Assembly (NCBI RefSeq): GCF_004795895.1
Contig: NZ_CP039250.1
Location: 1,364,001-1,428,000 of the forward strand
DNA from: Sphingopyxis sp. PAMC25046
Lineage (GTDB): Bacteria; Pseudomonadota; Alphaproteobacteria; Sphingomonadales; Sphingomonadaceae
Direction: 5' to 3'
Length of the DNA stretch: 64,000 nt
Under the pieces are notes generated by a model. The model was not told the DNA's origin, made no database searches, and worked only from the letters and a program-made list of their open reading frames with translations. The position numbers were made by a program, and so were the translations under genes. Positions 1 through 64,000 of this stretch are shown piece by piece; within the stretch, counting starts at the first letter, position 1, and each line of letters starts with the position of its first letter.

Positions 1-41
1 AGCGCGGCGCCTTCGCAATCGAAGCTCAACTGATGCCGCAT
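1..41 (-). CDS. Exosortase A system-associated hydrolase 1 (5' end only)
   Basis: Only the first 13 codons lie in the window; the gene runs off the left edge. On the minus strand an ATG at 41 opens a frame reading MRHQLSFDCEGAA, which resembles the amino-terminal strand of the exosortase-A-associated alpha/beta hydrolase of the TIGR03100 type. It starts inside the last codons of the upstream hydrolase 2 gene (16 nt overlap), the usual order in XrtA loci. The family is presumed to act on an acyl or ester substrate, but its reaction is not known. With so little sequence the call rests on context and the amino-terminal motif. Confidence 0.6.
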   Translation of the reverse strand, partial: MRHQLSFDCEGAA

Positions 42-694
42 GACGTGCTCCATGCGGCGATGTCGGACGCGATCGCCGCCGCCATCGCGGCGTCCTCGCC
101 GGGTTCGGCGCGCAGCCAGAGCGGTGTGCCCGCGACACCCTCGGCGCCCAGCGCGACGCTGCGCAGCGGCTCGACCGGCTGCGCTTCGGCGGCACCGAGC
201 TGGGCGATCATCGCGGGCGACAGCGCGTTGCCGGCGAGGAGCAGCGGAGCGGTTTCCGCCGCGGTCTGCAGGCTTTCGAGCGACGAGGTGAGCCCCGCCT
301 CGCGGTCGGCGACGACCCGCGCGCGCATCAGTGTCCTGAGCAGCGAAGCGCCTCCTACGGGGGCAAGGCGCCACCATGCCGCGACGCCCGCGCGATGATC
401 GATCAGCGCGCCGCCGCGCACCGAAGCGGCGATAACCGGGCCGTCGATGGCGGCCGCAGCCTCGGCGAGAGCGTCCTGCCAGCGCGTCAGGTCGGCCTCG
501 ACCAGGGGGACGATGCTTTCATTCTGACCCGGCAAGTCGGGCAACACCGCCGCGAACCCATGTGCCGCCAGCACGCGCATGGCGAGCACAAGCGTCCGGC
601 GCGTGCGGTTCGCTTCCTCGAACAGCGGCGGAACGATCAGGACGGTGGCGCGCGGCGCGCCGGCGGGGTTGATACGCAGCAGATGTTCGATCAT
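26..694 (-). CDS. Exosortase A system-associated hydrolase 2
   Basis: A 222-residue alpha/beta-hydrolase-like protein. The opening strand and oxyanion region (VLIVPPLFEEANRTRR, about residues 18-33) are typical of the TIGR03101 family found in XrtA/PEP-CTERM loci. At the expected nucleophile elbow the sequence reads AASVRGGAL, not a clean Gly-x-Ser-x-Gly, so esterase activity is uncertain. The gene lies 16 nt downstream of the acyl carrier protein gene and overlaps the next hydrolase, implying one leftward operon of acetyltransferase, ACP, hydrolase 2 and hydrolase 1. The substrate is unknown; a role in releasing or editing an ACP-bound intermediate is inference. Confidence 0.78.
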   Translation of the reverse strand: MIEHLLRINPAGAPRATVLIVPPLFEEANRTRRTLVLAMRVLAAHGFAAVLPDLPGQNESIVPLVEADLTRWQDALAEAAAAIDGPVIAASVRGGALIDHRAGVAAWWRLAPVGGASLLRTLMRARVVADREAGLTSSLESLQTAAETAPLLLAGNALSPAMIAQLGAAEAQPVEPLRSVALGAEGVAGTPLWLRAEPGEDAAMAAAIASDIAAWSTSCGIS

Positions 695-710
695 GCGCGC
701 ATCGGCTGGT

Positions 711-989
711 TCAGCCGTTCACCTTGCGCCACGAGAAGGCGAGAAGATTGCCATAGGTTTCAAAGATTTCCCCATCGACCTCATCATCGTCGATCACGAT
801 GCCGAGCCGGTCCTCCATCTCGGTGAGCACCGTCGCGACCGCCATCGAATCGAATTCGGGCAGCTCGCCGAACAGCCCGCTGTCGTCGGTCAGCGCGGCC
901 GCACGCGCTTCGCCGAGCCCGAGGACATCGGCGAGCAGGGCGCGAAGGGTGACATCGACGCCGGTCGCGTCAGGGGCGGGTTCGGTCAC
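711..989 (-). CDS. Acyl carrier protein of the XrtA locus
   Basis: A 92-residue acidic helical protein with an ACP signature. The sequence EFDSMAV puts the 4'-phosphopantetheine serine at residue 48, followed by an acidic recognition helix (EMEDRLGI) and a DDDEVD stretch. I place the start at the GTG at 989, because it overlaps the acetyltransferase stop codon as GTGA; a longer frame opens at 1079 but lies inside the upstream gene. The closeness of an AMP-forming ligase, a PLP decarboxylase and hydrolases suggests that this carrier holds an activated amino or acyl group during modification of the polysaccharide or of a small molecule. That role is inferred. Confidence 0.82.
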   Translation of the reverse strand: MTEPAPDATGVDVTLRALLADVLGLGEARAAALTDDSGLFGELPEFDSMAVATVLTEMEDRLGIVIDDDEVDGEIFETYGNLLAFSWRKVNG

Positions 990-1993
990 TTTTCTTTCCT
1001 CAGCAGCGAACGGGCAAATGCCTTCAACGCCGGTCCCCATGCCGCGACACGCGACGGATTGAAAGCCTCGATACGCCACAGCCGCTCGTGCCGGTTCATC
1101 CAGTCGCGCTTATACGCGTCGTTGCCGGTGCCGAAATCGACGCGTTTCACCCCATCGACCTCGATGACATAACGGAAGAGCGCCGCCGAGAGCAATGTGC
1201 CGGGCGAGGCCTTCAGGCTGTCCTCGACATGTGCGAGCTTGTGGATGAAGGCGGTGCCGTCCTCGACCGTCCAGAACTGCGCCGCGACCGGAGCTCCCTC
1301 GATTCGTGCGATTCCCATGCGAAAGGTGCCGCGCGCGCTTTCCATTTCGGCGAAGGCACGGAGCAGCGCGGGGTCGCCTTCTTCGGGCTTCCAGCTCGCG
1401 GCGTAGATTTGTTCATAGGCCGCCCAGCTTCCGGGATCGAAAGTGGTGAGCAGTTCGACCGCGACGATCCCCTTTTTCGCCTTGCGCTGCACGGTGCTGC
1501 GCAGCGCCCCGGGGCGGCTTGCCCACCAGCGATCATGGTCCAGATCGGACAGATCGAGCCAGTGGCGGTCGCCGAAGGGGTTGGCTTTCACCCACCAGCC
1601 GGCGTCGCGAAGCGCCGACGCGATGCCCGCCCGGTCTTCGTCGCGAACCGGATAGAGCGTCAACCGCGCCGCTTGGGAGCGCAGATCGCGAAACAGCGCG
1701 AGCAGCGCGGCGCGATGGTCGCTTCCGCCCGAAAAAAGCGGCCGGATCGCAAAGCTGTACCAGTTTGTCAGCCCCGCCAGATGCCCAGGTCTCTCGATGC
1801 GTAGCGGCAGTCGCGCTGCGGTGCCGTTCGCCGAACCGCGTGCATCGAGCCGGCCTTGCCCGGCAAAACCATGCGCCGCGAGCAGGTCGAACCATTCGGC
1901 CCGGTCGAAAGGCGCCGCGAAGCCCGCGGCGCGCGCCGCATCATCGTTAGCCTGATCTTCACCGTTCCCTTGCATCGTGTGGCCCTCTATCAC
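986..1993 (-). CDS. GNAT/BioF2-like acetyltransferase of the XrtA locus
   Basis: A 335-residue protein with the fold signs of the BioF2-like acetyltransferase family (Acetyltransf_6, related to FemAB). Signs include the central LSDLDHDRWWASRPGALRST region and a carboxy-terminal FIHKLAHVEDSLKASPGTLL segment followed by DFGTGNDAYKRDW, typical of the acyl-donor half of this fold. It probably transfers an acyl or aminoacyl group from a carrier, and the ACP is the next gene with a GTGA overlap. Two starts are possible: a GTG at 1993 with AGGAG just upstream, or an ATG at 1975. Only about 17-35 nt separate it from the divergent ligase gene. The substrate is unknown. Confidence 0.78.
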   Translation of the reverse strand: MIEGHTMQGNGEDQANDDAARAAGFAAPFDRAEWFDLLAAHGFAGQGRLDARGSANGTAARLPLRIERPGHLAGLTNWYSFAIRPLFSGGSDHRAALLALFRDLRSQAARLTLYPVRDEDRAGIASALRDAGWWVKANPFGDRHWLDLSDLDHDRWWASRPGALRSTVQRKAKKGIVAVELLTTFDPGSWAAYEQIYAASWKPEEGDPALLRAFAEMESARGTFRMGIARIEGAPVAAQFWTVEDGTAFIHKLAHVEDSLKASPGTLLSAALFRYVIEVDGVKRVDFGTGNDAYKRDWMNRHERLWRIEAFNPSRVAAWGPALKAFARSLLRKEK

Positions 1994-2010
1994 CTCACTC
2001 CTAACAGCCG

Positions 2011-3543
2011 ATGACCAAAGCCGAAAACCCGCCTTCGTTTCCGATCGACCATCTCGCCCTTCGCGGCGCGGCGGATGCGGCTGCGCTGCTAATCAACGAT
2101 AAGGTCACGACCTTCGCCGAACTCGACGCCGGGGTCGGCCGGCTCGCCGCGTGGCTGCTCGAACAGGCGGGCGGGCCGGGCGAGCGCGTCGCGAGCTGGA
2201 GCGCGAAGACAAGGGCGGCCTGCCTGATGCCGCTCGCCGCGGCGCGCGCGGGGCTGATCCATGTGCCGGTCAACCCGCTGCTCAAGGGGCCGCAGGTCGC
2301 GCATATCCTCGCCGACAGCGGGGCGAAGCTGCTCGTCACCAATGGCGCGCGCGCCGACACGCTGGGCGATGGACGTCCCGAAGACTGCGCGCTCCAGGAT
2401 CTGAAAATCGCCGAAGAGGTGGTCGATTCGGGGGGGCAGGGCCTGCCGCCCTCGATTGCCGAGCCCGACGACCTTGCCGCCATCCTCTACACCAGCGGTT
2501 CGACCGGGCGGCCGAAGGGTGTGATGCTGAGCCATGCGAACCTGTGGCTCGGCGCCGAAAGCGTCGCCTCTTATCTCAAGCTATCTCCCTACGACCGGGT
2601 GGTCGGCGTGTTGCCGCTCAGTTTCGACTATGGTCAGAATCAGTTGCTTTCGAGCTGGTATGCGGGCGCGGCGGTCGCCCCGCTCGACTATCTCACCGCG
2701 CGTGACGTCGTGAAGGCAGTCGCACGGCACGGGATCACGACGCTCGCGGGGGTGCCTCCACTCTGGGTGCAACTCGTCGAGGCCGAATGGCCGGTCGAAA
2801 CGGCTGGCTTGCTCCGGCGCCTGACCAACAGCGGGGGTGCGCTGACACCGTCGCTGATCGACGCGATGCGCCGGACCTTCCCGGGCGCCGACATCTACCC
2901 GATGTACGGGCTGACCGAGGCGTTTCGTTCAACCTTTCTCGACCCCGCGCTCGTTGCCGATCATCCGACCTCGATGGGCCGCGCGATCCCGCACGCCGAA
3001 ATTCTCGTCTGCCGCCCCGACGGCAGCGTCACCGCCGACGACGAGCCGGGCGAACTCGTCCATGCCGGTCCGCTGGTAGCGCAGGGCTATTGGCGCGACG
3101 AAGAACGAACCGCTCAGCGCTTCAAGCCCGCGCCCGCCGCCTCGCGCCATGGCGGCACCGCGGTCTGGTCGGGCGACACCGTCCGCCGCGACGCCGACGG
3201 CCTGCTCTATTTCGTCGGCCGCGACGATGCGATGATCAAGACCGCGGGCAATCGCGTCAGCCCGACCGAGGTCGAGGATGTCGCGATCGCGTCGGGGCTG
3301 ATCTATGAAGCGGTCGCCTTCGGGGTGCCCGACGCGCGGCTCGGCGGCGCGATCGTCCTGATCGTGCGCGGCAGGGACGACGGCGCCGACGAAGAGGTGC
3401 TCGCGGCCCACCTCCGGCAGAATCTTCCCAATTTTATGCAGCCGCAGGCCATCGAATGGCGGAGTGAACTGCCGCGCAATCCGAACGGCAAGCTCGATCG
3501 CGTCGCAATCGCTGCGGGCTGGACGCAAGGAGAGTTGGCATGA
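2011..3543 (+). CDS. AMP-dependent acyl-CoA ligase, exosortase A-associated
   Basis: A 510-residue member of the ANL (AMP-forming) superfamily, TIGR03098-like. The P-loop-like motif YTSGSTGRPKG is at residues 160-170. The adenylate-binding YPMYGLTEAF, the hinge YFVGRDDAMIKTAGNRVSP and the carboxy-terminal catalytic lysine motif (NPNGKLDR) are all present, so the enzyme looks active. It should adenylate a carboxylic or amino acid and pass it to CoA or to the nearby ACP. The stop overlaps the start of the PLP decarboxylase by 4 nt (ATGA), which ties the two activities together. The substrate cannot be read from the sequence. Confidence 0.88.
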   Translation: MTKAENPPSFPIDHLALRGAADAAALLINDKVTTFAELDAGVGRLAAWLLEQAGGPGERVASWSAKTRAACLMPLAAARAGLIHVPVNPLLKGPQVAHILADSGAKLLVTNGARADTLGDGRPEDCALQDLKIAEEVVDSGGQGLPPSIAEPDDLAAILYTSGSTGRPKGVMLSHANLWLGAESVASYLKLSPYDRVVGVLPLSFDYGQNQLLSSWYAGAAVAPLDYLTARDVVKAVARHGITTLAGVPPLWVQLVEAEWPVETAGLLRRLTNSGGALTPSLIDAMRRTFPGADIYPMYGLTEAFRSTFLDPALVADHPTSMGRAIPHAEILVCRPDGSVTADDEPGELVHAGPLVAQGYWRDEERTAQRFKPAPAASRHGGTAVWSGDTVRRDADGLLYFVGRDDAMIKTAGNRVSPTEVEDVAIASGLIYEAVAFGVPDARLGGAIVLIVRGRDDGADEEVLAAHLRQNLPNFMQPQAIEWRSELPRNPNGKLDRVAIAAGWTQGELA

Positions 3544-4769
3544 AACCGCACGGTCCGGTTCCGCCCGGCTTCAAGGCCGATGCCGGCGGCATGTTGCTGA
3601 TCGGCGGCGACCGCGCTGCGGCGCTCGCCGACGTCGCGGGCGACACGCCGCTTTTTGTCTATGATAGTGCGATGCTCGCCGCGCGCGTCGCCGAATGGCG
3701 CGCCGCGATGCCAGCCGAGGTGCAGCTTCATTATGCGATGAAGGCGAACCCCTATGCGCCGCTGCTCGCCTTCATAGCGGAGCTCGTCGATGGGTTCGAC
3801 GTGGCATCGGGCGGCGAACTCAAGGCCGCACTGGCGAGCCGCATGGCGGCGGTGGACATCAGCTTCGCGGGTCCCGGCAAGCGCGACCGCGAGCTGGAGG
3901 CGGCGATCAGCGCGGGCGCGACGCTCAATCTGGAATCGGCGGGCGAAGCGGCACGCGCGCTGTCGATCGCGGACCATCGGGGTGTGACGCCAAGACTCGC
4001 GGTGCGCGTCAATCCCGACTTCGATCTCAAGGGGTCGGGGATGAAGATGGGTGGCGGCGCCAAGCCTTTCGGGGTCGATGCTGCCGAGGTTCCGACGCTC
4101 GTCCGCCGCCTGATCGATGCCGGAGCCGACTGGCGCGGCTTTCATATCTTTGCGGGATCGCAGGCGCTGGGCGCGGCCGCGATCGCCGAGACGCAGGCGC
4201 AGACCGTCGCGCTCGCCGCGCGGCTGGCGAATGAAATCGGCGTGACGCCGCCGCTCGTCAACCTCGGTGGTGGGATGGGCGTGCCCTATTTTCCTGGCGA
4301 TACGGCGGTCGATGCAGCAGCGGTGGGGCATGCGCTCGGCGAAACGCTAGGCGTGCGCGACCCGGTCCTCGCGGACAGCCGTTTCGCGATGGAACTCGGC
4401 CGCTGGCTCGTCGCCGAGGCAGGGGTCTATCTGACGCGCGTCGTTGATCGCAAGGTCAGCCACGGTGAGACCTTCCTCGTCACCGACGGCGGCCTCCACC
4501 ACCAGCTCGCCGCGAGCGGCAATTTCGGCACCGTGATCCGCCGCAACTATCCGATCGCGGTCGCCAATGCCTTCGGCCGCGAGCCCGCCGAAACCGTGTC
4601 GGTCGTCGGCTGCCTTTGCACCCCGCTCGACCGGCTCGGCGATCAGGTCGCGCTCCCGCGCGCCGAGGTTGGTGACCTGATCGCGATCTTTCAGGCGGGC
4701 GCCTATGGCGCGAGCGCGAGCCCGGCGGCGTTTCTGGGGCAGGGGCCCGCGCGCGAAATGCTGGTCTGA
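3540..4769 (+). CDS. PLP-dependent decarboxylase, exosortase A system-associated
   Basis: A 409-residue fold-type III PLP decarboxylase related to diaminopimelate/ornithine decarboxylases (LysA-like), TIGR03099 type. HYAMKANPYAP carries the Schiff-base lysine at residue 68. GFDVASGGEL, the glycine-rich phosphate loop (NLGGGMGVPY) and CLCTPLDRL (expected active-site cysteine region) follow in the usual order. It most likely decarboxylates an amino acid or aminoacyl intermediate supplied by the overlapping AMP ligase. It is unlikely to be the housekeeping lysA because of its place inside the XrtA operon. Its true substrate has not been established as far as I know. Confidence 0.88.
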   Translation: MKPHGPVPPGFKADAGGMLLIGGDRAAALADVAGDTPLFVYDSAMLAARVAEWRAAMPAEVQLHYAMKANPYAPLLAFIAELVDGFDVASGGELKAALASRMAAVDISFAGPGKRDRELEAAISAGATLNLESAGEAARALSIADHRGVTPRLAVRVNPDFDLKGSGMKMGGGAKPFGVDAAEVPTLVRRLIDAGADWRGFHIFAGSQALGAAAIAETQAQTVALAARLANEIGVTPPLVNLGGGMGVPYFPGDTAVDAAAVGHALGETLGVRDPVLADSRFAMELGRWLVAEAGVYLTRVVDRKVSHGETFLVTDGGLHHQLAASGNFGTVIRRNYPIAVANAFGREPAETVSVVGCLCTPLDRLGDQVALPRAEVGDLIAIFQAGAYGASASPAAFLGQGPAREMLV

Positions 4770-4940
4770 TGCGGCACGACCTGTTCCCAATCGGGACAGT
4801 TTGGCGCGGTCGCGGTCCAGACTTATGTCAATACTAACATTATGTTCACCCTTTTCGAGCAATGGCGGACACTGACGCAATGGCTGTCGCCGCTTAAGTT
4901 CTGACCGCGGCTCCCCCGACGGCTCGAAAGGTTGATGATT
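4770..4940 (+). promoter_or_regulatory. Spacer before the polysaccharide export operon
   Basis: This 171 nt gap is the only sizeable one in the rightward XrtA genes, so it probably holds the promoter for the export and assembly genes downstream. It contains an imperfect inverted repeat at 4781-4799 (CTGTTCCC/GGGACAG), which could be a weak terminator for the decarboxylase transcript or an operator. The segment around 4825-4850 is more AT-rich than its surroundings, as expected near a promoter. I could not fix -35 and -10 boxes, and no convincing sigma-54 element was found. Confidence 0.35.
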
Positions 4941-5594
4941 ATGGCTTCGTTTCCCTCGCTCCGTATCGCGCGCGCTGCGCTCGTCTCGGGCATCGCCGCG
5001 ACCGCGCTCACCGGCTGCATGGGAGCGGGAAACGCGCCGCAGCTGCCCAGCGCGAATTTCGTCGCGAACCAGGAAGGGCCGGGCGAGGAATATATCATCG
5101 GCCCGCTAGACGAGCTCCAGATCTTCGTGTGGCGCAACCCCGAACTCGGCGGCAAGGTGCAGGTGCGCCCCGACGGCCGGATCACCACGCCGCTGATCAC
5201 CGACATGCCCGCGGTGGGGAAGACCCCCACGATGCTGCAGCAGGATATCAAGCTCCAGCTCAGCCAATATATCACCGATCCGATCGTCAGCGTGATCGTC
5301 ACCAGCTTCAACAGCACCTTCTCGCAGCAGGTGCGGATCGTCGGCGCGACCGAGAAACCCGCCTCGATTCCGTTCCGCGCCAACATGACCGTGCTCGACG
5401 CGATGATTGCAGTCGGCGGCCTGGGCGAATATGCCGCTGGGAACAAGGCGCGACTCGTCCGTTTCGACAAGGGCAGTGGGAAGCAGCAGGAATTTGCCCT
5501 GCGGCTTAATGACCTGATCAAGCGCGGCGATATCAAGGCGAACGTGCGGCTCCAGCCGGGCGATGTGATCATCATCCCCGAAAGCATGTTCTGA
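4941..5594 (+). CDS. XrtA-system polysaccharide export lipoprotein (Wza/BexD family)
   Basis: A 217-residue outer-membrane auxiliary export protein. A signal peptide ends in the lipobox ALTGC with the lipidated cysteine at residue 26. The polysaccharide export motif (YIIGPLDELQIFVWRNPEL) and the RPDGRITTPLI segment follow, then a SLBB-like domain ending in LQPGDVIIIPESMF. I prefer the ATG at 4941 over 4935 because AAAGG lies 9 nt upstream. It should form part of the periplasmic/outer-membrane exit channel for the polymer, working with the chain-length determinant encoded 48 nt downstream. The match is to the TIGR03027-type PEP-CTERM-linked subgroup. Confidence 0.9.
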   Translation: MASFPSLRIARAALVSGIAATALTGCMGAGNAPQLPSANFVANQEGPGEEYIIGPLDELQIFVWRNPELGGKVQVRPDGRITTPLITDMPAVGKTPTMLQQDIKLQLSQYITDPIVSVIVTSFNSTFSQQVRIVGATEKPASIPFRANMTVLDAMIAVGGLGEYAAGNKARLVRFDKGSGKQQEFALRLNDLIKRGDIKANVRLQPGDVIIIPESMF

Positions 5595-5642
5595 TATCGA
5601 CCGGCGGCCACTCACCCATCTCCCAAGGATAGATTTCGAGCG

Positions 5643-7169
5643 ATGAACAGCCTCTACGACGAATTCCGGGTGGCAGTGCACAGCGTCTGGACACGCCGCT
5701 GGCTCGTGCTGGCGGTCGCCTGGGGCATCTGCATCCTCGGCTGGCTCGCCATCGCGTCGATCCCAAACCGTTATGACAGCCGCGCGCGCCTGCTCGTCGA
5801 GATCAACCAGATTCTGCCCGACGAGGCGCAGGGGGGGCGGGGGCCGCGCATCGACCAGATCCGCGAGACGCTGACCAGCGCGCGCAATATGGAAAAGGTC
5901 GCGGCGACAACGGGCCTGCTTCCGGCGGGCGCGAACGACCGCGAGAAGGCTGGCACGGTCGCCATGCTCCAAAAGAGTATCAAGGTCGTTCCGCAGCAGG
6001 ACAATATCTTCGAAATCACCTCGAGCATTGCGGTCGGCAGCCTTTCCGACGCCGACAATGCGAAGCTCGCGTCGGGCGTGCTCGACAGCCTGATCACCGT
6101 GGTTCGCGACGATCAGCTGCGCGGCGGCCGGATGAACGCGCGCGAGAGCCTGAAATTCCTCGATTCGCAGATTGCCGATCGCGAAAAGGCGCTGCGCGAG
6201 GTCGAGGCGCGCCGCGCGGCGTTCGAGGCGCAGAATATCGGGTTGATCCCGGCCGGTGCCGGCTCGCCCGCGCAGCGCGTCGAGGCGGCGCGCGCCGAAC
6301 TCAGCCAGATCGATTCGCAGCTCGTCTCGGCGCAGGCGCAGCTCGCGGCTGCGAACGGCCAGCTCGCCTCGACCCCGCAGTCGATACCCGGCGGGGGCGG
6401 CGTCGGAGGCGGCGTCGCGCGCCAGCAGCTCGCCGGTGCGCAGAACGAGCTGTCGGCGATGCGCGCACGCGGCCTGACCGATGCGCACCCCGACATGATC
6501 GCGATCAAAAGCCAGATCGCCTCGCTGAAGGCCATCGCCGACCGCGAAGGCACGGGCGGTGGCGGCGGCATCCAGAACCCCGCCTATGCCTCGCTCGCCG
6601 CGATGCGCGCCGAGCGTCAGGCGACGGTGAGCGCGTTGTCGGCGCGCAAGAGCCAGCTGATGGGCGACATTGCGAAGATCACGGCGCAGCAGATCCAGAA
6701 CCCCGGCATCGCCGCCGAATATGACCGGATCAACGGCGAATATACCGCGTTCAAGGCGCAATATGACAAGCTGCTCGCGCAGCGCGAGCAGGTGCGCCTG
6801 CGCGGCGAGGTGCAGACCGAAACCGACGCGGTGAAGATCGAATTGCTCGACCCGCCATCGAAACCGACGAGCCCCGCGGCGCCCAACCGGCCGTTGTTTC
6901 TGACGCTCGTGCTGCTCGCGGGGATCGGTGGCGGCATTGGCGCCGCCTTTGGTCTCGGTCAGGTGCGGACAAGTTATGCAACCGCCGCGAAGCTCGAACG
7001 CGCGAGCGGGCTGCCGGTGATCGGCTCGATTACCGAGGTAGTGACACCCGAACGCCATGTCGAGCGGCGCAAGAAGCTGGTCTGGCTGGCCGGCGGCGGC
7101 GGTGCGCTCGTCGGCCTCTATGCCCTGCTTCTCGTCGCCGAATTTATCCAGCGCGGCATGGTTGCGTGA
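5643..7169 (+). CDS. XrtA-system polysaccharide chain-length determinant (Wzz-like)
   Basis: A 508-residue inner-membrane co-polymerase, TIGR03007-like. A first transmembrane segment lies near residues 17-36 (WLVLAVAWGICILGWLAI). A long periplasmic coiled-coil region with many Glu/Ala/Gln heptads follows, including a Gly-rich insert near residues 240-260. A PSKPTSPAAPNRP motif comes before the second transmembrane helix, as is usual in Wzz proteins, and a third hydrophobic segment closes the protein. It should set polymer length together with the tyrosine autokinase encoded next. The order export protein, Wzz, kinase is the standard one. Confidence 0.9.
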   Translation: MNSLYDEFRVAVHSVWTRRWLVLAVAWGICILGWLAIASIPNRYDSRARLLVEINQILPDEAQGGRGPRIDQIRETLTSARNMEKVAATTGLLPAGANDREKAGTVAMLQKSIKVVPQQDNIFEITSSIAVGSLSDADNAKLASGVLDSLITVVRDDQLRGGRMNARESLKFLDSQIADREKALREVEARRAAFEAQNIGLIPAGAGSPAQRVEAARAELSQIDSQLVSAQAQLAAANGQLASTPQSIPGGGGVGGGVARQQLAGAQNELSAMRARGLTDAHPDMIAIKSQIASLKAIADREGTGGGGGIQNPAYASLAAMRAERQATVSALSARKSQLMGDIAKITAQQIQNPGIAAEYDRINGEYTAFKAQYDKLLAQREQVRLRGEVQTETDAVKIELLDPPSKPTSPAAPNRPLFLTLVLLAGIGGGIGAAFGLGQVRTSYATAAKLERASGLPVIGSITEVVTPERHVERRKKLVWLAGGGGALVGLYALLLVAEFIQRGMVA

Positions 7170-7183
7170 CGGGGAACGATGAC

Positions 7184-8209
7184 ATGAACGATCAACGCAA
7201 AGTCAAACGCCCGCCCTCGCTCCTCGAACGCGCCGCCGACATGTTCGGGCTCGATCCCGCGGCCAATGCGCCGACGATCGACCTGTCGAACCTGCCGCCC
7301 GAGCCGGAAAAAAAGGCGAAGAGGGCAAAGCCTGCCGAACCCGCAGCCGAGGCACCGCAGCCCGAAATTATCGAGCCGGTCGTCGAGGCGGCGCCCGCCG
7401 TCGAACCCACCCCGGCGCCGAAGCCATCGCCGCGCAAGGATGTTGCGAAGGCTGCGCCCGCGATCGCCCCGACGCGCCAGGGGGTGATCGACCGCGAGCG
7501 GCTCGCCTCGCGCGGCATGATCGTACCCGGCACACCGGTCACCGGCATCGCCGAGGAATATCGCATCGTGAAGCGCGAGCTGATCCGCAATTTCGGCGGC
7601 GCGGGCAACCGCCCGATCCTGCCGCGCGGACACCGCGTGCTGATCGCTTCGGCGAACCCGGGCGAAGGCAAGACCTTCTCTGCGGTGAATCTCGCGCTCA
7701 GTCTCGCGGTCGAGGCCGATCACGACGTGCTGCTGATCGACGCCGATATCGCGAAGCCGAGCGTGCTCGATGCGCTGGGGCTGGAGAACGGTCCGGGCCT
7801 GATGGACGCGCTCGCCGACCCGCATCTGCCGCTTGGCGACTGCCTGATCCAGACCGACATCGCGGGGTTGAAGGTCATGCCCGCCGGCACCCAGCATATG
7901 CACGATACCGAGCTGCTCGCTTCGGCGCGCACCGAAACTCTGCTGGCGCAGCTCGAAGCGGGCGCGCCGGGTCGCATCCTGATCCTCGATTCGCCGCCGG
8001 TGCTCGCCGCGTCGCCCGCCGCCGTGCTTGCCGGGCATGTCGGTCAGACGATCATGGTCGTGCGCGCGGACGAGACGCTCGAATCCGCGCTACGCGACGC
8101 GATCGGGTTGATGGGCGCGTGCCCGCATATCCAGCTGCTCCTCAACGGCGTGAAATTCTCGCCGGGCGGCCGGCGCTTCGGCACCTATTACGGACAGGGA
8201 GGCGCGTGA
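7184..8209 (+). CDS. XrtA-associated tyrosine autokinase (BY-kinase)
   Basis: A 341-residue bacterial tyrosine kinase of the CpsD/Wzc cytoplasmic-domain type (TIGR03018-like). A Pro/Ala-rich linker (about residues 30-100) leads to Walker A ANPGEGKT with the lysine at 163, Walker A' VLLIDADIAKP and a Walker B-like ILILDSPPVL. The tail ends RRFGTYYGQGGA, so only a short tyrosine cluster is present for autophosphorylation. I chose the ATG at 7184 (GGGGA upstream) over an in-frame GTG at 7166 that overlaps the previous stop. It should pair with the separate Wzz-like protein to control polymerisation and export. Confidence 0.87.
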   Translation: MNDQRKVKRPPSLLERAADMFGLDPAANAPTIDLSNLPPEPEKKAKRAKPAEPAAEAPQPEIIEPVVEAAPAVEPTPAPKPSPRKDVAKAAPAIAPTRQGVIDRERLASRGMIVPGTPVTGIAEEYRIVKRELIRNFGGAGNRPILPRGHRVLIASANPGEGKTFSAVNLALSLAVEADHDVLLIDADIAKPSVLDALGLENGPGLMDALADPHLPLGDCLIQTDIAGLKVMPAGTQHMHDTELLASARTETLLAQLEAGAPGRILILDSPPVLAASPAAVLAGHVGQTIMVVRADETLESALRDAIGLMGACPHIQLLLNGVKFSPGGRRFGTYYGQGGA

Positions 8210-9918
8210 TGCGCTCCGCGACCATCCTGCGCCATGGCGCGGCGTTGGCGGCGCTTCTGATCGCCACGACGGCGACGGGTGCGCAGGCGCAATTTTCGGG
8301 GGATCCGGGCTCGGGCGCCGGCGAGGCGTCTTCGAGCGCGCCCGCCGCCGACACGGACCGCACGGCGGAACGCGGCGAACGGCAGCGCTCCCAGCGCCAG
8401 GTCGATGTCAGCCCCTATCTCGAGGTTGGGCAGGTGCTGACCGCCGATCTCAAGAACGGCGGCGACGTACTCACCTACACGACCGTTGCGGCCGGCATCG
8501 ACGCCGCGATCGTGACGCGCCGCGTCGAACTCGCTGCGACCTTGCGTTACGAACATCAATTCGGTTGGGGCAATCAGGGCGATACCGACGTCATCAGCGG
8601 CCTCGCGCGCGGGCGGCTCGAAGTCGCGCGCGGCCTCAACCTCGAAGGCGGCGCGCTCGCGACGCGCACGCGCGCAGACGGGCAGGGCGCCGACAGCGGT
8701 CTGTTCATCGGCGACGCCAGCAATGTCGCCAACCTCTATTCGGTCTACGCCGGGCCGACGTTCGCGCGGCGGATCGGCGGGCTCGATTTCGGCGCCGGCT
8801 ATCGCTTCGGCTATACCAAGGTCGATATCGACCAGCCCGCGATCCTGTCGCCCGATGTGCAGCCGCAGGATGTTTTCGACAGCTCGACCAACCATGTCGC
8901 CTGGGCCAGCCTCGGCGCGCGTCCCGGCGATCTGCCGTTCGGCTGGCAGATTTCGGGCGGTTACGAGCGCGAGGATGCGAGCCAGCTCGACCAGCGGTAC
9001 GAGGGCAAATACGCCCGCGCGGACGTCACCGTGCCCATCGGCCCGACCGTGGCGCTGCTCGGCGGCGTCGGTTACGAGGATATCGAGATCGGCCAGCGCG
9101 ACCCGGTGCTGGACGCGAACGGCGTTCCGGTGCGCGATGCCAACGGTCGCTTCGTCACCGATAAGTCGACCCCGCGCCGCCTGTCGTTCGACACCGATGG
9201 GCTGATCTGGGATGCCGGCGTGATGTGGCGGCCGAGCCGCCGCACGTCGCTGACCGCTCGCGTCGGCCGCCGCTATGGCGATACCATCTATACCGGCAGC
9301 TTCGCCTATCGCGCCGACCATGCGACCTCGATCCAGGTCGGCGTCTATGATGGACTGTCCAGCCTCGGTCGCGGCCTGTCGGGCGGACTTGCCGCGCTGC
9401 CGACGCAGTTCGATCCGACGCGCAACCCGATCGGCGGCAATATCAACCCGTGCGTGTTCGGCCAGCAGGGCGGTGGCTGCCTCAATAACCAGCTCGGTAA
9501 TGCGACCTCGGCGCAATATCGCAGCCGCGGCGTGCAGGCGACGCTGTCATCGCGCTTCTCCGGCTGGGCTTATGGCGTCGGCCTCGGTTACGACCAGCGC
9601 AAGCTGCTCGCGCCGCAACTGTCGCCGATCGGCGGGCTTAACGGAATCAAGGACGAGAGCTATTATCTCTTCGTTTCGGCGGGCCGCCAGCTCGATGTCG
9701 ATTCGGACCTCAGCCTCTCGGGCTATATCAATTATTTCGACAATGGCGCGCCGGGGGCGAGCGACGTCCAGTCGGCCGGATTGTCGGCTGCCTATTCGCG
9801 GCGCTTCTGGCGCGGCCTGACCGGGACCGCGGCGGCCAGCCTCAACGCCTTCGATCAGGAAGGTTTCAACAGCCAGCTTATCGGCTCAGCTTTGGTGGGA
9901 CTGCGTTACAACTTCTGA
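8209..9918 (+). CDS. PEP-CTERM system-associated outer-membrane beta-barrel protein
   Basis: A 569-residue secreted protein. The start at 8209 shares one base with the kinase stop (TGATG). A signal peptide of about 25-28 residues ends ATGAQAQ. The mature part is rich in alternating hydrophobic/polar strands with many Tyr and Gly residues and ends in GLRYNF, a terminal aromatic typical of outer-membrane barrels. It fits the TIGR03016 family encoded in XrtA polysaccharide loci, where it probably helps the polymer cross the outer membrane. A Cys pair lies around NPCVFGQQGGGCLNN. A longer frame opening at 8119 is rejected because it lies within the kinase gene. Confidence 0.85.
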   Translation: MRSATILRHGAALAALLIATTATGAQAQFSGDPGSGAGEASSSAPAADTDRTAERGERQRSQRQVDVSPYLEVGQVLTADLKNGGDVLTYTTVAAGIDAAIVTRRVELAATLRYEHQFGWGNQGDTDVISGLARGRLEVARGLNLEGGALATRTRADGQGADSGLFIGDASNVANLYSVYAGPTFARRIGGLDFGAGYRFGYTKVDIDQPAILSPDVQPQDVFDSSTNHVAWASLGARPGDLPFGWQISGGYEREDASQLDQRYEGKYARADVTVPIGPTVALLGGVGYEDIEIGQRDPVLDANGVPVRDANGRFVTDKSTPRRLSFDTDGLIWDAGVMWRPSRRTSLTARVGRRYGDTIYTGSFAYRADHATSIQVGVYDGLSSLGRGLSGGLAALPTQFDPTRNPIGGNINPCVFGQQGGGCLNNQLGNATSAQYRSRGVQATLSSRFSGWAYGVGLGYDQRKLLAPQLSPIGGLNGIKDESYYLFVSAGRQLDVDSDLSLSGYINYFDNGAPGASDVQSAGLSAAYSRRFWRGLTGTAAASLNAFDQEGFNSQLIGSALVGLRYNF

Positions 9919-9941
9919 CCAGTCGAACGGGAATTCAAGCG

Positions 9942-11198
9942 ATGTACGATCAATTCTATGGTTTCACCGGACGTCCGTTCCAGCTGACGCCTGACCCGAA
10001 TTTCTATTTCGAAAGCGGCACGCACCGCAAGGCGATGTCCTACCTCGGCTATGGCCTCGCGCAGGGCGAAGGCTTCATCGTCATCACCGGCGACGTCGGC
10101 GCGGGCAAGACGACGCTCGTCGGCCATCTGATGAACACGATCGACCCGAACCGCCTGACCGCGGTCAAGCTGGTGTCGACACAGGTCGAAGGCGACGACC
10201 TGCTCCGCCTTGTCGCCGAACAGTTCGGCATCGAATGGGAAGCGCAGAGCAAGGCCGAACTGCTGCGCTCGATGGAACAATATCTGCGCGAACAGGCGCG
10301 CGCGGGTAAACGCACGCTGCTGATCGTCGACGAGGGGCAAAACCTTGCCATCTCGGCACTCGAAGAGCTGCGCATGCTCTCGAACTTCCAGCTCGGCGGC
10401 CATTCGTTGCTGCAGATATTCCTGCTCGGCCAGCCCGAATTTCGCCAGACGCTCTTCCACTCGCCGACGCTCGAACAGCTGCGCCAGCGCGTGATCGCGA
10501 CGCACCATCTCGACCCGATGGAGCCCGAGGAGGTCGAACCCTATATCCTGCACCGCCTCGGCAAAGTCGGCTGGACCGGCAACCCCAGCTTCAGCCCCGA
10601 CGCGTTCGAGGAAATCTTCGATTACAGCGAAGGTGTACCGCGCAAATTGAACGTCCTCGTCAGCCGGCTTCTGCTCTATGGCGCGGTTGAACAGATGAGC
10701 CGCATCACCGCGCAGAATGTGCGCTCGGTGGTCGCCGAGATCGAGGCCGATCGCGGCATCGACGCCTCGACGCTCGCTCCGCTTCCGGTCGAAGAGGTCG
10801 TCGCGGCCGCGGCGACGGCGGTCGCACCGACCCCCGCGCCCTTCGCCGCTCCGGCGGCCGCGAACGAAACGCCCGAATGGCCACAGCGCGCGGCAGCACC
10901 TGCCACGGAGGGGCCGGCGCCTTTCGCCGTGCCCGCCGAACCGGCGCAGGTCATCACGCTGACTCCGCCTGCCGCCGAAGCGACCACGCCCGACGCGACC
11001 GAAATCGCCCCGCCGGCCGCGCCGGCGATCGACCCCGAACATCTCGCGGCGCTCGAGGCGCAGGTCGCCTCGCTAGAGGCGCGGCTGGTCGAACAGGATG
11101 AAGCGCTTCGCCGCGTTCTCGACCTGCTCATCGAATGGGTCGAGCGCGATCCCGACAACGCGCCCAATCCGGCGACGTCGCGGACCTGGGCTGCCTGA
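9942..11198 (+). CDS. XrtA-associated AAA ATPase (ExeA/general secretion-like)
   Basis: A 418-residue ATPase of the ExeA-like family (TIGR03015 type). It opens YDQFYGFTGRPFQLTPDPNF, a hallmark of the group. Walker A GDVGAGKTT is near residues 50-58 and Walker B LLIVDEGQNL near residues 125-134. A sensor-like HLDPMEPEEVEPYI follows. After residue 275 the sequence becomes a Pro/Ala-rich linker and ends in a short coiled coil (LAALEAQVASLEARLVEQ). It may power assembly or secretion at the membrane, but the exact role in the XrtA system is unknown. It begins 23 nt after the outer-membrane protein. Confidence 0.88.
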   Translation: MYDQFYGFTGRPFQLTPDPNFYFESGTHRKAMSYLGYGLAQGEGFIVITGDVGAGKTTLVGHLMNTIDPNRLTAVKLVSTQVEGDDLLRLVAEQFGIEWEAQSKAELLRSMEQYLREQARAGKRTLLIVDEGQNLAISALEELRMLSNFQLGGHSLLQIFLLGQPEFRQTLFHSPTLEQLRQRVIATHHLDPMEPEEVEPYILHRLGKVGWTGNPSFSPDAFEEIFDYSEGVPRKLNVLVSRLLLYGAVEQMSRITAQNVRSVVAEIEADRGIDASTLAPLPVEEVVAAAATAVAPTPAPFAAPAAANETPEWPQRAAAPATEGPAPFAVPAEPAQVITLTPPAAEATTPDATEIAPPAAPAIDPEHLAALEAQVASLEARLVEQDEALRRVLDLLIEWVERDPDNAPNPATSRTWAA

Positions 11199-11243
11199 CA
11201 CGCCGGCCGAAATCGGCTATCCCGCTGATGAAGGTGAGGGAAA

Positions 11244-12104
11244 ATGCAGAACGGCCTGTCGGTCGATGTCGAGGACTGGTTCCAGGTCGGCGCCTTTGAG
11301 CGCACGATCGACCGTGACGACTGGCCGACGCTCGAATGCCGCGTCGAGGCGAATTGCGACGCGGTGCTGCAGATTTTTTCCGATGCCGGCGCGACCGGGA
11401 CCTTCTTTACCTTGGGCTGGGTCGCCGAACGCTATCCCGCGCTGATCAAGCGCATCGTCGCGGCGGGGCACGAGCTTGCCAGCCATGGTTATGATCACAA
11501 ACGCGTGTTCAACATGACCGCAGACGAATTCGCCGCCGACCTCAGGAAGACGCAGGCGATCCTCGAGAACATCGGCGGTGCCGCGGTGCGTGGCTATCGC
11601 GCGCCGAGCTTCTCGGTCGACACGCGCACCCCTTGGGCGCACGGGGTGCTCGCCGAACAAGGCTATGCCTATTCGTCGAGCGTCGCGCCCGTCGTCCACG
11701 ACCATTATGGCTGGCCCGAAAGCCCACGCCACGCGTGGCGGCCGTTTTCCGACAGCGAGCTTGTCGAATGGCCGGTCACGACCGCGCGTGTTGCGGGACG
11801 CACCTTGGCGGCGGGCGGCGGCGGCTTCATGCGAATGCTGCCCTATGGCTTCACGCGCTGGGCGATCGCGCGGATGAATGCCGAGGGGCACCCCGCTATC
11901 CTCTATTTCCACCCGTGGGAAATCGATCCCGGCCAGCCGCGCGTCGCCGACGCTCCGGTCAAATCGAAAATCCGCCATTACAGCGGCTTGTCGGCGATGG
12001 CTGGCAAACTCAAGAAACTGCTCGCCGACTTCGAATGGACGCGCGCCGATGCCTTGCTTCCCGCCCAGCAGCAACGCGCACAGCCGTGGCGCGCCGCGGC
12101 GTGA
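11244..12104 (+). CDS. XrtA-system polysaccharide deacetylase
   Basis: A 286-residue NodB-type carbohydrate esterase 4 protein of the TIGR03006 subgroup. The opening SVDVEDWFQVGAFE carries the catalytic base aspartates. ELASHGYDHKRVF supplies the two metal-binding histidines, GYRAPSFSVD is motif 3 and LYFHPWEIDP is a late conserved block. No signal peptide is evident, as is usual for this subgroup. It should remove acetyl groups from the nascent polysaccharide. Its stop overlaps the FemAB-like start as GTGA, so the two are translationally coupled. Confidence 0.9.
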   Translation: MQNGLSVDVEDWFQVGAFERTIDRDDWPTLECRVEANCDAVLQIFSDAGATGTFFTLGWVAERYPALIKRIVAAGHELASHGYDHKRVFNMTADEFAADLRKTQAILENIGGAAVRGYRAPSFSVDTRTPWAHGVLAEQGYAYSSSVAPVVHDHYGWPESPRHAWRPFSDSELVEWPVTTARVAGRTLAAGGGGFMRMLPYGFTRWAIARMNAEGHPAILYFHPWEIDPGQPRVADAPVKSKIRHYSGLSAMAGKLKKLLADFEWTRADALLPAQQQRAQPWRAAA

Positions 12105-13168
12105 ACGCGCCGGTGCTTGCCGCGAACGACAGCTTTTCGGGCGCGCCGCTATCCGACGCGGGCGAATGGGACGCCTATGTCGCCGCGCACCCGGAGGCGA
12201 CCCCCTTCCACAGCCGCGCGTGGTGCGAGGCGATCACCAAGGCGACCGGGCATCGCTGCCACCTCGTCACAGCGCGCGACGCGGCGGGCGCGCTGACGGG
12301 CATATTGCCGCTCCACCATATCCGCTCGCCGCTCTTTGGACAGGCGCTCGTCGGTAGCGGCTTCGCGGTCGGCGGCGGCATATTGGCCGACGATCCCGCC
12401 GTCGCCGCGACGCTGGCGCAAGGCGCGGCGGCGATGGCGGCATCGCTCGGCGTGCCGTCGGTCGAACTGCGCGGCGGCGCGCAGCCCGAAGGCGAGAGCT
12501 GGAGGCGGGAAGAGGGCATTTATGCGGGCTTCGCGCGCGACCTTGCGGCCGACGACGGCGCCGAACTCCTCGCCATCCCGCGCAAGCAGCGCGCCGAGGT
12601 TCGCAAAGTGCTTGAAAGCGGGCTGACGGTCACCACGGGAAGCGACGCCGCCGAACGTTGCGACCACTACCGCATTTATGCGACCAGTGTTCGTAACCTC
12701 GGAACGCCGGTCTTTCCAAAGGCACTGTTCGACGCCGTGCTCGATGCGTTCGGCGGCGAGGCGGATATCCTGACGGTGCGCGAGGGCGGTCGCCCCGTCG
12801 CGAGTGTGCTCAGTCTCTACTGGCGCGGCACCGTCATGCCCTATTGGGGCGGCGGGACCGCCGACGCGCGGCGGTTGCGCGCCAACGAACTCATGTATTT
12901 CGCGCTGATGCGCCATGCGCGCGAACGGGGCTGCACGCGCTTCGATTTCGGCCGCTCGAAACTCGGCACGGGCCCCTTCGCCTATAAGAAGAATTGGGGC
13001 TTCGAACCGCAGCCGCTCGTCTACGCGCGCTGGCTCGCGCCGGGAGAGGCGCCGCGCGATACCAATCCGAACAGCACCCGGTATCGGCTGCAGGTCGACC
13101 TCTGGAAGAAGCTGCCGCTATGGGCGGCGAACCGGATCGGCCCACTGATTGCGCGCGGGCTCGGCTAG
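12101..13168 (+). CDS. FemAB-like protein of the XrtA/PEP-CTERM system
   Basis: A 355-residue FemAB/GNAT-fold protein, TIGR03019-like. A GTG at 12101 overlaps the deacetylase stop, and this start removes the 150-codon extension of a longer frame. Motifs include ATPFHSRAWCEAI near residue 30, AIPRKQRAEVRK at about residue 158 and a carboxy-terminal FDFGRSKLGTGPFAYKKNWGF typical of the family. Family members transfer amino acids or acyl groups onto peptidoglycan or glycans; in XrtA loci the acceptor is unknown. It may use the aminoacyl group prepared by the ligase/ACP module. The TAG stop shares a base with the next GTG start. Confidence 0.85.
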   Translation: MNAPVLAANDSFSGAPLSDAGEWDAYVAAHPEATPFHSRAWCEAITKATGHRCHLVTARDAAGALTGILPLHHIRSPLFGQALVGSGFAVGGGILADDPAVAATLAQGAAAMAASLGVPSVELRGGAQPEGESWRREEGIYAGFARDLAADDGAELLAIPRKQRAEVRKVLESGLTVTTGSDAAERCDHYRIYATSVRNLGTPVFPKALFDAVLDAFGGEADILTVREGGRPVASVLSLYWRGTVMPYWGGGTADARRLRANELMYFALMRHARERGCTRFDFGRSKLGTGPFAYKKNWGFEPQPLVYARWLAPGEAPRDTNPNSTRYRLQVDLWKKLPLWAANRIGPLIARGLG

Positions 13169-14373
13169 TGGCGGAAATCCTGTTTCTTGCTCACCGCGCG
13201 CCCTGGCCCCCGGACCGCGGCGACCGGATCCGCAGCTGGCATATGTTCGAGGCGCTGGCAAAGCTCGCGCCGGTGCATGTGGCGGCGCTCGCCGACAACG
13301 AAGCAGAGGCCGCGCGCGCGCGCGAAAAAATGGCGCCGCTTTGCAAGAGCCTGGCGATCGAAGTGCGCAAGGCATCGCGCCCGATCGCGCTCGCGCAGGC
13401 CGTCCTGACCGGCGCACCGGTGTCGAACCGCCTGTTCCGCAGCGCCGCGCTCGCCCGCCATATCGACGCGCTGATCGGGCAGGGCGGCATCAGCCATATC
13501 GTCGCTTTCTCGGGCCAGATGGCGCAATATCTCCCCGCTCGTTTCGACGGGCCGGTGTTGATGGATTTCGTCGACGTCGATTCCGCGAAATTCGCGACCT
13601 ATGCGGAGCAGGACAGGCGCCAGCCGCTCCATTGGGTGCATCAGCGCGAGGCGCGCGTGCTCGCCGCCTATGAGGCGGACATCGCGCGCCGCGCCGATGC
13701 GAGCCTGTTCGTCAGCGAAGCGGAGGCGGCGCTGTTCCGTAGCCGAAGCGGCCTCGGCGACGACAAGGTGCGCGCGGTGGGGAATGGTATCGACACCAAA
13801 CACTTCGATCCGGCCGTCCCGTTGGAAACGATCGGGGCGGGGGAGGGGCCGCTCGCGGTCTTCACCGGCCAGATGGATTACCGGCCCAATATCGATGCGG
13901 TCCGCTGGTTCGCGAACGATATTCTGCCGCTGGTCCGCAAGCGCCAGCCGCAAGCCCGCTTCGCGATCGTCGGCCGCGCACCGACCGAGGAGGTTCGTGC
14001 GCTCGAAGCATTGCCCGGCGTGATCGTGACCGGCGAGGTGCCCGATGTGCGCCCGTGGCTCGTCGCCGCCGGTGCCGTGGTCGCGCCGCTGCTGCTCGCG
14101 CGCGGGGTGCAGAACAAGCTGCTCGAAGCGATGGCGATGGCGCGCCCCGTGGTCGCGAGCGCCGCCGCCGCGACGGGGATCGACGCGATGCCGGGCGAGC
14201 ATCTGTTCGTCGCCGACGGAGCGGAGGCGATGGCGGTCGCCGTTTGTACGCTTTTCGGCGACCGCGCCGCCGCGGCCGCAATGGGGCAGGCGGCGCGCGC
14301 GCGGATGGTCGCGCGTTACGGATGGGACGCGCGCATGGCGCCGCTCGGCGACCTTCTGGGCCTGCCCGCATGA
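13168..14373 (+). CDS. Glycosyltransferase family 4-like, PEP-CTERM/XrtA-associated
   Basis: A 401-residue GT-B glycosyltransferase of the TIGR03087 type. It starts at a GTG at 13168 that overlaps the FemAB TAG. The amino end AEILFLAHRAPWPPDRGDRIR is diagnostic of the group. The carboxy half has VFTGQMDYRPNIDAVRWF, the GEVPDVRPWL loop and NKLLEAMAMARPVVAS, the nucleotide-sugar-binding E-x7-E-like region. It should add one sugar to the repeat unit on the cytoplasmic face of the inner membrane. The sugar donor cannot be read from the sequence. It overlaps the exosortase gene as ATGA. Confidence 0.88.
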   Translation: MAEILFLAHRAPWPPDRGDRIRSWHMFEALAKLAPVHVAALADNEAEAARAREKMAPLCKSLAIEVRKASRPIALAQAVLTGAPVSNRLFRSAALARHIDALIGQGGISHIVAFSGQMAQYLPARFDGPVLMDFVDVDSAKFATYAEQDRRQPLHWVHQREARVLAAYEADIARRADASLFVSEAEAALFRSRSGLGDDKVRAVGNGIDTKHFDPAVPLETIGAGEGPLAVFTGQMDYRPNIDAVRWFANDILPLVRKRQPQARFAIVGRAPTEEVRALEALPGVIVTGEVPDVRPWLVAAGAVVAPLLLARGVQNKLLEAMAMARPVVASAAAATGIDAMPGEHLFVADGAEAMAVAVCTLFGDRAAAAAMGQAARARMVARYGWDARMAPLGDLLGLPA

Positions 14374-15848
14374 CGCTCTGGCAGCGCCATCTCGCCGCGC
14401 TCGGTCTGCTCGCGGCGGTCATCCTCGCGCTCTTCTGGCGCGATGTCGCAGACATGGCGGGCATCTGGTGGCATAGCTCGACCTTCACCCATTGCCTGCT
14501 GATGGTGCCGATGATCGGCTGGCTGGTGTCGCAGCGCGTATCGCTGCTCCGCCCGCTCACGCCCGCCTTCTGGTGGCCCGCGCTTATCTGGATGGCGGGC
14601 GCGGGGCTGGTGTGGCTGGTCGGTGAAGCGGCGGGGGTCGGCCTGTTCCGGCAGCTCGGCCTCGTCCTGATGCTGCAGGGGGCGGTGGGCGCGGCGCTCG
14701 GCGAAAAGCTCGTGCGCGGATTGCTGTTCCCGCTCGGCTATGCGCTGCTGCTCGTGCCCTTCGGCGAGGAACTGGTGCCGCTGCTCCAGACCTTCACCGC
14801 GCACATCAGCGTCGTCTTGCTCCACCTCTCGGGCATCGCCGCCGAAATGCAGGGCGTGTTCATCACGACGAAGGCTGGTTTCTTCGAGGTCGCCGAGGAA
14901 TGTTCGGGGGTCAATTTCCTGATCGCGATGCTCGCCTATTCGGTGTTCGCGGCGCATCTCTGTTTCAAAAGCTGGACGCGGCGGATCGTCTTCGTCGCGG
15001 CGGCGCTTGCGACAACGATCCTCGCCAACGCGCTGCGTGCTTATGGCACGATGGTCGCTGCCGAAATCTGGGGGATCGAGGCGGCGGGCGGCATCGACCA
15101 TATTTTCTACGGCTGGATTTTTTTCGGGCTCGTCATCCTGCTCGTCATGCTCGTGGCGCTGCGCTGGTTCGACCGGCCGGCGAACGACCCCGCGGTTGAT
15201 GTGCGCGGGCCGGACGGCGTGCCGCGCTTTGCAGGGCGAGCAAAATCGGTGCTGCCCGCTGCGCTCGCGCTTCCGCTGGTCTTCGCCGGGTGGGGGATGC
15301 TGATTGGCGATCGCAGTGCGCCGCTGCCCGCGACCATGGAAATCATCGCGCCGCCGGGCTGGAGCGAGGTCATCCTCGAGCGCCCGATATGGTCGCCGCG
15401 CTTCGATGGCTCCGACCAGATTCGGATCGTGCATTTCGTCGACGGCGCCGGGCGGCAGGTGACGGTCGCGATCGGCGGCTATGAGCGCCAGGCCGAGGGA
15501 CGCGAGGTCGTCGCTTTCGGGCAGGGCGCCATCGACCTCGACAGCAAATGGGCGTGGAGCGCGGCGCTCCCCGCAGTCGAGGGTGCGAAGACCGAGCGCC
15601 TGCTCCACCCCGGCCCGGTGCTGCGCGATGCGGCCACCTGGTACGTTGTCGACGGCCGTGTGACGGGCGATCCGCGCCGCGCCAAGCTCGCGGGGCTTCG
15701 CGCGCGGCTGCTCGGCGGCGACCCGCGCGCGCTCTCCTTGATCATATCGAGCGAGGATCGGCAGGGCGGCCTGAATGCGATCACCGATTTCCTTTCCGCG
15801 TCGGGCGGAGTCGAGGCAATGGCTGACCGCGCGCTGAAACTGCGCTAA
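14370..15848 (+). CDS. xrtA: Exosortase A fused to an EpsI domain
   Basis: A 492-residue integral membrane cysteine protease/transpeptidase. The amino-terminal ~290 residues form about eight hydrophobic helices and hold the exosortase triad: Cys178 in EECSGVNF, Arg223 in NALRAYG and His244 in GGIDHIFYG. After a transmembrane segment near residues 295-310, the carboxy part (PPGWSEVILERPIWSPRF onward) is an EpsI-type periplasmic domain, which elsewhere can be a separate gene. Exosortases cleave PEP-CTERM sorting signals at the inner membrane. The ATG overlaps the glycosyltransferase stop. No PEP-CTERM substrate was seen in the window, so targets must lie elsewhere. Confidence 0.92.
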   Translation: MTLWQRHLAALGLLAAVILALFWRDVADMAGIWWHSSTFTHCLLMVPMIGWLVSQRVSLLRPLTPAFWWPALIWMAGAGLVWLVGEAAGVGLFRQLGLVLMLQGAVGAALGEKLVRGLLFPLGYALLLVPFGEELVPLLQTFTAHISVVLLHLSGIAAEMQGVFITTKAGFFEVAEECSGVNFLIAMLAYSVFAAHLCFKSWTRRIVFVAAALATTILANALRAYGTMVAAEIWGIEAAGGIDHIFYGWIFFGLVILLVMLVALRWFDRPANDPAVDVRGPDGVPRFAGRAKSVLPAALALPLVFAGWGMLIGDRSAPLPATMEIIAPPGWSEVILERPIWSPRFDGSDQIRIVHFVDGAGRQVTVAIGGYERQAEGREVVAFGQGAIDLDSKWAWSAALPAVEGAKTERLLHPGPVLRDAATWYVVDGRVTGDPRRAKLAGLRARLLGGDPRALSLIISSEDRQGGLNAITDFLSASGGVEAMADRALKLR

Positions 15849-15859
15849 GCGATCGGTAT

Positions 15860-17755
15860 ATGTGCGGCATCGCGGGCATCTATCATCTCGAAACCGCGAA
15901 GCCGGTCGACCCGGCCCGCCTGCGCGCGATGCTCCAGCCGATGCAGCATCGCGGCCCCGACGGATCGGGCGAGTGGACCGCGCCCGGCGTCGGTCTGGCG
16001 CATCTTCGCCTGTCGATCATCGACATCGAGGGCAGCCCGCAGCCGATGGCGAGCGACGACGAAGCCGTCACGCTCACCTTTAACGGCGAAATCTACAACT
16101 TCCGCGAACTGCGCGCTGAGCTCGAGGATCGCGGCCACCGTTTTCGCACCAGCGGCGATACCGAAGTCATCATCGCGGCGTGGCGCCAATGGGGGCCGGA
16201 CTGTCTGTCGCGGTTCAACGGCATGTTTGCCTTCGCGATCCACGATCACCAGCGCGGCTGCCTGTTACTCGCGCGCGACCGGCTGGGGGTAAAGCCGCTT
16301 CATTATGTCCGCCTATCCGATGGGTCGGTGGCCTTCGCGTCCGAACTCAAGGGGCTGCTTCGCAATCCGTTGCTGCGGCAGGAAGCCAATATCACCGCGA
16401 TCGAGGATTTCCTCGCTTTCGGCTATGTCCCCGACGACAATTGCATCGTCGCCGGCGTCGAGAAGCTGCCCGCCGGCCATTATCTGATGCTCGAACGCGG
16501 CAAGCCGGTGCCGGCGCCGACGCGCTGGTGGGCGCCCGATTTTTCGAAGCGCATCCGGGCATCCGAAGGCGAGGCGGCCGAGCATCTCGTCCACCTGATG
16601 CGCGCCGCTGTGACCGACCGCATGGTTGCCGACGTGCCGCTCGGCGCCTTCCTGTCGGGCGGGGTCGATTCGAGCGCGGTCGTCGCGCTGATGGCGGAGG
16701 CGAGCGCGAAAGCGGTCAAGACCTGCACGATCGGCTTCGACCAGGCGGCGCTCGACGAAACGGCCTATGCCCAGCAGATCGCCGAGCGTTTCGCGACCGA
16801 TCACCGCACGCGCACCGTGTCGCCGGGGGATTTCACGCTCGTCGACCGGATCGCCGACATGTTCGACGAACCCTTTGCCGATGCGAGCGCGCTGCCGACC
16901 TACCGCGTTTGCGAACTTGCGCGCGAAGAGGTGACGGTCGCGCTGTCGGGCGACGGCGCCGATGAGGCATTCGCGGGCTATCGCCGCCTGGTTTTTCAGC
17001 ATCAGGAGGAGCGCCTGCGCGGGCTGATCCCCGGTTTCCTCCGCCGCGGCCTGCTCGGCCCGCTGTCGCATGTCTGGCCGCAGATGGACTGGGCGCCGCG
17101 CCCGCTGCGCGCGCGCGCGACGCTCGCCAGCCTCTCCAAAAGCGGGGCGGAGGGTTATGCCGAAGCGGTCGGCGTGACGGGGCCGGCGCAGCGCGCGAGA
17201 CTCTTCAACGATGCCGCACATCACGCGCTCGGTGACCATGTCGCCGAAGCGCGCTACTGGAAAGCGATGGCGGACGCGCCCGCGCGCGAGGCGCTCGACC
17301 GCGCGCAATATGCCGACCTGATGATCTGGCTGCCCGGCGATATTTTGACCAAGACCGACCGGATGAGCATGGCGGTCAGCCTCGAGGCGCGCGAACCCTT
17401 GCTCGACTATCGTCTCGTCGAATTCGCCGCAAGCCTGCCCGCCTCGATGCGCGTCCGGCGCGGCACGGGCAAGGCGATCATGAAACAGGCGATGGAACGC
17501 TATCTGCCGCACGATATCCTTTATCGGCCAAAGATGGGGTTCGTGACGCCGGTGTCAGCGTGGTTTCGCGGCGCGCTCGCGCAGCAGGCGAAGAGTCTCG
17601 CGACCTCGTCAACGCTCGCGCGCTCGGGCTGGTTCGACATGGCCGAGATCGAGCGCATCGTCGCTGCGCACCAGTCGGGCCGCCGCGATCACGGCCGACT
17701 GATCTGGCAATATTTCATGCTCGAAAAATCGCTGGCGAAGCTGTTCGGGATTTGA
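15860..17755 (+). CDS. XrtA/PEP-CTERM system amidotransferase (asparagine synthase-like)
   Basis: A 631-residue asparagine synthetase-type enzyme, TIGR03108-like. Met1 is followed by Cys2 (MCGIAGIYHL), the N-terminal nucleophile of class II glutaminases. LSIIDIEGSPQPM and FNGEIYNFRELR complete the glutaminase domain. The synthetase domain has the PP-loop SGGVDSSAV near residues 267-275 and ALSGDGADEAFAGY. It should amidate a carboxyl group using glutamine and ATP, most likely a uronic acid or amino acid on the polysaccharide, which is inference. It sits 11 nt after the exosortase gene and appears to end the operon. Confidence 0.9.
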   Translation: MCGIAGIYHLETAKPVDPARLRAMLQPMQHRGPDGSGEWTAPGVGLAHLRLSIIDIEGSPQPMASDDEAVTLTFNGEIYNFRELRAELEDRGHRFRTSGDTEVIIAAWRQWGPDCLSRFNGMFAFAIHDHQRGCLLLARDRLGVKPLHYVRLSDGSVAFASELKGLLRNPLLRQEANITAIEDFLAFGYVPDDNCIVAGVEKLPAGHYLMLERGKPVPAPTRWWAPDFSKRIRASEGEAAEHLVHLMRAAVTDRMVADVPLGAFLSGGVDSSAVVALMAEASAKAVKTCTIGFDQAALDETAYAQQIAERFATDHRTRTVSPGDFTLVDRIADMFDEPFADASALPTYRVCELAREEVTVALSGDGADEAFAGYRRLVFQHQEERLRGLIPGFLRRGLLGPLSHVWPQMDWAPRPLRARATLASLSKSGAEGYAEAVGVTGPAQRARLFNDAAHHALGDHVAEARYWKAMADAPAREALDRAQYADLMIWLPGDILTKTDRMSMAVSLEAREPLLDYRLVEFAASLPASMRVRRGTGKAIMKQAMERYLPHDILYRPKMGFVTPVSAWFRGALAQQAKSLATSSTLARSGWFDMAEIERIVAAHQSGRRDHGRLIWQYFMLEKSLAKLFGI

Positions 17756-17796
17756 ACGGGAGGGCGTTTGGATGGGGAGTTGTCGTACTCCAATAA

Positions 17797-17826
17797 CCGT
17801 CGCCCCCGCCTTCGTGGGGGCGACGG
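17797..17826. repeat. GC-rich hairpin repeat, copy 1
   Basis: A perfect 11-bp inverted repeat (CCGTCGCCCCC with loop GCCTTCGT) in the gap between the amidotransferase and rplI. Similar hairpins with the core GCCCCCGC-TTCG-GGGGGC recur near 22081-22170 and 24475-24500, always between genes. There is no T-run, so it is a dispersed palindromic repeat first and a terminator only possibly. Confidence 0.7.
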
Positions 17827-17871
17827 CTCGGTTCGGCCGTTATCCGCCCGCCATTCAAAAATCGCATAAGA

Positions 17872-17907
17872 AAAGGGCCGCGCCTCCATCGGGAAACGCG
17901 GCCCTTT
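17872..17907 (-). terminator. Rho-independent terminator of rpsF-rpsR-rplI
   Basis: An 11-bp perfect stem (AAAGGGCCGCG / CGCGGCCCTTT) with a 14 nt loop lies 25 nt beyond the rplI stop codon. Read on the minus strand it is followed by TTTCTT, so it fits an intrinsic terminator for the leftward ribosomal operon. It may also help stop rightward transcripts from the amidotransferase gene. Confidence 0.8.
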
Positions 17908-17931
17908 CGAAAGGCTTCAGCCTGAAAAAGC

Positions 17932-18564
17932 TTAAGCTTCTTCTTCGGGCTCGTCGGCAGCCGGAGCTTCGTCGGCGGCGACTTCCGAAGGCGGGGTCGC
18001 GTCTTCGAACTCGTCCTCGCCGTCGGGTTCGAGCGCGGCAGCGGCGGCTTCGGCCTGTTCTTCTTCGAACATCGCGGCGATGACGTCGATGCCCTGCTTC
18101 TGCATTTCGGCTTCGTCGGGCGAGCGCGCGACGTTGACGCCGACGGTCACGACGACCTCGGGGTGCAGCTTGACCTTGACGTCGACCAGACCGAGCGACT
18201 TGATCGGACGTTCGAGCTCGACCATCGCCTTGGTGACGCCCTGGACGCCGTCTTCGGTCAGTGCCTCGACGATGTCGCGGACCGCAACCGAACCATAAAG
18301 CTGGCCGGTGTTCGACGCCTGGCGGATCAGGACGATCTGCTTGCCGTCGATGTCCTTGGCACGGCCTTCGGCGTCGGTGCGACGCTCGGCGTTGTCGGCC
18401 TCGATCTTCGAACGGTTGGCTTCGAACAGCTTCTTGTTGGCGTCGTTCGCACGGAGCGCCTTGTTGTTCGGCAGCAGATAGTTACGGGCAAAGCCGTTCT
18501 TGACGGTGACGACGTCGCCGATACCGCCCAGTTTCTCGATACGTTCGAGCAGGATGATTTCCAT
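17932..18564 (-). CDS. rplI: 50S ribosomal protein L9
   Basis: A 210-residue protein opening MEIILLERIEKLGGIGDVVTV, the diagnostic amino-terminal domain of L9, with FARNYLLPNNKAL following. The carboxy-terminal rRNA-binding domain runs to about residue 150. Beyond that is an acidic extension of about 50-60 residues (EPDGEDEFEDATPP and a final DEPEEEA) that the ~149-residue E. coli protein lacks. It is the last gene of the usual rpsF-rpsR-rplI operon, 13 nt after rpsR. L9 binds domain V of 23S rRNA at the base of the L1 stalk. The role of the acidic tail is unknown. Confidence 0.97.
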   Translation of the reverse strand: MEIILLERIEKLGGIGDVVTVKNGFARNYLLPNNKALRANDANKKLFEANRSKIEADNAERRTDAEGRAKDIDGKQIVLIRQASNTGQLYGSVAVRDIVEALTEDGVQGVTKAMVELERPIKSLGLVDVKVKLHPEVVVTVGVNVARSPDEAEMQKQGIDVIAAMFEEEQAEAAAAALEPDGEDEFEDATPPSEVAADEAPAADEPEEEA

Positions 18565-18577
18565 CGGTCCGCCCTCC

Positions 18578-18802
18578 TTACTTCACGATGTAGGGGAGCA
18601 GGCCGATGTGGCGCGAACGCTTGATCGCCTTCGCCAGCTCACGCTGCTTCTTGGTGGACACCGCGGTGATCCGCGACGGGACGATCTTGCCGCGCTCCGA
18701 CAGGTAACCCTGGAGCAGGCGGACGTCCTTGTAATCGATGACCGGTGCGTCCTTCGCGCTGAAGGGGCAGGTCTTGCGGCGGCGGAAAAAGGGTCGTGCC
18801 AT
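18578..18802 (-). CDS. rpsR: 30S ribosomal protein S18
   Basis: A 74-residue basic protein that ends in [12 protein letters not shown] and contains [22 protein letters not shown] and [18 protein letters not shown], all signature S18 sequence. The length matches the family. S18 forms a heterodimer with S6 on the 30S platform, and the two genes are adjacent (11 nt gap) as expected. The single Cys near residue 12 is not enough for a zinc ribbon. Confidence 0.97.
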
Positions 18803-18813
18803 TGTGCTGTTCC

Positions 18814-19179
18814 TTATTCTTCGCCGTCGCGGTCACGGCCACGGCCGCCGCGGCGTTCCTGCTTGCGCATCATCACCGACGGACCCTTTTCGAGTTCGTC
18901 GACCTTGATGGTGAGCCAGCGGATGATATCTTCGTTGATCGCAGCCTGACGCTCGATCTCTGCGATCGCTTCGCCCGATACTTCGGCCGACAGCATCACA
19001 TAATGACCCTTACGGTTCTTCTGGATCTTGTAGGCGAGCTGCTTGAGGCCCCAGGTCTCGGTCTTGTGGACCGTGCCCTTGAATTCGCCGATGACGTTGG
19101 TGACGGTTTCCGCCAGCGCGTCGACCTGAGCCTGGCTCAGGTCCTGACGCGCGATAAAGACATGCTCGTAAAACGGCAT
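18814..19179 (-). CDS. rpsF: 30S ribosomal protein S6
   Basis: A 121-residue protein opening [20 protein letters not shown], with the conserved [19 protein letters not shown] block at about residues 44-62. The tail is a charged Arg/Asp/Glu stretch ([13 protein letters not shown]), as in other alphaproteobacterial S6 proteins. In E. coli this kind of tail is the site of RimK-type glutamylation; whether that happens here is unknown. It is the first gene of the operon; the 234 nt region upstream should hold its promoter and leader. Confidence 0.96.
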
Positions 19180-19413
19180 GGTTCGCGTCCTTCGATTTGG
19201 CCGATCGCTGATTTCGCGCCAATCGCGAAACCCCTCCGGCTGTCGTCCGGCTTTGCCTATTGGTGCAAAGCAAACGGGGCGAACGGCACAAGGCCTCGCC
19301 CCGAATGAGCGCGCCTATACAGATTCGCGCGCGGAAATCAAGGCCGCGTTCGAAAAGGCTTGCTCCTCTTGGGGTGACACGCAACACTTCTGCCGGGATT
19401 CAGGGGGAACGGG
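19180..19413 (-). promoter_or_regulatory. Upstream region of rpsF
   Basis: This 234 nt stretch separates rpsF (leftward) from a small rightward membrane-protein gene, so it should hold both promoters. Near 19225-19252 the minus strand carries two close CCGGA/GCCGG blocks that could form a small hairpin in the rpsF leader. Some bacteria have an S6:S18-binding autoregulatory leader with a CCG bulge, but I cannot confirm that structure here. Confidence 0.3.
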
Positions 19414-19695
19414 ATGTTGGAAATTGTTGCGCTGATCGGTCTTTTTAGCTGGGGAATGAACAGCGATCGGCTTGCGTGGAAGCACGCTGGGGCCATTCTG
19501 CTGCTGTCGTGCCTCTTCGGCGGACTCGGCGGCATGATTGCGGGCGGGGAAGAGGTTCCGGTAGGTGTCGCCATGATCTTCACGATTGCGTTTGAGTTGG
19601 TCCTCGAAACGGTCGTATTCTTCGTCGGCTTCGGTATCGGACGTTATCGGGCGCGCAAGGCAGGCATCAGCAACATCGAAGATACGTTCGGCTAA
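19414..19695 (+). CDS. Small hypothetical membrane protein
   Basis: A 93-residue protein with an AGGGGG-type ribosome-binding site just upstream. It has three hydrophobic segments, roughly residues 2-15, 24-43 and 48-76, joined by short loops, and a basic cytoplasmic-looking tail (GRYRARKAGISNIEDTF). No family is recognised. Its base composition is somewhat less GC-rich than its neighbours. It converges on the Mur ligase gene with a 4 nt overlap of the stop codons, so the two are not co-transcribed. The function is unknown. Confidence 0.6.
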   Translation: MLEIVALIGLFSWGMNSDRLAWKHAGAILLLSCLFGGLGGMIAGGEEVPVGVAMIFTIAFELVLETVVFFVGFGIGRYRARKAGISNIEDTFG

Positions 19696-21074
19696 TCGCC
19701 AAGGCGGACGAGCAGATCCCTCCCGAATTCGGTGAGCGTGTCGTCGCGCGCGCCGAGGATCAGGATGCGGTCGCCTGCCTTTGCCTCGCCAAGCATCGCC
19801 GCGCCGCATGCGGCGCGCGTCGTGAGGTGGACCGCATCGGCGCCGCCGGCCACGATATCGGCGACCAGCGCTTCGCTACCGACGCTTCGGTCGACGGTGC
19901 CGCCGAAATAGACGGGGTCACAGACATAGAGCTTGTCGTCGGACCTCATTCCAGCGGCGAAACTCGCCGCCAGTTCCTTGCCCATCTGGCGCAGCGGGCC
20001 ATAGCCGTGCGGCTGGAAGAATAGCAGGGCGCGGCCCGGCAACTCGGCGACGGCGGCGAGCGTCGCGGCGACTTTATCTGGATTATGTGCGAAATCGTCG
20101 ATCACGGTGACGCCGCCCGCTTGCCCGAGTACCTCATAGCGCCGCGCGAGACCCGCGAAATCGGCGAGCGCCTCGACCGCCTGCGCCACGGTTACGTCCG
20201 CTGCATGCGCCGCCGCGATTGCTGCGAGCGCATTGGCGGCATTGTGGCGGCCGGGCATTCGGAGCTTCACCTGATAGGCGGTGCCGCCTGCATGGACGGC
20301 GAAGCGGCACCCGTCGGGCAGCGCCTCGAAATCGCTGCCGCGCACTGTCGCCGCATCGCCGAAACCGAATGTCGCGACATTACCTGCCGACAGCAGCGGC
20401 GCCGATTCCGGATCGTCGGCATTGATCACCGCGACGCGCGCCTTCGCGGTAAAATCGCCGAACAACTGATGCAACTCTTCAAGGCTCTTGTGGTCGAGGC
20501 TGATATTGGTGACGACCGCGACGTCGGGCGCATAGAGCGCGATCGACCCGTCGCTTTCGTCGACCTCGCTGACATAGATTGCCGCCTCGCCGATTAGTGC
20601 GCTGGCGAACGGCATTTCGGCGGCGGCGAAATTGCGCATCACCGCGCCGTTCATCACCGTCGGCTTGCGCCCTGTGCTTTCGAGTATCCAGCCGATCATG
20701 CCGGTCACGGTCGACTTGCCGCTCGTTCCCCCGACGCCGATCGCCGTGTCCGCCGCGTTGAACAGTGCCGCATTCAGGTCGGCGCGCGTCATGCGCGGCA
20801 AGCCGAGCGCGTTGGCGGCCGCGACATCGGGCACGCTGTCCTCAATCGCGGCCGATGCGACAAGGATCTGCCCCGACTTTGGCCCGTTGCCGTCCTGTGG
20901 GAAAAATGCGATACCCTGACCTTCGAGCCAGGCGAATTTCTCGGGCGTCCGGCCTTGGTCGCGGCTGCGATCCGACCCCGAAACCTTGGCGCCGCGCGCC
21001 GCGACGATCATCGCGAGCGGCAACATACCCGACCCGCCGATGCCGCAGAAGAAATAGGATTTGTTTTCGGCCAT
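19692..21074 (-). CDS. Mur ligase family protein, MurC/Mpl-like
   Basis: A 460-residue Mur ligase counted from the ATG at 21074 (MAENKSYFF). The amino Rossmann domain has FFCGIGGSGMLPLA, the ATP loop is GVGGTSGKSTVTG, the central domain has SEVDESDGS and NISLDHKSLEE, and the carboxy domain has VIDDFAHNPDKV and FQPHGYGP. A canonical murC lies in the dcw cluster at 41009, so this is a paralogue. With an LD-carboxypeptidase gene divergent next door it may be a murein-peptide ligase (Mpl) that recycles tripeptide onto UDP-MurNAc, but the amino end looks more MurC-like than the E. coli Mpl, so the substrate is open. Confidence 0.75.
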   Translation of the reverse strand: MAENKSYFFCGIGGSGMLPLAMIVAARGAKVSGSDRSRDQGRTPEKFAWLEGQGIAFFPQDGNGPKSGQILVASAAIEDSVPDVAAANALGLPRMTRADLNAALFNAADTAIGVGGTSGKSTVTGMIGWILESTGRKPTVMNGAVMRNFAAAEMPFASALIGEAAIYVSEVDESDGSIALYAPDVAVVTNISLDHKSLEELHQLFGDFTAKARVAVINADDPESAPLLSAGNVATFGFGDAATVRGSDFEALPDGCRFAVHAGGTAYQVKLRMPGRHNAANALAAIAAAHAADVTVAQAVEALADFAGLARRYEVLGQAGGVTVIDDFAHNPDKVAATLAAVAELPGRALLFFQPHGYGPLRQMGKELAASFAAGMRSDDKLYVCDPVYFGGTVDRSVGSEALVADIVAGGADAVHLTTRAACGAAMLGEAKAGDRILILGARDDTLTEFGRDLLVRLGD

Positions 21075-21130
21075 CGCGGCGCGATATGGGCTTGGCAAAG
21101 GGTTTGCAACTGGCACTCACCCCAATTTCC

Positions 21131-21207
21131 GTTCGTGTCGAGCGAAGTCGAGACACCCATCGGAATGGCGTAAGGCCTAAAGCATCTCGACTTCGCTCGA
21201 TGCGAAC
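21131..21207. repeat. REP-like inverted repeat, copy 1
   Basis: Two 23-nt arms (21131-21153 and 21185-21207) are inverted repeats with 21 of 23 matches, built around GTCGAGCGAAGTCGAGA. They lie between the divergent Mur ligase and LD-carboxypeptidase genes. A second copy with nearly the same arms is found at 42477-42546, while the spacer differs. This is the pattern of a dispersed REP-like element and not of a gene-specific operator. Confidence 0.85.
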
Positions 21208-21231
21208 GATCAAAGGGGTTAGTTTAAATCC

Positions 21232-22059
21232 ATGCGAATAGGCATTGTTGCCCCGTCGACCCCGATCCTGCCCGACGACGCGGAGGCGGTGCGCGCGCTT
21301 GCCAGCCTCGGCTATCCGGACGTCGAACTCGAATTCGACCCGCAATGCTTTTCGACGCACGGCCATTTCGCGGGCGAGGACGGACACCGATTTGCCGCGC
21401 TCGTCGAGATGGCGAACCGCCCCGATGTCGACGCGGTGTGGTTCGCGCGCGGAGGTTACGGTGCGTGCCGGATCGCCGAGGATGCGGTCGCGGCGATGAC
21501 TCACGTGGCGCGCGGCAAGGCCTTCCTCGGCTATTCGGATCAAGGCAATCTGCTCGGCGCGCTCTATCGCGACGGTTTCGACCATGTCGCTCACGGCCCG
21601 ATGGTTGCCGACATTCGCCGCGAGGGGGGCGACGCGGCGGTGCTCCGTGCGCTCGACTGGCTCGTCGCGCGCGATCCCGCGGCCTGCGAGTCGGGGCTGG
21701 AGCATGGCGCGCGCCACGCCGCCTTCAACCTGATGACGCTGTCGATGCTGCTCGGGACCCCGCTCGAGCCCGACCTTTCGGGGCATGTCCTGCTCGTCGA
21801 GGAGGTCAGCGAATATCTTTACGCCTTCGACCGCGCCTTTTTCCATGTCGCTACCTATCTCGCACCGCGCGGGCTCGCCGGACTACGGCTGGGGCGGGTA
21901 AACGACGTGCCCGAAAACGACCGTCCCTTCGGCATCGAGGCCGAGGAAATCGCGCAGGACTGGTGTGCGCGTACCGGCATCGCTTTCCTTGGCCAGGCCG
22001 ACATCGGCCACGATGCGGCGAACAAGGTCGTGCCCTTCGGCTTGCATCGCGCCGGGTGA
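21232..22059 (+). CDS. LD-carboxypeptidase (peptidase S66, LdcA/MccF family)
   Basis: A 275-residue serine peptidase of family S66. It opens RIGIVAPSTPI, has the conserved DVDAVWFARGGYGACRI block and the nucleophile in FLGYSDQGNLL (Ser102). The carboxy half has LLVEEVSEYLYAFDRAFFH, with the glutamate of the Ser-Glu-His triad. Family members remove the terminal D-Ala from murein tetrapeptides (LdcA) or cleave microcin C (MccF). No signal peptide is present, so it acts in the cytoplasm. Sharing an upstream region with a second Mur ligase favours murein recycling, by inference. Confidence 0.85.
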   Translation: MRIGIVAPSTPILPDDAEAVRALASLGYPDVELEFDPQCFSTHGHFAGEDGHRFAALVEMANRPDVDAVWFARGGYGACRIAEDAVAAMTHVARGKAFLGYSDQGNLLGALYRDGFDHVAHGPMVADIRREGGDAAVLRALDWLVARDPAACESGLEHGARHAAFNLMTLSMLLGTPLEPDLSGHVLLVEEVSEYLYAFDRAFFHVATYLAPRGLAGLRLGRVNDVPENDRPFGIEAEEIAQDWCARTGIAFLGQADIGHDAANKVVPFGLHRAG

Positions 22060-22080
22060 GCGAATAGGCGCAAAACCTTT

Positions 22081-22167
22081 CCGTCGCCCCCGCCAAGGCT
22101 GGGGCCGCCGTCGGCCTATTCCGATGGCGGAGTATAGAATTCCAACGGCCCCCGCCTTCGCGGGGGC
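22081..22167. repeat. Pair of GC-rich hairpin repeats, copies 2 and 3
   Basis: The 128 nt gap before fabD is filled by two related palindromic elements facing each other. An imperfect one at 22081-22114 begins CCGTCGCCCCCGCC. A clean one at 22148-22167 has an 8-bp stem (GCCCCCGC) and a CTTC loop followed by GACG. They match the 17797 and 24475 copies in core sequence. Confidence 0.65.
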
Positions 22168-22187
22168 GACGATAAAGGTCAGGGGTC

Positions 22188-23126
22188 ATGCGCGCATTCA
22201 TCTTTCCGGGTCAGGGCAGCCAGTCGGTCGGCATGGGCAAGGCGCTCGCCGACGCTTCGAGCCACGCGCGCGAAGTGTTTCAGGAGGTCGACGACGCGCT
22301 CGGGCAGAAGCTGTTCCAGCTGATGAGCGAAGGCCCCGAGGACCAGCTCACGCTCACCGAAAATGCCCAGCCCGCGATCATGGCGAACGCGATCGCGACG
22401 CTGCGCGTGCTTGAGAAGGAAGGCGGCGTCAGGCTCGCCGCAAAGGCCGATTATGTCGCGGGCCACAGTCTCGGCGAATATAGCGCGCTTTGTGCCGCGG
22501 GCGCCTTCGATCTCGCGACCACCGCGCGGCTTTTGAAGACGCGCGGGCAGGCGATGCAGGCGGCGGTCCCCGTCGGCGTCGGCGCGATGGCGGCGCTGCT
22601 CGGCGCCGACATCAACACCGCGCAAAAGCTCGCCGATGCCGCGGCCGAGGGCGAAGTCTGCACCGTCGCCAACGACAATGATCCGTCGCAGGTCGTGATC
22701 TCGGGCCACAAGGGCGCGGTCGAACGCGCGGTCGCGCTGGTCAAGGATTATGGCATCAAGCGCGGGGTGCTGCTGCCGGTGTCGGCGCCCTTCCATTGCC
22801 CGCTGATGCAGCCTTCCGCCGACGCGATGGCCGAAGCGCTCGGCACCAACCCGCCCGCGGCGCCGCTGGTTCCGGTCGTCGCCAATGTCACTGCGAGCCC
22901 GGTGAGCGACGCCGACAGTATTCGCGATCTGCTCGTGAGCCAAGTCACCGGCCGCGTCCGCTGGCGCGAAAGCGCCGTCGCGATGGAAGATATCGGCGTC
23001 GCGCAGTTCGTCGAATTCGGCGGCAAGGTTCTCTCGCCGATGGTCAAGCGCAGCGCCGCTGGTGAAGTCGAGACTGTCAGCGTCATTTCGATGGACGACA
23101 TCGAAGCGCTGCTCAAGACGCTCTAA
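22188..23126 (+). CDS. fabD: Malonyl-CoA:ACP transacylase
   Basis: A 312-residue acyltransferase. It opens MRAFIFPGQGSQSVGMGKAL, has the active-site GHSLGEYSA with Ser94, and carries the VPVGVGAMAALLG and PVSAPFHCPLM blocks (catalytic His in the latter). It loads malonyl groups onto ACP for fatty acid synthesis in the cytoplasm. It is followed 26 nt later by fabG, the usual pairing; acpP and fabF are not next to them in this window. Confidence 0.96.
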   Translation: MRAFIFPGQGSQSVGMGKALADASSHAREVFQEVDDALGQKLFQLMSEGPEDQLTLTENAQPAIMANAIATLRVLEKEGGVRLAAKADYVAGHSLGEYSALCAAGAFDLATTARLLKTRGQAMQAAVPVGVGAMAALLGADINTAQKLADAAAEGEVCTVANDNDPSQVVISGHKGAVERAVALVKDYGIKRGVLLPVSAPFHCPLMQPSADAMAEALGTNPPAAPLVPVVANVTASPVSDADSIRDLLVSQVTGRVRWRESAVAMEDIGVAQFVEFGGKVLSPMVKRSAAGEVETVSVISMDDIEALLKTL

Positions 23127-23152
23127 TCGATAAGATTTCAGGAGAAACACAG

Positions 23153-23893
23153 ATGTTCGATCTCACCGGCATGACCGCCCTCGTCACCGGCGCCTCGGGC
23201 GGTATCGGTTCGGCCATCGCGCAGGCGCTCGCGGCGCGGGGCGCGCGTCTCGCGGTGTCGGGCTCCAACGCCGACAAACTCGCCGCCTTCCGCGACACGC
23301 TCGGCGGCGACCATGTCGCGTTGCCGTGCAATCTCGGCGATGCCGCCGCCGTCGATGCGCTGGTGCCGTCGGCGGTTGAGGCGCTCGGCCAGCTCGACGT
23401 CCTCGTTAACAACGCCGGCGTCACGCGCGACAACCTCATCCTGCGGATGAAGGACGACGAATGGTCCGACGTCATCCGCATCAACCTCGAGGCCAATTTC
23501 CGCCTCGCGCGCGCGGCTGCGAAGCCGATGATGAAGGCGCGCTTCGGGCGTATCATCTCGATCACCAGTGTCGTCGGTGCGACGGGCAACCCGGGGCAGG
23601 CTAATTATGCCGCGTCGAAGGCGGGGGTCACCGGCATGAGCAAGGCGCTGGCGCAGGAACTCGCGAGCCGCGGCATCACGGTCAACTGCGTCGCGCCGGG
23701 CTTCATCGCGACCGCGATGACCGATGACCTACCCGACGCACAGAAGGAGGCGCTCAACCAGCGCATTCCCGCAGGCCGGATGGGCGAGGGCAGCGACATC
23801 GCCGCTGCGGTCGTTTATCTCGCGTCGAAGGAAGCGGGCTATGTCACCGGCCAGACGTTGCATGTGAACGGCGGCATGGCCATGCTGTCCTGA
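23153..23893 (+). CDS. fabG: 3-oxoacyl-[ACP] reductase
   Basis: A 246-residue short-chain dehydrogenase. The NADP-binding TGASGGIGSAIA is near residues 14-25, NNAGVTRDNL at about residues 85-94, the catalytic Ser in SITSVVG and the YAASKAG motif at about residues 151-157. It ends HVNGGMAMLS, the standard FabG carboxy terminus. It reduces 3-oxoacyl-ACP in fatty acid elongation. An AGGAG ribosome-binding site precedes the ATG. Confidence 0.96.
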   Translation: MFDLTGMTALVTGASGGIGSAIAQALAARGARLAVSGSNADKLAAFRDTLGGDHVALPCNLGDAAAVDALVPSAVEALGQLDVLVNNAGVTRDNLILRMKDDEWSDVIRINLEANFRLARAAAKPMMKARFGRIISITSVVGATGNPGQANYAASKAGVTGMSKALAQELASRGITVNCVAPGFIATAMTDDLPDAQKEALNQRIPAGRMGEGSDIAAAVVYLASKEAGYVTGQTLHVNGGMAMLS

Positions 23894-23925
23894 AGGACGG
23901 ACCCTCCGGATCGAAAGACGAGTCG

Positions 23926-24465
23926 ATGATGAAGGTTTTGATGGCAGGCACGGCGCTGATGCTCGCGGCGCTGCCCGGCGCGGCCGCAGCGCAAGATGGC
24001 GAGAAGCTCGATTGCGTCGTTACTTCGGTGCCCGGCGACACAAAGGCCTCGATCGGCGATGCGATGGCCGGCGGCGGTGACGACGCGTCACGCGAGGCTC
24101 TGTTCAAGCAGTTGGCGAGCGTCACCGACGCTTGCGTCACGCGGCACGGCATCGCGGCGGAGCAAAAGGGTCCCTATTTCGACTATAGCCTTGCGCGCAT
24201 TTCGCGCGATTGGCTGGCGAACGATATCGCTAAACTCGACCTGTCGCCGGCGATCGTCGACAAGGCGCTCGATTTCGGACCCACCGGCGCAAACCCCGAT
24301 CTGTCGACCGACATGACCGAAGAGCAGATCATGAAGATCGTGCAGGCTTATGTCGAAAGCGGTGTGGACATCGACAAGGTCGATGGCGCGGTCTGGGAAA
24401 AGGTCGGCGCTTATGCCGCGGCGACCTCGATTTACTGGAACAAGCGCAAGCTGCTCGCGCCCTGA
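23926..24465 (+). CDS. Hypothetical secreted protein
   Basis: A 179-residue protein with a signal peptide (MMKVLMAGTALMLAALPGAAAAQ, cleavage likely after AAA or AAQ). The mature part is acidic and helical with two cysteines (near residues 30 and 67) that could form a disulfide. I recognise no family. It lies 32 nt after fabG and may be read through from it. Its end converges on a TonB receptor gene, with a hairpin repeat between them. The likely place of action is the periplasm; the function is unknown. Confidence 0.65.
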   Translation: MMKVLMAGTALMLAALPGAAAAQDGEKLDCVVTSVPGDTKASIGDAMAGGGDDASREALFKQLASVTDACVTRHGIAAEQKGPYFDYSLARISRDWLANDIAKLDLSPAIVDKALDFGPTGANPDLSTDMTEEQIMKIVQAYVESGVDIDKVDGAVWEKVGAYAAATSIYWNKRKLLAP

Positions 24466-24474
24466 TCGACTGCC

Positions 24475-24500
24475 GTTGCCCCCGCTTTCGCGGGGGCAAC
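24475..24500. repeat. GC-rich hairpin repeat, copy 4, between convergent genes
   Basis: A perfect 11-bp stem (GTTGCCCCCGC) with a TTTC loop lies in the 41 nt gap between two converging genes. Its core matches the hairpins at 17797 and 22148. The position suits a bidirectional transcription stop, but there is no T-run on either side. Confidence 0.7.
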
Positions 24501-24506
24501 CGATCT

Positions 24507-26624
24507 TCAGAAGCTAGCCCGCGCCGTCAGACGGAAATCGCGGCCCGCCAGCGGCACATAATCCTTGGTGAAGCTCGCGTGGCGGCGTGCCTCGACGTCG
24601 AAGATATTGTTCGCCGACAGGCTGAGCGTCAGATTTTTCGTGTCGGGAAGCGGGCGCCAGCTGAGTGAGGCGTTAACGAGCGTGAAGCCGTCGGTGGGCG
24701 TCTCGAACTGCGCGACGCGCGCTTGGTCGTCAGTCCATTCGACCTCGACGCGCGCATCGACGCGCTCGCCCTGCGCTTCGAGCCCGCCGAGCACGCGCAG
24801 CGGCGGGATGCGCGGCACATTGCGGTCGAGCCCGGCATTCTTGATTTTCGCGCGCGTCATGTCGGCGGTCACGTCGCCGACGATATTGAAGCCGCCGATC
24901 TGCGCGAGCCGCGCGCTCGCCTCGGCCTCGAAGCCATAGACGCGCGCGTCGCGCTGGAAATATTGAAAGACGGGCAGCTCATCCTCTTCGGCGCCGGTCG
25001 CGGCCGAATAGATGAAATTGTCGAACCAGTTCGAATAGCCGGTGAGGCTGAGGTTGAAGCCGTCGGACTTGAACTTGAACGAGGCTTCGGCGCCCCAGTT
25101 TTTCTCGAGCCGCAGGTTCGGGTCGCCGACCTCGAAGCTCTGCGTCGCGATGTGCGGGCCGTTCGACAGCAATTCCTCGGCCGACGGCGCACGGACCGCG
25201 CGCGAGACCGAGACGCCGAACTTTGCGCCTTCGAAAATGTCGTAGGTCGCGCCGAGCGCGCCCGAGAAGCTGTCGAAATTGCGTTCGAAGCCCAGCGTCT
25301 GCGCGCGCACATTGGTCTTTTCATAGCGCGCCGCGGCTTCGAGCCCGAGCGGCCCCATCGTATATTCCTGCAGCGTGAACAGCGCGAACTGGTCGGTCAG
25401 GTTGCGCGGCACGAAGGCTTCGGCGCCGATCGCGTTGAAATCGCGGTGGTTGTACTGGACGCCGCTCGCGCCGCGCCAGCCGCCGCGGTCGTTCTGCGCC
25501 AGCTCGATCCGGCCTTCGATACCCTGATTGGTAAAGATGGTGCCGACCTCGTCGCCTTCGAACTCGGTGTGCTTGTAGTCGGCAAAGCCCGCACGAATAC
25601 GCAGTTTGTCGAAAAATCCGTCGCCGAGCTCGACTTCGCCGCGCAGGTCGGCGCGCCATTGCTTCATCCCGATGGTGACCGGGCCCTCCTCATGACCCTC
25701 TTCCTCTTCGCCCTCATGGTGGTGTTCGGTGCCGGGCCGGGCAGGCACGCCATAATTGCTGTCGAAATAGCTCACCGAAATGCCGAGCTGGCCGCCGTCG
25801 TTGATCAGCGATAGCCCGCCGCCGGCGGTCCATGTTTCGCTCTGCGTATTGTCGATCTTGCCGCGCTTGCCCGCCTGTTCGGTCAGTTCGGCCGCCTCGT
25901 CGGCATGGCCTTCCTCGGCCTCTTCGGCTGCAAGGTCGAGCAATTCGCCGCGCAGACCGGGGGCGTAGACGAAGCCTCCCGAACGGGTGTCGCCCGTCTT
26001 GCGCCAGCTGCCGTCGACATGCGCGACGATCTGCGGGCTCAGCGCGACGTCGATCGAGCTGCCGATGTTGCGGTCGTTTGCCGCGGTCGCATAGCCGCCG
26101 ATCGCATCGACATGGACATGGTCGGCGGGAACCTTGCGCGGGATCCGGCGGTCGAACAGATTGACCGCGCCGCCGATCGCCTGGCTGCCGAACAGCAGCA
26201 CCGCGGGGCCGCGCAGGATTTCGACGCGCTCGACCGTCAGCGGGTCGATCGTCACCGCGTGGTCGGCCGACGTGTTCGAAGCGTCGATCGACCCGATGCC
26301 GTCGGTCAGGACCTTGACGCGCTCGCCCGAAAAGCCGCGCAGGACGGGCCGCGACGCGCCCGGCGAAAAGCTCGTCGCCGACACGCCCGGTTGCCGCGTC
26401 AGCGTGTCGCCGATCTGCCCGCGAATGTCGCGTGCCAGCTCGTCGCCCTCGAGCACCGAAACATTGCCGAGAATGTCGAGGCTGCGGACATAGGGCGCGG
26501 TGACCACGATCGGCTCGCCCGTGTGCACATCGTCGTCGCTGCCCGCATTGGCGCGGTCCTGCGCAAAGACGGGGGCGGCGAGGAAAAGGGCAAAGGTAAA
26601 ACCGGCGGAACAAAGCAAACGCAT
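24507..26624 (-). CDS. TonB-dependent receptor, ZnuD-like (possible zinc uptake)
   Basis: A 705-residue outer-membrane receptor. It has a signal peptide of about 21 residues ending APVFAQ, a plug domain with RQPGVSATSFSPGASRPVLR and VERVEILRGPAVLLFGSQAI, and a 22-strand-type barrel ending LTARASF. An extracellular loop coded near 25685-25735 reads GTEHHHEGEEEEGHEEGP, and a second acidic stretch (EEAEEGHADEAAEL) lies earlier. Such His/Glu loops are known in zinc receptors such as ZnuD. A dyad upstream at 26663-26682 could bind a metal regulator. The metal specificity is inferred. Confidence 0.82.
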   Translation of the reverse strand: MRLLCSAGFTFALFLAAPVFAQDRANAGSDDDVHTGEPIVVTAPYVRSLDILGNVSVLEGDELARDIRGQIGDTLTRQPGVSATSFSPGASRPVLRGFSGERVKVLTDGIGSIDASNTSADHAVTIDPLTVERVEILRGPAVLLFGSQAIGGAVNLFDRRIPRKVPADHVHVDAIGGYATAANDRNIGSSIDVALSPQIVAHVDGSWRKTGDTRSGGFVYAPGLRGELLDLAAEEAEEGHADEAAELTEQAGKRGKIDNTQSETWTAGGGLSLINDGGQLGISVSYFDSNYGVPARPGTEHHHEGEEEEGHEEGPVTIGMKQWRADLRGEVELGDGFFDKLRIRAGFADYKHTEFEGDEVGTIFTNQGIEGRIELAQNDRGGWRGASGVQYNHRDFNAIGAEAFVPRNLTDQFALFTLQEYTMGPLGLEAAARYEKTNVRAQTLGFERNFDSFSGALGATYDIFEGAKFGVSVSRAVRAPSAEELLSNGPHIATQSFEVGDPNLRLEKNWGAEASFKFKSDGFNLSLTGYSNWFDNFIYSAATGAEEDELPVFQYFQRDARVYGFEAEASARLAQIGGFNIVGDVTADMTRAKIKNAGLDRNVPRIPPLRVLGGLEAQGERVDARVEVEWTDDQARVAQFETPTDGFTLVNASLSWRPLPDTKNLTLSLSANNIFDVEARRHASFTKDYVPLAGRDFRLTARASF

Positions 26625-26662
26625 GAGGGGAGAGTCCTGTAATTTTGGCGACCAGATGGCGC

Positions 26663-26682
26663 GTCAGTAATGATATACTGTC
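26663..26682 (-). promoter_or_regulatory. Candidate Zur-like operator upstream of the TonB receptor
   Basis: An AT-rich imperfect dyad (GTCAGTA...TACTGTC) lies 39-58 bp before the receptor start in an otherwise GC-rich region. Its core AATGATATA partly resembles the Zur boxes known from alphaproteobacteria. The resemblance is by eye only. Confidence 0.3.
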
Positions 26683-26810
26683 ACAATGACAACCCCCGAT
26701 GCATGCCGGACCTGTCGTTCGTCGGGCCCCGGCGCCCGTTGGTCGACAAGGCCGACCATCGGCGGGGCAAGCGAAGCTGTCTTGCGGGGCCGCGGGCGCC
26801 GCCCTAGATC

Positions 26811-27794
26811 ATGCGCATGACTATTGCTGCAAACAGCCTCGACCTGATCGGCAACACTCCGCTGGTGCTGCTGAAGGGGCCGAGCGAAGCGACCGGCTGC
26901 GAAATCTGGGGCAAGTGCGAATATGCGAATCCCGGCGGTTCGGTGAAGGACCGCGCCGCGCTCTATATCGTCCGCGATGCCGAGGCGAACGGCAGCCTGC
27001 GCCCCGGCGGCACGATCGTCGAGGGGACGGCGGGCAACACGGGAATCGGGCTGGCGCTCGTCGCCAATGCCTTGGGGTACAAGACGATCATCGTCATGCC
27101 CGACAATCAAAGCGCCGAGAAGATGGCCACGATCCGTGCCTTGGGCGCCGAGCTGGTGCTCGTTCCGCCCGCGCCCTTCGCCAACCCCGGCCACTTCGTC
27201 CACACCTCGCGCCGCATCGCCGAGGAAACCGACAATGCGATCTGGGCGAACCAGTTCGACAATATCGCCAACCGCAAGGCGCATATCTTCGGCACGGCCG
27301 AGGAAATCTGGGAACAGATGGACGGCCGCATCGATGGCTTCACCTGCGCCGCGGGTACGGGAGGCACGATCGCGGGCACCGGGCTCGGGCTGAAGGCGCA
27401 TAATTCGGACGTCGTCATCGCGCTCACCGATCCGCATGGCGCGGGGCTCTATAATTATTATCAGTGCGGCGAGCTGAAGCCCGAGGGGTCGAGCGTCGCC
27501 GAAGGCATCGGGCAGAACCGTATCACCGCCAATCTGGAAGGCGCGCCGATCGATACCCAGTTCCGCATCTCGGACGCCGAAGGGCTTGCCGTCGTCCGCC
27601 GCCTGCTCGACGAGGAGGGGCTGTGCCTCGGCCTTTCGTCGGGGATCAATGTCGCCGGCGCGATGGCGCTCGCGCGGCAACTGGGCCCGGGAAAACGCAT
27701 CGCAACCATCCTCTGCGACAGCGGGTTTCGCTATCTCTCGACGCTCTACAACCCCGAATGGCTGGCGAGCAAGGGACTGGAGACGGCAGCATGA
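26811..27794 (+). CDS. cysK: Cysteine synthase A (O-acetylserine sulfhydrylase)
   Basis: A 327-residue fold-type II PLP enzyme. NPGGSVKDRAAL carries the PLP lysine at residue 46. EGTAGNTGIGLA binds the substrate carboxylate, and GTGGTIAGTG binds the PLP phosphate. ILCDSGFRYLSTLYN near the end is typical of this CysK subgroup. It makes cysteine from O-acetylserine and sulfide in the cytoplasm. Its stop overlaps the start of a small membrane-protein gene (ATGA), so the following two genes are probably in one operon. Confidence 0.93.
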   Translation: MRMTIAANSLDLIGNTPLVLLKGPSEATGCEIWGKCEYANPGGSVKDRAALYIVRDAEANGSLRPGGTIVEGTAGNTGIGLALVANALGYKTIIVMPDNQSAEKMATIRALGAELVLVPPAPFANPGHFVHTSRRIAEETDNAIWANQFDNIANRKAHIFGTAEEIWEQMDGRIDGFTCAAGTGGTIAGTGLGLKAHNSDVVIALTDPHGAGLYNYYQCGELKPEGSSVAEGIGQNRITANLEGAPIDTQFRISDAEGLAVVRRLLDEEGLCLGLSSGINVAGAMALARQLGPGKRIATILCDSGFRYLSTLYNPEWLASKGLETAA

Positions 27795-28189
27795 GCATGC
27801 GGATTGACACCCCCTCGGCGCCCAAGCCGCAGGCACCGCCGCCCGCGGCGTCGCCGGTCCACGACACGATGCGGCGGCTGCAGATCGGCATCGCCGGCGT
27901 GCTCACGGTGCTGTTGCTCGTCGGCATGGCAGGGCTGATCGGCGAGCGCGCGCGCGAACGGGCCGAAGCCGAGGCTCCGGCAACGACCGAGGTTAAGATG
28001 CCCGGCGCAGAACCCGCCGTCGGCGCGCCGCTTGAAGAACTTGGCGTCCAGCCGGTCTCGCCGTCATCGTCGAAGGATGAAAATGCGGCGACCGCAGTTA
28101 AGGTCCCGCAGGCGGTGGCGCCGGCGGCGACCGTTCCCGATCTCGAACCCGATCCCGAACTCCAGCGCGCGCGCCAGTCGAAACAGTGA
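27791..28189 (+). CDS. Hypothetical single-span membrane protein
   Basis: A 132-residue protein starting at the ATG at 27791 that overlaps the cysK stop; a longer frame from 27464 is inside cysK and rejected. It has a Pro/Ala-rich amino end, one transmembrane helix at about residues 32-55 (LQIGIAGVLTVLLLVGMAGLI) and a long Pro/Ala/Glu-rich periplasmic tail. No domain is recognised. The GTGA overlap with the next gene suggests the two products work together. The function is unknown. Confidence 0.7.
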   Translation: MSMRIDTPSAPKPQAPPPAASPVHDTMRRLQIGIAGVLTVLLLVGMAGLIGERARERAEAEAPATTEVKMPGAEPAVGAPLEELGVQPVSPSSSKDENAATAVKVPQAVAPAATVPDLEPDPELQRARQSKQ

Positions 28190-29349
28190 TCGCGGTATCG
28201 CGCGGGCCGGTGCTGCGCGCTTTCGTCATCTCCGTTGCCATCGTCGCCCTGGCGTGGGTCGCTGGCGGGCAGGCGCTGCTCGGGCGCGTCGATCCCGCGC
28301 TCGCTGTCCCCTTGCTCGCGCCCCCGATGCTGCTTCTCGCCTGGTGGCAGCGCCGCGAACCCGCCGCGGCGCGGCGGCGCACTTCGTTTCTGGCGCTGGC
28401 ATTTCTGGTTGCGGCGCAGGCGCTGCTCGGGCTTGCGCTTGCCGGATCGGCCGGCTGGCCGCAACTGCTGCTGGTCGTCGTTGCGGCGGGCGTCGCCGCG
28501 TCGCTCGCCGATCTGATCGTCCAGTGGCGTCCGCGGCCGGCATTCCTGTCATGGCTCGCCGCGTTCGCGCTCGCCGTCGGCTGGTTCGCGGCGGGGCACG
28601 CGCTGCTCGCTATCCTCTACCGCCCCGCCGCCGCGCGCGCGAAGGCGCCCGCCGTCACCATGCTCACCGGCCTGCCGCTGCGCTGGTCGGGTGTCGGCGA
28701 CATCGCCGCGATGATCGCCGAGGGGGCCAATGACGACCCTGCGCTCGTGCGGCTAACCGCGGCCGGCCCGGTATCGCTCGTCGACAGCCTCGCCGATCAT
28801 GTCCCGCCCCCCGACGGAACGCTGCTGCTCGCGCATCCGCGCGCGCTCGCGCCGCAGGAACTGGTGGTGATCGACGCCTTTGTGCGCGGCGGCGGCCGCG
28901 CGGTCGTTCTCGCCGACGCGCTGTCGGGCTGGCCCGCGCGCCACCCGCTCGGCGACCCGCGCAACCCGCCGGTGACGAGCCTGCTGACGCCGCTGCTCGA
29001 TCATTGGGGCGTCACGCTCGACTCTGCTCCAACCGGCGAGGACGACGCGCTGCCTGTTGACATCGACGGCGCGCGTCTCCGGCTCTTCAGCGCCGGCCGC
29101 TTTGATCGCCTTCCTCGTCAATGCCGGGCCTTTGCCGGCAGGCGCGTCACCCGCTGTTCGATAGGCGAGGGGGAGGTGTGGCTCGTCGGCGACGCCGACC
29201 TCCTCTTCGCCCCACTCTGGCAGCCGCTCGTGCCCGGCGCCGACCATCTGCGGCGGGCCGACACGATGGAGTGGCTTTCCGCGCGCCTCTGGCCCGGCGC
29301 GGGCATCGCGCTGCTCCACCCGCTCTGGATTCGCACCAGCACGACCTGA
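28186..29349 (+). CDS. Hypothetical membrane protein with GldG-like domain
   Basis: A 387-residue protein starting at a GTG that overlaps the previous stop. Five or so hydrophobic helices fill residues 8-150. A soluble domain follows, with LLLAHPRALAPQELVVIDAF then VRGGGRAVVLADAL, which resembles the GldG/IFT52-like fold seen in ABC-transporter-associated proteins. No ABC subunit is next to it. It lies directly before the dcw cluster but is separated from mraZ by a 276 nt regulatory region. The function is unknown; the domain call is by pattern only. Confidence 0.65.
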   Translation: MIAVSRGPVLRAFVISVAIVALAWVAGGQALLGRVDPALAVPLLAPPMLLLAWWQRREPAAARRRTSFLALAFLVAAQALLGLALAGSAGWPQLLLVVVAAGVAASLADLIVQWRPRPAFLSWLAAFALAVGWFAAGHALLAILYRPAAARAKAPAVTMLTGLPLRWSGVGDIAAMIAEGANDDPALVRLTAAGPVSLVDSLADHVPPPDGTLLLAHPRALAPQELVVIDAFVRGGGRAVVLADALSGWPARHPLGDPRNPPVTSLLTPLLDHWGVTLDSAPTGEDDALPVDIDGARLRLFSAGRFDRLPRQCRAFAGRRVTRCSIGEGEVWLVGDADLLFAPLWQPLVPGADHLRRADTMEWLSARLWPGAGIALLHPLWIRTSTT

Positions 29350-29464
29350 GTCGGCGTTTCGCCCCAATTCACCCCGATCGAAACTCCCCGACGGTGCCTC
29401 CGCCGCGCCGCGCGACCGCCATTTACCCAATTCGGAGTGCTTTTTGCGGCAAATAGGGGCTAGA

Positions 29465-29499
29465 TTCCCTATTCTACCCTAAAATACCCCTTTTCACCC
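29465..29499 (-). promoter_or_regulatory. MraZ operator: four GGG repeats phased at 10 bp
   Basis: On the minus strand four GGGNN pentamers (GGGTG, GGGTA, GGGTA, GGGAA) are each separated by five bases; on the plus strand the CCC triplets lie at 29467, 29477, 29487 and 29497. This matches the TGGGN-N5 repeat architecture known for MraZ binding sites. They lie about 126-160 bp before mraZ, next to a TATAGT at 29505-29510 that could be a -10 box, so MraZ could repress its own operon here. Confidence 0.75.
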
Positions 29500-29524
29500 C
29501 GATCTATAGTTGATACTCAAGCAA

Positions 29525-29601
29525 GTGGAGAGGGGCATTCTCCACCTAGGCCGAACCATCCGGAATCCTGTGATTCCGGGGCCGGGAAAGTTTTGCCCGG
29601 C
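29525..29601 (+). promoter_or_regulatory. Three consecutive stem-loops in the mraZ leader
   Basis: Three hairpins follow one another before mraZ: 29525-29545 (7-bp stem GTGGAGA), 29560-29579 (8-bp stem CCGGAATC, loop CTGT) and 29581-29601 (6-bp stem GCCGGG). None has a T-run, so they are not plain terminators. They may shape the leader of the cell-division operon. Confidence 0.45.
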
Positions 29602-29625
29602 GGCGCGGATACGGGGGGCAGAGCG

Positions 29626-30126
29626 ATGGCGATTGTGACGCCCGGCCAGTATGCGGGCACCAATTTCGCCGCGATCGATGGCAAGGGGCGCATCGCCGTC
29701 CCCTCTCAGTTCCGCAACAACGTGCCCCTCAATGCGGACGGCCAGCGCGTGCTCTGGGTCGGTTTCCACGAAAAACTGCCCTGCCTCGTCGCCTACGGCC
29801 AGGATCAGTATGACCGGCTGAACGGCGAGATCGAGCGCGACCGCGAAACCGCGCGGCTGCGCAACCTCGATTTCGACGAGGACAGCGAGTTCAAGAAGCG
29901 CTTCAGCTACACCGAGCCCTACACGCTCGACGACAGCGGTCGCTTCCTTCCCAGCTTCATCCACCGCGACCGCGTCGGCGATGCCGGCGCGACGGCTTTT
30001 GTGGGGTCGGGCCGCCGCCTCGAAATCTGGTGGCTGCCGACGCTGGCCGAATGCGCCGACGCTGATCCGGTGCTCCAGCGCCTCGCTGCCTCTTGGGATG
30101 CCACGAAAGGGAAGGGGCGCAAATGA
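29626..30126 (+). CDS. mraZ: Transcriptional regulator MraZ
   Basis: A 166-residue protein with two MraZ/AbrB-like repeats. The first has [15 protein letters not shown] at about residues 19-33, the second [20 protein letters not shown] at about residues 101-120. I chose the ATG at 29626, with GGGGGG-type ribosome-binding sequence upstream, over a start at 29593. MraZ binds phased repeats upstream of its own gene and represses dcw transcription in E. coli. Four such repeats precede this gene. The stop overlaps rsmH (ATGA). Confidence 0.95.
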
Positions 30127-31100
30127 CCGACCTCCCCCGCGATCCCCGTCACGATCCGGTCCTCCGCGAAGAAGTCATCGCCGCGCTCGCCATCGCCCCG
30201 GGTGAGCGCCACGTCGATGCGACTTTCGGCGCCGGCGGCTATACCCGCGCGATGCTCGCCGCGGGCGCCGATGTCGTCGCCTGCGACCGCGATCCCGACG
30301 CGATCGCCGAAGGGCAAGCGCTCGTCGCCGAAGCCGGCGGCAAGCTGACGCTGGTCCACGGTCGTTTTGGCGAGATCGACCGGCTGCTCGCCGAGCGCGG
30401 GATCGATGCCGTCGACGGCATCACCTTCGACATCGGCGTCTCGTCGATGCAACTCGACCGCGACGAACGCGGCTTTTCCTTTCAAAAGGACGGCCCGCTC
30501 GACATGCGCATGGCGCAGGAGGGTGAAAGCGCCGCCGACTGGCTCAACCGCGCCGACGAGACCGAGATCGCCGACGTGCTCTTTCACTATGGCGACGAAC
30601 GCCAGTCGCGCCGTGTCGCGCGCGCGATTGTCGCCGCGCGTCCGCTCACTCGCACCGCCGAACTCGCGACCGTGATCCGCAAGGCGCTGCGCCATCCGCC
30701 GGGCGCGCCCAAGGATCCCTCGACCAAAAGCTTTCAGGCGATCCGCATCCACATCAACAGCGAGCTCGACGAACTGGTCGCGGGCCTTTCCGCCGCCGAA
30801 CGCCTGCTGCGTCCCGGCGGCCGGCTCGCCGTCGTCAGCTTTCACAGCACCGAGGATCGGATCGTGAAGAATTTCCTGCGCGAACGCAGCGGTGGCGATG
30901 CCGCGGGTTCGCGTCACCGGCCCGCGCCGATCCCTCTGGCGCGGGCCGCAACTTTCGAGACCCCGGCGCGCAAAGTGCGCCCGGGCAAGCAAGAGGAAGC
31001 GCGCAATCCGCGCGCGCGTTCGGCAACGCTGCGCAGCGCGGTCCGCACCGCTGCGCCCGCTTGGCCGGATAGTTCGATGAAGGAGGCGATGTCATGTTGA
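30123..31100 (+). CDS. rsmH: 16S rRNA (cytosine(1402)-N(4))-methyltransferase
   Basis: A 325-residue SAM-dependent methyltransferase. The opening [13 protein letters not shown] is diagnostic. The SAM motif is [15 protein letters not shown], then [14 protein letters not shown] and [15 protein letters not shown], and a late [17 protein letters not shown]. It modifies C1402 in the decoding centre of 16S rRNA. It follows mraZ with a 4 nt overlap, and its end overlaps ftsL by 7 nt. Confidence 0.97.
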
Positions 31101-31717
31101 TGGCGGCCCGCAAGCTCCAGGGAATCGGTCTGGTCCTGCTCGTGCTCATCTTCGCGATGATGCTGTATCCCGTGTCGCTCAAGGTAGCGGCGACGCGCAG
31201 CGAACTGACGCGTATCGAGCGCGATATCGTCCGGACGCGCGACAATATCCGCTACCTCGAATCCGAACTCGCGGTGCGCGCCTCGATGCGCCAGCTCGAA
31301 CAGTGGAACGCCGACGCGTTCGGCTATTCGGCACCCGACTCGACGCAATATCTGGAAAGCGAGCGCCAGCTTGCCTCGCTCGACCGGCTCCCGCGCGCGC
31401 GCGGCGCCAACGAGGTCGCGCCGGTGCTGATGGCGATGGTCTCGCCGGTCGCGGTGGCGGCCGCGCCAACGGAAAGCCCGGTCGCAAGCAAGCCTGCGGC
31501 GGCAAAGCCTGCCGCGCCCAAGCCCGCCGCCGCGAAGCCCGTTATGCTCGCGCAGGCCGATACCGGCGTGCGCAGCGACGTGACGCCGCGTATGGCGCCG
31601 ACGCGCCGCCGCGAGCAGCTCAAGATGATCGAGGATCAGTTGCTCGCCGAATCGACGCTCGCCGATTTGAAGCGCGCCGCCGCCATCGAAGCCGCGGGAG
31701 GCAAGCCCGGCCGATGA
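31094..31717 (+). CDS. ftsL: Cell division protein FtsL
   Basis: A 207-residue small bitopic protein. One transmembrane helix spans about residues 10-28 ([17 protein letters not shown]). A periplasmic coiled coil follows ([19 protein letters not shown]) with [17 protein letters not shown], matching FtsL of alphaproteobacteria. The carboxy half is a long Ala/Pro/Lys-rich stretch ([17 protein letters not shown]) with no known domain, making it longer than the ~120-residue E. coli protein. FtsL links FtsQ and FtsB to FtsWI in the divisome. The position between rsmH and ftsI confirms the call. Confidence 0.87.
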
Positions 31718-33402
31718 ACACGCTCGTCGTCCGTCCGACGCGGGTCCGAACCGCCGGGGTGCGGCAGCAGATATTGCTGACCGCGCAACAGCGTTTGATG
31801 ATCCTGATGCTGCTGTTCATGGCGGCATTTTTCGTCGTGTCGGGGCGCCTTCTTTATTTCGCGCTGTTTGATACCTCGTCGGGCCGTTCGGCGGCGACGG
31901 CGTTCGTGCCCGCTCGCGCGGATATCGTCGACCGTAACGGCGTACCGCTCGCGCGCACGATCGACGGCTATTCGATCCGCGTCGTGCCGTCGAAACTGCT
32001 CAACGACCGACAATATCTGGCGGCCGAGCTCCACAAGATCTTCCCCGACATGACGCGCCAGGATCTGCTGGCAAAGCTGACCGGGCCGCGCCCGACCTAT
32101 ATCCGCCGCCGCGCGCTGCCCGATCAGGTCGCGGCGGTGAATGCGATCGGCGACGTCGGTTTCGACTTCCCGCGCGAAAAGGAACGCCTCTATCCGCAGC
32201 TCACGCTCGCGGCGCATGTGCTCGGCTTCATCAACGCCGACGGCCATGGCGTGACAGGGGTCGAGGGCGCGTTCGACCAGCGGCTGATTGACGAGGCGAC
32301 GCGCGGGCACCCGCTCGCGCTGTCGATTGACGCGCGCGTGCAGGGGGTCCTCGAAAGCGAGCTGAGCGCGGCGGTTACCAATCTGGAAGCCATCGGCGGC
32401 GCGGGCGTGATCCTCGACGTCCACACCGGCGAAGTCGCCGCGATGACCTCGCTTCCGACCTATAACCCCAACAAGTTGCTGGGCAGCGATCCGGGTACGC
32501 GGCGCAACGCCGTCACCTATAATCTCTACGAGCTCGGCTCGACCTTCAAGCCGCTGTCGATCGGCGCCGCGATCGACGACGGCACGGTGACCAGCATGGC
32601 GCGCCGCTACGACGCGACGGCGCCGCTCCCGATTGCGGGCTTTCGTATCCGCGACAGCCACCCCGGCCGCTGGTACAACGTGCCGGAGACGCTGATCGAA
32701 AGCTCGAACATCGCGACCGCGCGTATCGCCGACGAGCTGGGTCGCGAGAATCTGGAGCGCCTGTTCCGCGACCTCAATTTCGACAAGCGCCCCGAAATCG
32801 AGCTCAAGGAACGCGCTTTCCCGCTCTGGCCCAGGAACTGGGGCCGGGTGACGACGATGACGACGAGCTATGGTCATGGCATCGCGGTGACGCCGCTTCA
32901 TCTCGCCAGCGCCTATGCCGCGCTCGTCAACGGCGGCATCTATCGTCCCGCGACGATGCTCAGGCTCGGTGACAAGCCGCCGCCGCAGGGGCGCCGCGTG
33001 TTCAAGGCGTCGACCAGCGCGCGGATGCGCCAGCTGCTGCGCCTGATCGTTTCGGACGGCACGGGCAAGCAGGCCGACGCCCCCGGCTTTCGGGTCGGCG
33101 GCAAGACCGGATCGGCCGAAAAGCCGGGCGCGGGTGGTTATCGCCGCCATTCGCTTGTCTCGACCTTCGCCGCGGCCTTCCCGATGGATAATCCGCGCTA
33201 TATCGTGCTTGTGATGATCGACGAGCCCAAGGGCAACGCCTATAGCTCAGGGCAGCGCACCGCGGGCTGGACCGCGGCGCCGGTGGTGCGCAAGGTCGTG
33301 ACCCGCGCGGGCCCGATGCTCGGCGTCTTCCCCGACGAAAGCCGCGACGTCGACGTCTCCGAACTCACGCCGCTGTTACGGAGAGAGGAGGAAGCGCACT
33401 GA
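31714..33402 (+). CDS. ftsI: Septal peptidoglycan transpeptidase FtsI (PBP3)
   Basis: A 562-residue class B penicillin-binding protein. A transmembrane helix lies near residues 27-47. The pedestal domain has RADIVDRNGVPLART. The transpeptidase motifs are STFK with catalytic Ser276 and Lys279, SSN at 330-332 and KTG at 464-466. The start at 31714 overlaps the ftsL stop. It cross-links peptidoglycan at the septum together with FtsW. Confidence 0.96.
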   Translation: MNTLVVRPTRVRTAGVRQQILLTAQQRLMILMLLFMAAFFVVSGRLLYFALFDTSSGRSAATAFVPARADIVDRNGVPLARTIDGYSIRVVPSKLLNDRQYLAAELHKIFPDMTRQDLLAKLTGPRPTYIRRRALPDQVAAVNAIGDVGFDFPREKERLYPQLTLAAHVLGFINADGHGVTGVEGAFDQRLIDEATRGHPLALSIDARVQGVLESELSAAVTNLEAIGGAGVILDVHTGEVAAMTSLPTYNPNKLLGSDPGTRRNAVTYNLYELGSTFKPLSIGAAIDDGTVTSMARRYDATAPLPIAGFRIRDSHPGRWYNVPETLIESSNIATARIADELGRENLERLFRDLNFDKRPEIELKERAFPLWPRNWGRVTTMTTSYGHGIAVTPLHLASAYAALVNGGIYRPATMLRLGDKPPPQGRRVFKASTSARMRQLLRLIVSDGTGKQADAPGFRVGGKTGSAEKPGAGGYRRHSLVSTFAAAFPMDNPRYIVLVMIDEPKGNAYSSGQRTAGWTAAPVVRKVVTRAGPMLGVFPDESRDVDVSELTPLLRREEEAH

Positions 33403-34841
33403 TGCGTCTCGCCGCGCTGCTCGAGGATCAGGCGCTGGAGGGGGGCGATCCGGTGGTGACGGGGCTCGCGATCGATCATCGCAAGGTCGCACCGGGCACG
33501 ATTTTCGGCGCTTTCGTCGGCGAAAATTTCAATGGCGAGGATTTCATTCCCGCCGCTGTCGATGCGGGCGCGGTCGCCGTCGTCGCGCGGCCCGAGGCGA
33601 AGGTGGAGGGCGCGGTGCACGTCGCACACGCCAACCCGCGCCGTGCCTTCGCGCATATCGCGGCGCGCTTCTTTCACCGTTTTCCCGCGACCTCGGTCGC
33701 GGTGACCGGAACCAACGGCAAGACCTCGACCGTCGAAATGACGCGCCAGCTGTGGCGCATGGCCGGCTTCAACGCCGCCTCGATCGGCACGCTCGGTATC
33801 ACGACATCGATGGAAAGCGCTTCGACGGGGCTGACCACGCCCGACATCGTCACCTTTCTGTCGACCATGTCGGGCCTTGCCGCCGAGGGCGTCACGCACG
33901 CGGCGTTCGAGGCGTCGAGCCACGGCCTCGACCAGTATCGCACCGAGGGGCTGCCCGTGAAGGCAGCGGCCTTCACCAACCTCAGCCACGACCATCTCGA
34001 CTATCATGGCACGATGGAGGCCTATCTCGCGGCCAAGCTTCGCCTCTTCGCCGAGGTGGTCGAGCACGGCGGCGCGGCGGTGGTCTGGGCCGACGATGAC
34101 TATTCGCCCGCTGTGATCGATGCGGCAGAGGCGCGCGGCACCCGCCTGCTGACCGTCGGCACGAAAGGCGAGGCGCTCCGCCTCGTCTCGCGTGCGCCGT
34201 CCCAGCTAGGCCAGTCGCTGGTGATTGCGGCGGGCGACGCTGCGCACAAGGTCAACCTGCCGCTGATCGGCGCCTATCAGGTCGCGAATGCATTGGTATC
34301 GGCAGGACTCGTCATTGCGACCGGCGGCGACATCGGCCAGACACTCGCCAACCTCGCGCGGCTCCAGCCGGTGCGCGGGCGGCTCGAACGCGCCGCTATC
34401 ACCAGGGCGGGCGCCCCGGTCTATGTCGACTATGCGCACACACCCGACGCGATCGAGGCGGCGCTCGACGCGCTGCGCCCGCATGCGTCCGGCCGCCTGA
34501 TCCTCGTCTTCGGGGCGGGCGGCGACCGCGACCAGGCGAAGCGTCCCGAAATGGGCAAGGTTGCCGCCGCCAAGGCCGACGTGCTCATCATCACCGATGA
34601 CAATCCGCGCGGCGAAAATCCCGCCGCCATCCGCGCCGCGATCGCCGCCGCGGCCCCGAATTCGCAAGTAATCGGCGACCGCCGCGCCGCGATCGCCGCC
34701 GCGATCGCCGAAGCGCAGGCCGACGATATTATCTGTATCGCAGGCAAGGGACACGAACAGGGTCAGATCGTCGGGCGCGGCGACGACATGCGGGTGATTC
34801 CCTTCGACGATGTCACCGTAGCGCGCGAGGAGGCGGCATGA
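33402..34841 (+). CDS. murE: UDP-MurNAc-L-Ala-D-Glu:meso-diaminopimelate ligase
   Basis: A 479-residue Mur ligase. VTGTNGKTSTVEM is the ATP loop at about residues 100-112. TTPDIVTFLSTM, AFEASSHGLDQYR and LSHDHLDYHGTMEAY are the central-domain blocks, and YVDYAHTPDAIEAAL starts the carboxy domain. ITDDNPRGENPAAI is the motif of mDAP-specific (not lysine-specific) MurE enzymes. It shares one base with the ftsI stop (TGATG) and overlaps murF by 4 nt. Confidence 0.96.
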   Translation: MRLAALLEDQALEGGDPVVTGLAIDHRKVAPGTIFGAFVGENFNGEDFIPAAVDAGAVAVVARPEAKVEGAVHVAHANPRRAFAHIAARFFHRFPATSVAVTGTNGKTSTVEMTRQLWRMAGFNAASIGTLGITTSMESASTGLTTPDIVTFLSTMSGLAAEGVTHAAFEASSHGLDQYRTEGLPVKAAAFTNLSHDHLDYHGTMEAYLAAKLRLFAEVVEHGGAAVVWADDDYSPAVIDAAEARGTRLLTVGTKGEALRLVSRAPSQLGQSLVIAAGDAAHKVNLPLIGAYQVANALVSAGLVIATGGDIGQTLANLARLQPVRGRLERAAITRAGAPVYVDYAHTPDAIEAALDALRPHASGRLILVFGAGGDRDQAKRPEMGKVAAAKADVLIITDDNPRGENPAAIRAAIAAAAPNSQVIGDRRAAIAAAIAEAQADDIICIAGKGHEQGQIVGRGDDMRVIPFDDVTVAREEAA

Positions 34842-36214
34842 ACCCGCTCTGGACCGCGCGCGCCATCGCCTCCGCCACGGATGGCACCGCCAGCGCCGAC
34901 TTCACCGTGCAGGGCGTCGCGTTCGACTCGCGCGAGGTGACGAAGGGCGACCTCTTCATCGCGATGAAGGGCGAAACCGCCGACGGCCATGCCTTCATCG
35001 ACAAGGCGATTGCGGCGGGCGCCGCGGGCATAATCTGCGAAACCCAAATCGACCATCCGCATGTCCGCGTTGCCGACAGCGCGGCGGCGCTGAATGCGCT
35101 GGGCATCGCATCGCGTGCGCGCAGCCATGGCCGCATCATCGGCGTCACCGGTTCGGCGGGCAAGACGGGGACGAAGGAGGCGCTGTTCGCCGCGCTCGAC
35201 CGTTTCCGCCCCGGCAAGGCGCATCGCTCGGTCAAAAGCTACAACAATCATGTCGGCGTGCCGCTCAGCCTCGCGCGCATGCCATCTACCGTCGATTATG
35301 GCATATTCGAGATGGGGATGAACCACGCGGGCGAGCTTGCAGCGCTGACGCGGATAGTGCGCCCGCACGTCGCCATCGTCACCACCATCGCCCCCGCGCA
35401 TATGGAATATTTCGGCAGCGAGGAAGCGATCGCCGACGCGAAGGGCGAGATTTTCGAAGGGCTCGAGCCCGGGGGCACCGCGATCGTCCCGTTCGACAGC
35501 CCGCATTATGCGCGCCTTCGCGCCAAGGCCGAGCAGCACGCCGCGCACCTCGTCAGCTTCGGGCTGAACGAGGGCGCCGACGTCCGCGCGGTCGACTGGC
35601 TGCCCGACGGGCAGGGCGGTTCGCTCGTCACCGCCGAGGTGCAGGACTCGCTGCTCTGCTTTACCATCGCGCAGGCCGGCGCGCACTGGGTCGCCAATTC
35701 GCTCGCGGTGCTCGCCGCGGTGAAGGCGGTCGGCGGCGATTTGCCCGCAGCGGGCCTCGCCTTCGCCGAAATGGGCGGCCTCACAGGGCGCGGCGCGCGT
35801 CACCGGGTCGAAGTGCCCGGCGGCGACATCCTCGTCATCGACGAAAGCTATAACGCCAACCCCGCCTCGATGGCGGCGACGATCGGTCAGCTCGGGACCG
35901 AATCCGCAGGCCGCAAGGTTGCGATTCTCGGTGCGATGAAGGAGCTCGGTCCCGACGGCGAAGCCTATCACGCCGCGCTTGCCGCTCCGCTCGTCGCGGC
36001 CGGAGTGCAATTCGCCCTGCTTGTCGGCGAAGAGATGGCGCCGCTCGCCAAAGCACTTGAGGGCCGCATCGATTTCGAGCATGTGGCCGCCCACCCGGCC
36101 GCGGTAGGGCGGCTCGGTGACCTGATCCGCGCCGGCGACGCCGTGCTGGTCAAGGGGTCGAACAGCGTCGGCCTGTCGCATGTCGTGACGGCGCTGATCA
36201 GTGGGGATTATTGA
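34838..36214 (+). CDS. murF: UDP-MurNAc-tripeptide:D-Ala-D-Ala ligase
   Basis: A 458-residue Mur ligase. [17 protein letters not shown] is the usual MurF amino domain. The ATP loop reads [19 protein letters not shown], and [11 protein letters not shown] follows. [27 protein letters not shown] sequence and [15 protein letters not shown] mark the central and carboxy domains. It adds D-Ala-D-Ala to the UDP-MurNAc tripeptide in the cytoplasm. Its stop shares a base with the mraY ATG. Confidence 0.96.
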
Positions 36215-37284
36215 TGTTATATTGGCTGGCGGAATGGCTTGGCTTTCCGGGGGCTCTCAACCTTATCCGCTACCTGAGCTTCCGCTCGGGCGCCGCGGTC
36301 GCGACCGCGATGATCCTCGGGCTGTGGATCGGGCCGCGCTTCATCCTGATGCTGCGCATGCGGCAGGGGAAGGGGCAGCCGATCCGCGACGACGGCCCGC
36401 AGAGCCACCTCGCCAAAAAGGGCACGCCGACGATGGGCGGGCTGATGATCCTCATTTCGCTGATGATTTCGGCGCTGCTCTGGATGGACCTCTCCAACCG
36501 TTTCGTCTGGGCCTGCCTGTTCGTCTCCGCGGGTTTCGCGGTGGTCGGCTTCCTCGACGATTACGACAAGGTGACCAAGGCCAGCCATCGCGGCATTCCG
36601 GGGCGCGTGCGCCTGCTCATCGAATTCCTGATCGCGGGCGTCGCGGTGCTGCTCATCGTGTCGCGTACCGGCACCGATCTCTACCTGCCCTTCTTCAACG
36701 ACGTCTATGTCCCGCTCGGCCCACTCTATTATGTCTTCGCGATGGTGCTGATCGTCGGTTTCGGCAACGCGGTGAACCTCACGGACGGGCTCGACGGGCT
36801 CGCGACCTTTCCGGTGATCATCGCCAGCCTGACGTTCCTCGTCATCGTCTATCTGTCGGGCAACGTGAAATTCGCCGAATATCTCGGCATCCCGCACGTT
36901 CCCGGCGCGGGCGAGCTCGCGGTGTTCGCCGCCGCGATCATCGGCGCCTGCCTCGCCTTCCTCTGGTTCAATGCGCCCCCCGCCGCTGTCTTCATGGGCG
37001 ACACGGGCAGCCTCGCGCTCGGCGGCGCGCTCGCGACGATCGCGGTCACGGCGCAGCATGAGCTGGTCCTCGTCCTCGTCGGCGGGCTGTTCGTGGTCGA
37101 GGCGCTGTCGGTGATCATCCAGGTCTTCTGGTACAAAAGGACGGGCAAGCGCGTCTTTCGCATGGCGCCGATCCACCATCACTTCGAGCAATTGGGCTGG
37201 CCCGAATCGACCGTCGTCATCCGCTTCTGGATCGTCTCGATCGTCCTCGCGCTGGCAGGGCTCGCGACCTTGAAACTCCGGTGA
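36214..37284 (+). CDS. mraY: Phospho-N-acetylmuramoyl-pentapeptide transferase
   Basis: A 356-residue ten-helix membrane enzyme. It opens [16 protein letters not shown], close to the E. coli start, so I use the ATG at 36214, not the TTG at 36211. Conserved blocks are [25 protein letters not shown] with the Asp pair, [11 protein letters not shown] and [12 protein letters not shown], and [14 protein letters not shown] near the end. It makes lipid I at the inner membrane. The last codon overlaps the GTG start of murD. Confidence 0.97.
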
Positions 37285-38585
37285 TCACCTCGCGCGCCTT
37301 TGCCGGTCGCCGCTATGCGGTGCTGGGGCTGGCGCGCTCGGGCCTCGCGACAGTCGAGGCGCTCGTCGCCAGCGGCGCCGGCGTCACCGCCTGGGACGAG
37401 CGCGAGGACGCGCGCGACGAGGCGATGGCGCTAGGCGCCGATATCGGCAACCCGCTCGAAATCGACCTCGTCGGTTTCGCGGGCGTTGTCGTCTCGCCTG
37501 GCGTGCCGCTCAATCGCCACCCCATCGCAGCGCACGCGCGCGAAGCGCATGTCCCCGTCATCGGCGACATCGAACTCTTTGCCGAAGCCGAGGGCGACCT
37601 GCCACCGCACAAGCTCGTCGGCATCACCGGCACCAACGGCAAGTCGACCGTAACCGCGCTCGTCACCCACATGCTCGAAAGCGCGGGCGTGCCGGTGCTG
37701 ATGGGCGGCAATATCGGTCTGCCGATCCTCAGCCGCGAGCCCTTAACCGAAGGCGGGGTCTACGTCCTCGAACTGTCGAGCTACCAGATCGATCTCGCGC
37801 ACAGTCTCGCGTGCGATATCGCGGTGCTGACCAACCTAAGTCCCGATCACCTCGACCGCTACGACGGTTTCGCGGGCTATGCCGCATCGAAGGCCCGCCT
37901 GTTCAGCCTCCAGCACCGCGATCAGGTCGCAATCGTCGCGGTCGACGACGATCCTTCGAAGATGATCGCGGGGCGCATCAACCACCGTCTCCACCGCGTG
38001 TCGGGCAAGGATATCGACCCCGTAGACCAGATGCGCTGGCCCGCGCTGCAGGGGCCGCACAACGCCCAGAACGCCGTCTGCGCGATCGCGGTGTGCCGCG
38101 TGTTGGGGCTGGACGACGAGCAGATCGAACGCGGCCTCGCGACCTACACGTCGCTGCCGCATCGCATGGAATTGGTCGGCGAAGCCGATGGTGTGCGCTG
38201 GTTCAACGACAGCAAGGCCACCAACGCGGCTTCCGCTGCACCGGCGCTGGCGGCGTTCCCGCCGGCGCCGGACCAGCGTTTGCACTGGATCGCCGGCGGA
38301 CAGGCAAAGGGCGACGGGCTCGCGGCGTGCCGTCCCTGGTTCGGCCACGTCAAGCGCGCCTATCTGATCGGCGAGGCGATGGAGCCGTTCGCGGCCGAGA
38401 TTGGCGACGCGGTCCCGGTCGAGCGGTCGGGCGACCTGGCGGCGGCGGTGAAGCAGGCGGCGGCGGCGGCGCAGCCCGGCGACATCGTCCTGCTGTCGCC
38501 CGCCTGCGCCTCCTTCGACCAGTTCAAGGATTATGAACAGCGCGGCGATGCGTTCCGCGCCGCCGTACAGGCGCTCGGGGCATGA
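37281..38585 (+). CDS. murD: UDP-MurNAc-L-Ala:D-glutamate ligase
   Basis: A 434-residue Mur ligase starting at a GTG that overlaps the mraY stop. [15 protein letters not shown] is the amino nucleotide-binding segment. The ATP loop is [14 protein letters not shown], with [15 protein letters not shown] and [14 protein letters not shown] in the central domain. [13 protein letters not shown] and [19 protein letters not shown] complete the signature. It adds D-Glu in the cytoplasm. It overlaps ftsW by 4 nt. Confidence 0.96.
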
Positions 38586-39814
38586 GCGGGGGGGACAATA
38601 TGGACGCGACCGAACGCCCGGTGATCGCCACGACGCGCACGACCAAACGCCGCGGCCCGCGCCTCAGCCGCGCCGACCGCACGCCGCTCGGCCTGTGGTT
38701 CTGGGAAATCGACCGCGTCCTGCTGCTGCTCGTCTCGATCCTCGTCGCGGTCGGGCTCGTCGCGGTCGCGGCGGCATCGCCCGTCGCGGCGCAGAAACTC
38801 TCGACCTCGGCCGCCGCGCTCGACCCGCTCTATTATTTCTATCGCCAGCTGATGTGGGTGATCGTCGGCGTCCCGGTGATGCTGATGGTGTCGATGCTGC
38901 CCAAGCCGCAGGCGCGGCGCTTCGCGATTTACGGCACGATCGCCTTCCTTGCGCTCCTGTTCCTCGTACCGCTGGTCGGCACCTCGGTGAACGGCGCGCA
39001 GCGCTGGCTCGGCAGCGGGATGTTCCGGCTGCAGCCGTCCGAGTTTCTGAAGCCCTTCTTTGCGGTGTCGCTCGCCTGGGTGTTGTCGCTGCGCCTTCAC
39101 GACCAGAGCCTGCCCGTTGTCCCGCTCGCCGCGGCGCTCACCGGGGTCATCGCGCTGTTGCTGATGGGTCAGCCCGACCTCGGGCAGACGGTCATCTTCG
39201 CCGCGACCTGGTTCGTGCTCGTCCTCGTCGCCGGCCTTTCCATGCGGATCATGGGGATGCTTGCGGGCACCGGCGTCGCCGGCCTCATCCTCGCCTATTT
39301 CTTCTATCCCGTAGCGCAGCAACGCATCAACATCTGGCTGTTCGACAAGGGCGACAGCTTTCAGGTCGATAAGGCGCATGCGACGCTGACCGCTGGCGGG
39401 CTGATCGGCACCGGTCCTGGCGCCGGGCTCGCCAAGTTCCAGCTGCCCGAAGCGCACACCGACTATATCTTCTCGGTAATCGGCGAGGAGTTCGGGATGA
39501 TCGCGTGCATCGCGATCGCGGCGCTCTATCTCGCGATCATCGTCCGTGTGCTCGTGCGCCTGCTCGACGAGGAGGACAGCTTCCTCATCCTCGCGGTCGC
39601 GGGGTTGATCGCGCAGTTCGGCGGACAGGCGGTGATCAACATGGGGGTGAACACGCAGATCTTCCCGTCGAAGGGGATGACCTTGCCTTTCATCTCCTAC
39701 GGTGGCTCCTCTTTCATCGCCCTGTCGATCGGCATGGGTTTGCTCTTGTCGCTGACCCGGCGAAACCCCTATGCGGCACGGGTGTCGATGACCCGCAACT
39801 GGAACAAGAAATGA
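38582..39814 (+). CDS. ftsW: Septal peptidoglycan glycosyltransferase FtsW (SEDS family)
   Basis: A 410-residue SEDS protein with about ten transmembrane helices after a basic amino tail of some 35 residues. GTSVNGAQRWLG, FRLQPSEFLKPFFAV, LLMGQPDLGQTVI and the late LPFISYGGSSFIAL are signature blocks; the last holds conserved SEDS residues. It polymerises lipid II at the septum with FtsI. Starts at 38582 and 38600 are both possible. murG follows after 10 nt. Confidence 0.95.
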   Translation: MSGGDNMDATERPVIATTRTTKRRGPRLSRADRTPLGLWFWEIDRVLLLLVSILVAVGLVAVAAASPVAAQKLSTSAAALDPLYYFYRQLMWVIVGVPVMLMVSMLPKPQARRFAIYGTIAFLALLFLVPLVGTSVNGAQRWLGSGMFRLQPSEFLKPFFAVSLAWVLSLRLHDQSLPVVPLAAALTGVIALLLMGQPDLGQTVIFAATWFVLVLVAGLSMRIMGMLAGTGVAGLILAYFFYPVAQQRINIWLFDKGDSFQVDKAHATLTAGGLIGTGPGAGLAKFQLPEAHTDYIFSVIGEEFGMIACIAIAALYLAIIVRVLVRLLDEEDSFLILAVAGLIAQFGGQAVINMGVNTQIFPSKGMTLPFISYGGSSFIALSIGMGLLLSLTRRNPYAARVSMTRNWNKK

Positions 39815-39824
39815 GCGCCCAAAA

Positions 39825-41009
39825 ATGACAGCGACGCGCCACTTCCTTCTCGCCGCCGGCGGGACGGGAGGCCATATGCTGCCCGCCTACGCCCTCGCCG
39901 GCGAGCTGATCGCGCGCGGCCACCGCGTCGCGCTGGTCAGCGACGACCGCGGGCTGAAGATCCCCGGCGCGCCCGCCGAGATGGAAACGCATGTGCTTCC
40001 CGCCGGCCGCGTCCACGGCGGCCCCGTCGGCTGGCTCAAGGCCGCGCTCGCGATCCGCAAGGGGCGCAGACAAGCGATCGACCTGATCCGCGAGTTCGAC
40101 CCCGCGGTCGTCGTCGGCTTCGGCGGCTACCCCTCGCTCCCCAGCCTGCTCGCCGCGGGTGCGACGAAGCGGCCGCGCGTGCTCCACGAGCAGAATGCCG
40201 TGCTCGGGCGCGTCAACCGCATGATGGCGCCGCGCGTCGACGCGGTCGCGGTCGCCTATCATAATATCCAGCGCTATCCGGCGGGGCACGAGCTCAAGAA
40301 GCATATCACCGGCAATCCGGTGCGCGACGAGATCGTGGCGATCCGCGAGGACGGCTTCCCGCCGCTGCCCGAGGATGGCATCTTCCGCCTGCTCGTCGTC
40401 GGGGGCAGTCTGGGCGCGACGGTGCTTAGCGAAGTCGTTCCCGCCGCGATCGCGATGTTGCCGCGCGCGCTGCTCGACCGGCTCCAGGTCGTCCAGCAGT
40501 GCCGCGAAGACGACATCGAGGGCGTGCGCGCCAAATATGCCGAACTCGGCGTCGCCGCCGAATGCGCGCCTTATATCAGGGATTTCCCCGAACGGCTGCG
40601 CTGGGCGCATATGGTGATCGCGCGTGCCGGCGCTTCGACCGTCGCCGAGCTTGCCTGCGCCGGGCGCCCCGCGATCTTCGTCCCCTATCCGAGTGCGATG
40701 GACGATCATCAGACGTACAATGTCGTCGACCTTGTCGAAGCGGGCGGGGCGATCGCTTTTCAGCAGCCGGCCTTCACCCCTGCCGAGGTGGCGAAGCACA
40801 TCCAGCGCATGGCGCTCGAACCCGGCGCGCTCGAGGAAGCAGCCGAGCGGGCGGCAAGCTGCGGCCTGCCGAACGCGACGCGCGACCTCGCCGACCTCGT
40901 CGAATCGCTCGTCGCGCCGCCGATGATGGACGTGATCCGCGTCGGCACGCCCTCGCGCAGCGCTGCCGTCGCGGGCGGCGTCGCCGCCACCCGCGCGGGA
41001 GAGCGCTGA
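39825..41009 (+). CDS. murG: UDP-GlcNAc:lipid I N-acetylglucosaminyltransferase
   Basis: A 394-residue GT-B enzyme. The first glycine loop is [18 protein letters not shown] at about residues 8-25, then [15 protein letters not shown] and [13 protein letters not shown]. The second is [15 protein letters not shown], and [21 protein letters not shown] is the UDP-GlcNAc site. It makes lipid II on the inner face of the membrane. The carboxy end extends about 30 residues beyond the usual end. It shares one base with murC (TGATG). Confidence 0.97.
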
Positions 41010-42442
41010 TGCGCGGCGTTGCGACCGACATCGGCACCATCCATTTCATCGGCATCGGCGGCATCGGTATGTCGGGCATCGCCGAGGTAATGCACAATCT
41101 CGGCTATCGGGTGCAGGGCAGCGACATCGCTGACAGCTACGTGGTGGAAGGGCTGCGCAAACGCGGGATCAAGGTCAGCATCGGCCACGAGGCCTCGAAC
41201 ATCGACGGCGTCGCCGTCGTCGTGACCTCGACCGCGGTCAAACGCGGCAATCCCGAGGTTGAGGCCGCGCTCGCGAACCGTATCCCGCTCGTCCGCCGCG
41301 CCGAAATGCTCGCCGAACTGATGCGGCTCAAATCGACCGTCGCGATCGCGGGCACCCACGGCAAGACGACGACGACCAGCCTCGTTGCGGCCTTGCTCGA
41401 TGCGGGCGGGATCGACCCGACCGTGATCAACGGCGGCATCATCAACAATTACGGCTCGAACGCGCGCCTCGGCGATAGCGACTGGATGGTCGTCGAGGCC
41501 GACGAGAGCGATGGCAGCTTCCTCCGCCTCGACGGGACGATCGCGGTCGTCACCAACATCGATCCCGAACATCTCGATCATTATGGCAGTTTCGACGCGA
41601 TCAAGGACGCCTTCGTCGAGTTTATCGAGAATGTGCCCTTTTACGGCGCGGCGATGCTGTGCCTCGACCATCCCGAGGTGCAGGCGATCATCCCGCGCAT
41701 CCGCGACCGCCGCATCATCACCTATGGCTTCTCGGCGCAGGCCGACGTGCGCGGCACCAATGTGACGCCGGGGCCCGACGGCAACCGCTTCGATGTCGTC
41801 GTGCGCGACCGCGACGGGAACAGCCGCACGATCGAAGGCATCCATTTGCCGATGTCGGGGCGCCATAATGTGCAGAATTCGCTCGCGGCCATTGCCGTCG
41901 CCCTGCACATGGGGGTCAGCGACGACAAGATTGTATCGGGCTTCAACGGCTTTGCCGGGGTCAAGCGCCGCTTCACCAAGGTTGGCGAGATCGCGGTCGA
42001 AGGCGGCGTCGTCACGGTGATCGACGATTATGCGCACCACCCGGTTGAAATCCGCGCCGTGCTGTCGGCCGCACGCGAAGGCGCGGGCGCGGGGCGCGTC
42101 GTCGGCGTCGTCCAGCCGCATCGCTTCACGCGGCTCCGCGATCATATGGACGATTTCCAGCAGGCGTTTAACGACGCCGACATGGTGCTTGCGCTCCCCG
42201 TCTATGCCGCAGGCGAAAGCCCGATCGACGGCGTGTCGTCCGATACGCTCACCGCAGGGCTGCGCGACCGCGGCCACCGTCATGCACAAGTCGTCGCCGA
42301 CGCGACCGCGCTCGCCGCGAACCTCGCCGCGAGCATCCGGGCGGGCGAACTCGGCGCAGGCGACATGGTCATCTGCCTCGGCGCGGGAGACATCACCAAG
42401 ATGGCGGCAGGTCTGGCGAGCGCGGTGGAGAGCGCGAAGTGA
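41009..42442 (+). CDS. murC: UDP-MurNAc:L-alanine ligase
   Basis: A 477-residue Mur ligase from the ATG at 41009; a longer frame from 40499 lies in murG and is rejected. [17 protein letters not shown] opens the Rossmann domain, [14 protein letters not shown] is the ATP loop, and [13 protein letters not shown] and [13 protein letters not shown] follow. [16 protein letters not shown] and [14 protein letters not shown] mark the carboxy domain. This is the canonical MurC; a second MurC/Mpl-like paralogue lies at 19692-21074. After it the tight gene packing breaks for 121 nt. Confidence 0.97.
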
Positions 42443-42476
42443 TCCTGCTTTCGCCCGACATCAGGCTCTTCCCTCC

Positions 42477-42546
42477 GTTCGTGTCGAGCGAAGTCGAGAC
42501 ACGCCAGCACAGCGCCAGACGCATCTCGACTTCGCTTGATGCGAAC
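42477..42546. repeat. REP-like inverted repeat, copy 2, between murC and murB
   Basis: The 23-nt arms at 42477-42499 and 42524-42546 are inverted and match those of the copy at 21131-21207 nearly base for base; only the spacer differs. The element fills most of the gap between murC and murB, the only sizeable break inside the dcw run before ftsZ. It could stall exonucleases or uncouple murB expression. Confidence 0.85.
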
Positions 42547-42563
42547 GCGAAGGGGAATATGGC

Positions 42564-43460
42564 GTGAGCGTTGCCACCCTCCCGACCGTTCGCGGCAAAC
42601 TCACGCCCAACGCTTCGCTCGCGCCGCTCGTCTGGTTCAAGTCGGGCGGCCCCGCCGACTGGCTGTTCGAACCGAAGGACGCCGACGACCTTGCCGATTT
42701 CCTGCGCGATCTCGATCCTGCCGTGCCGGTGATGGCGCTCGGGCTCGGGTCGAACCTCATCGTCCGCGACGGCGGCTTCCCCGGCGTTGTCGTCCGGCTC
42801 GGCAAGGCCTTTGCAAAGGTCGAGGCGATCGATGCGACGACGCTGCGCTGCGGCGGGGGTGCGTCGGGCATCCTTGTTTCCTCGACCGCGCGCGACGCGG
42901 GCATTGGGGGCATGGAATTTCTCCGCTCGATCCCCGGCACCGTCGGCGGGTTCGTGCGCATGAACGGCGGCGCCTATGGCGGTGAGGTCAAGGATATCCT
43001 CATCGACGCCGACGTCGTGCTCCGCTCGGGCGAACGCCGGACGCTGCCGCTCGCCGATTTGGGCTACACCTATCGCCACAGCGAATTGCCGGAAGGCGCG
43101 GTGGTGATCGGCGCGACCTTCCGCGGCCGTGTCGGCGAACCCGCCGCGATCCAGGCCGAAATGGACCGCATCTCGGCAAGCCGCGAAGCCTCGCAGCCCT
43201 TGCGTTCGAAAACCGGGGGCTCGACCTTCAAGAACCCCAACGGGCATAAGGCGTGGCAGCTCGTCGACGAGGCCGGGTGCCGCGGCTTTGCGGTCGGCGG
43301 CGCGCAGGTCAGCGAGAAGCACACCAATTTCCTCATCAACACGGGTGAAGCGACGAGCGCCGACATCGAGGCGCTCGGTGAAGAGGTCCGCCGCCGCGTG
43401 AAGGCCAAGAGCGGCATCGAATTGCAATGGGAGATTCAGCGCGTGGGGAAGGCCAAGTGA
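42564..43460 (+). CDS. murB: UDP-N-acetylenolpyruvoylglucosamine reductase
   Basis: A 298-residue FAD enzyme of the short (type II) MurB class. Motifs are VWFKSGGPADWLFEP, LGLGSNLIVRDGGFPGVVV for FAD binding and GMEFLRSIPGTVGGFVRMNGGAYG. Near the end are STFKNPNGHKAWQLVDEAG with the catalytic serine, and VSEKHTNFLINTGEAT. It starts at a GTG at 42564, as an upstream ATG at 42559 is out of frame and stops at once. It overlaps ddl (GTGA). Confidence 0.96.
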   Translation: MSVATLPTVRGKLTPNASLAPLVWFKSGGPADWLFEPKDADDLADFLRDLDPAVPVMALGLGSNLIVRDGGFPGVVVRLGKAFAKVEAIDATTLRCGGGASGILVSSTARDAGIGGMEFLRSIPGTVGGFVRMNGGAYGGEVKDILIDADVVLRSGERRTLPLADLGYTYRHSELPEGAVVIGATFRGRVGEPAAIQAEMDRISASREASQPLRSKTGGSTFKNPNGHKAWQLVDEAGCRGFAVGGAQVSEKHTNFLINTGEATSADIEALGEEVRRRVKAKSGIELQWEIQRVGKAK

Positions 43461-44383
43461 GCCGGGGTCCGTGGCATGTCGCCGTCCTGATGGGGGGCTG
43501 GTCGGCCGAGCGCGAAGTGTCGCTGATGAGCGGCAATGGCGTTGCCGACGCGCTGGAATCGCGCGGACACAAGGTCACGCGCATCGACATGGACCGCGAC
43601 GTTGCGTTGCGGCTCGCCGAGGCGAAGCCCGACGTCGTGTTCAACGCGCTCCACGGCGTCCCGGGGGAGGACGGGACGGTGCAGGGCATGCTCGACCTGA
43701 TGGGCCTTAAATATACGCACAGCGGGCTCGTCACCTCGGTGATCGCGATCGACAAGGAATTGACGAAACAGGCGCTCGTGCCGCATGGTATTCCCATGCC
43801 GACGGGGACGATGGTCGACAGCGAAAGCCTCTTTTCAGTCGACCCCTTGCCGCGCCCCTATGTCCTGAAGCCCGTCAACGAAGGCTCGTCGGTCGGGATT
43901 GCAATCGTCAAGGACGACAGCAATTACGGCAACCCGATCGCGCGCGATGCGATGGGCCCCTGGCAGACGTTCGACCGCCTGCTCGCCGAACCCTTCATAA
44001 AGGGACGCGAATTGACTGTTGCCGTGCTTGCCGACACGCCGCTCGCGGTCACCGAATTACGCGTGAAGTCGGGCTTCTACGACTATGACGCCAAATATAC
44101 TCCGGGCCTGACCGAGCATATCTGCCCCGCCGACGTCCCCGCCGACGTCGCGCAGCGGATGAAGGACCTCGCGCTTCAGGCGCACCGCCTCCTCGGCTGC
44201 AAGGGCGCGTCGCGTTCCGATTTCCGCTGGGACGACGAACATGGCCTCGCGGGCATCTTCCTGCTCGAGGTCAACACCCAGCCCGGCATGACGCCGCTCA
44301 GCCTCGTGCCCGAACAGGCGCGCGCCGTCGGCGTCGATTATGCCGAACTCGTCGAACGCATCGTGGGGGAAGCGCTCATATGA
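43457..44383 (+). CDS. ddl: D-alanine-D-alanine ligase
   Basis: A 308-residue ATP-grasp enzyme starting at the GTG at 43457 that overlaps the murB stop. It opens WHVAVLMGGWSAEREVSLMSG, with ALHGVPGEDGTVQGML near residue 67. The ATP-grasp part has YVLKPVNEGSSVGIAIV and GRELTVAVL, and the end has RSDFRWDDEHGLAGIFLLEV and NTQPGMTPLSLVPEQA. It makes the dipeptide that MurF adds. It overlaps ftsQ by 4 nt. Confidence 0.97.
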   Translation: MSRGPWHVAVLMGGWSAEREVSLMSGNGVADALESRGHKVTRIDMDRDVALRLAEAKPDVVFNALHGVPGEDGTVQGMLDLMGLKYTHSGLVTSVIAIDKELTKQALVPHGIPMPTGTMVDSESLFSVDPLPRPYVLKPVNEGSSVGIAIVKDDSNYGNPIARDAMGPWQTFDRLLAEPFIKGRELTVAVLADTPLAVTELRVKSGFYDYDAKYTPGLTEHICPADVPADVAQRMKDLALQAHRLLGCKGASRSDFRWDDEHGLAGIFLLEVNTQPGMTPLSLVPEQARAVGVDYAELVERIVGEALI

Positions 44384-45318
44384 GCAAGACACAGATCAAG
44401 CGCGGGAAATCGCCGCCAAGGCGCCCCGCGCGCGCGCCGAAAAAGCGGCGCAAGATCCAGCAGTCGCGGCTCAACGTGATCATCAACGCGCTGCCGATCA
44501 GCCCGCAGCGGCTGCAGCAGGTCGCCAACTGGACGATCGGGCTCAGCCTCTGCGCCGTCGCCGCGATCGCCGCGCACGCGACCGGGGTAACCGCCAAGAT
44601 CCACGAGGAATATGCCCAGGCCGTCGGCCGCGCTGGCTTTCAGGTCAAAAAGGTCGAGGTCGTCGGCGCCGACCGCATCGACCGGCTCAAGGTTTATGAC
44701 ATCGCGCTCGCGCAGAAGGATCGCTCGATGGCCGCGGTCGATCTCGAGGACGTCCGCGCGGACCTGATGAAATATGGCTGGATCAAGGATGCGCGCGTGT
44801 CGAGACGCCTGCCCGACACGCTCGTCGTCGACATCGTCGAACGCACCCCGGCGGCGATCTGGCAGCACTCGGGCCGTCTGTCGTTGATCGACGACAAGGG
44901 CGTCGTGCTCGAGCCCGTCACCGTCGCGACGATGCCCGACCTGCCGCTAGTCATCGGCCCGCGCGCCAACCAGCGGTCACAGGATCTCGCCCGCCTGCTC
45001 GCCGAGGCGAGCAGCCTCAAGGAATTGCTCGCAGGCGCGACCTGGGTCGGCAACCGCCGCTGGGATCTCCGCTTCCGTAGCGGCGAGACGCTGTCGCTGC
45101 CCGAAGGCGAGGCCGAGGCGAAGGCCGCGCTCGCCAAATTCGCGCATATGGATGGCGCCAACCGCTTGCTCGGCCGCGGTATTCTTCGCTTCGACATGCG
45201 CGACCCCGCGCGTTTCGTGCTCCGTTTGCCGCACGAGGGACAGGTGGCGCCCGCCAAGCTCGACGACATGCGCGCCGCGGTCGACGCCGTCGCCGACGCG
45301 GCGGCGGAGAAGGGCTGA
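44380..45318 (+). CDS. ftsQ: Cell division protein FtsQ
   Basis: A 312-residue bitopic divisome protein. A very basic amino tail (residues 1-35, rich in Lys, Arg and Pro) leads to one transmembrane helix at about residues 48-68. A POTRA domain follows (FQVKKVEVVGADRIDRLKVYD) and an FtsQ beta domain with WIKDARVSRRLPDTLVVDIVE and ERTPAAIWQ. It recruits FtsL/FtsB to the septum. It lies 3 nt before ftsA, as in other dcw clusters. Confidence 0.93.
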   Translation: MSKTQIKRGKSPPRRPARAPKKRRKIQQSRLNVIINALPISPQRLQQVANWTIGLSLCAVAAIAAHATGVTAKIHEEYAQAVGRAGFQVKKVEVVGADRIDRLKVYDIALAQKDRSMAAVDLEDVRADLMKYGWIKDARVSRRLPDTLVVDIVERTPAAIWQHSGRLSLIDDKGVVLEPVTVATMPDLPLVIGPRANQRSQDLARLLAEASSLKELLAGATWVGNRRWDLRFRSGETLSLPEGEAEAKAALAKFAHMDGANRLLGRGILRFDMRDPARFVLRLPHEGQVAPAKLDDMRAAVDAVADAAAEKG

Positions 45319-45321
45319 GCC

Positions 45322-46578
45322 ATGGCGCCGCCGCGCATCGAAAAGATCATCACCGCGCTTGATGTCGGGTCATGGAAGGTCTGCGCGCTGATCGCGGGCC
45401 AGACCGCCGACGGCAAGCTCCACGTGCTCGGCACCGGCCAGCGCGAGAGCCGCGGCGTCCAGCGCGGCTATGTCGCCGACATGGAACAGACCGAGCATGT
45501 CGTGCGCGAGGCGATCGAACAGGCCGAGCGCATCGCGGGGCTCAATATCGACGACGTCTGGGTCAGCTTCTCGGCGGGCAGCCTCTTGAGCGACGTCGCG
45601 CCGATCGAAAGCGAACTCGGCGGCCACCGCATCGAGCAGGAGGACGTCGACGACCTGCTCGCCGCGGGCCGTGCGGGCATCGATCCCGAAGGCCGCATGA
45701 TCCTCCATGCCCAGCCCGCGCTCTACACGCTCGACGGGCTCAACGGGGTCAAGAACCCGATCGGCCTTCACGCCGACCGCCTCGGCGTCGATATCCACAT
45801 CATCATGGCCGACGGCGCGCCGGTGCGGAACCTCGAAGCGGCGGTGCGGCAGGCGCATCTCGACGTCAACGCGGTGGTCGCCTCGCCGATCGCCGCGGGG
45901 CTCGCCTGCCTGTCGGAGGAGGAACGCGATCTGGGTGTCGCGCTCGTCGAGCTCGGCGCCGCGGTCACCACCGTTTCGCTCTACGCCGGCGGCATGCTCG
46001 TCGAAATGGCGTCGCTGCCCTTCGGCGCGAGCGATATCACCGACGATATCGCTTCGGCCTTCGGCATCCGGCGCAGCCAGGCGCAGCGGCTCCAGAGTTT
46101 CTACGGTTCGGCCTCGGCCAGCCCGCGCGACAATAATGAGATCATCGAACTCGAACCCGGCGCGCCCTCGGGCGGCGATTCCCCGCGCATCACGCGCGCG
46201 CAGCTTGTCGCGGTGATCCGCCAGCGGCTCGACGCGATGATGGGCGAGATCGGCCGGACCTTGAAGGACCTCCATTTCGTCGGGCCGATCGGGCGCCAGG
46301 TCGTGCTCGTCGGCGGCGGCGCCGACCTCAAGGGCATCGCCGACTATACGCAGGCCGCGCTCGGCCGCGCCGCGCGCGTCGGGCGACCGCGCGGCTTGCA
46401 CGGCCTGCCCGATGCGCATGGCGGCCCGGCTTTCGCGACGCTCGCGGGTCTGGTTCTCTATGCCGCATCGGACCCCGTCGACCTTCGCGACCTGCCGATG
46501 ATGGCGCAGGATGTTTACAAGCCGGCGGGGACCTCGATCCTCCACCGGCTGATGGCCGCGTTGAAAAGCAGTTTTTAG
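45322..46578 (+). CDS. ftsA: Cell division protein FtsA
   Basis: A 418-residue actin-like ATPase. The phosphate-1 block is ITALDVGSWKVCALIAG, and GVQRGYVADMEQTEHVVREA follows. The SHS2/1C domain is present, then VALVELGAAVTTVSLYAGG and VVLVGGGADLKGIADY for the later ATP-binding motifs. The end, LHRLMAALKSSF, is the amphipathic membrane-targeting helix. It tethers FtsZ to the membrane. A 153 nt gap precedes ftsZ. Confidence 0.96.
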   Translation: MAPPRIEKIITALDVGSWKVCALIAGQTADGKLHVLGTGQRESRGVQRGYVADMEQTEHVVREAIEQAERIAGLNIDDVWVSFSAGSLLSDVAPIESELGGHRIEQEDVDDLLAAGRAGIDPEGRMILHAQPALYTLDGLNGVKNPIGLHADRLGVDIHIIMADGAPVRNLEAAVRQAHLDVNAVVASPIAAGLACLSEEERDLGVALVELGAAVTTVSLYAGGMLVEMASLPFGASDITDDIASAFGIRRSQAQRLQSFYGSASASPRDNNEIIELEPGAPSGGDSPRITRAQLVAVIRQRLDAMMGEIGRTLKDLHFVGPIGRQVVLVGGGADLKGIADYTQAALGRAARVGRPRGLHGLPDAHGGPAFATLAGLVLYAASDPVDLRDLPMMAQDVYKPAGTSILHRLMAALKSSF

Positions 46579-46731
46579 CGATCGAATGGTCGAAAAGGTT
46601 AATTTTTTGGGTGATTCCGACGTCACAATAGTGCAATGCGGTAACAGTTATCCGGGCGGCAGGACCACCGCCCGACGGGTCGCAAGGTGCAGGGAAGCGG
46701 CATCGGTTCGCCGCTGCAGGGAGATTATTTG
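46579..46731 (+). promoter_or_regulatory. ftsA-ftsZ spacer with likely ftsZ promoter
   Basis: This 153 nt gap is AT-rich at its left end and holds a TTAA at 46599-46602 and a GATTC (a CcrM GANTC site) at 46613-46617. In Caulobacter, ftsZ transcription responds to CtrA (TTAA boxes) and GANTC methylation. Here only one TTAA half-site is seen. A ribosome-binding AGGGAG lies at 46718-46723, 8 nt before the ftsZ ATG. I could not fix -35 and -10 boxes. Confidence 0.45.
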
Positions 46732-48183
46732 ATGAGCATCAATATTGGCCCGCCGCAGGTCGACGAGCTGAAGCCGCGTATCGCGGTGATCGGCGTCGGC
46801 GGCGCGGGCGGCAATGCCATCGCAAACATGATCGCGGCGCGCGTCGAGGGCGTCGATTTCGTCGTCGCGAACACCGACGCGCAGGCGCTCAACGCCTCGC
46901 CGGCCGAACGGCGCATTCAGCTGGGGACGCAGATCACCCAGGGACTGGGCGCGGGTTCGCGGCCCGAGGTGGGCCGCGCGGCGGCAGAGGAAAGCATCAC
47001 GCAGGTCGAAGAGGCGCTCAACGGCGCGCATATGTGCTTCGTCGCGGCGGGCATGGGCGGCGGCACCGGCACCGGCGCGGCGCCCGTCATCGCGAAAGCG
47101 GCGCGCGACCGCGGCATCCTGACCGTCGGCGTCGTGACCAAGCCCTTCATGTTCGAAGGCTCGCGGCGGATGCGCTCGGCCGACGCCGGCATCGCTGAGC
47201 TGCAAGAGCATGTCGACACGCTCATCGTCATTCCCAACCAGAATCTCTTCCTCGTCGCCAACCCGAACACGACCTTCAAGGAAGCGTTCACCATGGCCGA
47301 CGAAGTGCTGCAGCAGGGCGTGCGCGGCATCACCGACCTGATGGTCATGCCCGGCCTCATCAACCTCGACTTCGCCGACGTGCGCAGCGTGATGCGCGAA
47401 ATGGGCAAGGCGATGATGGGCACCGGCGAAGCCGAAGGCGACGGCCGCGCATTGGAAGCGGCCCAGAAAGCCATCGCCAACCCGCTGCTCGACGGCGTGT
47501 CGATGGCGGGCGCCAAGGGGGTCATCATCTCGATCACCGGCGGCGAGGACATGCGCCTGATGGAAGTCGACGAGGCGGCGAACCATATTCGCGAACTGGT
47601 CGACCCCGACGCCAACATCATCTGGGGCAGCGCTTTCAACGACAGCCTCGACGGCAAGATCCGCGTCTCGGTCGTCGCGACCGGCATCGACGGCACGGGC
47701 GAAGCGGCGCAGGCCGCCCCCGCGACGCGCAGCTTCTCCTTCGCTCCTGCGCGTACTGCGGCGCCGGCACCGGTAGCCGAAGAGGTCGTCGAGCCGGCGG
47801 TGCAGGAAGAACCCGTCGCCGAAGCGCCGGTCCAGCAGGACAACGACCCGGCACCGGGCTTCTCGCTCGGCGATGCCCCCGAACCCGAGGCTCCGGCCCC
47901 GGCGGAGGAAGAGCCGATGGAATTGTCGCAGGTCGCCGCGACCTATGACGATACCGCCGACGAACTGGTGCTCGACGCGCCCGAACCCGCGGCGAGCGAC
48001 TATCGGTCGGCGCCCTCGGCGGAAGCTCCGGCCGAAGCACCGGCGCGTGCGGTCGGCGGCGGCACCTTGTTCGAACGCATGTCGCGGCTCTCGCGCGGGG
48101 CATCGACCCCCGACGCCGAAGAGGGCGGCAAGGATGACGGGGTCGATATTCCGCGTTTTCTGGGACGGCAGAACAACCAGTAA
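46732..48183 (+). CDS. ftsZ: Cell division GTPase FtsZ
   Basis: A 483-residue tubulin homologue. [19 protein letters not shown] starts the GTP-binding domain, the tubulin signature GGGTGTG is at about residues 109-115, and [21 protein letters not shown] contains the T7 loop. The start at 46732 has AGGGAG 8 nt upstream; a start at 46687 is rejected. After residue ~320 a long acidic Pro/Ala linker leads to the conserved tail [12 protein letters not shown], which binds FtsA and other partners. It is the last dcw gene here. Confidence 0.97.
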
Positions 48184-48243
48184 CGGGGCTATCGAGCGGC
48201 CGCCCGCCGGGCACGGCAGGCCGGAAATCGGGATGAGTTGCCC

Positions 48244-50001
48244 ATGCGGCAGGTGAAATGGACGGCGAAGCCGGCGCGCGCGCGCAACCTTGTTCGCGCG
48301 CTCGGCGCGCTGTTGCTTGGAACCGCGACGCTCGCCCCCGCTCGCGCGCAGGTGACGCCGCCCGACCCCGCGACGAAGGCGGCGATGGAAAAGCGCACCG
48401 CCGCGCGTAGCTTGCTGTCGTCGTCGCTCGCCCGTATCGCGGCGAACAACAGCGACACGGCGGCGCTGTTCGATGCGGGGCGCGCGTCGATCGACCTCGA
48501 GGATTATCGCGCCGCACTCGGTTTCCTAGTCCGCGCCGAACAGGCGCGCCCGCGCGACGGCACGATCAAGGCGGCGCTCGGGTCGGCGATGGTCCATATG
48601 GAAAATCCCACGCGCGCGCTCGACTATTTCGGCGAGGCGCAGCTGATGGGTGCGCCCGAACGGCTGTTCCTCGCCGACCGCGGCCTCGCGCGCGACCTCC
48701 TCGGGCAACAGGATGCAGCGCAGCGCGACTATCAGCTCGCGCTGTCGATCGCGCCCAACGACGAACTGACGCGGCGCTATGCGCTGTCGCTCGGGATCAG
48801 CGGCGACGCCGATCGCGGAATAGCCATGCTGACTCCGCAACTCCGCGCGCAGGATCGCGGCGCGTGGCGGCTGCGCGCGATGATCCTCGCGATGAACGGC
48901 CGCGACAAGGAAGCGACCGAAATCGTCAACGCGACGATGCCGCCCGCGATGGCGCAGAATATCACCCCCTATCTGCTCCAGATGGACCGGCTCAATCCCG
49001 CGCAGCAGGCCGCGGCGGCGCATTTCGGCCGCTTCCCCAGCCAGCCCGGCGCAAAACGCGGACCCGTGCAGGTCGCGGCAGCGACGCCGCCGTCGCAGCC
49101 TCCCGCCGCGCGCCGCAAGCGTCCCGGGGCAAGCGATAGCGGACGTCCGGTTTCGTCGACGACTCCCGCGCCCGCGGCCGTGACGCGGAAGCCGGACACC
49201 ACAGCGGTCGCCGCCCGCCCCGCTGCAACTGCGGGCGCGCAGCCTGCACCCGCCCCGGCAGGGGATAGGGCGCCGGCATTGCGTTCCCCGTTCCGGGAAA
49301 CCATTCGCCCGCTGTCCGAAGCGTCGGCGCCGGTGGCGGATGCGCCCGCCGGGGTCCCCGCTGCGGCAACGCCGGCCCCGGCCGGAAGAACCGGCGATGC
49401 CGACAAGGGATCAATTGGCCCCGGCTTTTCGATCGCCGATGTCGGGCGCCCGGCGGCGTCGGCCCCGGCCGCCGCGACGGCAACGCCTGCACCTCCGGCA
49501 GCGGCCTCGCTCGCGTCGCTTGCCGAGATCGTCGGATCGATCGAGATTCCCGCCGAAGAGCTGAACCGGCCCGCCGGCGCGGTCGGCGCCGACACGCTTG
49601 CCATGCTGCTCGAAGACAAGCGCAGGGCCGAAGCGGCCGAAGCGGCGAAGCGCGAAAAGGAAGAGGCGGCCGCCAAGGCGAAGGCGGAGGCGGATGCCAA
49701 GGCAAAGGAAGAAGCCGCAAAGAAAAAGGCGAACCCCGCGCGCATCTGGGTCCAGATCGCGACCGGTTCGAACCTCAAGGCGCTCGGCTTCGACTATAAC
49801 CGCTTCGCCAAGCGCAACGCGGCGCTGTTCAAGGGCAAATCGGGAGCGACCGCCGAATGGGGCCAGACGCGTCGCCTGCTCGTCGGGCCCTTCCCTAACC
49901 GTAAGTCGGCCCAGGACTGGCTCGGCGACTATAAAAAGGCCGAAGGCGACGGCTTCCTCTTCGACAGCGAGGCGGGCGAAATCGTAGAGCCGCTCAAGTG
50001 A
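48244..50001 (+). CDS. TPR and SPOR domain protein
   Basis: A protein of about 585 residues. A signal peptide ends near APARAQ (about residue 36). TPR-like helical repeats cover roughly residues 60-260 (DYRAALGFLVRAEQARPRDG). A long Pro/Ala-rich linker and an Ala/Lys/Glu coiled coil (AEAAEAAKREKEEAAAK) lead to a SPOR domain at the end (IWVQIATGSNLKALGF; VGPFPNRKSAQDWL). SPOR domains bind denuded glycan strands at division sites, so with its place just after ftsZ a periplasmic division role is likely. The partner is unknown. The stop overlaps dgt. Confidence 0.85.
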   Translation: MRQVKWTAKPARARNLVRALGALLLGTATLAPARAQVTPPDPATKAAMEKRTAARSLLSSSLARIAANNSDTAALFDAGRASIDLEDYRAALGFLVRAEQARPRDGTIKAALGSAMVHMENPTRALDYFGEAQLMGAPERLFLADRGLARDLLGQQDAAQRDYQLALSIAPNDELTRRYALSLGISGDADRGIAMLTPQLRAQDRGAWRLRAMILAMNGRDKEATEIVNATMPPAMAQNITPYLLQMDRLNPAQQAAAAHFGRFPSQPGAKRGPVQVAAATPPSQPPAARRKRPGASDSGRPVSSTTPAPAAVTRKPDTTAVAARPAATAGAQPAPAPAGDRAPALRSPFRETIRPLSEASAPVADAPAGVPAAATPAPAGRTGDADKGSIGPGFSIADVGRPAASAPAAATATPAPPAAASLASLAEIVGSIEIPAEELNRPAGAVGADTLAMLLEDKRRAEAAEAAKREKEEAAAKAKAEADAKAKEEAAKKKANPARIWVQIATGSNLKALGFDYNRFAKRNAALFKGKSGATAEWGQTRRLLVGPFPNRKSAQDWLGDYKKAEGDGFLFDSEAGEIVEPLK

Positions 50002-51170
50002 GTGTCGCGGCCTGCGCCAGCAGACCGGAAAAAAGCCGGGGACGTCGCCATGTGGAGTCGGGCCGCGTCGTGCGCGGCCCGCGCGATGATTTTCAGCGCG
50101 ACCGCGACCGCATTATTCACTCGATCGCCTTTCGCCGCCTGCGTCACAAGACGCAGGTGTTCGTCGCCCCGGACGGCGATCATTATCGCGTCCGCCTGAC
50201 CCACAGTATCGAGGTTGCGCAAATCGGCCGCGGTATCGCGCGCGCGCTCGGGCTCAACGAGGATCTTACCGAAGCTTTGTGCTTGGCGCATGACATCGGT
50301 CATCCGCCTTTCGGTCACGCGGGCGAGGACGCGCTGAAGGCCGCGATGGCGGCGCACGGTGGCTTCGACCATAATGGCCACACGCTGCGCACGCTGGCGC
50401 GCCTCGAATGCCCTTATCCGCGCTTCGACGGGCTCAACCTGACGTGGGAGACATTGGAGGGGCTCGCCAAACATAATGGGCCGGTGACGAACCCCGGCTG
50501 GGCGCTTGCCGAAATCGATCGCGATTTCGGGCTCGGTCTTGCCAGCTACGCCAGCCTCGAGGCGCAGGTCGCGGCGATCGCCGACGACATCGCCTATGAC
50601 AATCACGACATCGACGACGGCCTGCGCGCCGGCCTGCTCGACCTCGACCAGCTGATGGAACAGCCCTTCGTCGCCGCCAATTATCGCGCGGTCGAGGGGC
50701 GCTTCCCTGGCGCACCGCGCGACCGGCTGCTGCGCGAACTCGTCCGCGATCAGATCGGCGTGATGGTCAACGACGTGATCGCCGCGACTGCCGCCAACGT
50801 CGCCGACGCCGGTGTCGCGAGCGCCGACGAGGTCCGCGCCGCGGGACGCACGCTCGGCGGCTTTTCGCCCGAACTCGCGGCTGCGGAACGCGAGCTTAAA
50901 CGCTTCATGTACGCGAACCTCTATCACCACCCCGAACAGCTCGCCGCCGCCGAGGCAGCGAACCGGGTCGTCGCCGACCTCTTCGCCGTCTATGCCGCCG
51001 ATCCCGCGCTGATGGGTGCCGACTGGGCGGCGCGGCTCCCCGGCGAAACCTGCGCGACAAACCGGCATATCGGTGATTATATTGCGGGCATGACCGACCG
51101 TTTCGCTATCGATCGCTACGCCGATATCTTCGGCCGCGACGCCGTGCCCGCCGCGCTGGCGCATGCCTGA
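49998..51170 (+). CDS. Deoxyguanosinetriphosphate triphosphohydrolase-like protein
   Basis: A 390-residue HD-domain hydrolase of the type I dGTPase-like group. RDRDRIIHSIAFRRLRHKTQVF at about residues 34-55, RLTHSIEVAQIGRGIAR and CLAHDIGHPPFGHAGEDAL supply the H...HD residues, and DDIAYDNHDIDDGLRAG supplies the distal Asp. It should hydrolyse dNTPs to nucleoside and triphosphate. It starts at a GTG that overlaps the SPOR gene stop, and it overlaps the next gene by 8 nt. Substrate preference is not readable from the sequence. Confidence 0.9.
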   Translation: MSVAACASRPEKSRGRRHVESGRVVRGPRDDFQRDRDRIIHSIAFRRLRHKTQVFVAPDGDHYRVRLTHSIEVAQIGRGIARALGLNEDLTEALCLAHDIGHPPFGHAGEDALKAAMAAHGGFDHNGHTLRTLARLECPYPRFDGLNLTWETLEGLAKHNGPVTNPGWALAEIDRDFGLGLASYASLEAQVAAIADDIAYDNHDIDDGLRAGLLDLDQLMEQPFVAANYRAVEGRFPGAPRDRLLRELVRDQIGVMVNDVIAATAANVADAGVASADEVRAAGRTLGGFSPELAAAERELKRFMYANLYHHPEQLAAAEAANRVVADLFAVYAADPALMGADWAARLPGETCATNRHIGDYIAGMTDRFAIDRYADIFGRDAVPAALAHA

Positions 51171-51810
51171 GGCGCTGATCGTCGGCGCGACCGGCATGGT
51201 CGGCCGCGCGGTGATCGCCCGTTTCGGATCCGTACCTGTTACCGCGCTCGTCCGCCGCGAGGTCGAAGGGCTCGCACCGCATCACAAGCAATTGGTCGCG
51301 CCGTCCGAAGGCTGGAGCGATATCATCGCCGCCGAACGGCCCGCCGTCCTCATCTCCTGCCTCGGCACCACGATCCGGCAGGCGGGATCGCAGGCGGCGT
51401 TCCGCGCGGTCGATCACGACCTCGTGCTTGCCGCCGCGCGCGGAGCGAGGGCGAGCGGCACGCCGCGCATGATCGCGGTCAGCTCGGTCGGCGCCGCGGC
51501 GAAGAGCGCCAATTTCTACCTCCGCACCAAGGGCGAGACCGAGGATGATCTCGGCGCGATAGGCTTCGACCGCCTCGACCTGATCCGCCCGGGACTGCTC
51601 CGCGGCGACCGGCCTGGGCCGCAGCGCCTCGCCGAAGGGCTTGCGACGATCGCCGCGCCGTTCACCGACGCGCTGCTCCACGGCCGCTTCCGCCGCTACC
51701 GTTCGATTTCGGGCGACAGCGTCGCCGCCGCGATCGTCGCGCTGGCCGGACAAAGTGCTTCGGGCGTGTATATCCACGAAAACGACGCGATCCGCGCGCT
51801 CGCCGATTGA
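51163..51810 (+). CDS. NAD(P)-binding atypical SDR (HTATIP2/TIP30-like)
   Basis: A 215-residue Rossmann protein. ALIVGATGMVGRAVIARF is the dinucleotide-binding loop. ISCLGTTIRQAGSQAAFRAVD and MIAVSSVGAAAKSANFYLR-type sequence match the HTATIP2-like atypical short-chain dehydrogenase group, and YLRTKGETEDDL contains the usual Tyr/Lys-like region (Y-x3-K). The enzymatic substrate is unknown. It overlaps the dgt-like gene and is the last gene before the glycine riboswitch. Confidence 0.8.
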   Translation: MPEALIVGATGMVGRAVIARFGSVPVTALVRREVEGLAPHHKQLVAPSEGWSDIIAAERPAVLISCLGTTIRQAGSQAAFRAVDHDLVLAAARGARASGTPRMIAVSSVGAAAKSANFYLRTKGETEDDLGAIGFDRLDLIRPGLLRGDRPGPQRLAEGLATIAAPFTDALLHGRFRRYRSISGDSVAAAIVALAGQSASGVYIHENDAIRALAD

Positions 51811-51867
51811 CTCCGCCGGGGCGCAGCGCCAAGGCTCGCGGCGTCTGTCGGTCCTGACAAGGGATTC

Positions 51868-52062
51868 GACCGGCCGCGCGGGAGAGCGCGGGGGCAACCC
51901 CGCCACCGAAGGAGCAACCGCCCCGGAAACTCTCAGGTCAAGCGGACCGCGCAGGCTGGAACGGACACTCTGGAAAGCGTTCCGGCCGTTATCGCCGGAA
52001 CCACCGAAGGGGTAACTCCATGATATCGTGGAGGAAAACTCTCAGGTTCCCGTGACAGAGGG
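51868..52062 (+). ncRNA. Tandem glycine riboswitch
   Basis: Two glycine aptamers in a row lie before gcvT. The first has GGGAGAG near 51880, CACCGAAGGAGCAA at 51904-51917 and AACTCTCAGGTCAA at 51928-51941. The second has GAACCACCGAAGGGGTAA at 51998-52015 and AACTCTCAGG at 52038-52047 followed by GACAGAGGGG. These are the conserved glycine-binding cores. Such switches turn on the glycine cleavage operon when glycine is abundant, which fits the genes downstream. Confidence 0.93.
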
Positions 52063-52120
52063 GGCATGGCACAGGGCGGCACCCGGCCGCGTCTTGCCGT
52101 GTCAACGACGGGAGTGCGAT

Positions 52121-53245
52121 ATGCGCGAAGATGAAGAAATTCCGATCGAAACGGCCACCCTGCCGCTCGATGCCTGGCACCGCGCGAAGGGCGGCCGCAT
52201 GGTCGAATTCGCCGGCTATTGGATGCCGATCCAATATGAAGGCATCATGGCCGAACATCTCTGGACGCGCGAGAATGCGGGCCTCTTCGACGTCAGCCAT
52301 ATGGGGCAGCTGCAGCTTTCGGGCGACGGCGTCGCCGAAGCGCTCGAAACGCTCGTCCCGGGCGATATTTCGGCGCTGAAGCCCGGCCGGATGCGCTATT
52401 CGCTGTTGCTCGACGAAGACGGCGGCATCCTCGACGACCTGATGATCACCAACGAAGGCGACCGGTACGGCATCGTCGTCAACGGCGCGGTCAAATGGGA
52501 AGACATCGGCCACCTGCGCGAAAATCTCCCCGATGATATCACCCTCAACCACAATGAGGATTACGGCCTGCTCGCGCTGCAGGGACCGAAGGCGGTCGAT
52601 GCGCTCGCGCGGCTGGTGCCCGAAGCCGCGACGCTCGTCTTCATGCAGGCGGACCGCGCGACCTGGCAGGGCCATGCGATCGGCCTAAGCCGCTCGGGCT
52701 ACACTGGCGAGGACGGCTTCGAAATCTCGCTCCCGAACGAAGCGCTGACCGACTTCGCCGACGCGCTCTGCGCGATGGAAGAGGTCAAGCCGATCGGCCT
52801 CGGCGCCCGCGACTCGCTGCGGCTCGAAGCGGGTCTGCCGCTTTACGGGCATGACCTAAGCCCGGAGATCGACCCCGCCGAAGCCGACCTCGGCTTCGCG
52901 GTCAGCAAGCGCCGCCGCGAGGAGGGGAATTTTCCCGGTGCCGCGCGTATCCTCGGGCATCTCGAGGACGGCCCGCCCCGCAAGCGCGTTGGGCTGACCG
53001 TCGATGGGAAATTGCCGGTGCGGGAGGGCGCCAAGCTGTTCGACGGCGAGGATGAAATCGGCATCGTGACCTCGGGCGGTTTTGCGCCCAGCGTCGGTGC
53101 GCCGATCGCCATGGGCTATGTCCCCCGCGACCACGCGGTGCCGGGCACCGCGATCGCCGCCGAAGTGCGCGGCAAGCTGGTCCATTGCACCGTCACCGCC
53201 ATGCCATTCATTCCGCACCGCTATGTGCGCAAACAGGGAGCCTGA
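52121..53245 (+). CDS. gcvT: Glycine cleavage system T protein (aminomethyltransferase)
   Basis: A 374-residue tetrahydrofolate-dependent enzyme. TLPLDAWHRAKGGRMVEFAGY opens the conserved fold, and HLWTRENAGLFDVSHMGQL contains the catalytic aspartate region. LSRSGYTGEDGFEISLP and GLGARDSLRLEAGLPLYGHD are further signature blocks. I start at the ATG at 52121, behind GGGAG; a frame from 52028 lies in the riboswitch and is rejected. It releases ammonia and passes the methylene group to folate. Confidence 0.95.
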   Translation: MREDEEIPIETATLPLDAWHRAKGGRMVEFAGYWMPIQYEGIMAEHLWTRENAGLFDVSHMGQLQLSGDGVAEALETLVPGDISALKPGRMRYSLLLDEDGGILDDLMITNEGDRYGIVVNGAVKWEDIGHLRENLPDDITLNHNEDYGLLALQGPKAVDALARLVPEAATLVFMQADRATWQGHAIGLSRSGYTGEDGFEISLPNEALTDFADALCAMEEVKPIGLGARDSLRLEAGLPLYGHDLSPEIDPAEADLGFAVSKRRREEGNFPGAARILGHLEDGPPRKRVGLTVDGKLPVREGAKLFDGEDEIGIVTSGGFAPSVGAPIAMGYVPRDHAVPGTAIAAEVRGKLVHCTVTAMPFIPHRYVRKQGA

Positions 53246-53248
53246 TCG

Positions 53249-53620
53249 ATGCCGCGTTATTACACCGAAGAACATGAATGGATCGACGTCGACGGCGACG
53301 TCGCGACGGTCGGCATCACCGACTTTGCGCAGGGCCAGCTCGGCGATATCGTCTTCGTCGAGGTTCCCGACACCGGCGCCGAACTGACCGCCGGCGGCGA
53401 CGCCGCGGTGGTCGAATCGGTGAAGGCCGCCAGCGACGTCTATGCCCCCGTCGACGGCACCGTGACCGAGGGCAATGGACAGCTTGAGGAAGATCCGGCG
53501 CTGGTCAATTCGGACCCCGAAGGCGAAGGCTGGTTCTTTCGCATGACGCTGTCGGACAAGGGCCAGCTCGATGGCCTGATGGACGCGAAGGCATACAAGG
53601 CCTTCTGCGACGCCCTGTAA
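53249..53620 (+). CDS. gcvH: Glycine cleavage system H protein
   Basis: A 123-residue lipoyl carrier protein. It opens [24 protein letters not shown], with the lipoylation site [14 protein letters not shown] at Lys59. [12 protein letters not shown] and [15 protein letters not shown] are typical of GcvH. It shuttles the aminomethyl group between the P and T proteins. It starts 3 nt after gcvT. Confidence 0.96.
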
Positions 53621-53627
53621 CCGATCG

Positions 53628-53649
53628 CCCCTCCCGCGGGCGGGAGGGG
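53628..53649. repeat. GC-rich hairpin between gcvH and the next gene
   Basis: A 9-10 bp stem (CCCCTCCCGC / GCGGGAGGGG) with a tiny loop lies 7 nt after the gcvH stop, without a T-run. It may slow transcription or protect the gcvTH message. Its CCCTCCCGC core differs from the other hairpin family in this window. Confidence 0.6.
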
Positions 53650-53659
53650 GAGGGATGCG

Positions 53660-54466
53660 ATGACCGACGCCGCGCCAGCCAATTGCCGCCTGATGGTGGC
53701 GACGCCGATCTATGACGGCGCGCAGGGCCCCTATGTCCGCGCGGCGCTGGGTCTCGCGTTGGCGGCGCAGGCGGGGGCCGTGCCGGTGCGGTTCGAGTTC
53801 ATCCTCCACGAAGCCCAGATCCACCGCGCACGCAGCCTGCTCGCCGACCTGTTCGTGCGGAGCGATTGCAGCCATCTGCTCTTCGTCGACGCGGACATCG
53901 ACTTCGCCGCCGCCGATATTTTTTCGATGATCGAGGCGATGGCGTCGCGGCCTGACTGCGCGATCCTGGGAGCCGCGGTGCCGCGCCGTACGGTCAATTG
54001 GCCGCAGGTTGCGCGCGCCGTGGAGCGCGGGCTGGCAAAGGACAATGCCGCCGACCTTGCGCAATATGCGGGCGATTTCGCGCTGAGCTTCCTGCACGCC
54101 GATCAACGCTTCGCGTTGACCGACCTCGTCGAGCTGTCGCAGCTCGGCACCGGGCTGATGCTGATCCGCCGCGACGTCGTCGAAACGCTCTGCGCGCGGC
54201 ACCCCGAACTCGCTTTCCGCACCGATGCACGCGACCGGCAGGGAACGGGGGTGGGCGAAAGCGTCCACGCACTCTTCCTGCCCGAGATCGACCGCGGCAG
54301 CGGCCTGATGCTGTCCGAAGACTATGCCTTCTGCCGCCGCGCGCGCGACGCGGGTTTTCGCATCTGGCTCGCGCCCTGGGTTCGCACGACGCACAGCGGC
54401 CCCGCCACCTTTCGCGGATCGCTGGCCGATCTCGCACCGCTTTTTGCTTCTTCTTCCGTATCCTGA
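53660..54466 (+). CDS. Glycosyltransferase-like protein inside the gcv operon
   Basis: A 268-residue protein with GT-A features. CRLMVATPIYDGAQGPYV opens a nucleotide-sugar-like fold. LLFVDADIDFAAADIFSMIE near residues 74-93 holds a DxD metal motif. SEDYAFCRRARDAGFRIWLAP is the late E/D-rich acceptor block common in GT2-like enzymes. No transmembrane helix is present. It lies between gcvH and gcvPA on the same strand, 12 nt before gcvPA, so it should be co-transcribed with glycine cleavage genes although no link to glycine metabolism is known. Its acceptor is unknown. Confidence 0.7.
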   Translation: MTDAAPANCRLMVATPIYDGAQGPYVRAALGLALAAQAGAVPVRFEFILHEAQIHRARSLLADLFVRSDCSHLLFVDADIDFAAADIFSMIEAMASRPDCAILGAAVPRRTVNWPQVARAVERGLAKDNAADLAQYAGDFALSFLHADQRFALTDLVELSQLGTGLMLIRRDVVETLCARHPELAFRTDARDRQGTGVGESVHALFLPEIDRGSGLMLSEDYAFCRRARDAGFRIWLAPWVRTTHSGPATFRGSLADLAPLFASSSVS

Positions 54467-54478
54467 CCGGAGTATTGC

Positions 54479-55837
54479 ATGCGTTACCTCCCTCTGACTC
54501 CCGATGACCGCACGGCGATGCTCGCGGCGGTCGGCGCGTCGTCGATCGACGACCTGTTCGCCGATGTCCCCGCCGCGGCGCGGCTCGATGGTCCGATCAA
54601 GGGCCTGCCGGTGCACGCCAGCGAACTCGCGGTCGAACGCCATATGGCGGCACTCGCGCGGCAGAATCGCGCCGCGGGCGAAGGGCCTTTCTTTCTCGGC
54701 GCAGGCGCCTATCGCCACCATGTTCCGGCCAGCGTCGATCATCTGATCCAGCGGGGCGAGTTCCTTACCGCCTACACGCCCTATCAGCCTGAAATCGCGC
54801 AAGGCACGCTGCAGATGCTGTTCGAATTCCAGAGCCAGGTCGCGCGGCTGTTCGGCACCGATGTGGCCAATGCGTCGATGTACGACGGCTCGACGGCTTG
54901 CTGGGAAGCGATCGTCATGGCGCGCCGCATCACCAAGCGCGCCAAGGCACTGCTCTCGACCGGGCTCCACCCGCATTACCGCAGCGTCGCACGCACGATG
55001 GCCAAATATACCGGGGATGTGCTCGTCGACGGCGACCCGAGCTTCGAAGCCGGCACCGACTGGGCTGGGCTCGCGGACAGCCTCGACAAGGACACCAGCT
55101 GCGTCGTCGTCCAATATCCCGACATCCTCGGCCGCATCGACGACATGACGAAGCTCGCTGAAGCCTGCCAGGCGGCGGGGGCGCTGCTGATCACGGTCGT
55201 CACCGAACCGGTCGCGCTCGGCCTCATCAAGTCGCCCGGCGAAATGGGCGCCGACATCGTCGTTGGCGAAGGGCAGGCGATCGGCGTCGGCCTCCAGTTC
55301 GGCGGGCCTTATGTCGGCCTTTTTGCCTGCAAGTCGAAATATGTCCGCCAGATGCCCGGCCGCCTGTGCGGTGAAACGGTTGACGCCAAGGGCAAGCGCG
55401 GTTTCGTGCTCACCCTGTCGACCCGCGAACAGCATATCCGCCGTGAGAAAGCGACGAGCAATATCTGCACCAATGCAGGACTTTGTGCGTTGGCCTTCAG
55501 CATTCACATGACCCTGCTCGGTGAAGCCGGCCTCCGCCAGCTCGCCGCTATCAACCACGGCCGCGCGCAGGCGGCGGCGGCCGAGCTGGCGAAGGTGCCT
55601 GGCGTGTCGGTGATGAACGACAGCTTCTTCAACGAATTCACGTTGCGGCTGCCCGCCGACGCGCGCGCGACGGTTCACAAGCTCGCCGAAAAGGGCGTGC
55701 TGGGCGGCGTGTCGCTCGGCCGTCTCTATCCCGAAAATGACGGCCTCGCGAACGGGCTGGTCGTCGCGGTGACCGAAACCGTGACCGAGGATGATATCGC
55801 CGCCTTTGCCGCGGCGCTGAAGGAGGTGCTGGCATGA
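54479..55837 (+). CDS. gcvPA: Glycine dehydrogenase (decarboxylating) subunit 1
   Basis: A 452-residue subunit of the two-part P protein. It opens [19 protein letters not shown], with [19 protein letters not shown] and [20 protein letters not shown], then [35 protein letters not shown] near residue 320-340 is a late signature block. With subunit 2 it decarboxylates glycine and passes the aminomethyl group to GcvH. The split form is usual in many alphaproteobacteria. It overlaps gcvPB by 4 nt. Confidence 0.96.
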
Positions 55838-57381
55838 CCGCGCTCAACCGCGCCGGCTGGCGCCCCGAAATGAACGCCGCGGGCGGCGCCGACGACAATG
55901 TGACCTTCACCGGAAACCGTGCTTTGATGCTCGAGGAGCCGCTGATTTTCGAAATCGGGTCGACCGAAACCACCGGCGTCGATTTCGACGAGTCGTCGCC
56001 CGCCGCCGACCTTGGTTCGCTGATGCGCAGCGAGCCCATCGGCCTGCCGGGGCTTAGCGAGTCCGAAACGGTGCGCCACTACACGCGCCTGTCGCGGCAG
56101 AATTACGCGATCGATCTCGGCCTGTTCCCGCTTGGCAGCTGCACGATGAAGCATAACCCGCGCCTCAATGAAAAGGTCGCGCGCATGCCGGGCTTTGCGG
56201 ACGTTCATCCGCTGCAGCCTCAGGAAACCGTTCAGGGAGCGCTGGCCGTGATCAACGAACTCGCGGTCTGGCTGATCAAACTGACCGGCATGTACGGCGT
56301 CGCCATGTCGCCCAAGGCGGGTGCGCATGGCGAACTGTGCGGCATCCTTTGTATCAAAGCGGCGCTTGAGGCACGCGGCGAGGACCGGCGCGTGCTGCTT
56401 GTCCCCGAAAGTGCGCACGGTACCAACCCCGCGACCGCGGCTTTCGCGGGCTTCACGGTCGAGGATATTCCGGCGACCCCGGAAGGCCGCGTCGACCTCG
56501 AAGCGCTCAAGGCGCGTCTCGGCCCCGACGTCGCGGGGGTGATGATCACCAACCCCAACACCTGCGGCCTGTTCGAACGCGACATGAAGGCGATTTCGGA
56601 CGCGGTGCATGCAGCGGGCGGCTATGTCTATTGCGACGGCGCGAACTTCAACGCGATCGTCGGGCGCGTGCGTCCGGGCGACCTCGGCATCGATGCGATG
56701 CACATCAACCTCCACAAGACCTTCTCGACTCCTCACGGCGGCGGCGGCCCGGGCTCGGGGCCGGTCGTGCTGTCGGAAGCGCTGGCGCCTTACGGTCCAC
56801 TGCCCTTCGTCGCGCGCTACGCCGACGGCGGCTTCAAACTGATCGAAGAAGAAAATGCCGGCGAGGAGCATCCCGCGACCTTCGGCCGCATGACCGCTTT
56901 CCATGGTCAGATGGGCATGTTCACGCGCGCATTGACTTATATCCTCAGCCACGGGGCCGACGGGCTGAAACAGGTCGCCGAGGATGCGGTGCTCAACGCC
57001 AACTACGTCCTGCGCAGCCTGGAGGATGTGCTCGACGCGCCGTTTGCGGCGTCGGGTCCGTGCATGCACGAGGCGCTGTTCAGCGACAAGGGCCTCGCCG
57101 AAGGCTTCTCGACGCTCGACATCGCCAAGGGACTGATCGACGAGGGCTATCACCCGATGACGGTCTATTTCCCGCTGGTGGTTCACGGAGCGATGCTCGT
57201 CGAGCCGACCGAGACCGAATCGAAGGCGGTGCTCGACCAGTTTATCGGCGCGCTGCGTAGCATCGCGCTGCGCGGGAAGAACGGTGACCCCGCGCTCAAA
57301 TCGGCGCCGCACTTCGCGCCGCGCGCGCGGCTCGACGAGACGCTGGCGGCGCGAAAGCCCGTGCTGGCGTGGGAGGGATGA
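55834..57381 (+). CDS. gcvPB: Glycine dehydrogenase (decarboxylating) subunit 2
   Basis: A 515-residue subunit with the PLP site. [17 protein letters not shown] and [16 protein letters not shown] are early blocks. [18 protein letters not shown] and [14 protein letters not shown] follow. [25 protein letters not shown] sequence holds the PLP lysine at residue 295. It completes the P protein with GcvPA. It is the last clear gene of the operon under the glycine riboswitch. Confidence 0.96.
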
Positions 57382-57411
57382 TCGACATATCGGTAATTGG
57401 GGGAGAGTGCG

Positions 57412-57858
57412 ATGAGCTGGGATAGCCTGTTTCTGCTGGCAAATTACTGGGCGTTCGCAGCGTGGATCACACTCGCCTTCCTGCCGCGCGGGCCGAAGAC
57501 GCTGGCGCTCATCCTCTATCTCGGCGTCGCGCTGCTCTGTCTGACCTACACCATCCTAATCGTCGGCTTCCTCACCGGCGGCATCGATGCGGGTGGGCCG
57601 GGCAGCGCCGATTTCACGACGCTGGCCGGGGTGATGAAGCTGTTTGACAGTCCCGGCGGGGCGACGCTGGGTTGGATCCACTATCTTGCCTTCGACCTGT
57701 TCACCGGCATGTGGATCGCGCGCGATGCCGACCAGAAGGGCTTCAGCCGCGCCGTGCAACTCCCCTTCCTGTTCCTGACGTTGATGGCCGGCCCGGTCGG
57801 CCTCTTCGCCTGGCTGATCGTACGCGAGCGTCGCGCCCGGGCGCAGACGAAAAAGTGA
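57412..57858 (+). CDS. ABA4-like family membrane protein (DUF4281)
   Basis: A 148-residue protein with four hydrophobic segments. It has the ABA4-like pattern: LFLLANYWAFAAWITLAFLP near the start, GWIHYLAFDLFTGMWIARDA near the middle, then RAVQLPFLFLTLMAGPVGLF. Plant ABA4 acts in neoxanthin formation. Bacterial members are uncharacterised, though a role near carotenoid or lipid metabolism has been suggested. The start at 57412 has GGGAGAG upstream. Its stop overlaps the next gene (GTGA). Confidence 0.8.
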   Translation: MSWDSLFLLANYWAFAAWITLAFLPRGPKTLALILYLGVALLCLTYTILIVGFLTGGIDAGGPGSADFTTLAGVMKLFDSPGGATLGWIHYLAFDLFTGMWIARDADQKGFSRAVQLPFLFLTLMAGPVGLFAWLIVRERRARAQTKK

Positions 57859-58490
57859 CGCCGCAACCCTGGATGCCGGGCGACGGCGGCGAGGCCGACA
57901 AGCGCCACGCCCCCGCGACGCTCCGCAACCGCGACGCCATCGCCGCGGTACTCGCCGACTGGCTGCCGCCGGCGGGAACGGTGCTCGAGGTCGCGAGCGG
58001 ATCGGGCGAGCATGTGATCCATTTCGCCGCGGCTTTCCCGCACCTGGATTGGCAGCCGAGCGATCCCGACCCCGCCGGTCTGGCGTCGATCGCGGCATGG
58101 CGCGCCGAGACCGGGCTCGACAATGTCGCGCCGCCGGTCGCGCTCGACGCTTCCGCGTCCGATTGGCCGGTCGAGCGGGCCGACGCGATCCTTTGCATCA
58201 ACATGGTCCACATCAGCCCGTGGGAAGCGACCCTCGGCCTGTTCGCCGGAGCCGCGCGATTGCTCGTGCCCGGCGCGCCGCTGATCCTCTATGGTCCGTA
58301 TATCGAACCCGATATGCCGACTGCGGCGAGCAACCTCGACTTCGACGCCAATTTGCGCGCGCGTGATCCGGCATGGGGGCTGCGCGACACCGATGTGGTC
58401 AAGTCCTCCGCTCGCCGCGCCGGGCTCGCTTTCGCCGAGCGCCGGGCGATGCCCGCGAACAATTTGATGCTGCTCTTCCGTCGCACCTGA
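57855..58490 (+). CDS. DUF938 SAM-dependent methyltransferase-like protein
   Basis: A 211-residue class I methyltransferase-like protein starting at the GTG that overlaps the ABA4-like gene. DKRHAPATLRNRDAI is a DUF938 hallmark, VLEVASGSGEHVIHFA is the SAM loop, WQPSDPDPAGLASIAAW contains the acidic residue after strand 2, and CINMVHISPWEAT follows. The substrate is unknown. A frame that starts at 57672 and one that runs on to 60151 are rejected. Confidence 0.8.
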   Translation: MTPQPWMPGDGGEADKRHAPATLRNRDAIAAVLADWLPPAGTVLEVASGSGEHVIHFAAAFPHLDWQPSDPDPAGLASIAAWRAETGLDNVAPPVALDASASDWPVERADAILCINMVHISPWEATLGLFAGAARLLVPGAPLILYGPYIEPDMPTAASNLDFDANLRARDPAWGLRDTDVVKSSARRAGLAFAERRAMPANNLMLLFRRT

Positions 58491-58591
58491 CGGACCTGAC
58501 AGGGTCGGCCGATCGGCGCTTTACCTCGCCGGTAGAACCGTTAGCTTTCTCATCAATTGCGCGCAAACGACGCGATTCGAGGAGAGAGGCG

Positions 58592-60151
<1,560 letters not shown>

Positions 60152-60229
60152 GCGCCAAAACCGCTCGTCGCGGTGCCGGTTGACGTTCGGTAAGGGCAGG
60201 TTCATTTCCGCGGTGCTTAGCGCGCAACG

Positions 60230-60550
60230 ATGGAATGGCTGATCGACTTTTACCGTCCGCTGAGTGCCGCGCTCGGCATGAGCACGGGCGCCTCGGACAG
60301 CCTGCTGCATGTGCATGGCGGAATGGTCGTCCTGTTTCTCGCCCGGATCCTAACCCGGCGCTCGCTCGCGTCATGGACGCCGTTTCTGTTCGTCCTGGCG
60401 GCGGCAATTGCGAAAGAAGCGGCCGATCGCGTGGCGCATGGCGCATGGCGGATGCCCGACAGCGCTTTCGATGTGCTGAATACGATATTCTGGCCCTTTG
60501 TTCTGATGGTCGGACTTCGATGGCGTCGGGCGCATCCCGACAAGCGCTAG
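60230..60550 (+). CDS. Small hypothetical membrane protein
   Basis: A 106-residue protein with three hydrophobic stretches (about residues 28-42, 46-62 and 80-96). HVHGGMVVLFLARILTRRSL near the start is followed by AKEAADRVAHGAW and a basic tail. It resembles small uncharacterised membrane proteins of sphingomonads, but I recognise no named family. A TTGACG at 60180 could be a -35 box, but the -10 is not clear. Confidence 0.6.
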   Translation: MEWLIDFYRPLSAALGMSTGASDSLLHVHGGMVVLFLARILTRRSLASWTPFLFVLAAAIAKEAADRVAHGAWRMPDSAFDVLNTIFWPFVLMVGLRWRRAHPDKR

Positions 60551-60702
60551 TTTGGGACAGGGCAATGGCCTGCGTGAAAATATGAAAGCCAACCGTCCGG
60601 CCGCCCCATAAATTGGGCTCACATACGGCCCTTCACGCGACCGACACCCCGAAGGGCCGATGCGTTTTCCTCGTTGGCTTCGCCATGCACGGGGGGCACG
60701 GA

Positions 60703-60731
60703 GGGCTTCACCGGATGGTGGAGCCCTTTTT
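60703..60731 (+). terminator. Rho-independent terminator
   Basis: A 10-bp stem (GGGCTTCACC / GGTGGAGCCC, one G-T pair) with a GGAT loop is followed by TTTTT on the plus strand. It lies 153 nt after the small membrane-protein gene and 3 nt from the end of the converging GST gene. It may end a structured RNA that begins near 60615 (see findings). Confidence 0.75.
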
Positions 60732-60733
60732 CG

Positions 60734-61357
60734 TCACGCTGCGGCCTTCTGGCGTGTGCGGGCGCGCTGAAACCCTTCGCGCGCCATGCAGCGACCGAGC
60801 CATGCCTTCGTCACCTCGCCCAGCACATCGTCGGCACCGAGGGTCGTTGCGAGGAACGCCGCATAGCCGATCACGATGTCGGCGATGGTGAAGCGTCCGG
60901 CGACCAGCCATTCGCGCCCATCGGCCAGCGCTGCCTCGATGCTCTTGGCGCGGCCACCGAAAAATGCCCTATAATCCTCGACCGCCTGCACGAGCCGCCG
61001 CTCCTCGGGTTCGACACGCGTGTAGCGGATCATGATCGCGAGCGGGAAGGTCAGCGTCGCGTCGCTGCGGTGCAGCCAGTTGCGATAATCCCAATAATCG
61101 GCTTCGCTCCGCCGGACTTCGAGCGGCGTTCCTTCGGCGATCCGTTCGCAGATCGCGGCGGACTCGGTCATCAGCCGTCCATCCTCGATCCAGCCGGGAA
61201 CCGTCATCAGCGGGTTCACGGCGCGATAATCGGGCTCGAACGCCCGCGGCGGGAATTTGAGCAGGCGGAGGTCGACGTCGATCTCCGCCTCCTCGACCGC
61301 CCACAGGCAGCGCAGCGAGCGGGCATCGGGGCAGTGGTAGAGGATCGGTCGTGTCAT
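60734..61357 (-). CDS. Glutathione S-transferase family protein
   Basis: A 207-residue GST. The thioredoxin-like amino domain opens RPILYHCPDARSLRCLWAVEE and has NPLMTVPGWIEDGRLMTESAAI, the glutathione gamma-Glu site (ES). The all-helical domain has LVAGRFTIADIVIGYAAFL with the N-capping motif. The start at 61357 overlaps the DMT transporter stop; a longer reading from 62365 is a frame that crosses the transporter and is rejected. The substrate is unknown. Confidence 0.85.
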   Translation of the reverse strand: MTRPILYHCPDARSLRCLWAVEEAEIDVDLRLLKFPPRAFEPDYRAVNPLMTVPGWIEDGRLMTESAAICERIAEGTPLEVRRSEADYWDYRNWLHRSDATLTFPLAIMIRYTRVEPEERRLVQAVEDYRAFFGGRAKSIEAALADGREWLVAGRFTIADIVIGYAAFLATTLGADDVLGEVTKAWLGRCMAREGFQRARTRQKAAA

Positions 61358-62298
61358 GCGGCAACCTCCTTCGGCCGGTCGATATGGCGGCGATGTTCGC
61401 GCCAGGCGATGAACAGGCCCGAAGCGATGATCAGCGGCGCGCCGACCCAGGTGGTGTCGGCGGGCAGGGTGCCGAAAAACCACCAGCCCGCGGCGATCGC
61501 CCAGAGCAGGCTTGAATAATCCATCGGGATCACGACCGACACTGGCGCGAGGCGCAGCGCGCCGGTCAGCGACATCTGGACGACCGCGCCGAGGAAACCG
61601 AGCCCGATCAGCAACAGCCATTCGTGGCCGCCGTGCGGCGTGATGACGAAGGGAAGGGCGATGCCGAGCGGTATCATCGAGAGCAGGCTGAACCAGAAGA
61701 CGATCGTCGCGGCATTTTCGGTGCGGCCGAGATCGCGCACCGCAATGGTGATTAGCGCGGTCATGATCGCGCCGGTGAGGGCGACCAATGTGCCGACGCC
61801 GTGTGTGCCGCCGAAACCGCCCGCGAAGCTTGAAAGCGGGTCGAGCACGACGAGCACGCCGACGAAGCCGACGATCACCGCGCTCCACCGCTGCCACCCC
61901 GTCGCCTCGCCGAGCAGAAGCGCGGCAAAGAGAACGGCAAAGATGGGCACCGACAGGCTGATCGTCGTTGCCTCGGCCATCGGCAGCAGGATCATCGCGC
62001 CGAAATTGCACGCCATGCCGGCGAGGCCCATCAGCATTCGCCGCGCATGCGCGCCGATCCGCCGGGTCTTCAACGACGCAAGACCGCTTGTCGCCATCAC
62101 CCATGTGAGCAAGAAAGGCAGCACCAATGCCTGTCGCCAGAAGAGGCTCTCGACGACATGGATGCCCGCCGCGTCGATCTTTTTGACGAGCACGAACATC
62201 AGCGAGAGGCTGACCATCGCGAGCAGCCGCAATGCGATCCCCCCCAGATAATGCTGCGGAGGCCCGTCGGACTGGGCGGGAAACGGAGCGTCGCTCAT
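61354..62298 (-). CDS. DMT/EamA family transporter
   Basis: A 314-residue protein with ten hydrophobic helices in two EamA halves. The first half has LMFVLVKKIDAAGIHVVESLFWRQ, a typical DMT opening. The second has VALTGAIMTALITIAVRDLGR and MDYSSLLWAIAAGWWFFGTLP. It probably exports a small metabolite across the inner membrane, but the substrate cannot be read from the sequence. It is transcribed with the overlapping GST gene, leftward from near the tRNA gene. Confidence 0.85.
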   Translation of the reverse strand: MSDAPFPAQSDGPPQHYLGGIALRLLAMVSLSLMFVLVKKIDAAGIHVVESLFWRQALVLPFLLTWVMATSGLASLKTRRIGAHARRMLMGLAGMACNFGAMILLPMAEATTISLSVPIFAVLFAALLLGEATGWQRWSAVIVGFVGVLVVLDPLSSFAGGFGGTHGVGTLVALTGAIMTALITIAVRDLGRTENAATIVFWFSLLSMIPLGIALPFVITPHGGHEWLLLIGLGFLGAVVQMSLTGALRLAPVSVVIPMDYSSLLWAIAAGWWFFGTLPADTTWVGAPLIIASGLFIAWREHRRHIDRPKEVAA

Positions 62299-62390
62299 AT
62301 GAAATCGCGCATATCAGCACGGCGCGTGGGCGCAACCCGTCATCCCCCTTGCCCCGCATCTCCAATCCGGCTAGTGGCGCACTCCGGCCT

Positions 62391-62466
62391 AGGGGTATAG
62401 CTCAGTTGGTAGAGCATCGGTCTCCAAAACCGAGGGTCGCGGGTTCGAGTCCTGCTGCCCCTGCCA
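62391..62466 (+). tRNA. tRNA-Trp (anticodon CCA)
   Basis: A 76-base cloverleaf. The acceptor stem AGGGGTA pairs with TGCCCCT at 62456-62462, the D-arm has GCTCAGTTGGTAGAGC, the anticodon arm TCGGT-CTCCAAA-ACCGA shows anticodon CCA, and the T-arm is GCGGGTTCGAGTCCTGC. The discriminator G and an encoded CCA end at 62466. In many alphaproteobacteria secE-nusG follow this tRNA; they do not here. Confidence 0.96.
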
Positions 62467-62502
62467 GGCCGTCGTCTTCGAGCAAGATTTCGGCATCGCC
62501 GA

Positions 62503-62735
62503 TTAACCGGATGGCGTTTGCCCTGGCGCGGCGAAATCGGCATTGAACGCATTGCATTCGACGCGCGTCACGACGCCCGGCAGCACGGTACCGACGACCC
62601 CGCCCGGCTTGGCGAAATAGGCGTTTCGATGCGATAATTGTCTGCGTCCTTCAGGTTGAAACCCCGAACCTTTATCGCGTTATAGAGACCGATCTGCTCG
62701 ACGCCGATACGGATTCCGATTACTCGGGGGAGCGC
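62503..62735 (-). pseudogene. Decayed TonB-dependent receptor fragment
   Basis: Read on the minus strand, the segment from 62735 to about 62625 codes for GIRIGVEQIGLYNAIKVRGF and NLKDADNYRIE. It resembles the plug domain of sphingomonad TonB-dependent receptors (QIGLYN-x-VRGF-x-LxDAxxYRI). Around 62618-62632 the frame shifts, and the continuation reads AYFAKPGGVVGTVLPGVVTR then a stop at 62503. No complete gene remains. It lies between tRNA-Trp and an antiporter gene. Confidence 0.6.
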
Positions 62736-63986
62736 ATGAACGAACAGGCCTTCTTTGGATTAAGTGCCTATCACTTCGCCATGATGCTCGTCGGTGTGGG
62801 CGTCATCGCAGCTTTCTGGCTTCCACGCTTTCTCTCGGGACGCGAGCCCGCGGCTTCTGCACTGCTGATCCTCTTCGGTATCGCAATCCATTGGGCGATG
62901 CCGGATGTCTGGCGTGCTCTCGATCCGCGTGAAGTGCCGAAACTTTGGGAGGTCGCGAGCGAGCTGGCGGTGATCGTCGCGCTGTTCGGTACCGGCATCC
63001 GTATCGACGATCTGGCGCATTACCGCCGCTGGCGGCCGACGGTCAGGCTGCTCGCGGCAGCGATGCCGTTGACCATAGCCGCGGTGGCGCTCATGGGATG
63101 GGCCTTCGCGGGCATGACACTCGCCGGAGCCATTCTGCTCGGCGCGGTGCTGGCGCCCACCGACCCCGTACTTGCGGGCGAAGTACAGGTCGGCCCGCCG
63201 ACCGAGGGCGACGAACAGCCGGTACGCTTCACCTTGACGACCGAGGCGGGGCTCAACGACGGATTGGCGTTCCCCTTCGTCTATCTCGGCCTGCTCCTCG
63301 GGAGCAGCGGATTCTCCGCGGCAATGCTCGGCGAATGGCTGCTTGTCGATGTCTTCTACCGGATTGCCGTGGGTGTGCTCGGGGGCGCCGCCATCGGCTG
63401 GCTCCTCGCGCGCGTCCTTTTCGTGATCCCGCGCGGCAACGTCCTCGCCGACACCGCGTCGGGGGTGCTTTCGATTGCCGGCGTCCTCTTTTGCTATGGC
63501 GCAACCGAACTCGCCGAAGGCTATGGCTTCATCGCCTGCTTCGTCGCCGGTATTGTCCTCCGCCGGGTTGAAGCCGAGCATGAATTCCATGGCCGTCTCC
63601 ACAGTTTCAACGAGGCGATCGAACTGGCGCTCACCGCGCTGTTGCTGCTTCTGGTCGGTGCGACCTTTCCGCGGCTTTTCGGCATACTCGACTGGGCGCA
63701 TGCCGGCATTGCGCTGGGACTGATATTCCTCGTCCGGCCGATCGCAGGCTGGGTCGGCCTGGCGCGCACGGGACTTGCGGCCCGCGAACGCCTTTTCGTG
63801 GCATTTTACGGGATACGGGGTGTCGGCTCGATCTATTATCTCGCCTATGCGGGGAGCCATCTCGAACTGGTCAACGAAGGACAGCTTTGGGCTACGATCC
63901 TTCTGACCATCCTGCTGTCGACGATCGTCCATGGCTTTACGGCGGGGCCGATCGTCGATCATGTCGCGAAACGCCGCGCGCGGTGA
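62736..63986 (+). CDS. Cation:proton antiporter (CPA1/NhaP-type)
   Basis: A 416-residue protein with about twelve hydrophobic helices. GAVLAPTDPVLAGEVQVG and TEAGLNDGLAFPFVYLGL contain the TDP and ND motifs of CPA1 Na+/H+ exchangers, with the essential ion-binding aspartate in the second. FYGIRGVGSIYYLAYA near the end is another conserved block. It should exchange Na+ or K+ for H+ across the inner membrane. A GGGGGA ribosome-binding site lies upstream. The gene ends 14 nt before the window edge. Confidence 0.9.
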   Translation: MNEQAFFGLSAYHFAMMLVGVGVIAAFWLPRFLSGREPAASALLILFGIAIHWAMPDVWRALDPREVPKLWEVASELAVIVALFGTGIRIDDLAHYRRWRPTVRLLAAAMPLTIAAVALMGWAFAGMTLAGAILLGAVLAPTDPVLAGEVQVGPPTEGDEQPVRFTLTTEAGLNDGLAFPFVYLGLLLGSSGFSAAMLGEWLLVDVFYRIAVGVLGGAAIGWLLARVLFVIPRGNVLADTASGVLSIAGVLFCYGATELAEGYGFIACFVAGIVLRRVEAEHEFHGRLHSFNEAIELALTALLLLLVGATFPRLFGILDWAHAGIALGLIFLVRPIAGWVGLARTGLAARERLFVAFYGIRGVGSIYYLAYAGSHLELVNEGQLWATILLTILLSTIVHGFTAGPIVDHVAKRRAR

Positions 63987-64000
63987 GGCCGCGGGCGAAG

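Follow-up and report, generated by a model that had tools for sequence, protein, structure and literature searches.

The window, by which we mean the whole 64,000-nucleotide stretch of DNA that was analysed, opens with two divergent groups of genes. On the + strand, an AMP-forming ligase gene (TIGR03098; 2011..3543) precedes a fold-III PLP decarboxylase gene (TIGR03099; 3540..4769), and the window sequence bore out the 4-nt overlap reported between them, which reads ATGA. The second operon that the first-pass annotation had described on the other strand was also apparent; it diverges from the ligase-decarboxylase pair and encodes a tandem-GNAT transferase of predicted FemX type (986..1993), a 92-aa ACP (711..989), and two proteins of the alpha/beta-hydrolase type, hydr2 (26..694) and hydr1. 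Only the first codons of hydr1 lie in the window (1..53, − strand). The full gene occupies G000:C1:1363220-1364053 (L004:11220-12053, − strand), starting at about window position 53 and extending mostly beyond the window edge, and hydr2 is the only hydrolase gene that is whole in the window. Further along, the + strand encodes an XrtA system polysaccharide deacetylase (11244..12104) that scored 401.6 bits against TIGR03006 (cut-off 276.2). FemAB lies at 12104-13168.

The ACP scored 27.5 bits against PF00550 (cut-off 20.8), and its likely start is the GTG at 989, which gives a 4-nt overlap with the GNAT stop codon. As had been annotated, it carries a phosphopantetheine site at Ser48, which lies in an E-F-D-S-M motif of the 92-aa product and is conserved without exception (89 of 89 rows). 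A phmmer search with the window ACP as its only query matched 17 of the 18 above-cut-off loci. The training rows of the ACP profile include L115-L118, L120, L128, L130, L133, L136, L141 and L143, and the ACPs of L133, L136, L141 and L143 were confirmed by PF00550.

Of the 80 fetched loci, 61 had sufficient flank (5.5 kb on the upstream side of the decarboxylase frame and 2.5 kb on its downstream side), and gene presence was counted in these. The ligase was present in all 61 named loci and the ACP in 60; 55 had hydr1, 55 had hydr2 and 48 had GNAT. Of 78 ligase-bearing named loci, 74 retain a start codon that gives the 4-nt ligase-decarboxylase overlap. Because a single label was allowed per frame, the ACP was missed in L051 and L119; the ACP and GNAT of L119 lie in one frame stretch, and the ACP profile search finds the L119 ACP. 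Co-occurrence of the gene set across the named loci is more than chance, in keeping with the earlier description of its parts as recurring exosortase-A-associated families. These families had already been named and, as that description also held, a literature search covering mostly papers available without subscription yielded no function or pathway for the exosortase-A-associated enzymes.

The ligase pocket and the decarboxylase

The ligase scored 642.9 bits against TIGR03098 (cut-off 592.35). Its putative substrate pocket (Asp206, Tyr207, Ser274, Met298 and Arg306) is of the VinN type, in that Asp206, Ser274 and Arg306 correspond to VinN Asp230, Ser299 and Arg331 and Tyr207 to the bulky residue 231, and the TE-to-R spacing is the same as in VinN, with its short beta13-beta14 loop. 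The pocket Asp and Arg were both present in 109 of 109 family rows; the position of VinN residue 231 is occupied by Ala in six of these, including L118. As a control we used 19 AMP-binding proteins of the same genome, from which a motif filter dropped five and kept 14 including the module ligase. None of the 13 other ligases had both the Asp and the Arg, and one had the Arg and not the Asp. When the whole ligase was used as query, linear gramicidin synthetase A outranked VinN, with 250.4 bits (the total of two stretches) against 178.8 bits. In the available portions of two reports, VinN is described as activating (methyl)aspartate through the side-chain carboxylate (PMC11284099, PMC11253843). 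Judging from the shared residues and loop spacing, the module ligase most likely activates an amino acid, aspartate, in the same way. This homology supports the earlier proposal that the enzyme loads an acid onto the ACP, with the acid named there in general terms narrowed to what is most likely an amino acid bound through the carboxylate of its side chain.

The decarboxylase (presumed PLP residue, Lys68) scored 556.3 bits against TIGR03099 (cut-off 478.45). By its scores, its nearest solved relative is BtrK (PDB 2j66 and 7ru7), to which it scores closer than to DapDC/LysA. The corresponding split in the tree had support of 85/84, under the tool's 95/80 star, and the BtrK branch was long (2.06), with placement support below the same mark. 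LysA was the second-best family in a profile scan. The LysA motif CE(S/T)xD was not found in the window decarboxylase, which has CTPLD; 10 of 10 LysA/DapDC rows have CE, and LysA-type rows, with their different motif, fall outside the decarboxylase clade in the tree. We considered CT as a marker of carrier binding and ruled it out, as the motif is also found in SbnH (6knh), which is not known to use a carrier; CT argues against DapDC-type recognition without proving carrier binding. ACP linkage of the decarboxylase is conserved across loci. Homology supports a BtrK-type enzyme that would work on a carrier-bound intermediate, which was one of the alternatives offered in the first-pass annotation.

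Among the closest known systems is that for bolagladin in Burkholderia gladioli, for which the accessible text describes a VinN-like ligase with conserved D230 and S299/R331 (BolO), a free-standing ACP (BolC) and a BtrK-like decarboxylase (BolN), and proposes a route from Asp through isoaspartyl-ACP to beta-alanyl-ACP; deletion of bolN led to loss of the product, and beta-alanine did not rescue it (PMC7756342). These proteins are of the same kinds as the module ligase, ACP and decarboxylase, a likeness drawn from their descriptions rather than from sequence comparison. However, they feed an NRPS lipopeptide instead of a glycan locus, and neither hydr1 and hydr2 nor a FemX-like GNAT is named in the part of the account available. 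For VinN, VinL and VinO, the excerpts describe side-chain-carboxylate loading on a stand-alone ACP followed by decarboxylation on the carrier (PMC11284099, PMC11253843). The likeness to the module covers the ligase, and VinO by role; vicenistatin differs in that 3-methyl-Asp serves as a polyketide starter unit. In butirosin synthesis, as far as the source text extends, BtrI and BtrK involve a fold-III PLP decarboxylase acting on a carrier-bound acidic amino acid, with the product placed onto an aminoglycoside (PMC7857480). The amino acid described in that case is glutamate, in contrast to the aspartate proposed for the module. The butirosin ligase reportedly belongs to another family than the module ligase.

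Candidate transferases

GNAT, which has a conserved Tyr294-Lys295, had been annotated as a BioF2-like acetyltransferase. It scored 57.6 bits against Acetyltransf_6 (cut-off 22); the "acetyl" part of the annotation was corrected, as the modelled structure has two GNAT domains in the FemX arrangement, and the protein models as a FemX-like aminoacyltransferase. The top Foldseek match was MprF, a lipid-aminoacylating enzyme, and acetyl-CoA-using tandem GNATs also matched the model at lower Z (15.4-15.8). The GNAT profile gave no match at E 0.01 among PDB sequences. Known FemX-type enzymes take aminoacyl-tRNA, not aminoacyl-ACP, as donor, and GNAT would differ from them in using the aminoacyl-ACP proposed here. 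The accessible part of one report describes FemX/FemA and BD-12 Orf11-type aminoacyltransferases as having two GNAT domains, a conserved Lys and an aminoacyl-tRNA donor, and streptothrisamine, one known acceptor of such enzymes, as bearing an amino sugar (PMC12945691). GNAT is alike in its two domains, with the Lys matched by motif only.

No one transferase is universal to the module, because GNAT is missing from 13 and hydr1 and hydr2 are missing from six of the 61 loci. A universal role for GNAT was ruled out by these loci together with 10 of 11 Sphingomonas-type genomes searched, which gave no match above 39 bits (L085's genome, 393 bits; L047 as positive control, 457; L075 and L076 left out). 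FemAB, which had also been suggested as a transfer enzyme, is doubtful as the module's own transferase because it tracks XrtA and not the module. It was present in 14 of 14 XrtA genomes searched (of 20 in all), including the module-less G267, G015 and G007, the match in G007 being just below the cut-off at 259.8 bits, and was not found in G107, G155 and G185, genomes that have either the module or a relative of it with a lower score.

The assignment of an alpha/beta-hydrolase fold to both hydr1 and hydr2 stood, and their assignment as two hydrolases held for one. hydr1 scored 226.7 bits against TIGR03100 (cut-off 168.45) and has a nucleophile-acid-His triad of Cys110, Asp223 and His257; 78 of 79 rows carry each of these residues. 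hydr2 scored 50.9 bits against TIGR03101 (hydr2_PEP; cut-off 202.75); a homologue in L115, likewise between the ACP and hydr1, scored 303.3 bits. Arg93 occupies the nucleophile position of hydr2 in 77 of 77 rows and, in the model (pLDDT 94.2), lies between strand 87-92 and helix 93-97. Because hhalign of hydr2 against hydr1 failed to align the elbows (probability 53), this placement relies on GxRxG in L115 and L130 and on the model. With Arg93 at the nucleophile elbow, hydr2 is probably not a hydrolase. The hydrolases had been proposed to edit mis-loaded carrier. Such a role was rejected for hydr2, which has no nucleophile, and is unlikely for hydr1, which is fused to hydr2 in one genome (L130). 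All 10 of the genomes without hydr1 at the locus that were searched for it elsewhere gave at most 26 bits (L060's genome as positive control, 350 bits). Some lineages are without the hydrolases, as judged genome-wide for hydr1 and from the named loci for hydr2. CmaE and SyrC, to which we liken hydr1 by description rather than by sequence comparison, share with hydr1 an alpha/beta-hydrolase fold whose nucleophile is a Cys, and no counterpart of hydr2 is known for them. In the accessible text, CmaE and SyrC shuttle aminoacyl groups between carrier proteins (PMC8748450).

Proposed pathway and alternatives

Of 299 genomes sampled from the phylum, 20 have XrtA loci. The first-pass annotation had taken absence of the module from most XrtA loci as a finding that would speak against its reading; instead, the decarboxylase is present in 17 of the 20 XrtA genomes (counted by genome, not locus), and three (G267, G015 and G007) have neither decarboxylase nor ligase. 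Two of 19 decarboxylase genomes (G107 and G155) had no XrtA at E 1e-40.

We consider it probable that the module is an aminoacyl-carrier-protein pathway that decorates a surface glycan, or a lipid from which this glycan is made, with Asp as the most likely substrate. The ligase would act on an acidic amino acid, L-aspartate being the likeliest, by adenylating its side-chain carboxylate and loading it on the ACP as isoaspartyl-S-ACP, and the PLP decarboxylase would strip the free alpha-carboxylate on the carrier to give beta-alanyl-S-ACP. We infer these two steps from residues that are conserved and from relatives that have been studied by experiment. An acyltransferase, the FemX-like GNAT where present and elsewhere possibly the Cys-type hydr1 with hydr2 as partner, would then attach the beta-aminoacyl group, through an amine or a hydroxyl, to the exopolysaccharide or to a precursor, and the polysaccharide deacetylase may be a source of free amines on the acceptor side; only fold and gene context point to this transfer and its acceptor. 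Some distant ligase-decarboxylase-ACP sets (L133 and L143) speak against a glycan role, as no glycan gene was found near them among those scanned. The chemistry is known from antibiotics; its use in an XrtA/polysaccharide context appears new and suggests that aminoacyl-ACP chemistry is used to decorate surface glycans. The predicted conversion of Asp on a carrier to beta-alanyl turns families named by association only into a testable pathway, and gives the neighbours of exosortase A a defined substrate prediction.

A bolder form of this proposal, which we offer tentatively and regard as doubtful, is that GNAT uses a beta-aminoacyl-ACP donor to beta-alanylate amino sugars exposed by the deacetylase. 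At its boldest, it would make the amine of the resulting exopolysaccharide one acceptor of XrtA, which would join PEP-CTERM proteins to it much as sortase A uses the glycine bridge made by FemXAB. A beta-alanyl amine cannot be the only acceptor of XrtA, because three of 20 XrtA genomes are without the module and two of 19 decarboxylase genomes are without XrtA.

The same pathway could run on L-glutamate, with gamma-glutamyl-S-ACP converted to 4-aminobutyryl-S-ACP as in butirosin, since the decarboxylase is nearest to BtrK, an enzyme that takes Glu bound to a carrier. We find this unlikely, as the ligase pocket (D, aromatic, S and R at the same spacing) copies that of VinN, a binder of 3-methyl-Asp and Asp, and BolN, described as BtrK-like in the text available, is proposed to work on Asp (PMC7756342).

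Production of a small secreted, siderophore- or lipopeptide-like metabolite by a module that merely adjoins polysaccharide genes seems more improbable still. All three known cases of such chemistry in the accounts available (bolagladin, vicenistatin and butirosin) yield small molecules, the module is able to leave the XrtA locus, and some distant loci adjoin an export pump or a sulfotransferase. However, XrtA was still in the genome in six of seven cases of a detached module, and the XrtA-less copy L118 lies inside a glycan locus. Moreover, PP-binding matches in the genome itself number only three and lie in short frames, and a scan of eight window proteins found neither an NRPS nor a PKS. Least credible, and in our view highly improbable, is a chance assembly of an unlinked fatty-acyl ligase with a diaminopimelate or polyamine decarboxylase. 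The NCBIfam name of TIGR03098, acyl-CoA ligase, and the second-best rank of LysA would fit such an assembly, but it is opposed by the distinct pocket of the ligase among those examined, by the position and motif of the LysA-type rows, by the pairing of ligase and decarboxylase in 61 of 61 loci with their 4-nt overlap, and by G102, in which the two genes are split apart and both are retained.

Gene layout and conserved core

In the window, the ligase (2011-3543, + strand; TIGR03098) and the decarboxylase (3540-4769, + strand; TIGR03099) both scored over their NCBIfam cut-offs, and the sequence ATGA is common to the end of the former and the start of the latter. The minus strand carries a FemX-type tandem-GNAT transferase (986-1993), the ACP, whose likely GTG start at 989 overlaps the GNAT stop (GTGA), and two proteins of alpha/beta-hydrolase fold: hydr2, with Arg at the elbow (26-694), and hydr1, with a Cys nucleophile, which passes TIGR03100. 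Only the first codons of hydr1 lie in the window, and the remainder, beyond its edge, was seen in fetched locus L004. The XrtA polysaccharide export gene (TIGR03027) is downstream of the decarboxylase, followed further downstream by the XrtA deacetylase (TIGR03006) and FemAB (TIGR03019) genes. The window covers positions 1364001-1428000 of the host genome, a single 4.5 Mb contig, and the nearest named relatives of the decarboxylase are from Sphingopyxis.

We fetched 80 named loci (the best of 593), together with 40 stretches taken from other genomes. Among the 61 named loci with enough flank, the ligase was present in 61, the ACP in 60, hydr1 and hydr2 in 55 each, the export gene in 52 and the GNAT in 48. 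When the nearest in-frame start codon was taken, 74 of 78 ligase-bearing named loci contained the 4-nt ligase-decarboxylase overlap. Eighteen loci of the 40-stretch set were over the TIGR03099 cut-off; all had a nearby ACP match (17 by phmmer alone) and 17 a nearby ligase. The exception, genome G102, kept both ligase and decarboxylase 1.9 Mb apart (C1:1103960-1105495 and C1:3015562-3016755). The 22 loci under the cut-off had both ligase and ACP (12) or neither (10), and three of the 12 ACP matches were weak (E 1e-5 to 2e-4). Because of these counts, we consider the ligase, ACP and decarboxylase to be the core, and the GNAT, hydr1 and hydr2 to be add-ons. The unit proposed in the first-pass annotation is real, as judged by the family cut-offs, the ATGA overlap and retention of the core across loci.

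In locus L130, hydr2 and hydr1 are fused in one 600-aa ORF (5944-7746, + strand) that carries Arg at one elbow and Cys at the other and is directly preceded by a GNAT of the module family.

Predicted chemistry of the ligase and decarboxylase

With the pocket stretch as query, the best solved match was VinN of vicenistatin biosynthesis (63.8 bits; best non-VinN chain, 29.6), whereas the whole ligase matched linear gramicidin synthetase A (250.4 bits over two stretches) and then VinN (178.8). Excerpts of PMC7756342 and PMC11284099/PMC11253843 describe VinN as binding the amino group through D230; S299 and R331 are the proposed contacts of the alpha-carboxylate, and a loop is shortened. Across 109 aligned ligase rows, with the window counted twice, the D230 and R331 positions were invariant (109/109 each), the S299 position was S in 95, T in 13 and A in 1, and the F231 position was Ala in 6; the complete D-Y-S-M-R pattern occurred in 94. 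The TE-x-x-R spacing is as in VinN, and D and R occurred together in none of 13 other AMP-binding proteins of the source genome. Because these VinN-type residues and spacing are conserved, we predict that the ligase adenylates a side-chain carboxylate, that of aspartate or a close analogue.

The nearest solved relative of the decarboxylase was BtrK of butirosin biosynthesis, with the sequence (231.3 bits; runner-up, 126.7) or the family profile (364; next, 245.3) as query. In a tree, BtrK grouped on a long branch with 40 rows of the decarboxylase family and near relatives (support 85/84, not starred), 36 of them from loci in which a ligase was seen. Nine LysA rows from sampled genomes and DapDC 2p3e formed a separate group. 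The C-terminal Cys is followed by T in 49/49 non-LysA rows and by E in the ten LysA/DapDC rows. Since SbnH also has the CT motif, the motif alone does not imply carrier binding. The first two steps suggested earlier, loading of an acid onto the ACP and decarboxylation of the bound intermediate, appear to have been well guessed, given the VinN-type pocket and BtrK-nearest decarboxylase. The chemistry itself is already known from vicenistatin, butirosin and bolagladin; searches of an open-access collection that excludes most subscription papers turned up no account of it in XrtA or glycan loci.

Association with XrtA

Across 299 sampled genomes of the phylum, the decarboxylase occurred in 19 and XrtA, counted over cut-off, in 20; 17 had both, 3 XrtA only and 2 the decarboxylase only (Fisher p 9e-23, which ignores shared ancestry). 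Outside the window's own family these values were 5, 3 and 1 (p 2e-8, with the same caveat). Seventeen further genomes had a weaker XrtA-like match, and among these a ligase match at E 1e-80 was found only in G010 and G185, both under the ligase family cut-off. This scarcity argues that the link is to XrtA proper.

In seven named loci the module was present and the export, deacetylase and FemAB genes were absent from the fetched stretch. XrtA was still over cut-off in six of these seven genomes; the XrtA search found none in the other (L091). Among six other genomes searched, XrtA was over cut-off in those of L048, L058 and L060, matched at only ~128 bits in those of L071 and L075, and was not found in that of L089. 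FemAB follows XrtA, not the module.

Seven Sphingobium-type loci (L057, L058, L070, L104, L109, L110 and L111) each contained two FemAB-like frames and neither hydr1 nor hydr2; a genome-wide search found no hydr1 in their genomes either.

The putative acceptor

The genome of L118 had no XrtA at E 1e-40 and no FemAB at E 1e-20. Its ligase, decarboxylase and ACP (7342-12177, + strand) lie in a glycan locus; the genes after them encode a glycosyltransferase, a polysaccharide deacetylase and a protein whose O-antigen-ligase match is under cut-off. The L144 module is surrounded by sugar transferases and an export locus. In L136 (7716-13263, + strand), the ligase-decarboxylase pair is followed by a B12-binding radical SAM protein, the ACP and an aminoglycoside N-acetyltransferase-like protein. 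Excerpts of a study of Thauera MZ1T describe amino sugars in its polysaccharide and flocculation that needs an EPS deacetylase (PMC4784049), a comparison drawn at the level of the polysaccharide. Because of these three contexts and the Thauera deacetylase, taken together, we favor a glycan as the putative acceptor.

In L143 (7444-11412, - strand), a sulfotransferase gene separates the ligase from the decarboxylase, which the ACP adjoins.
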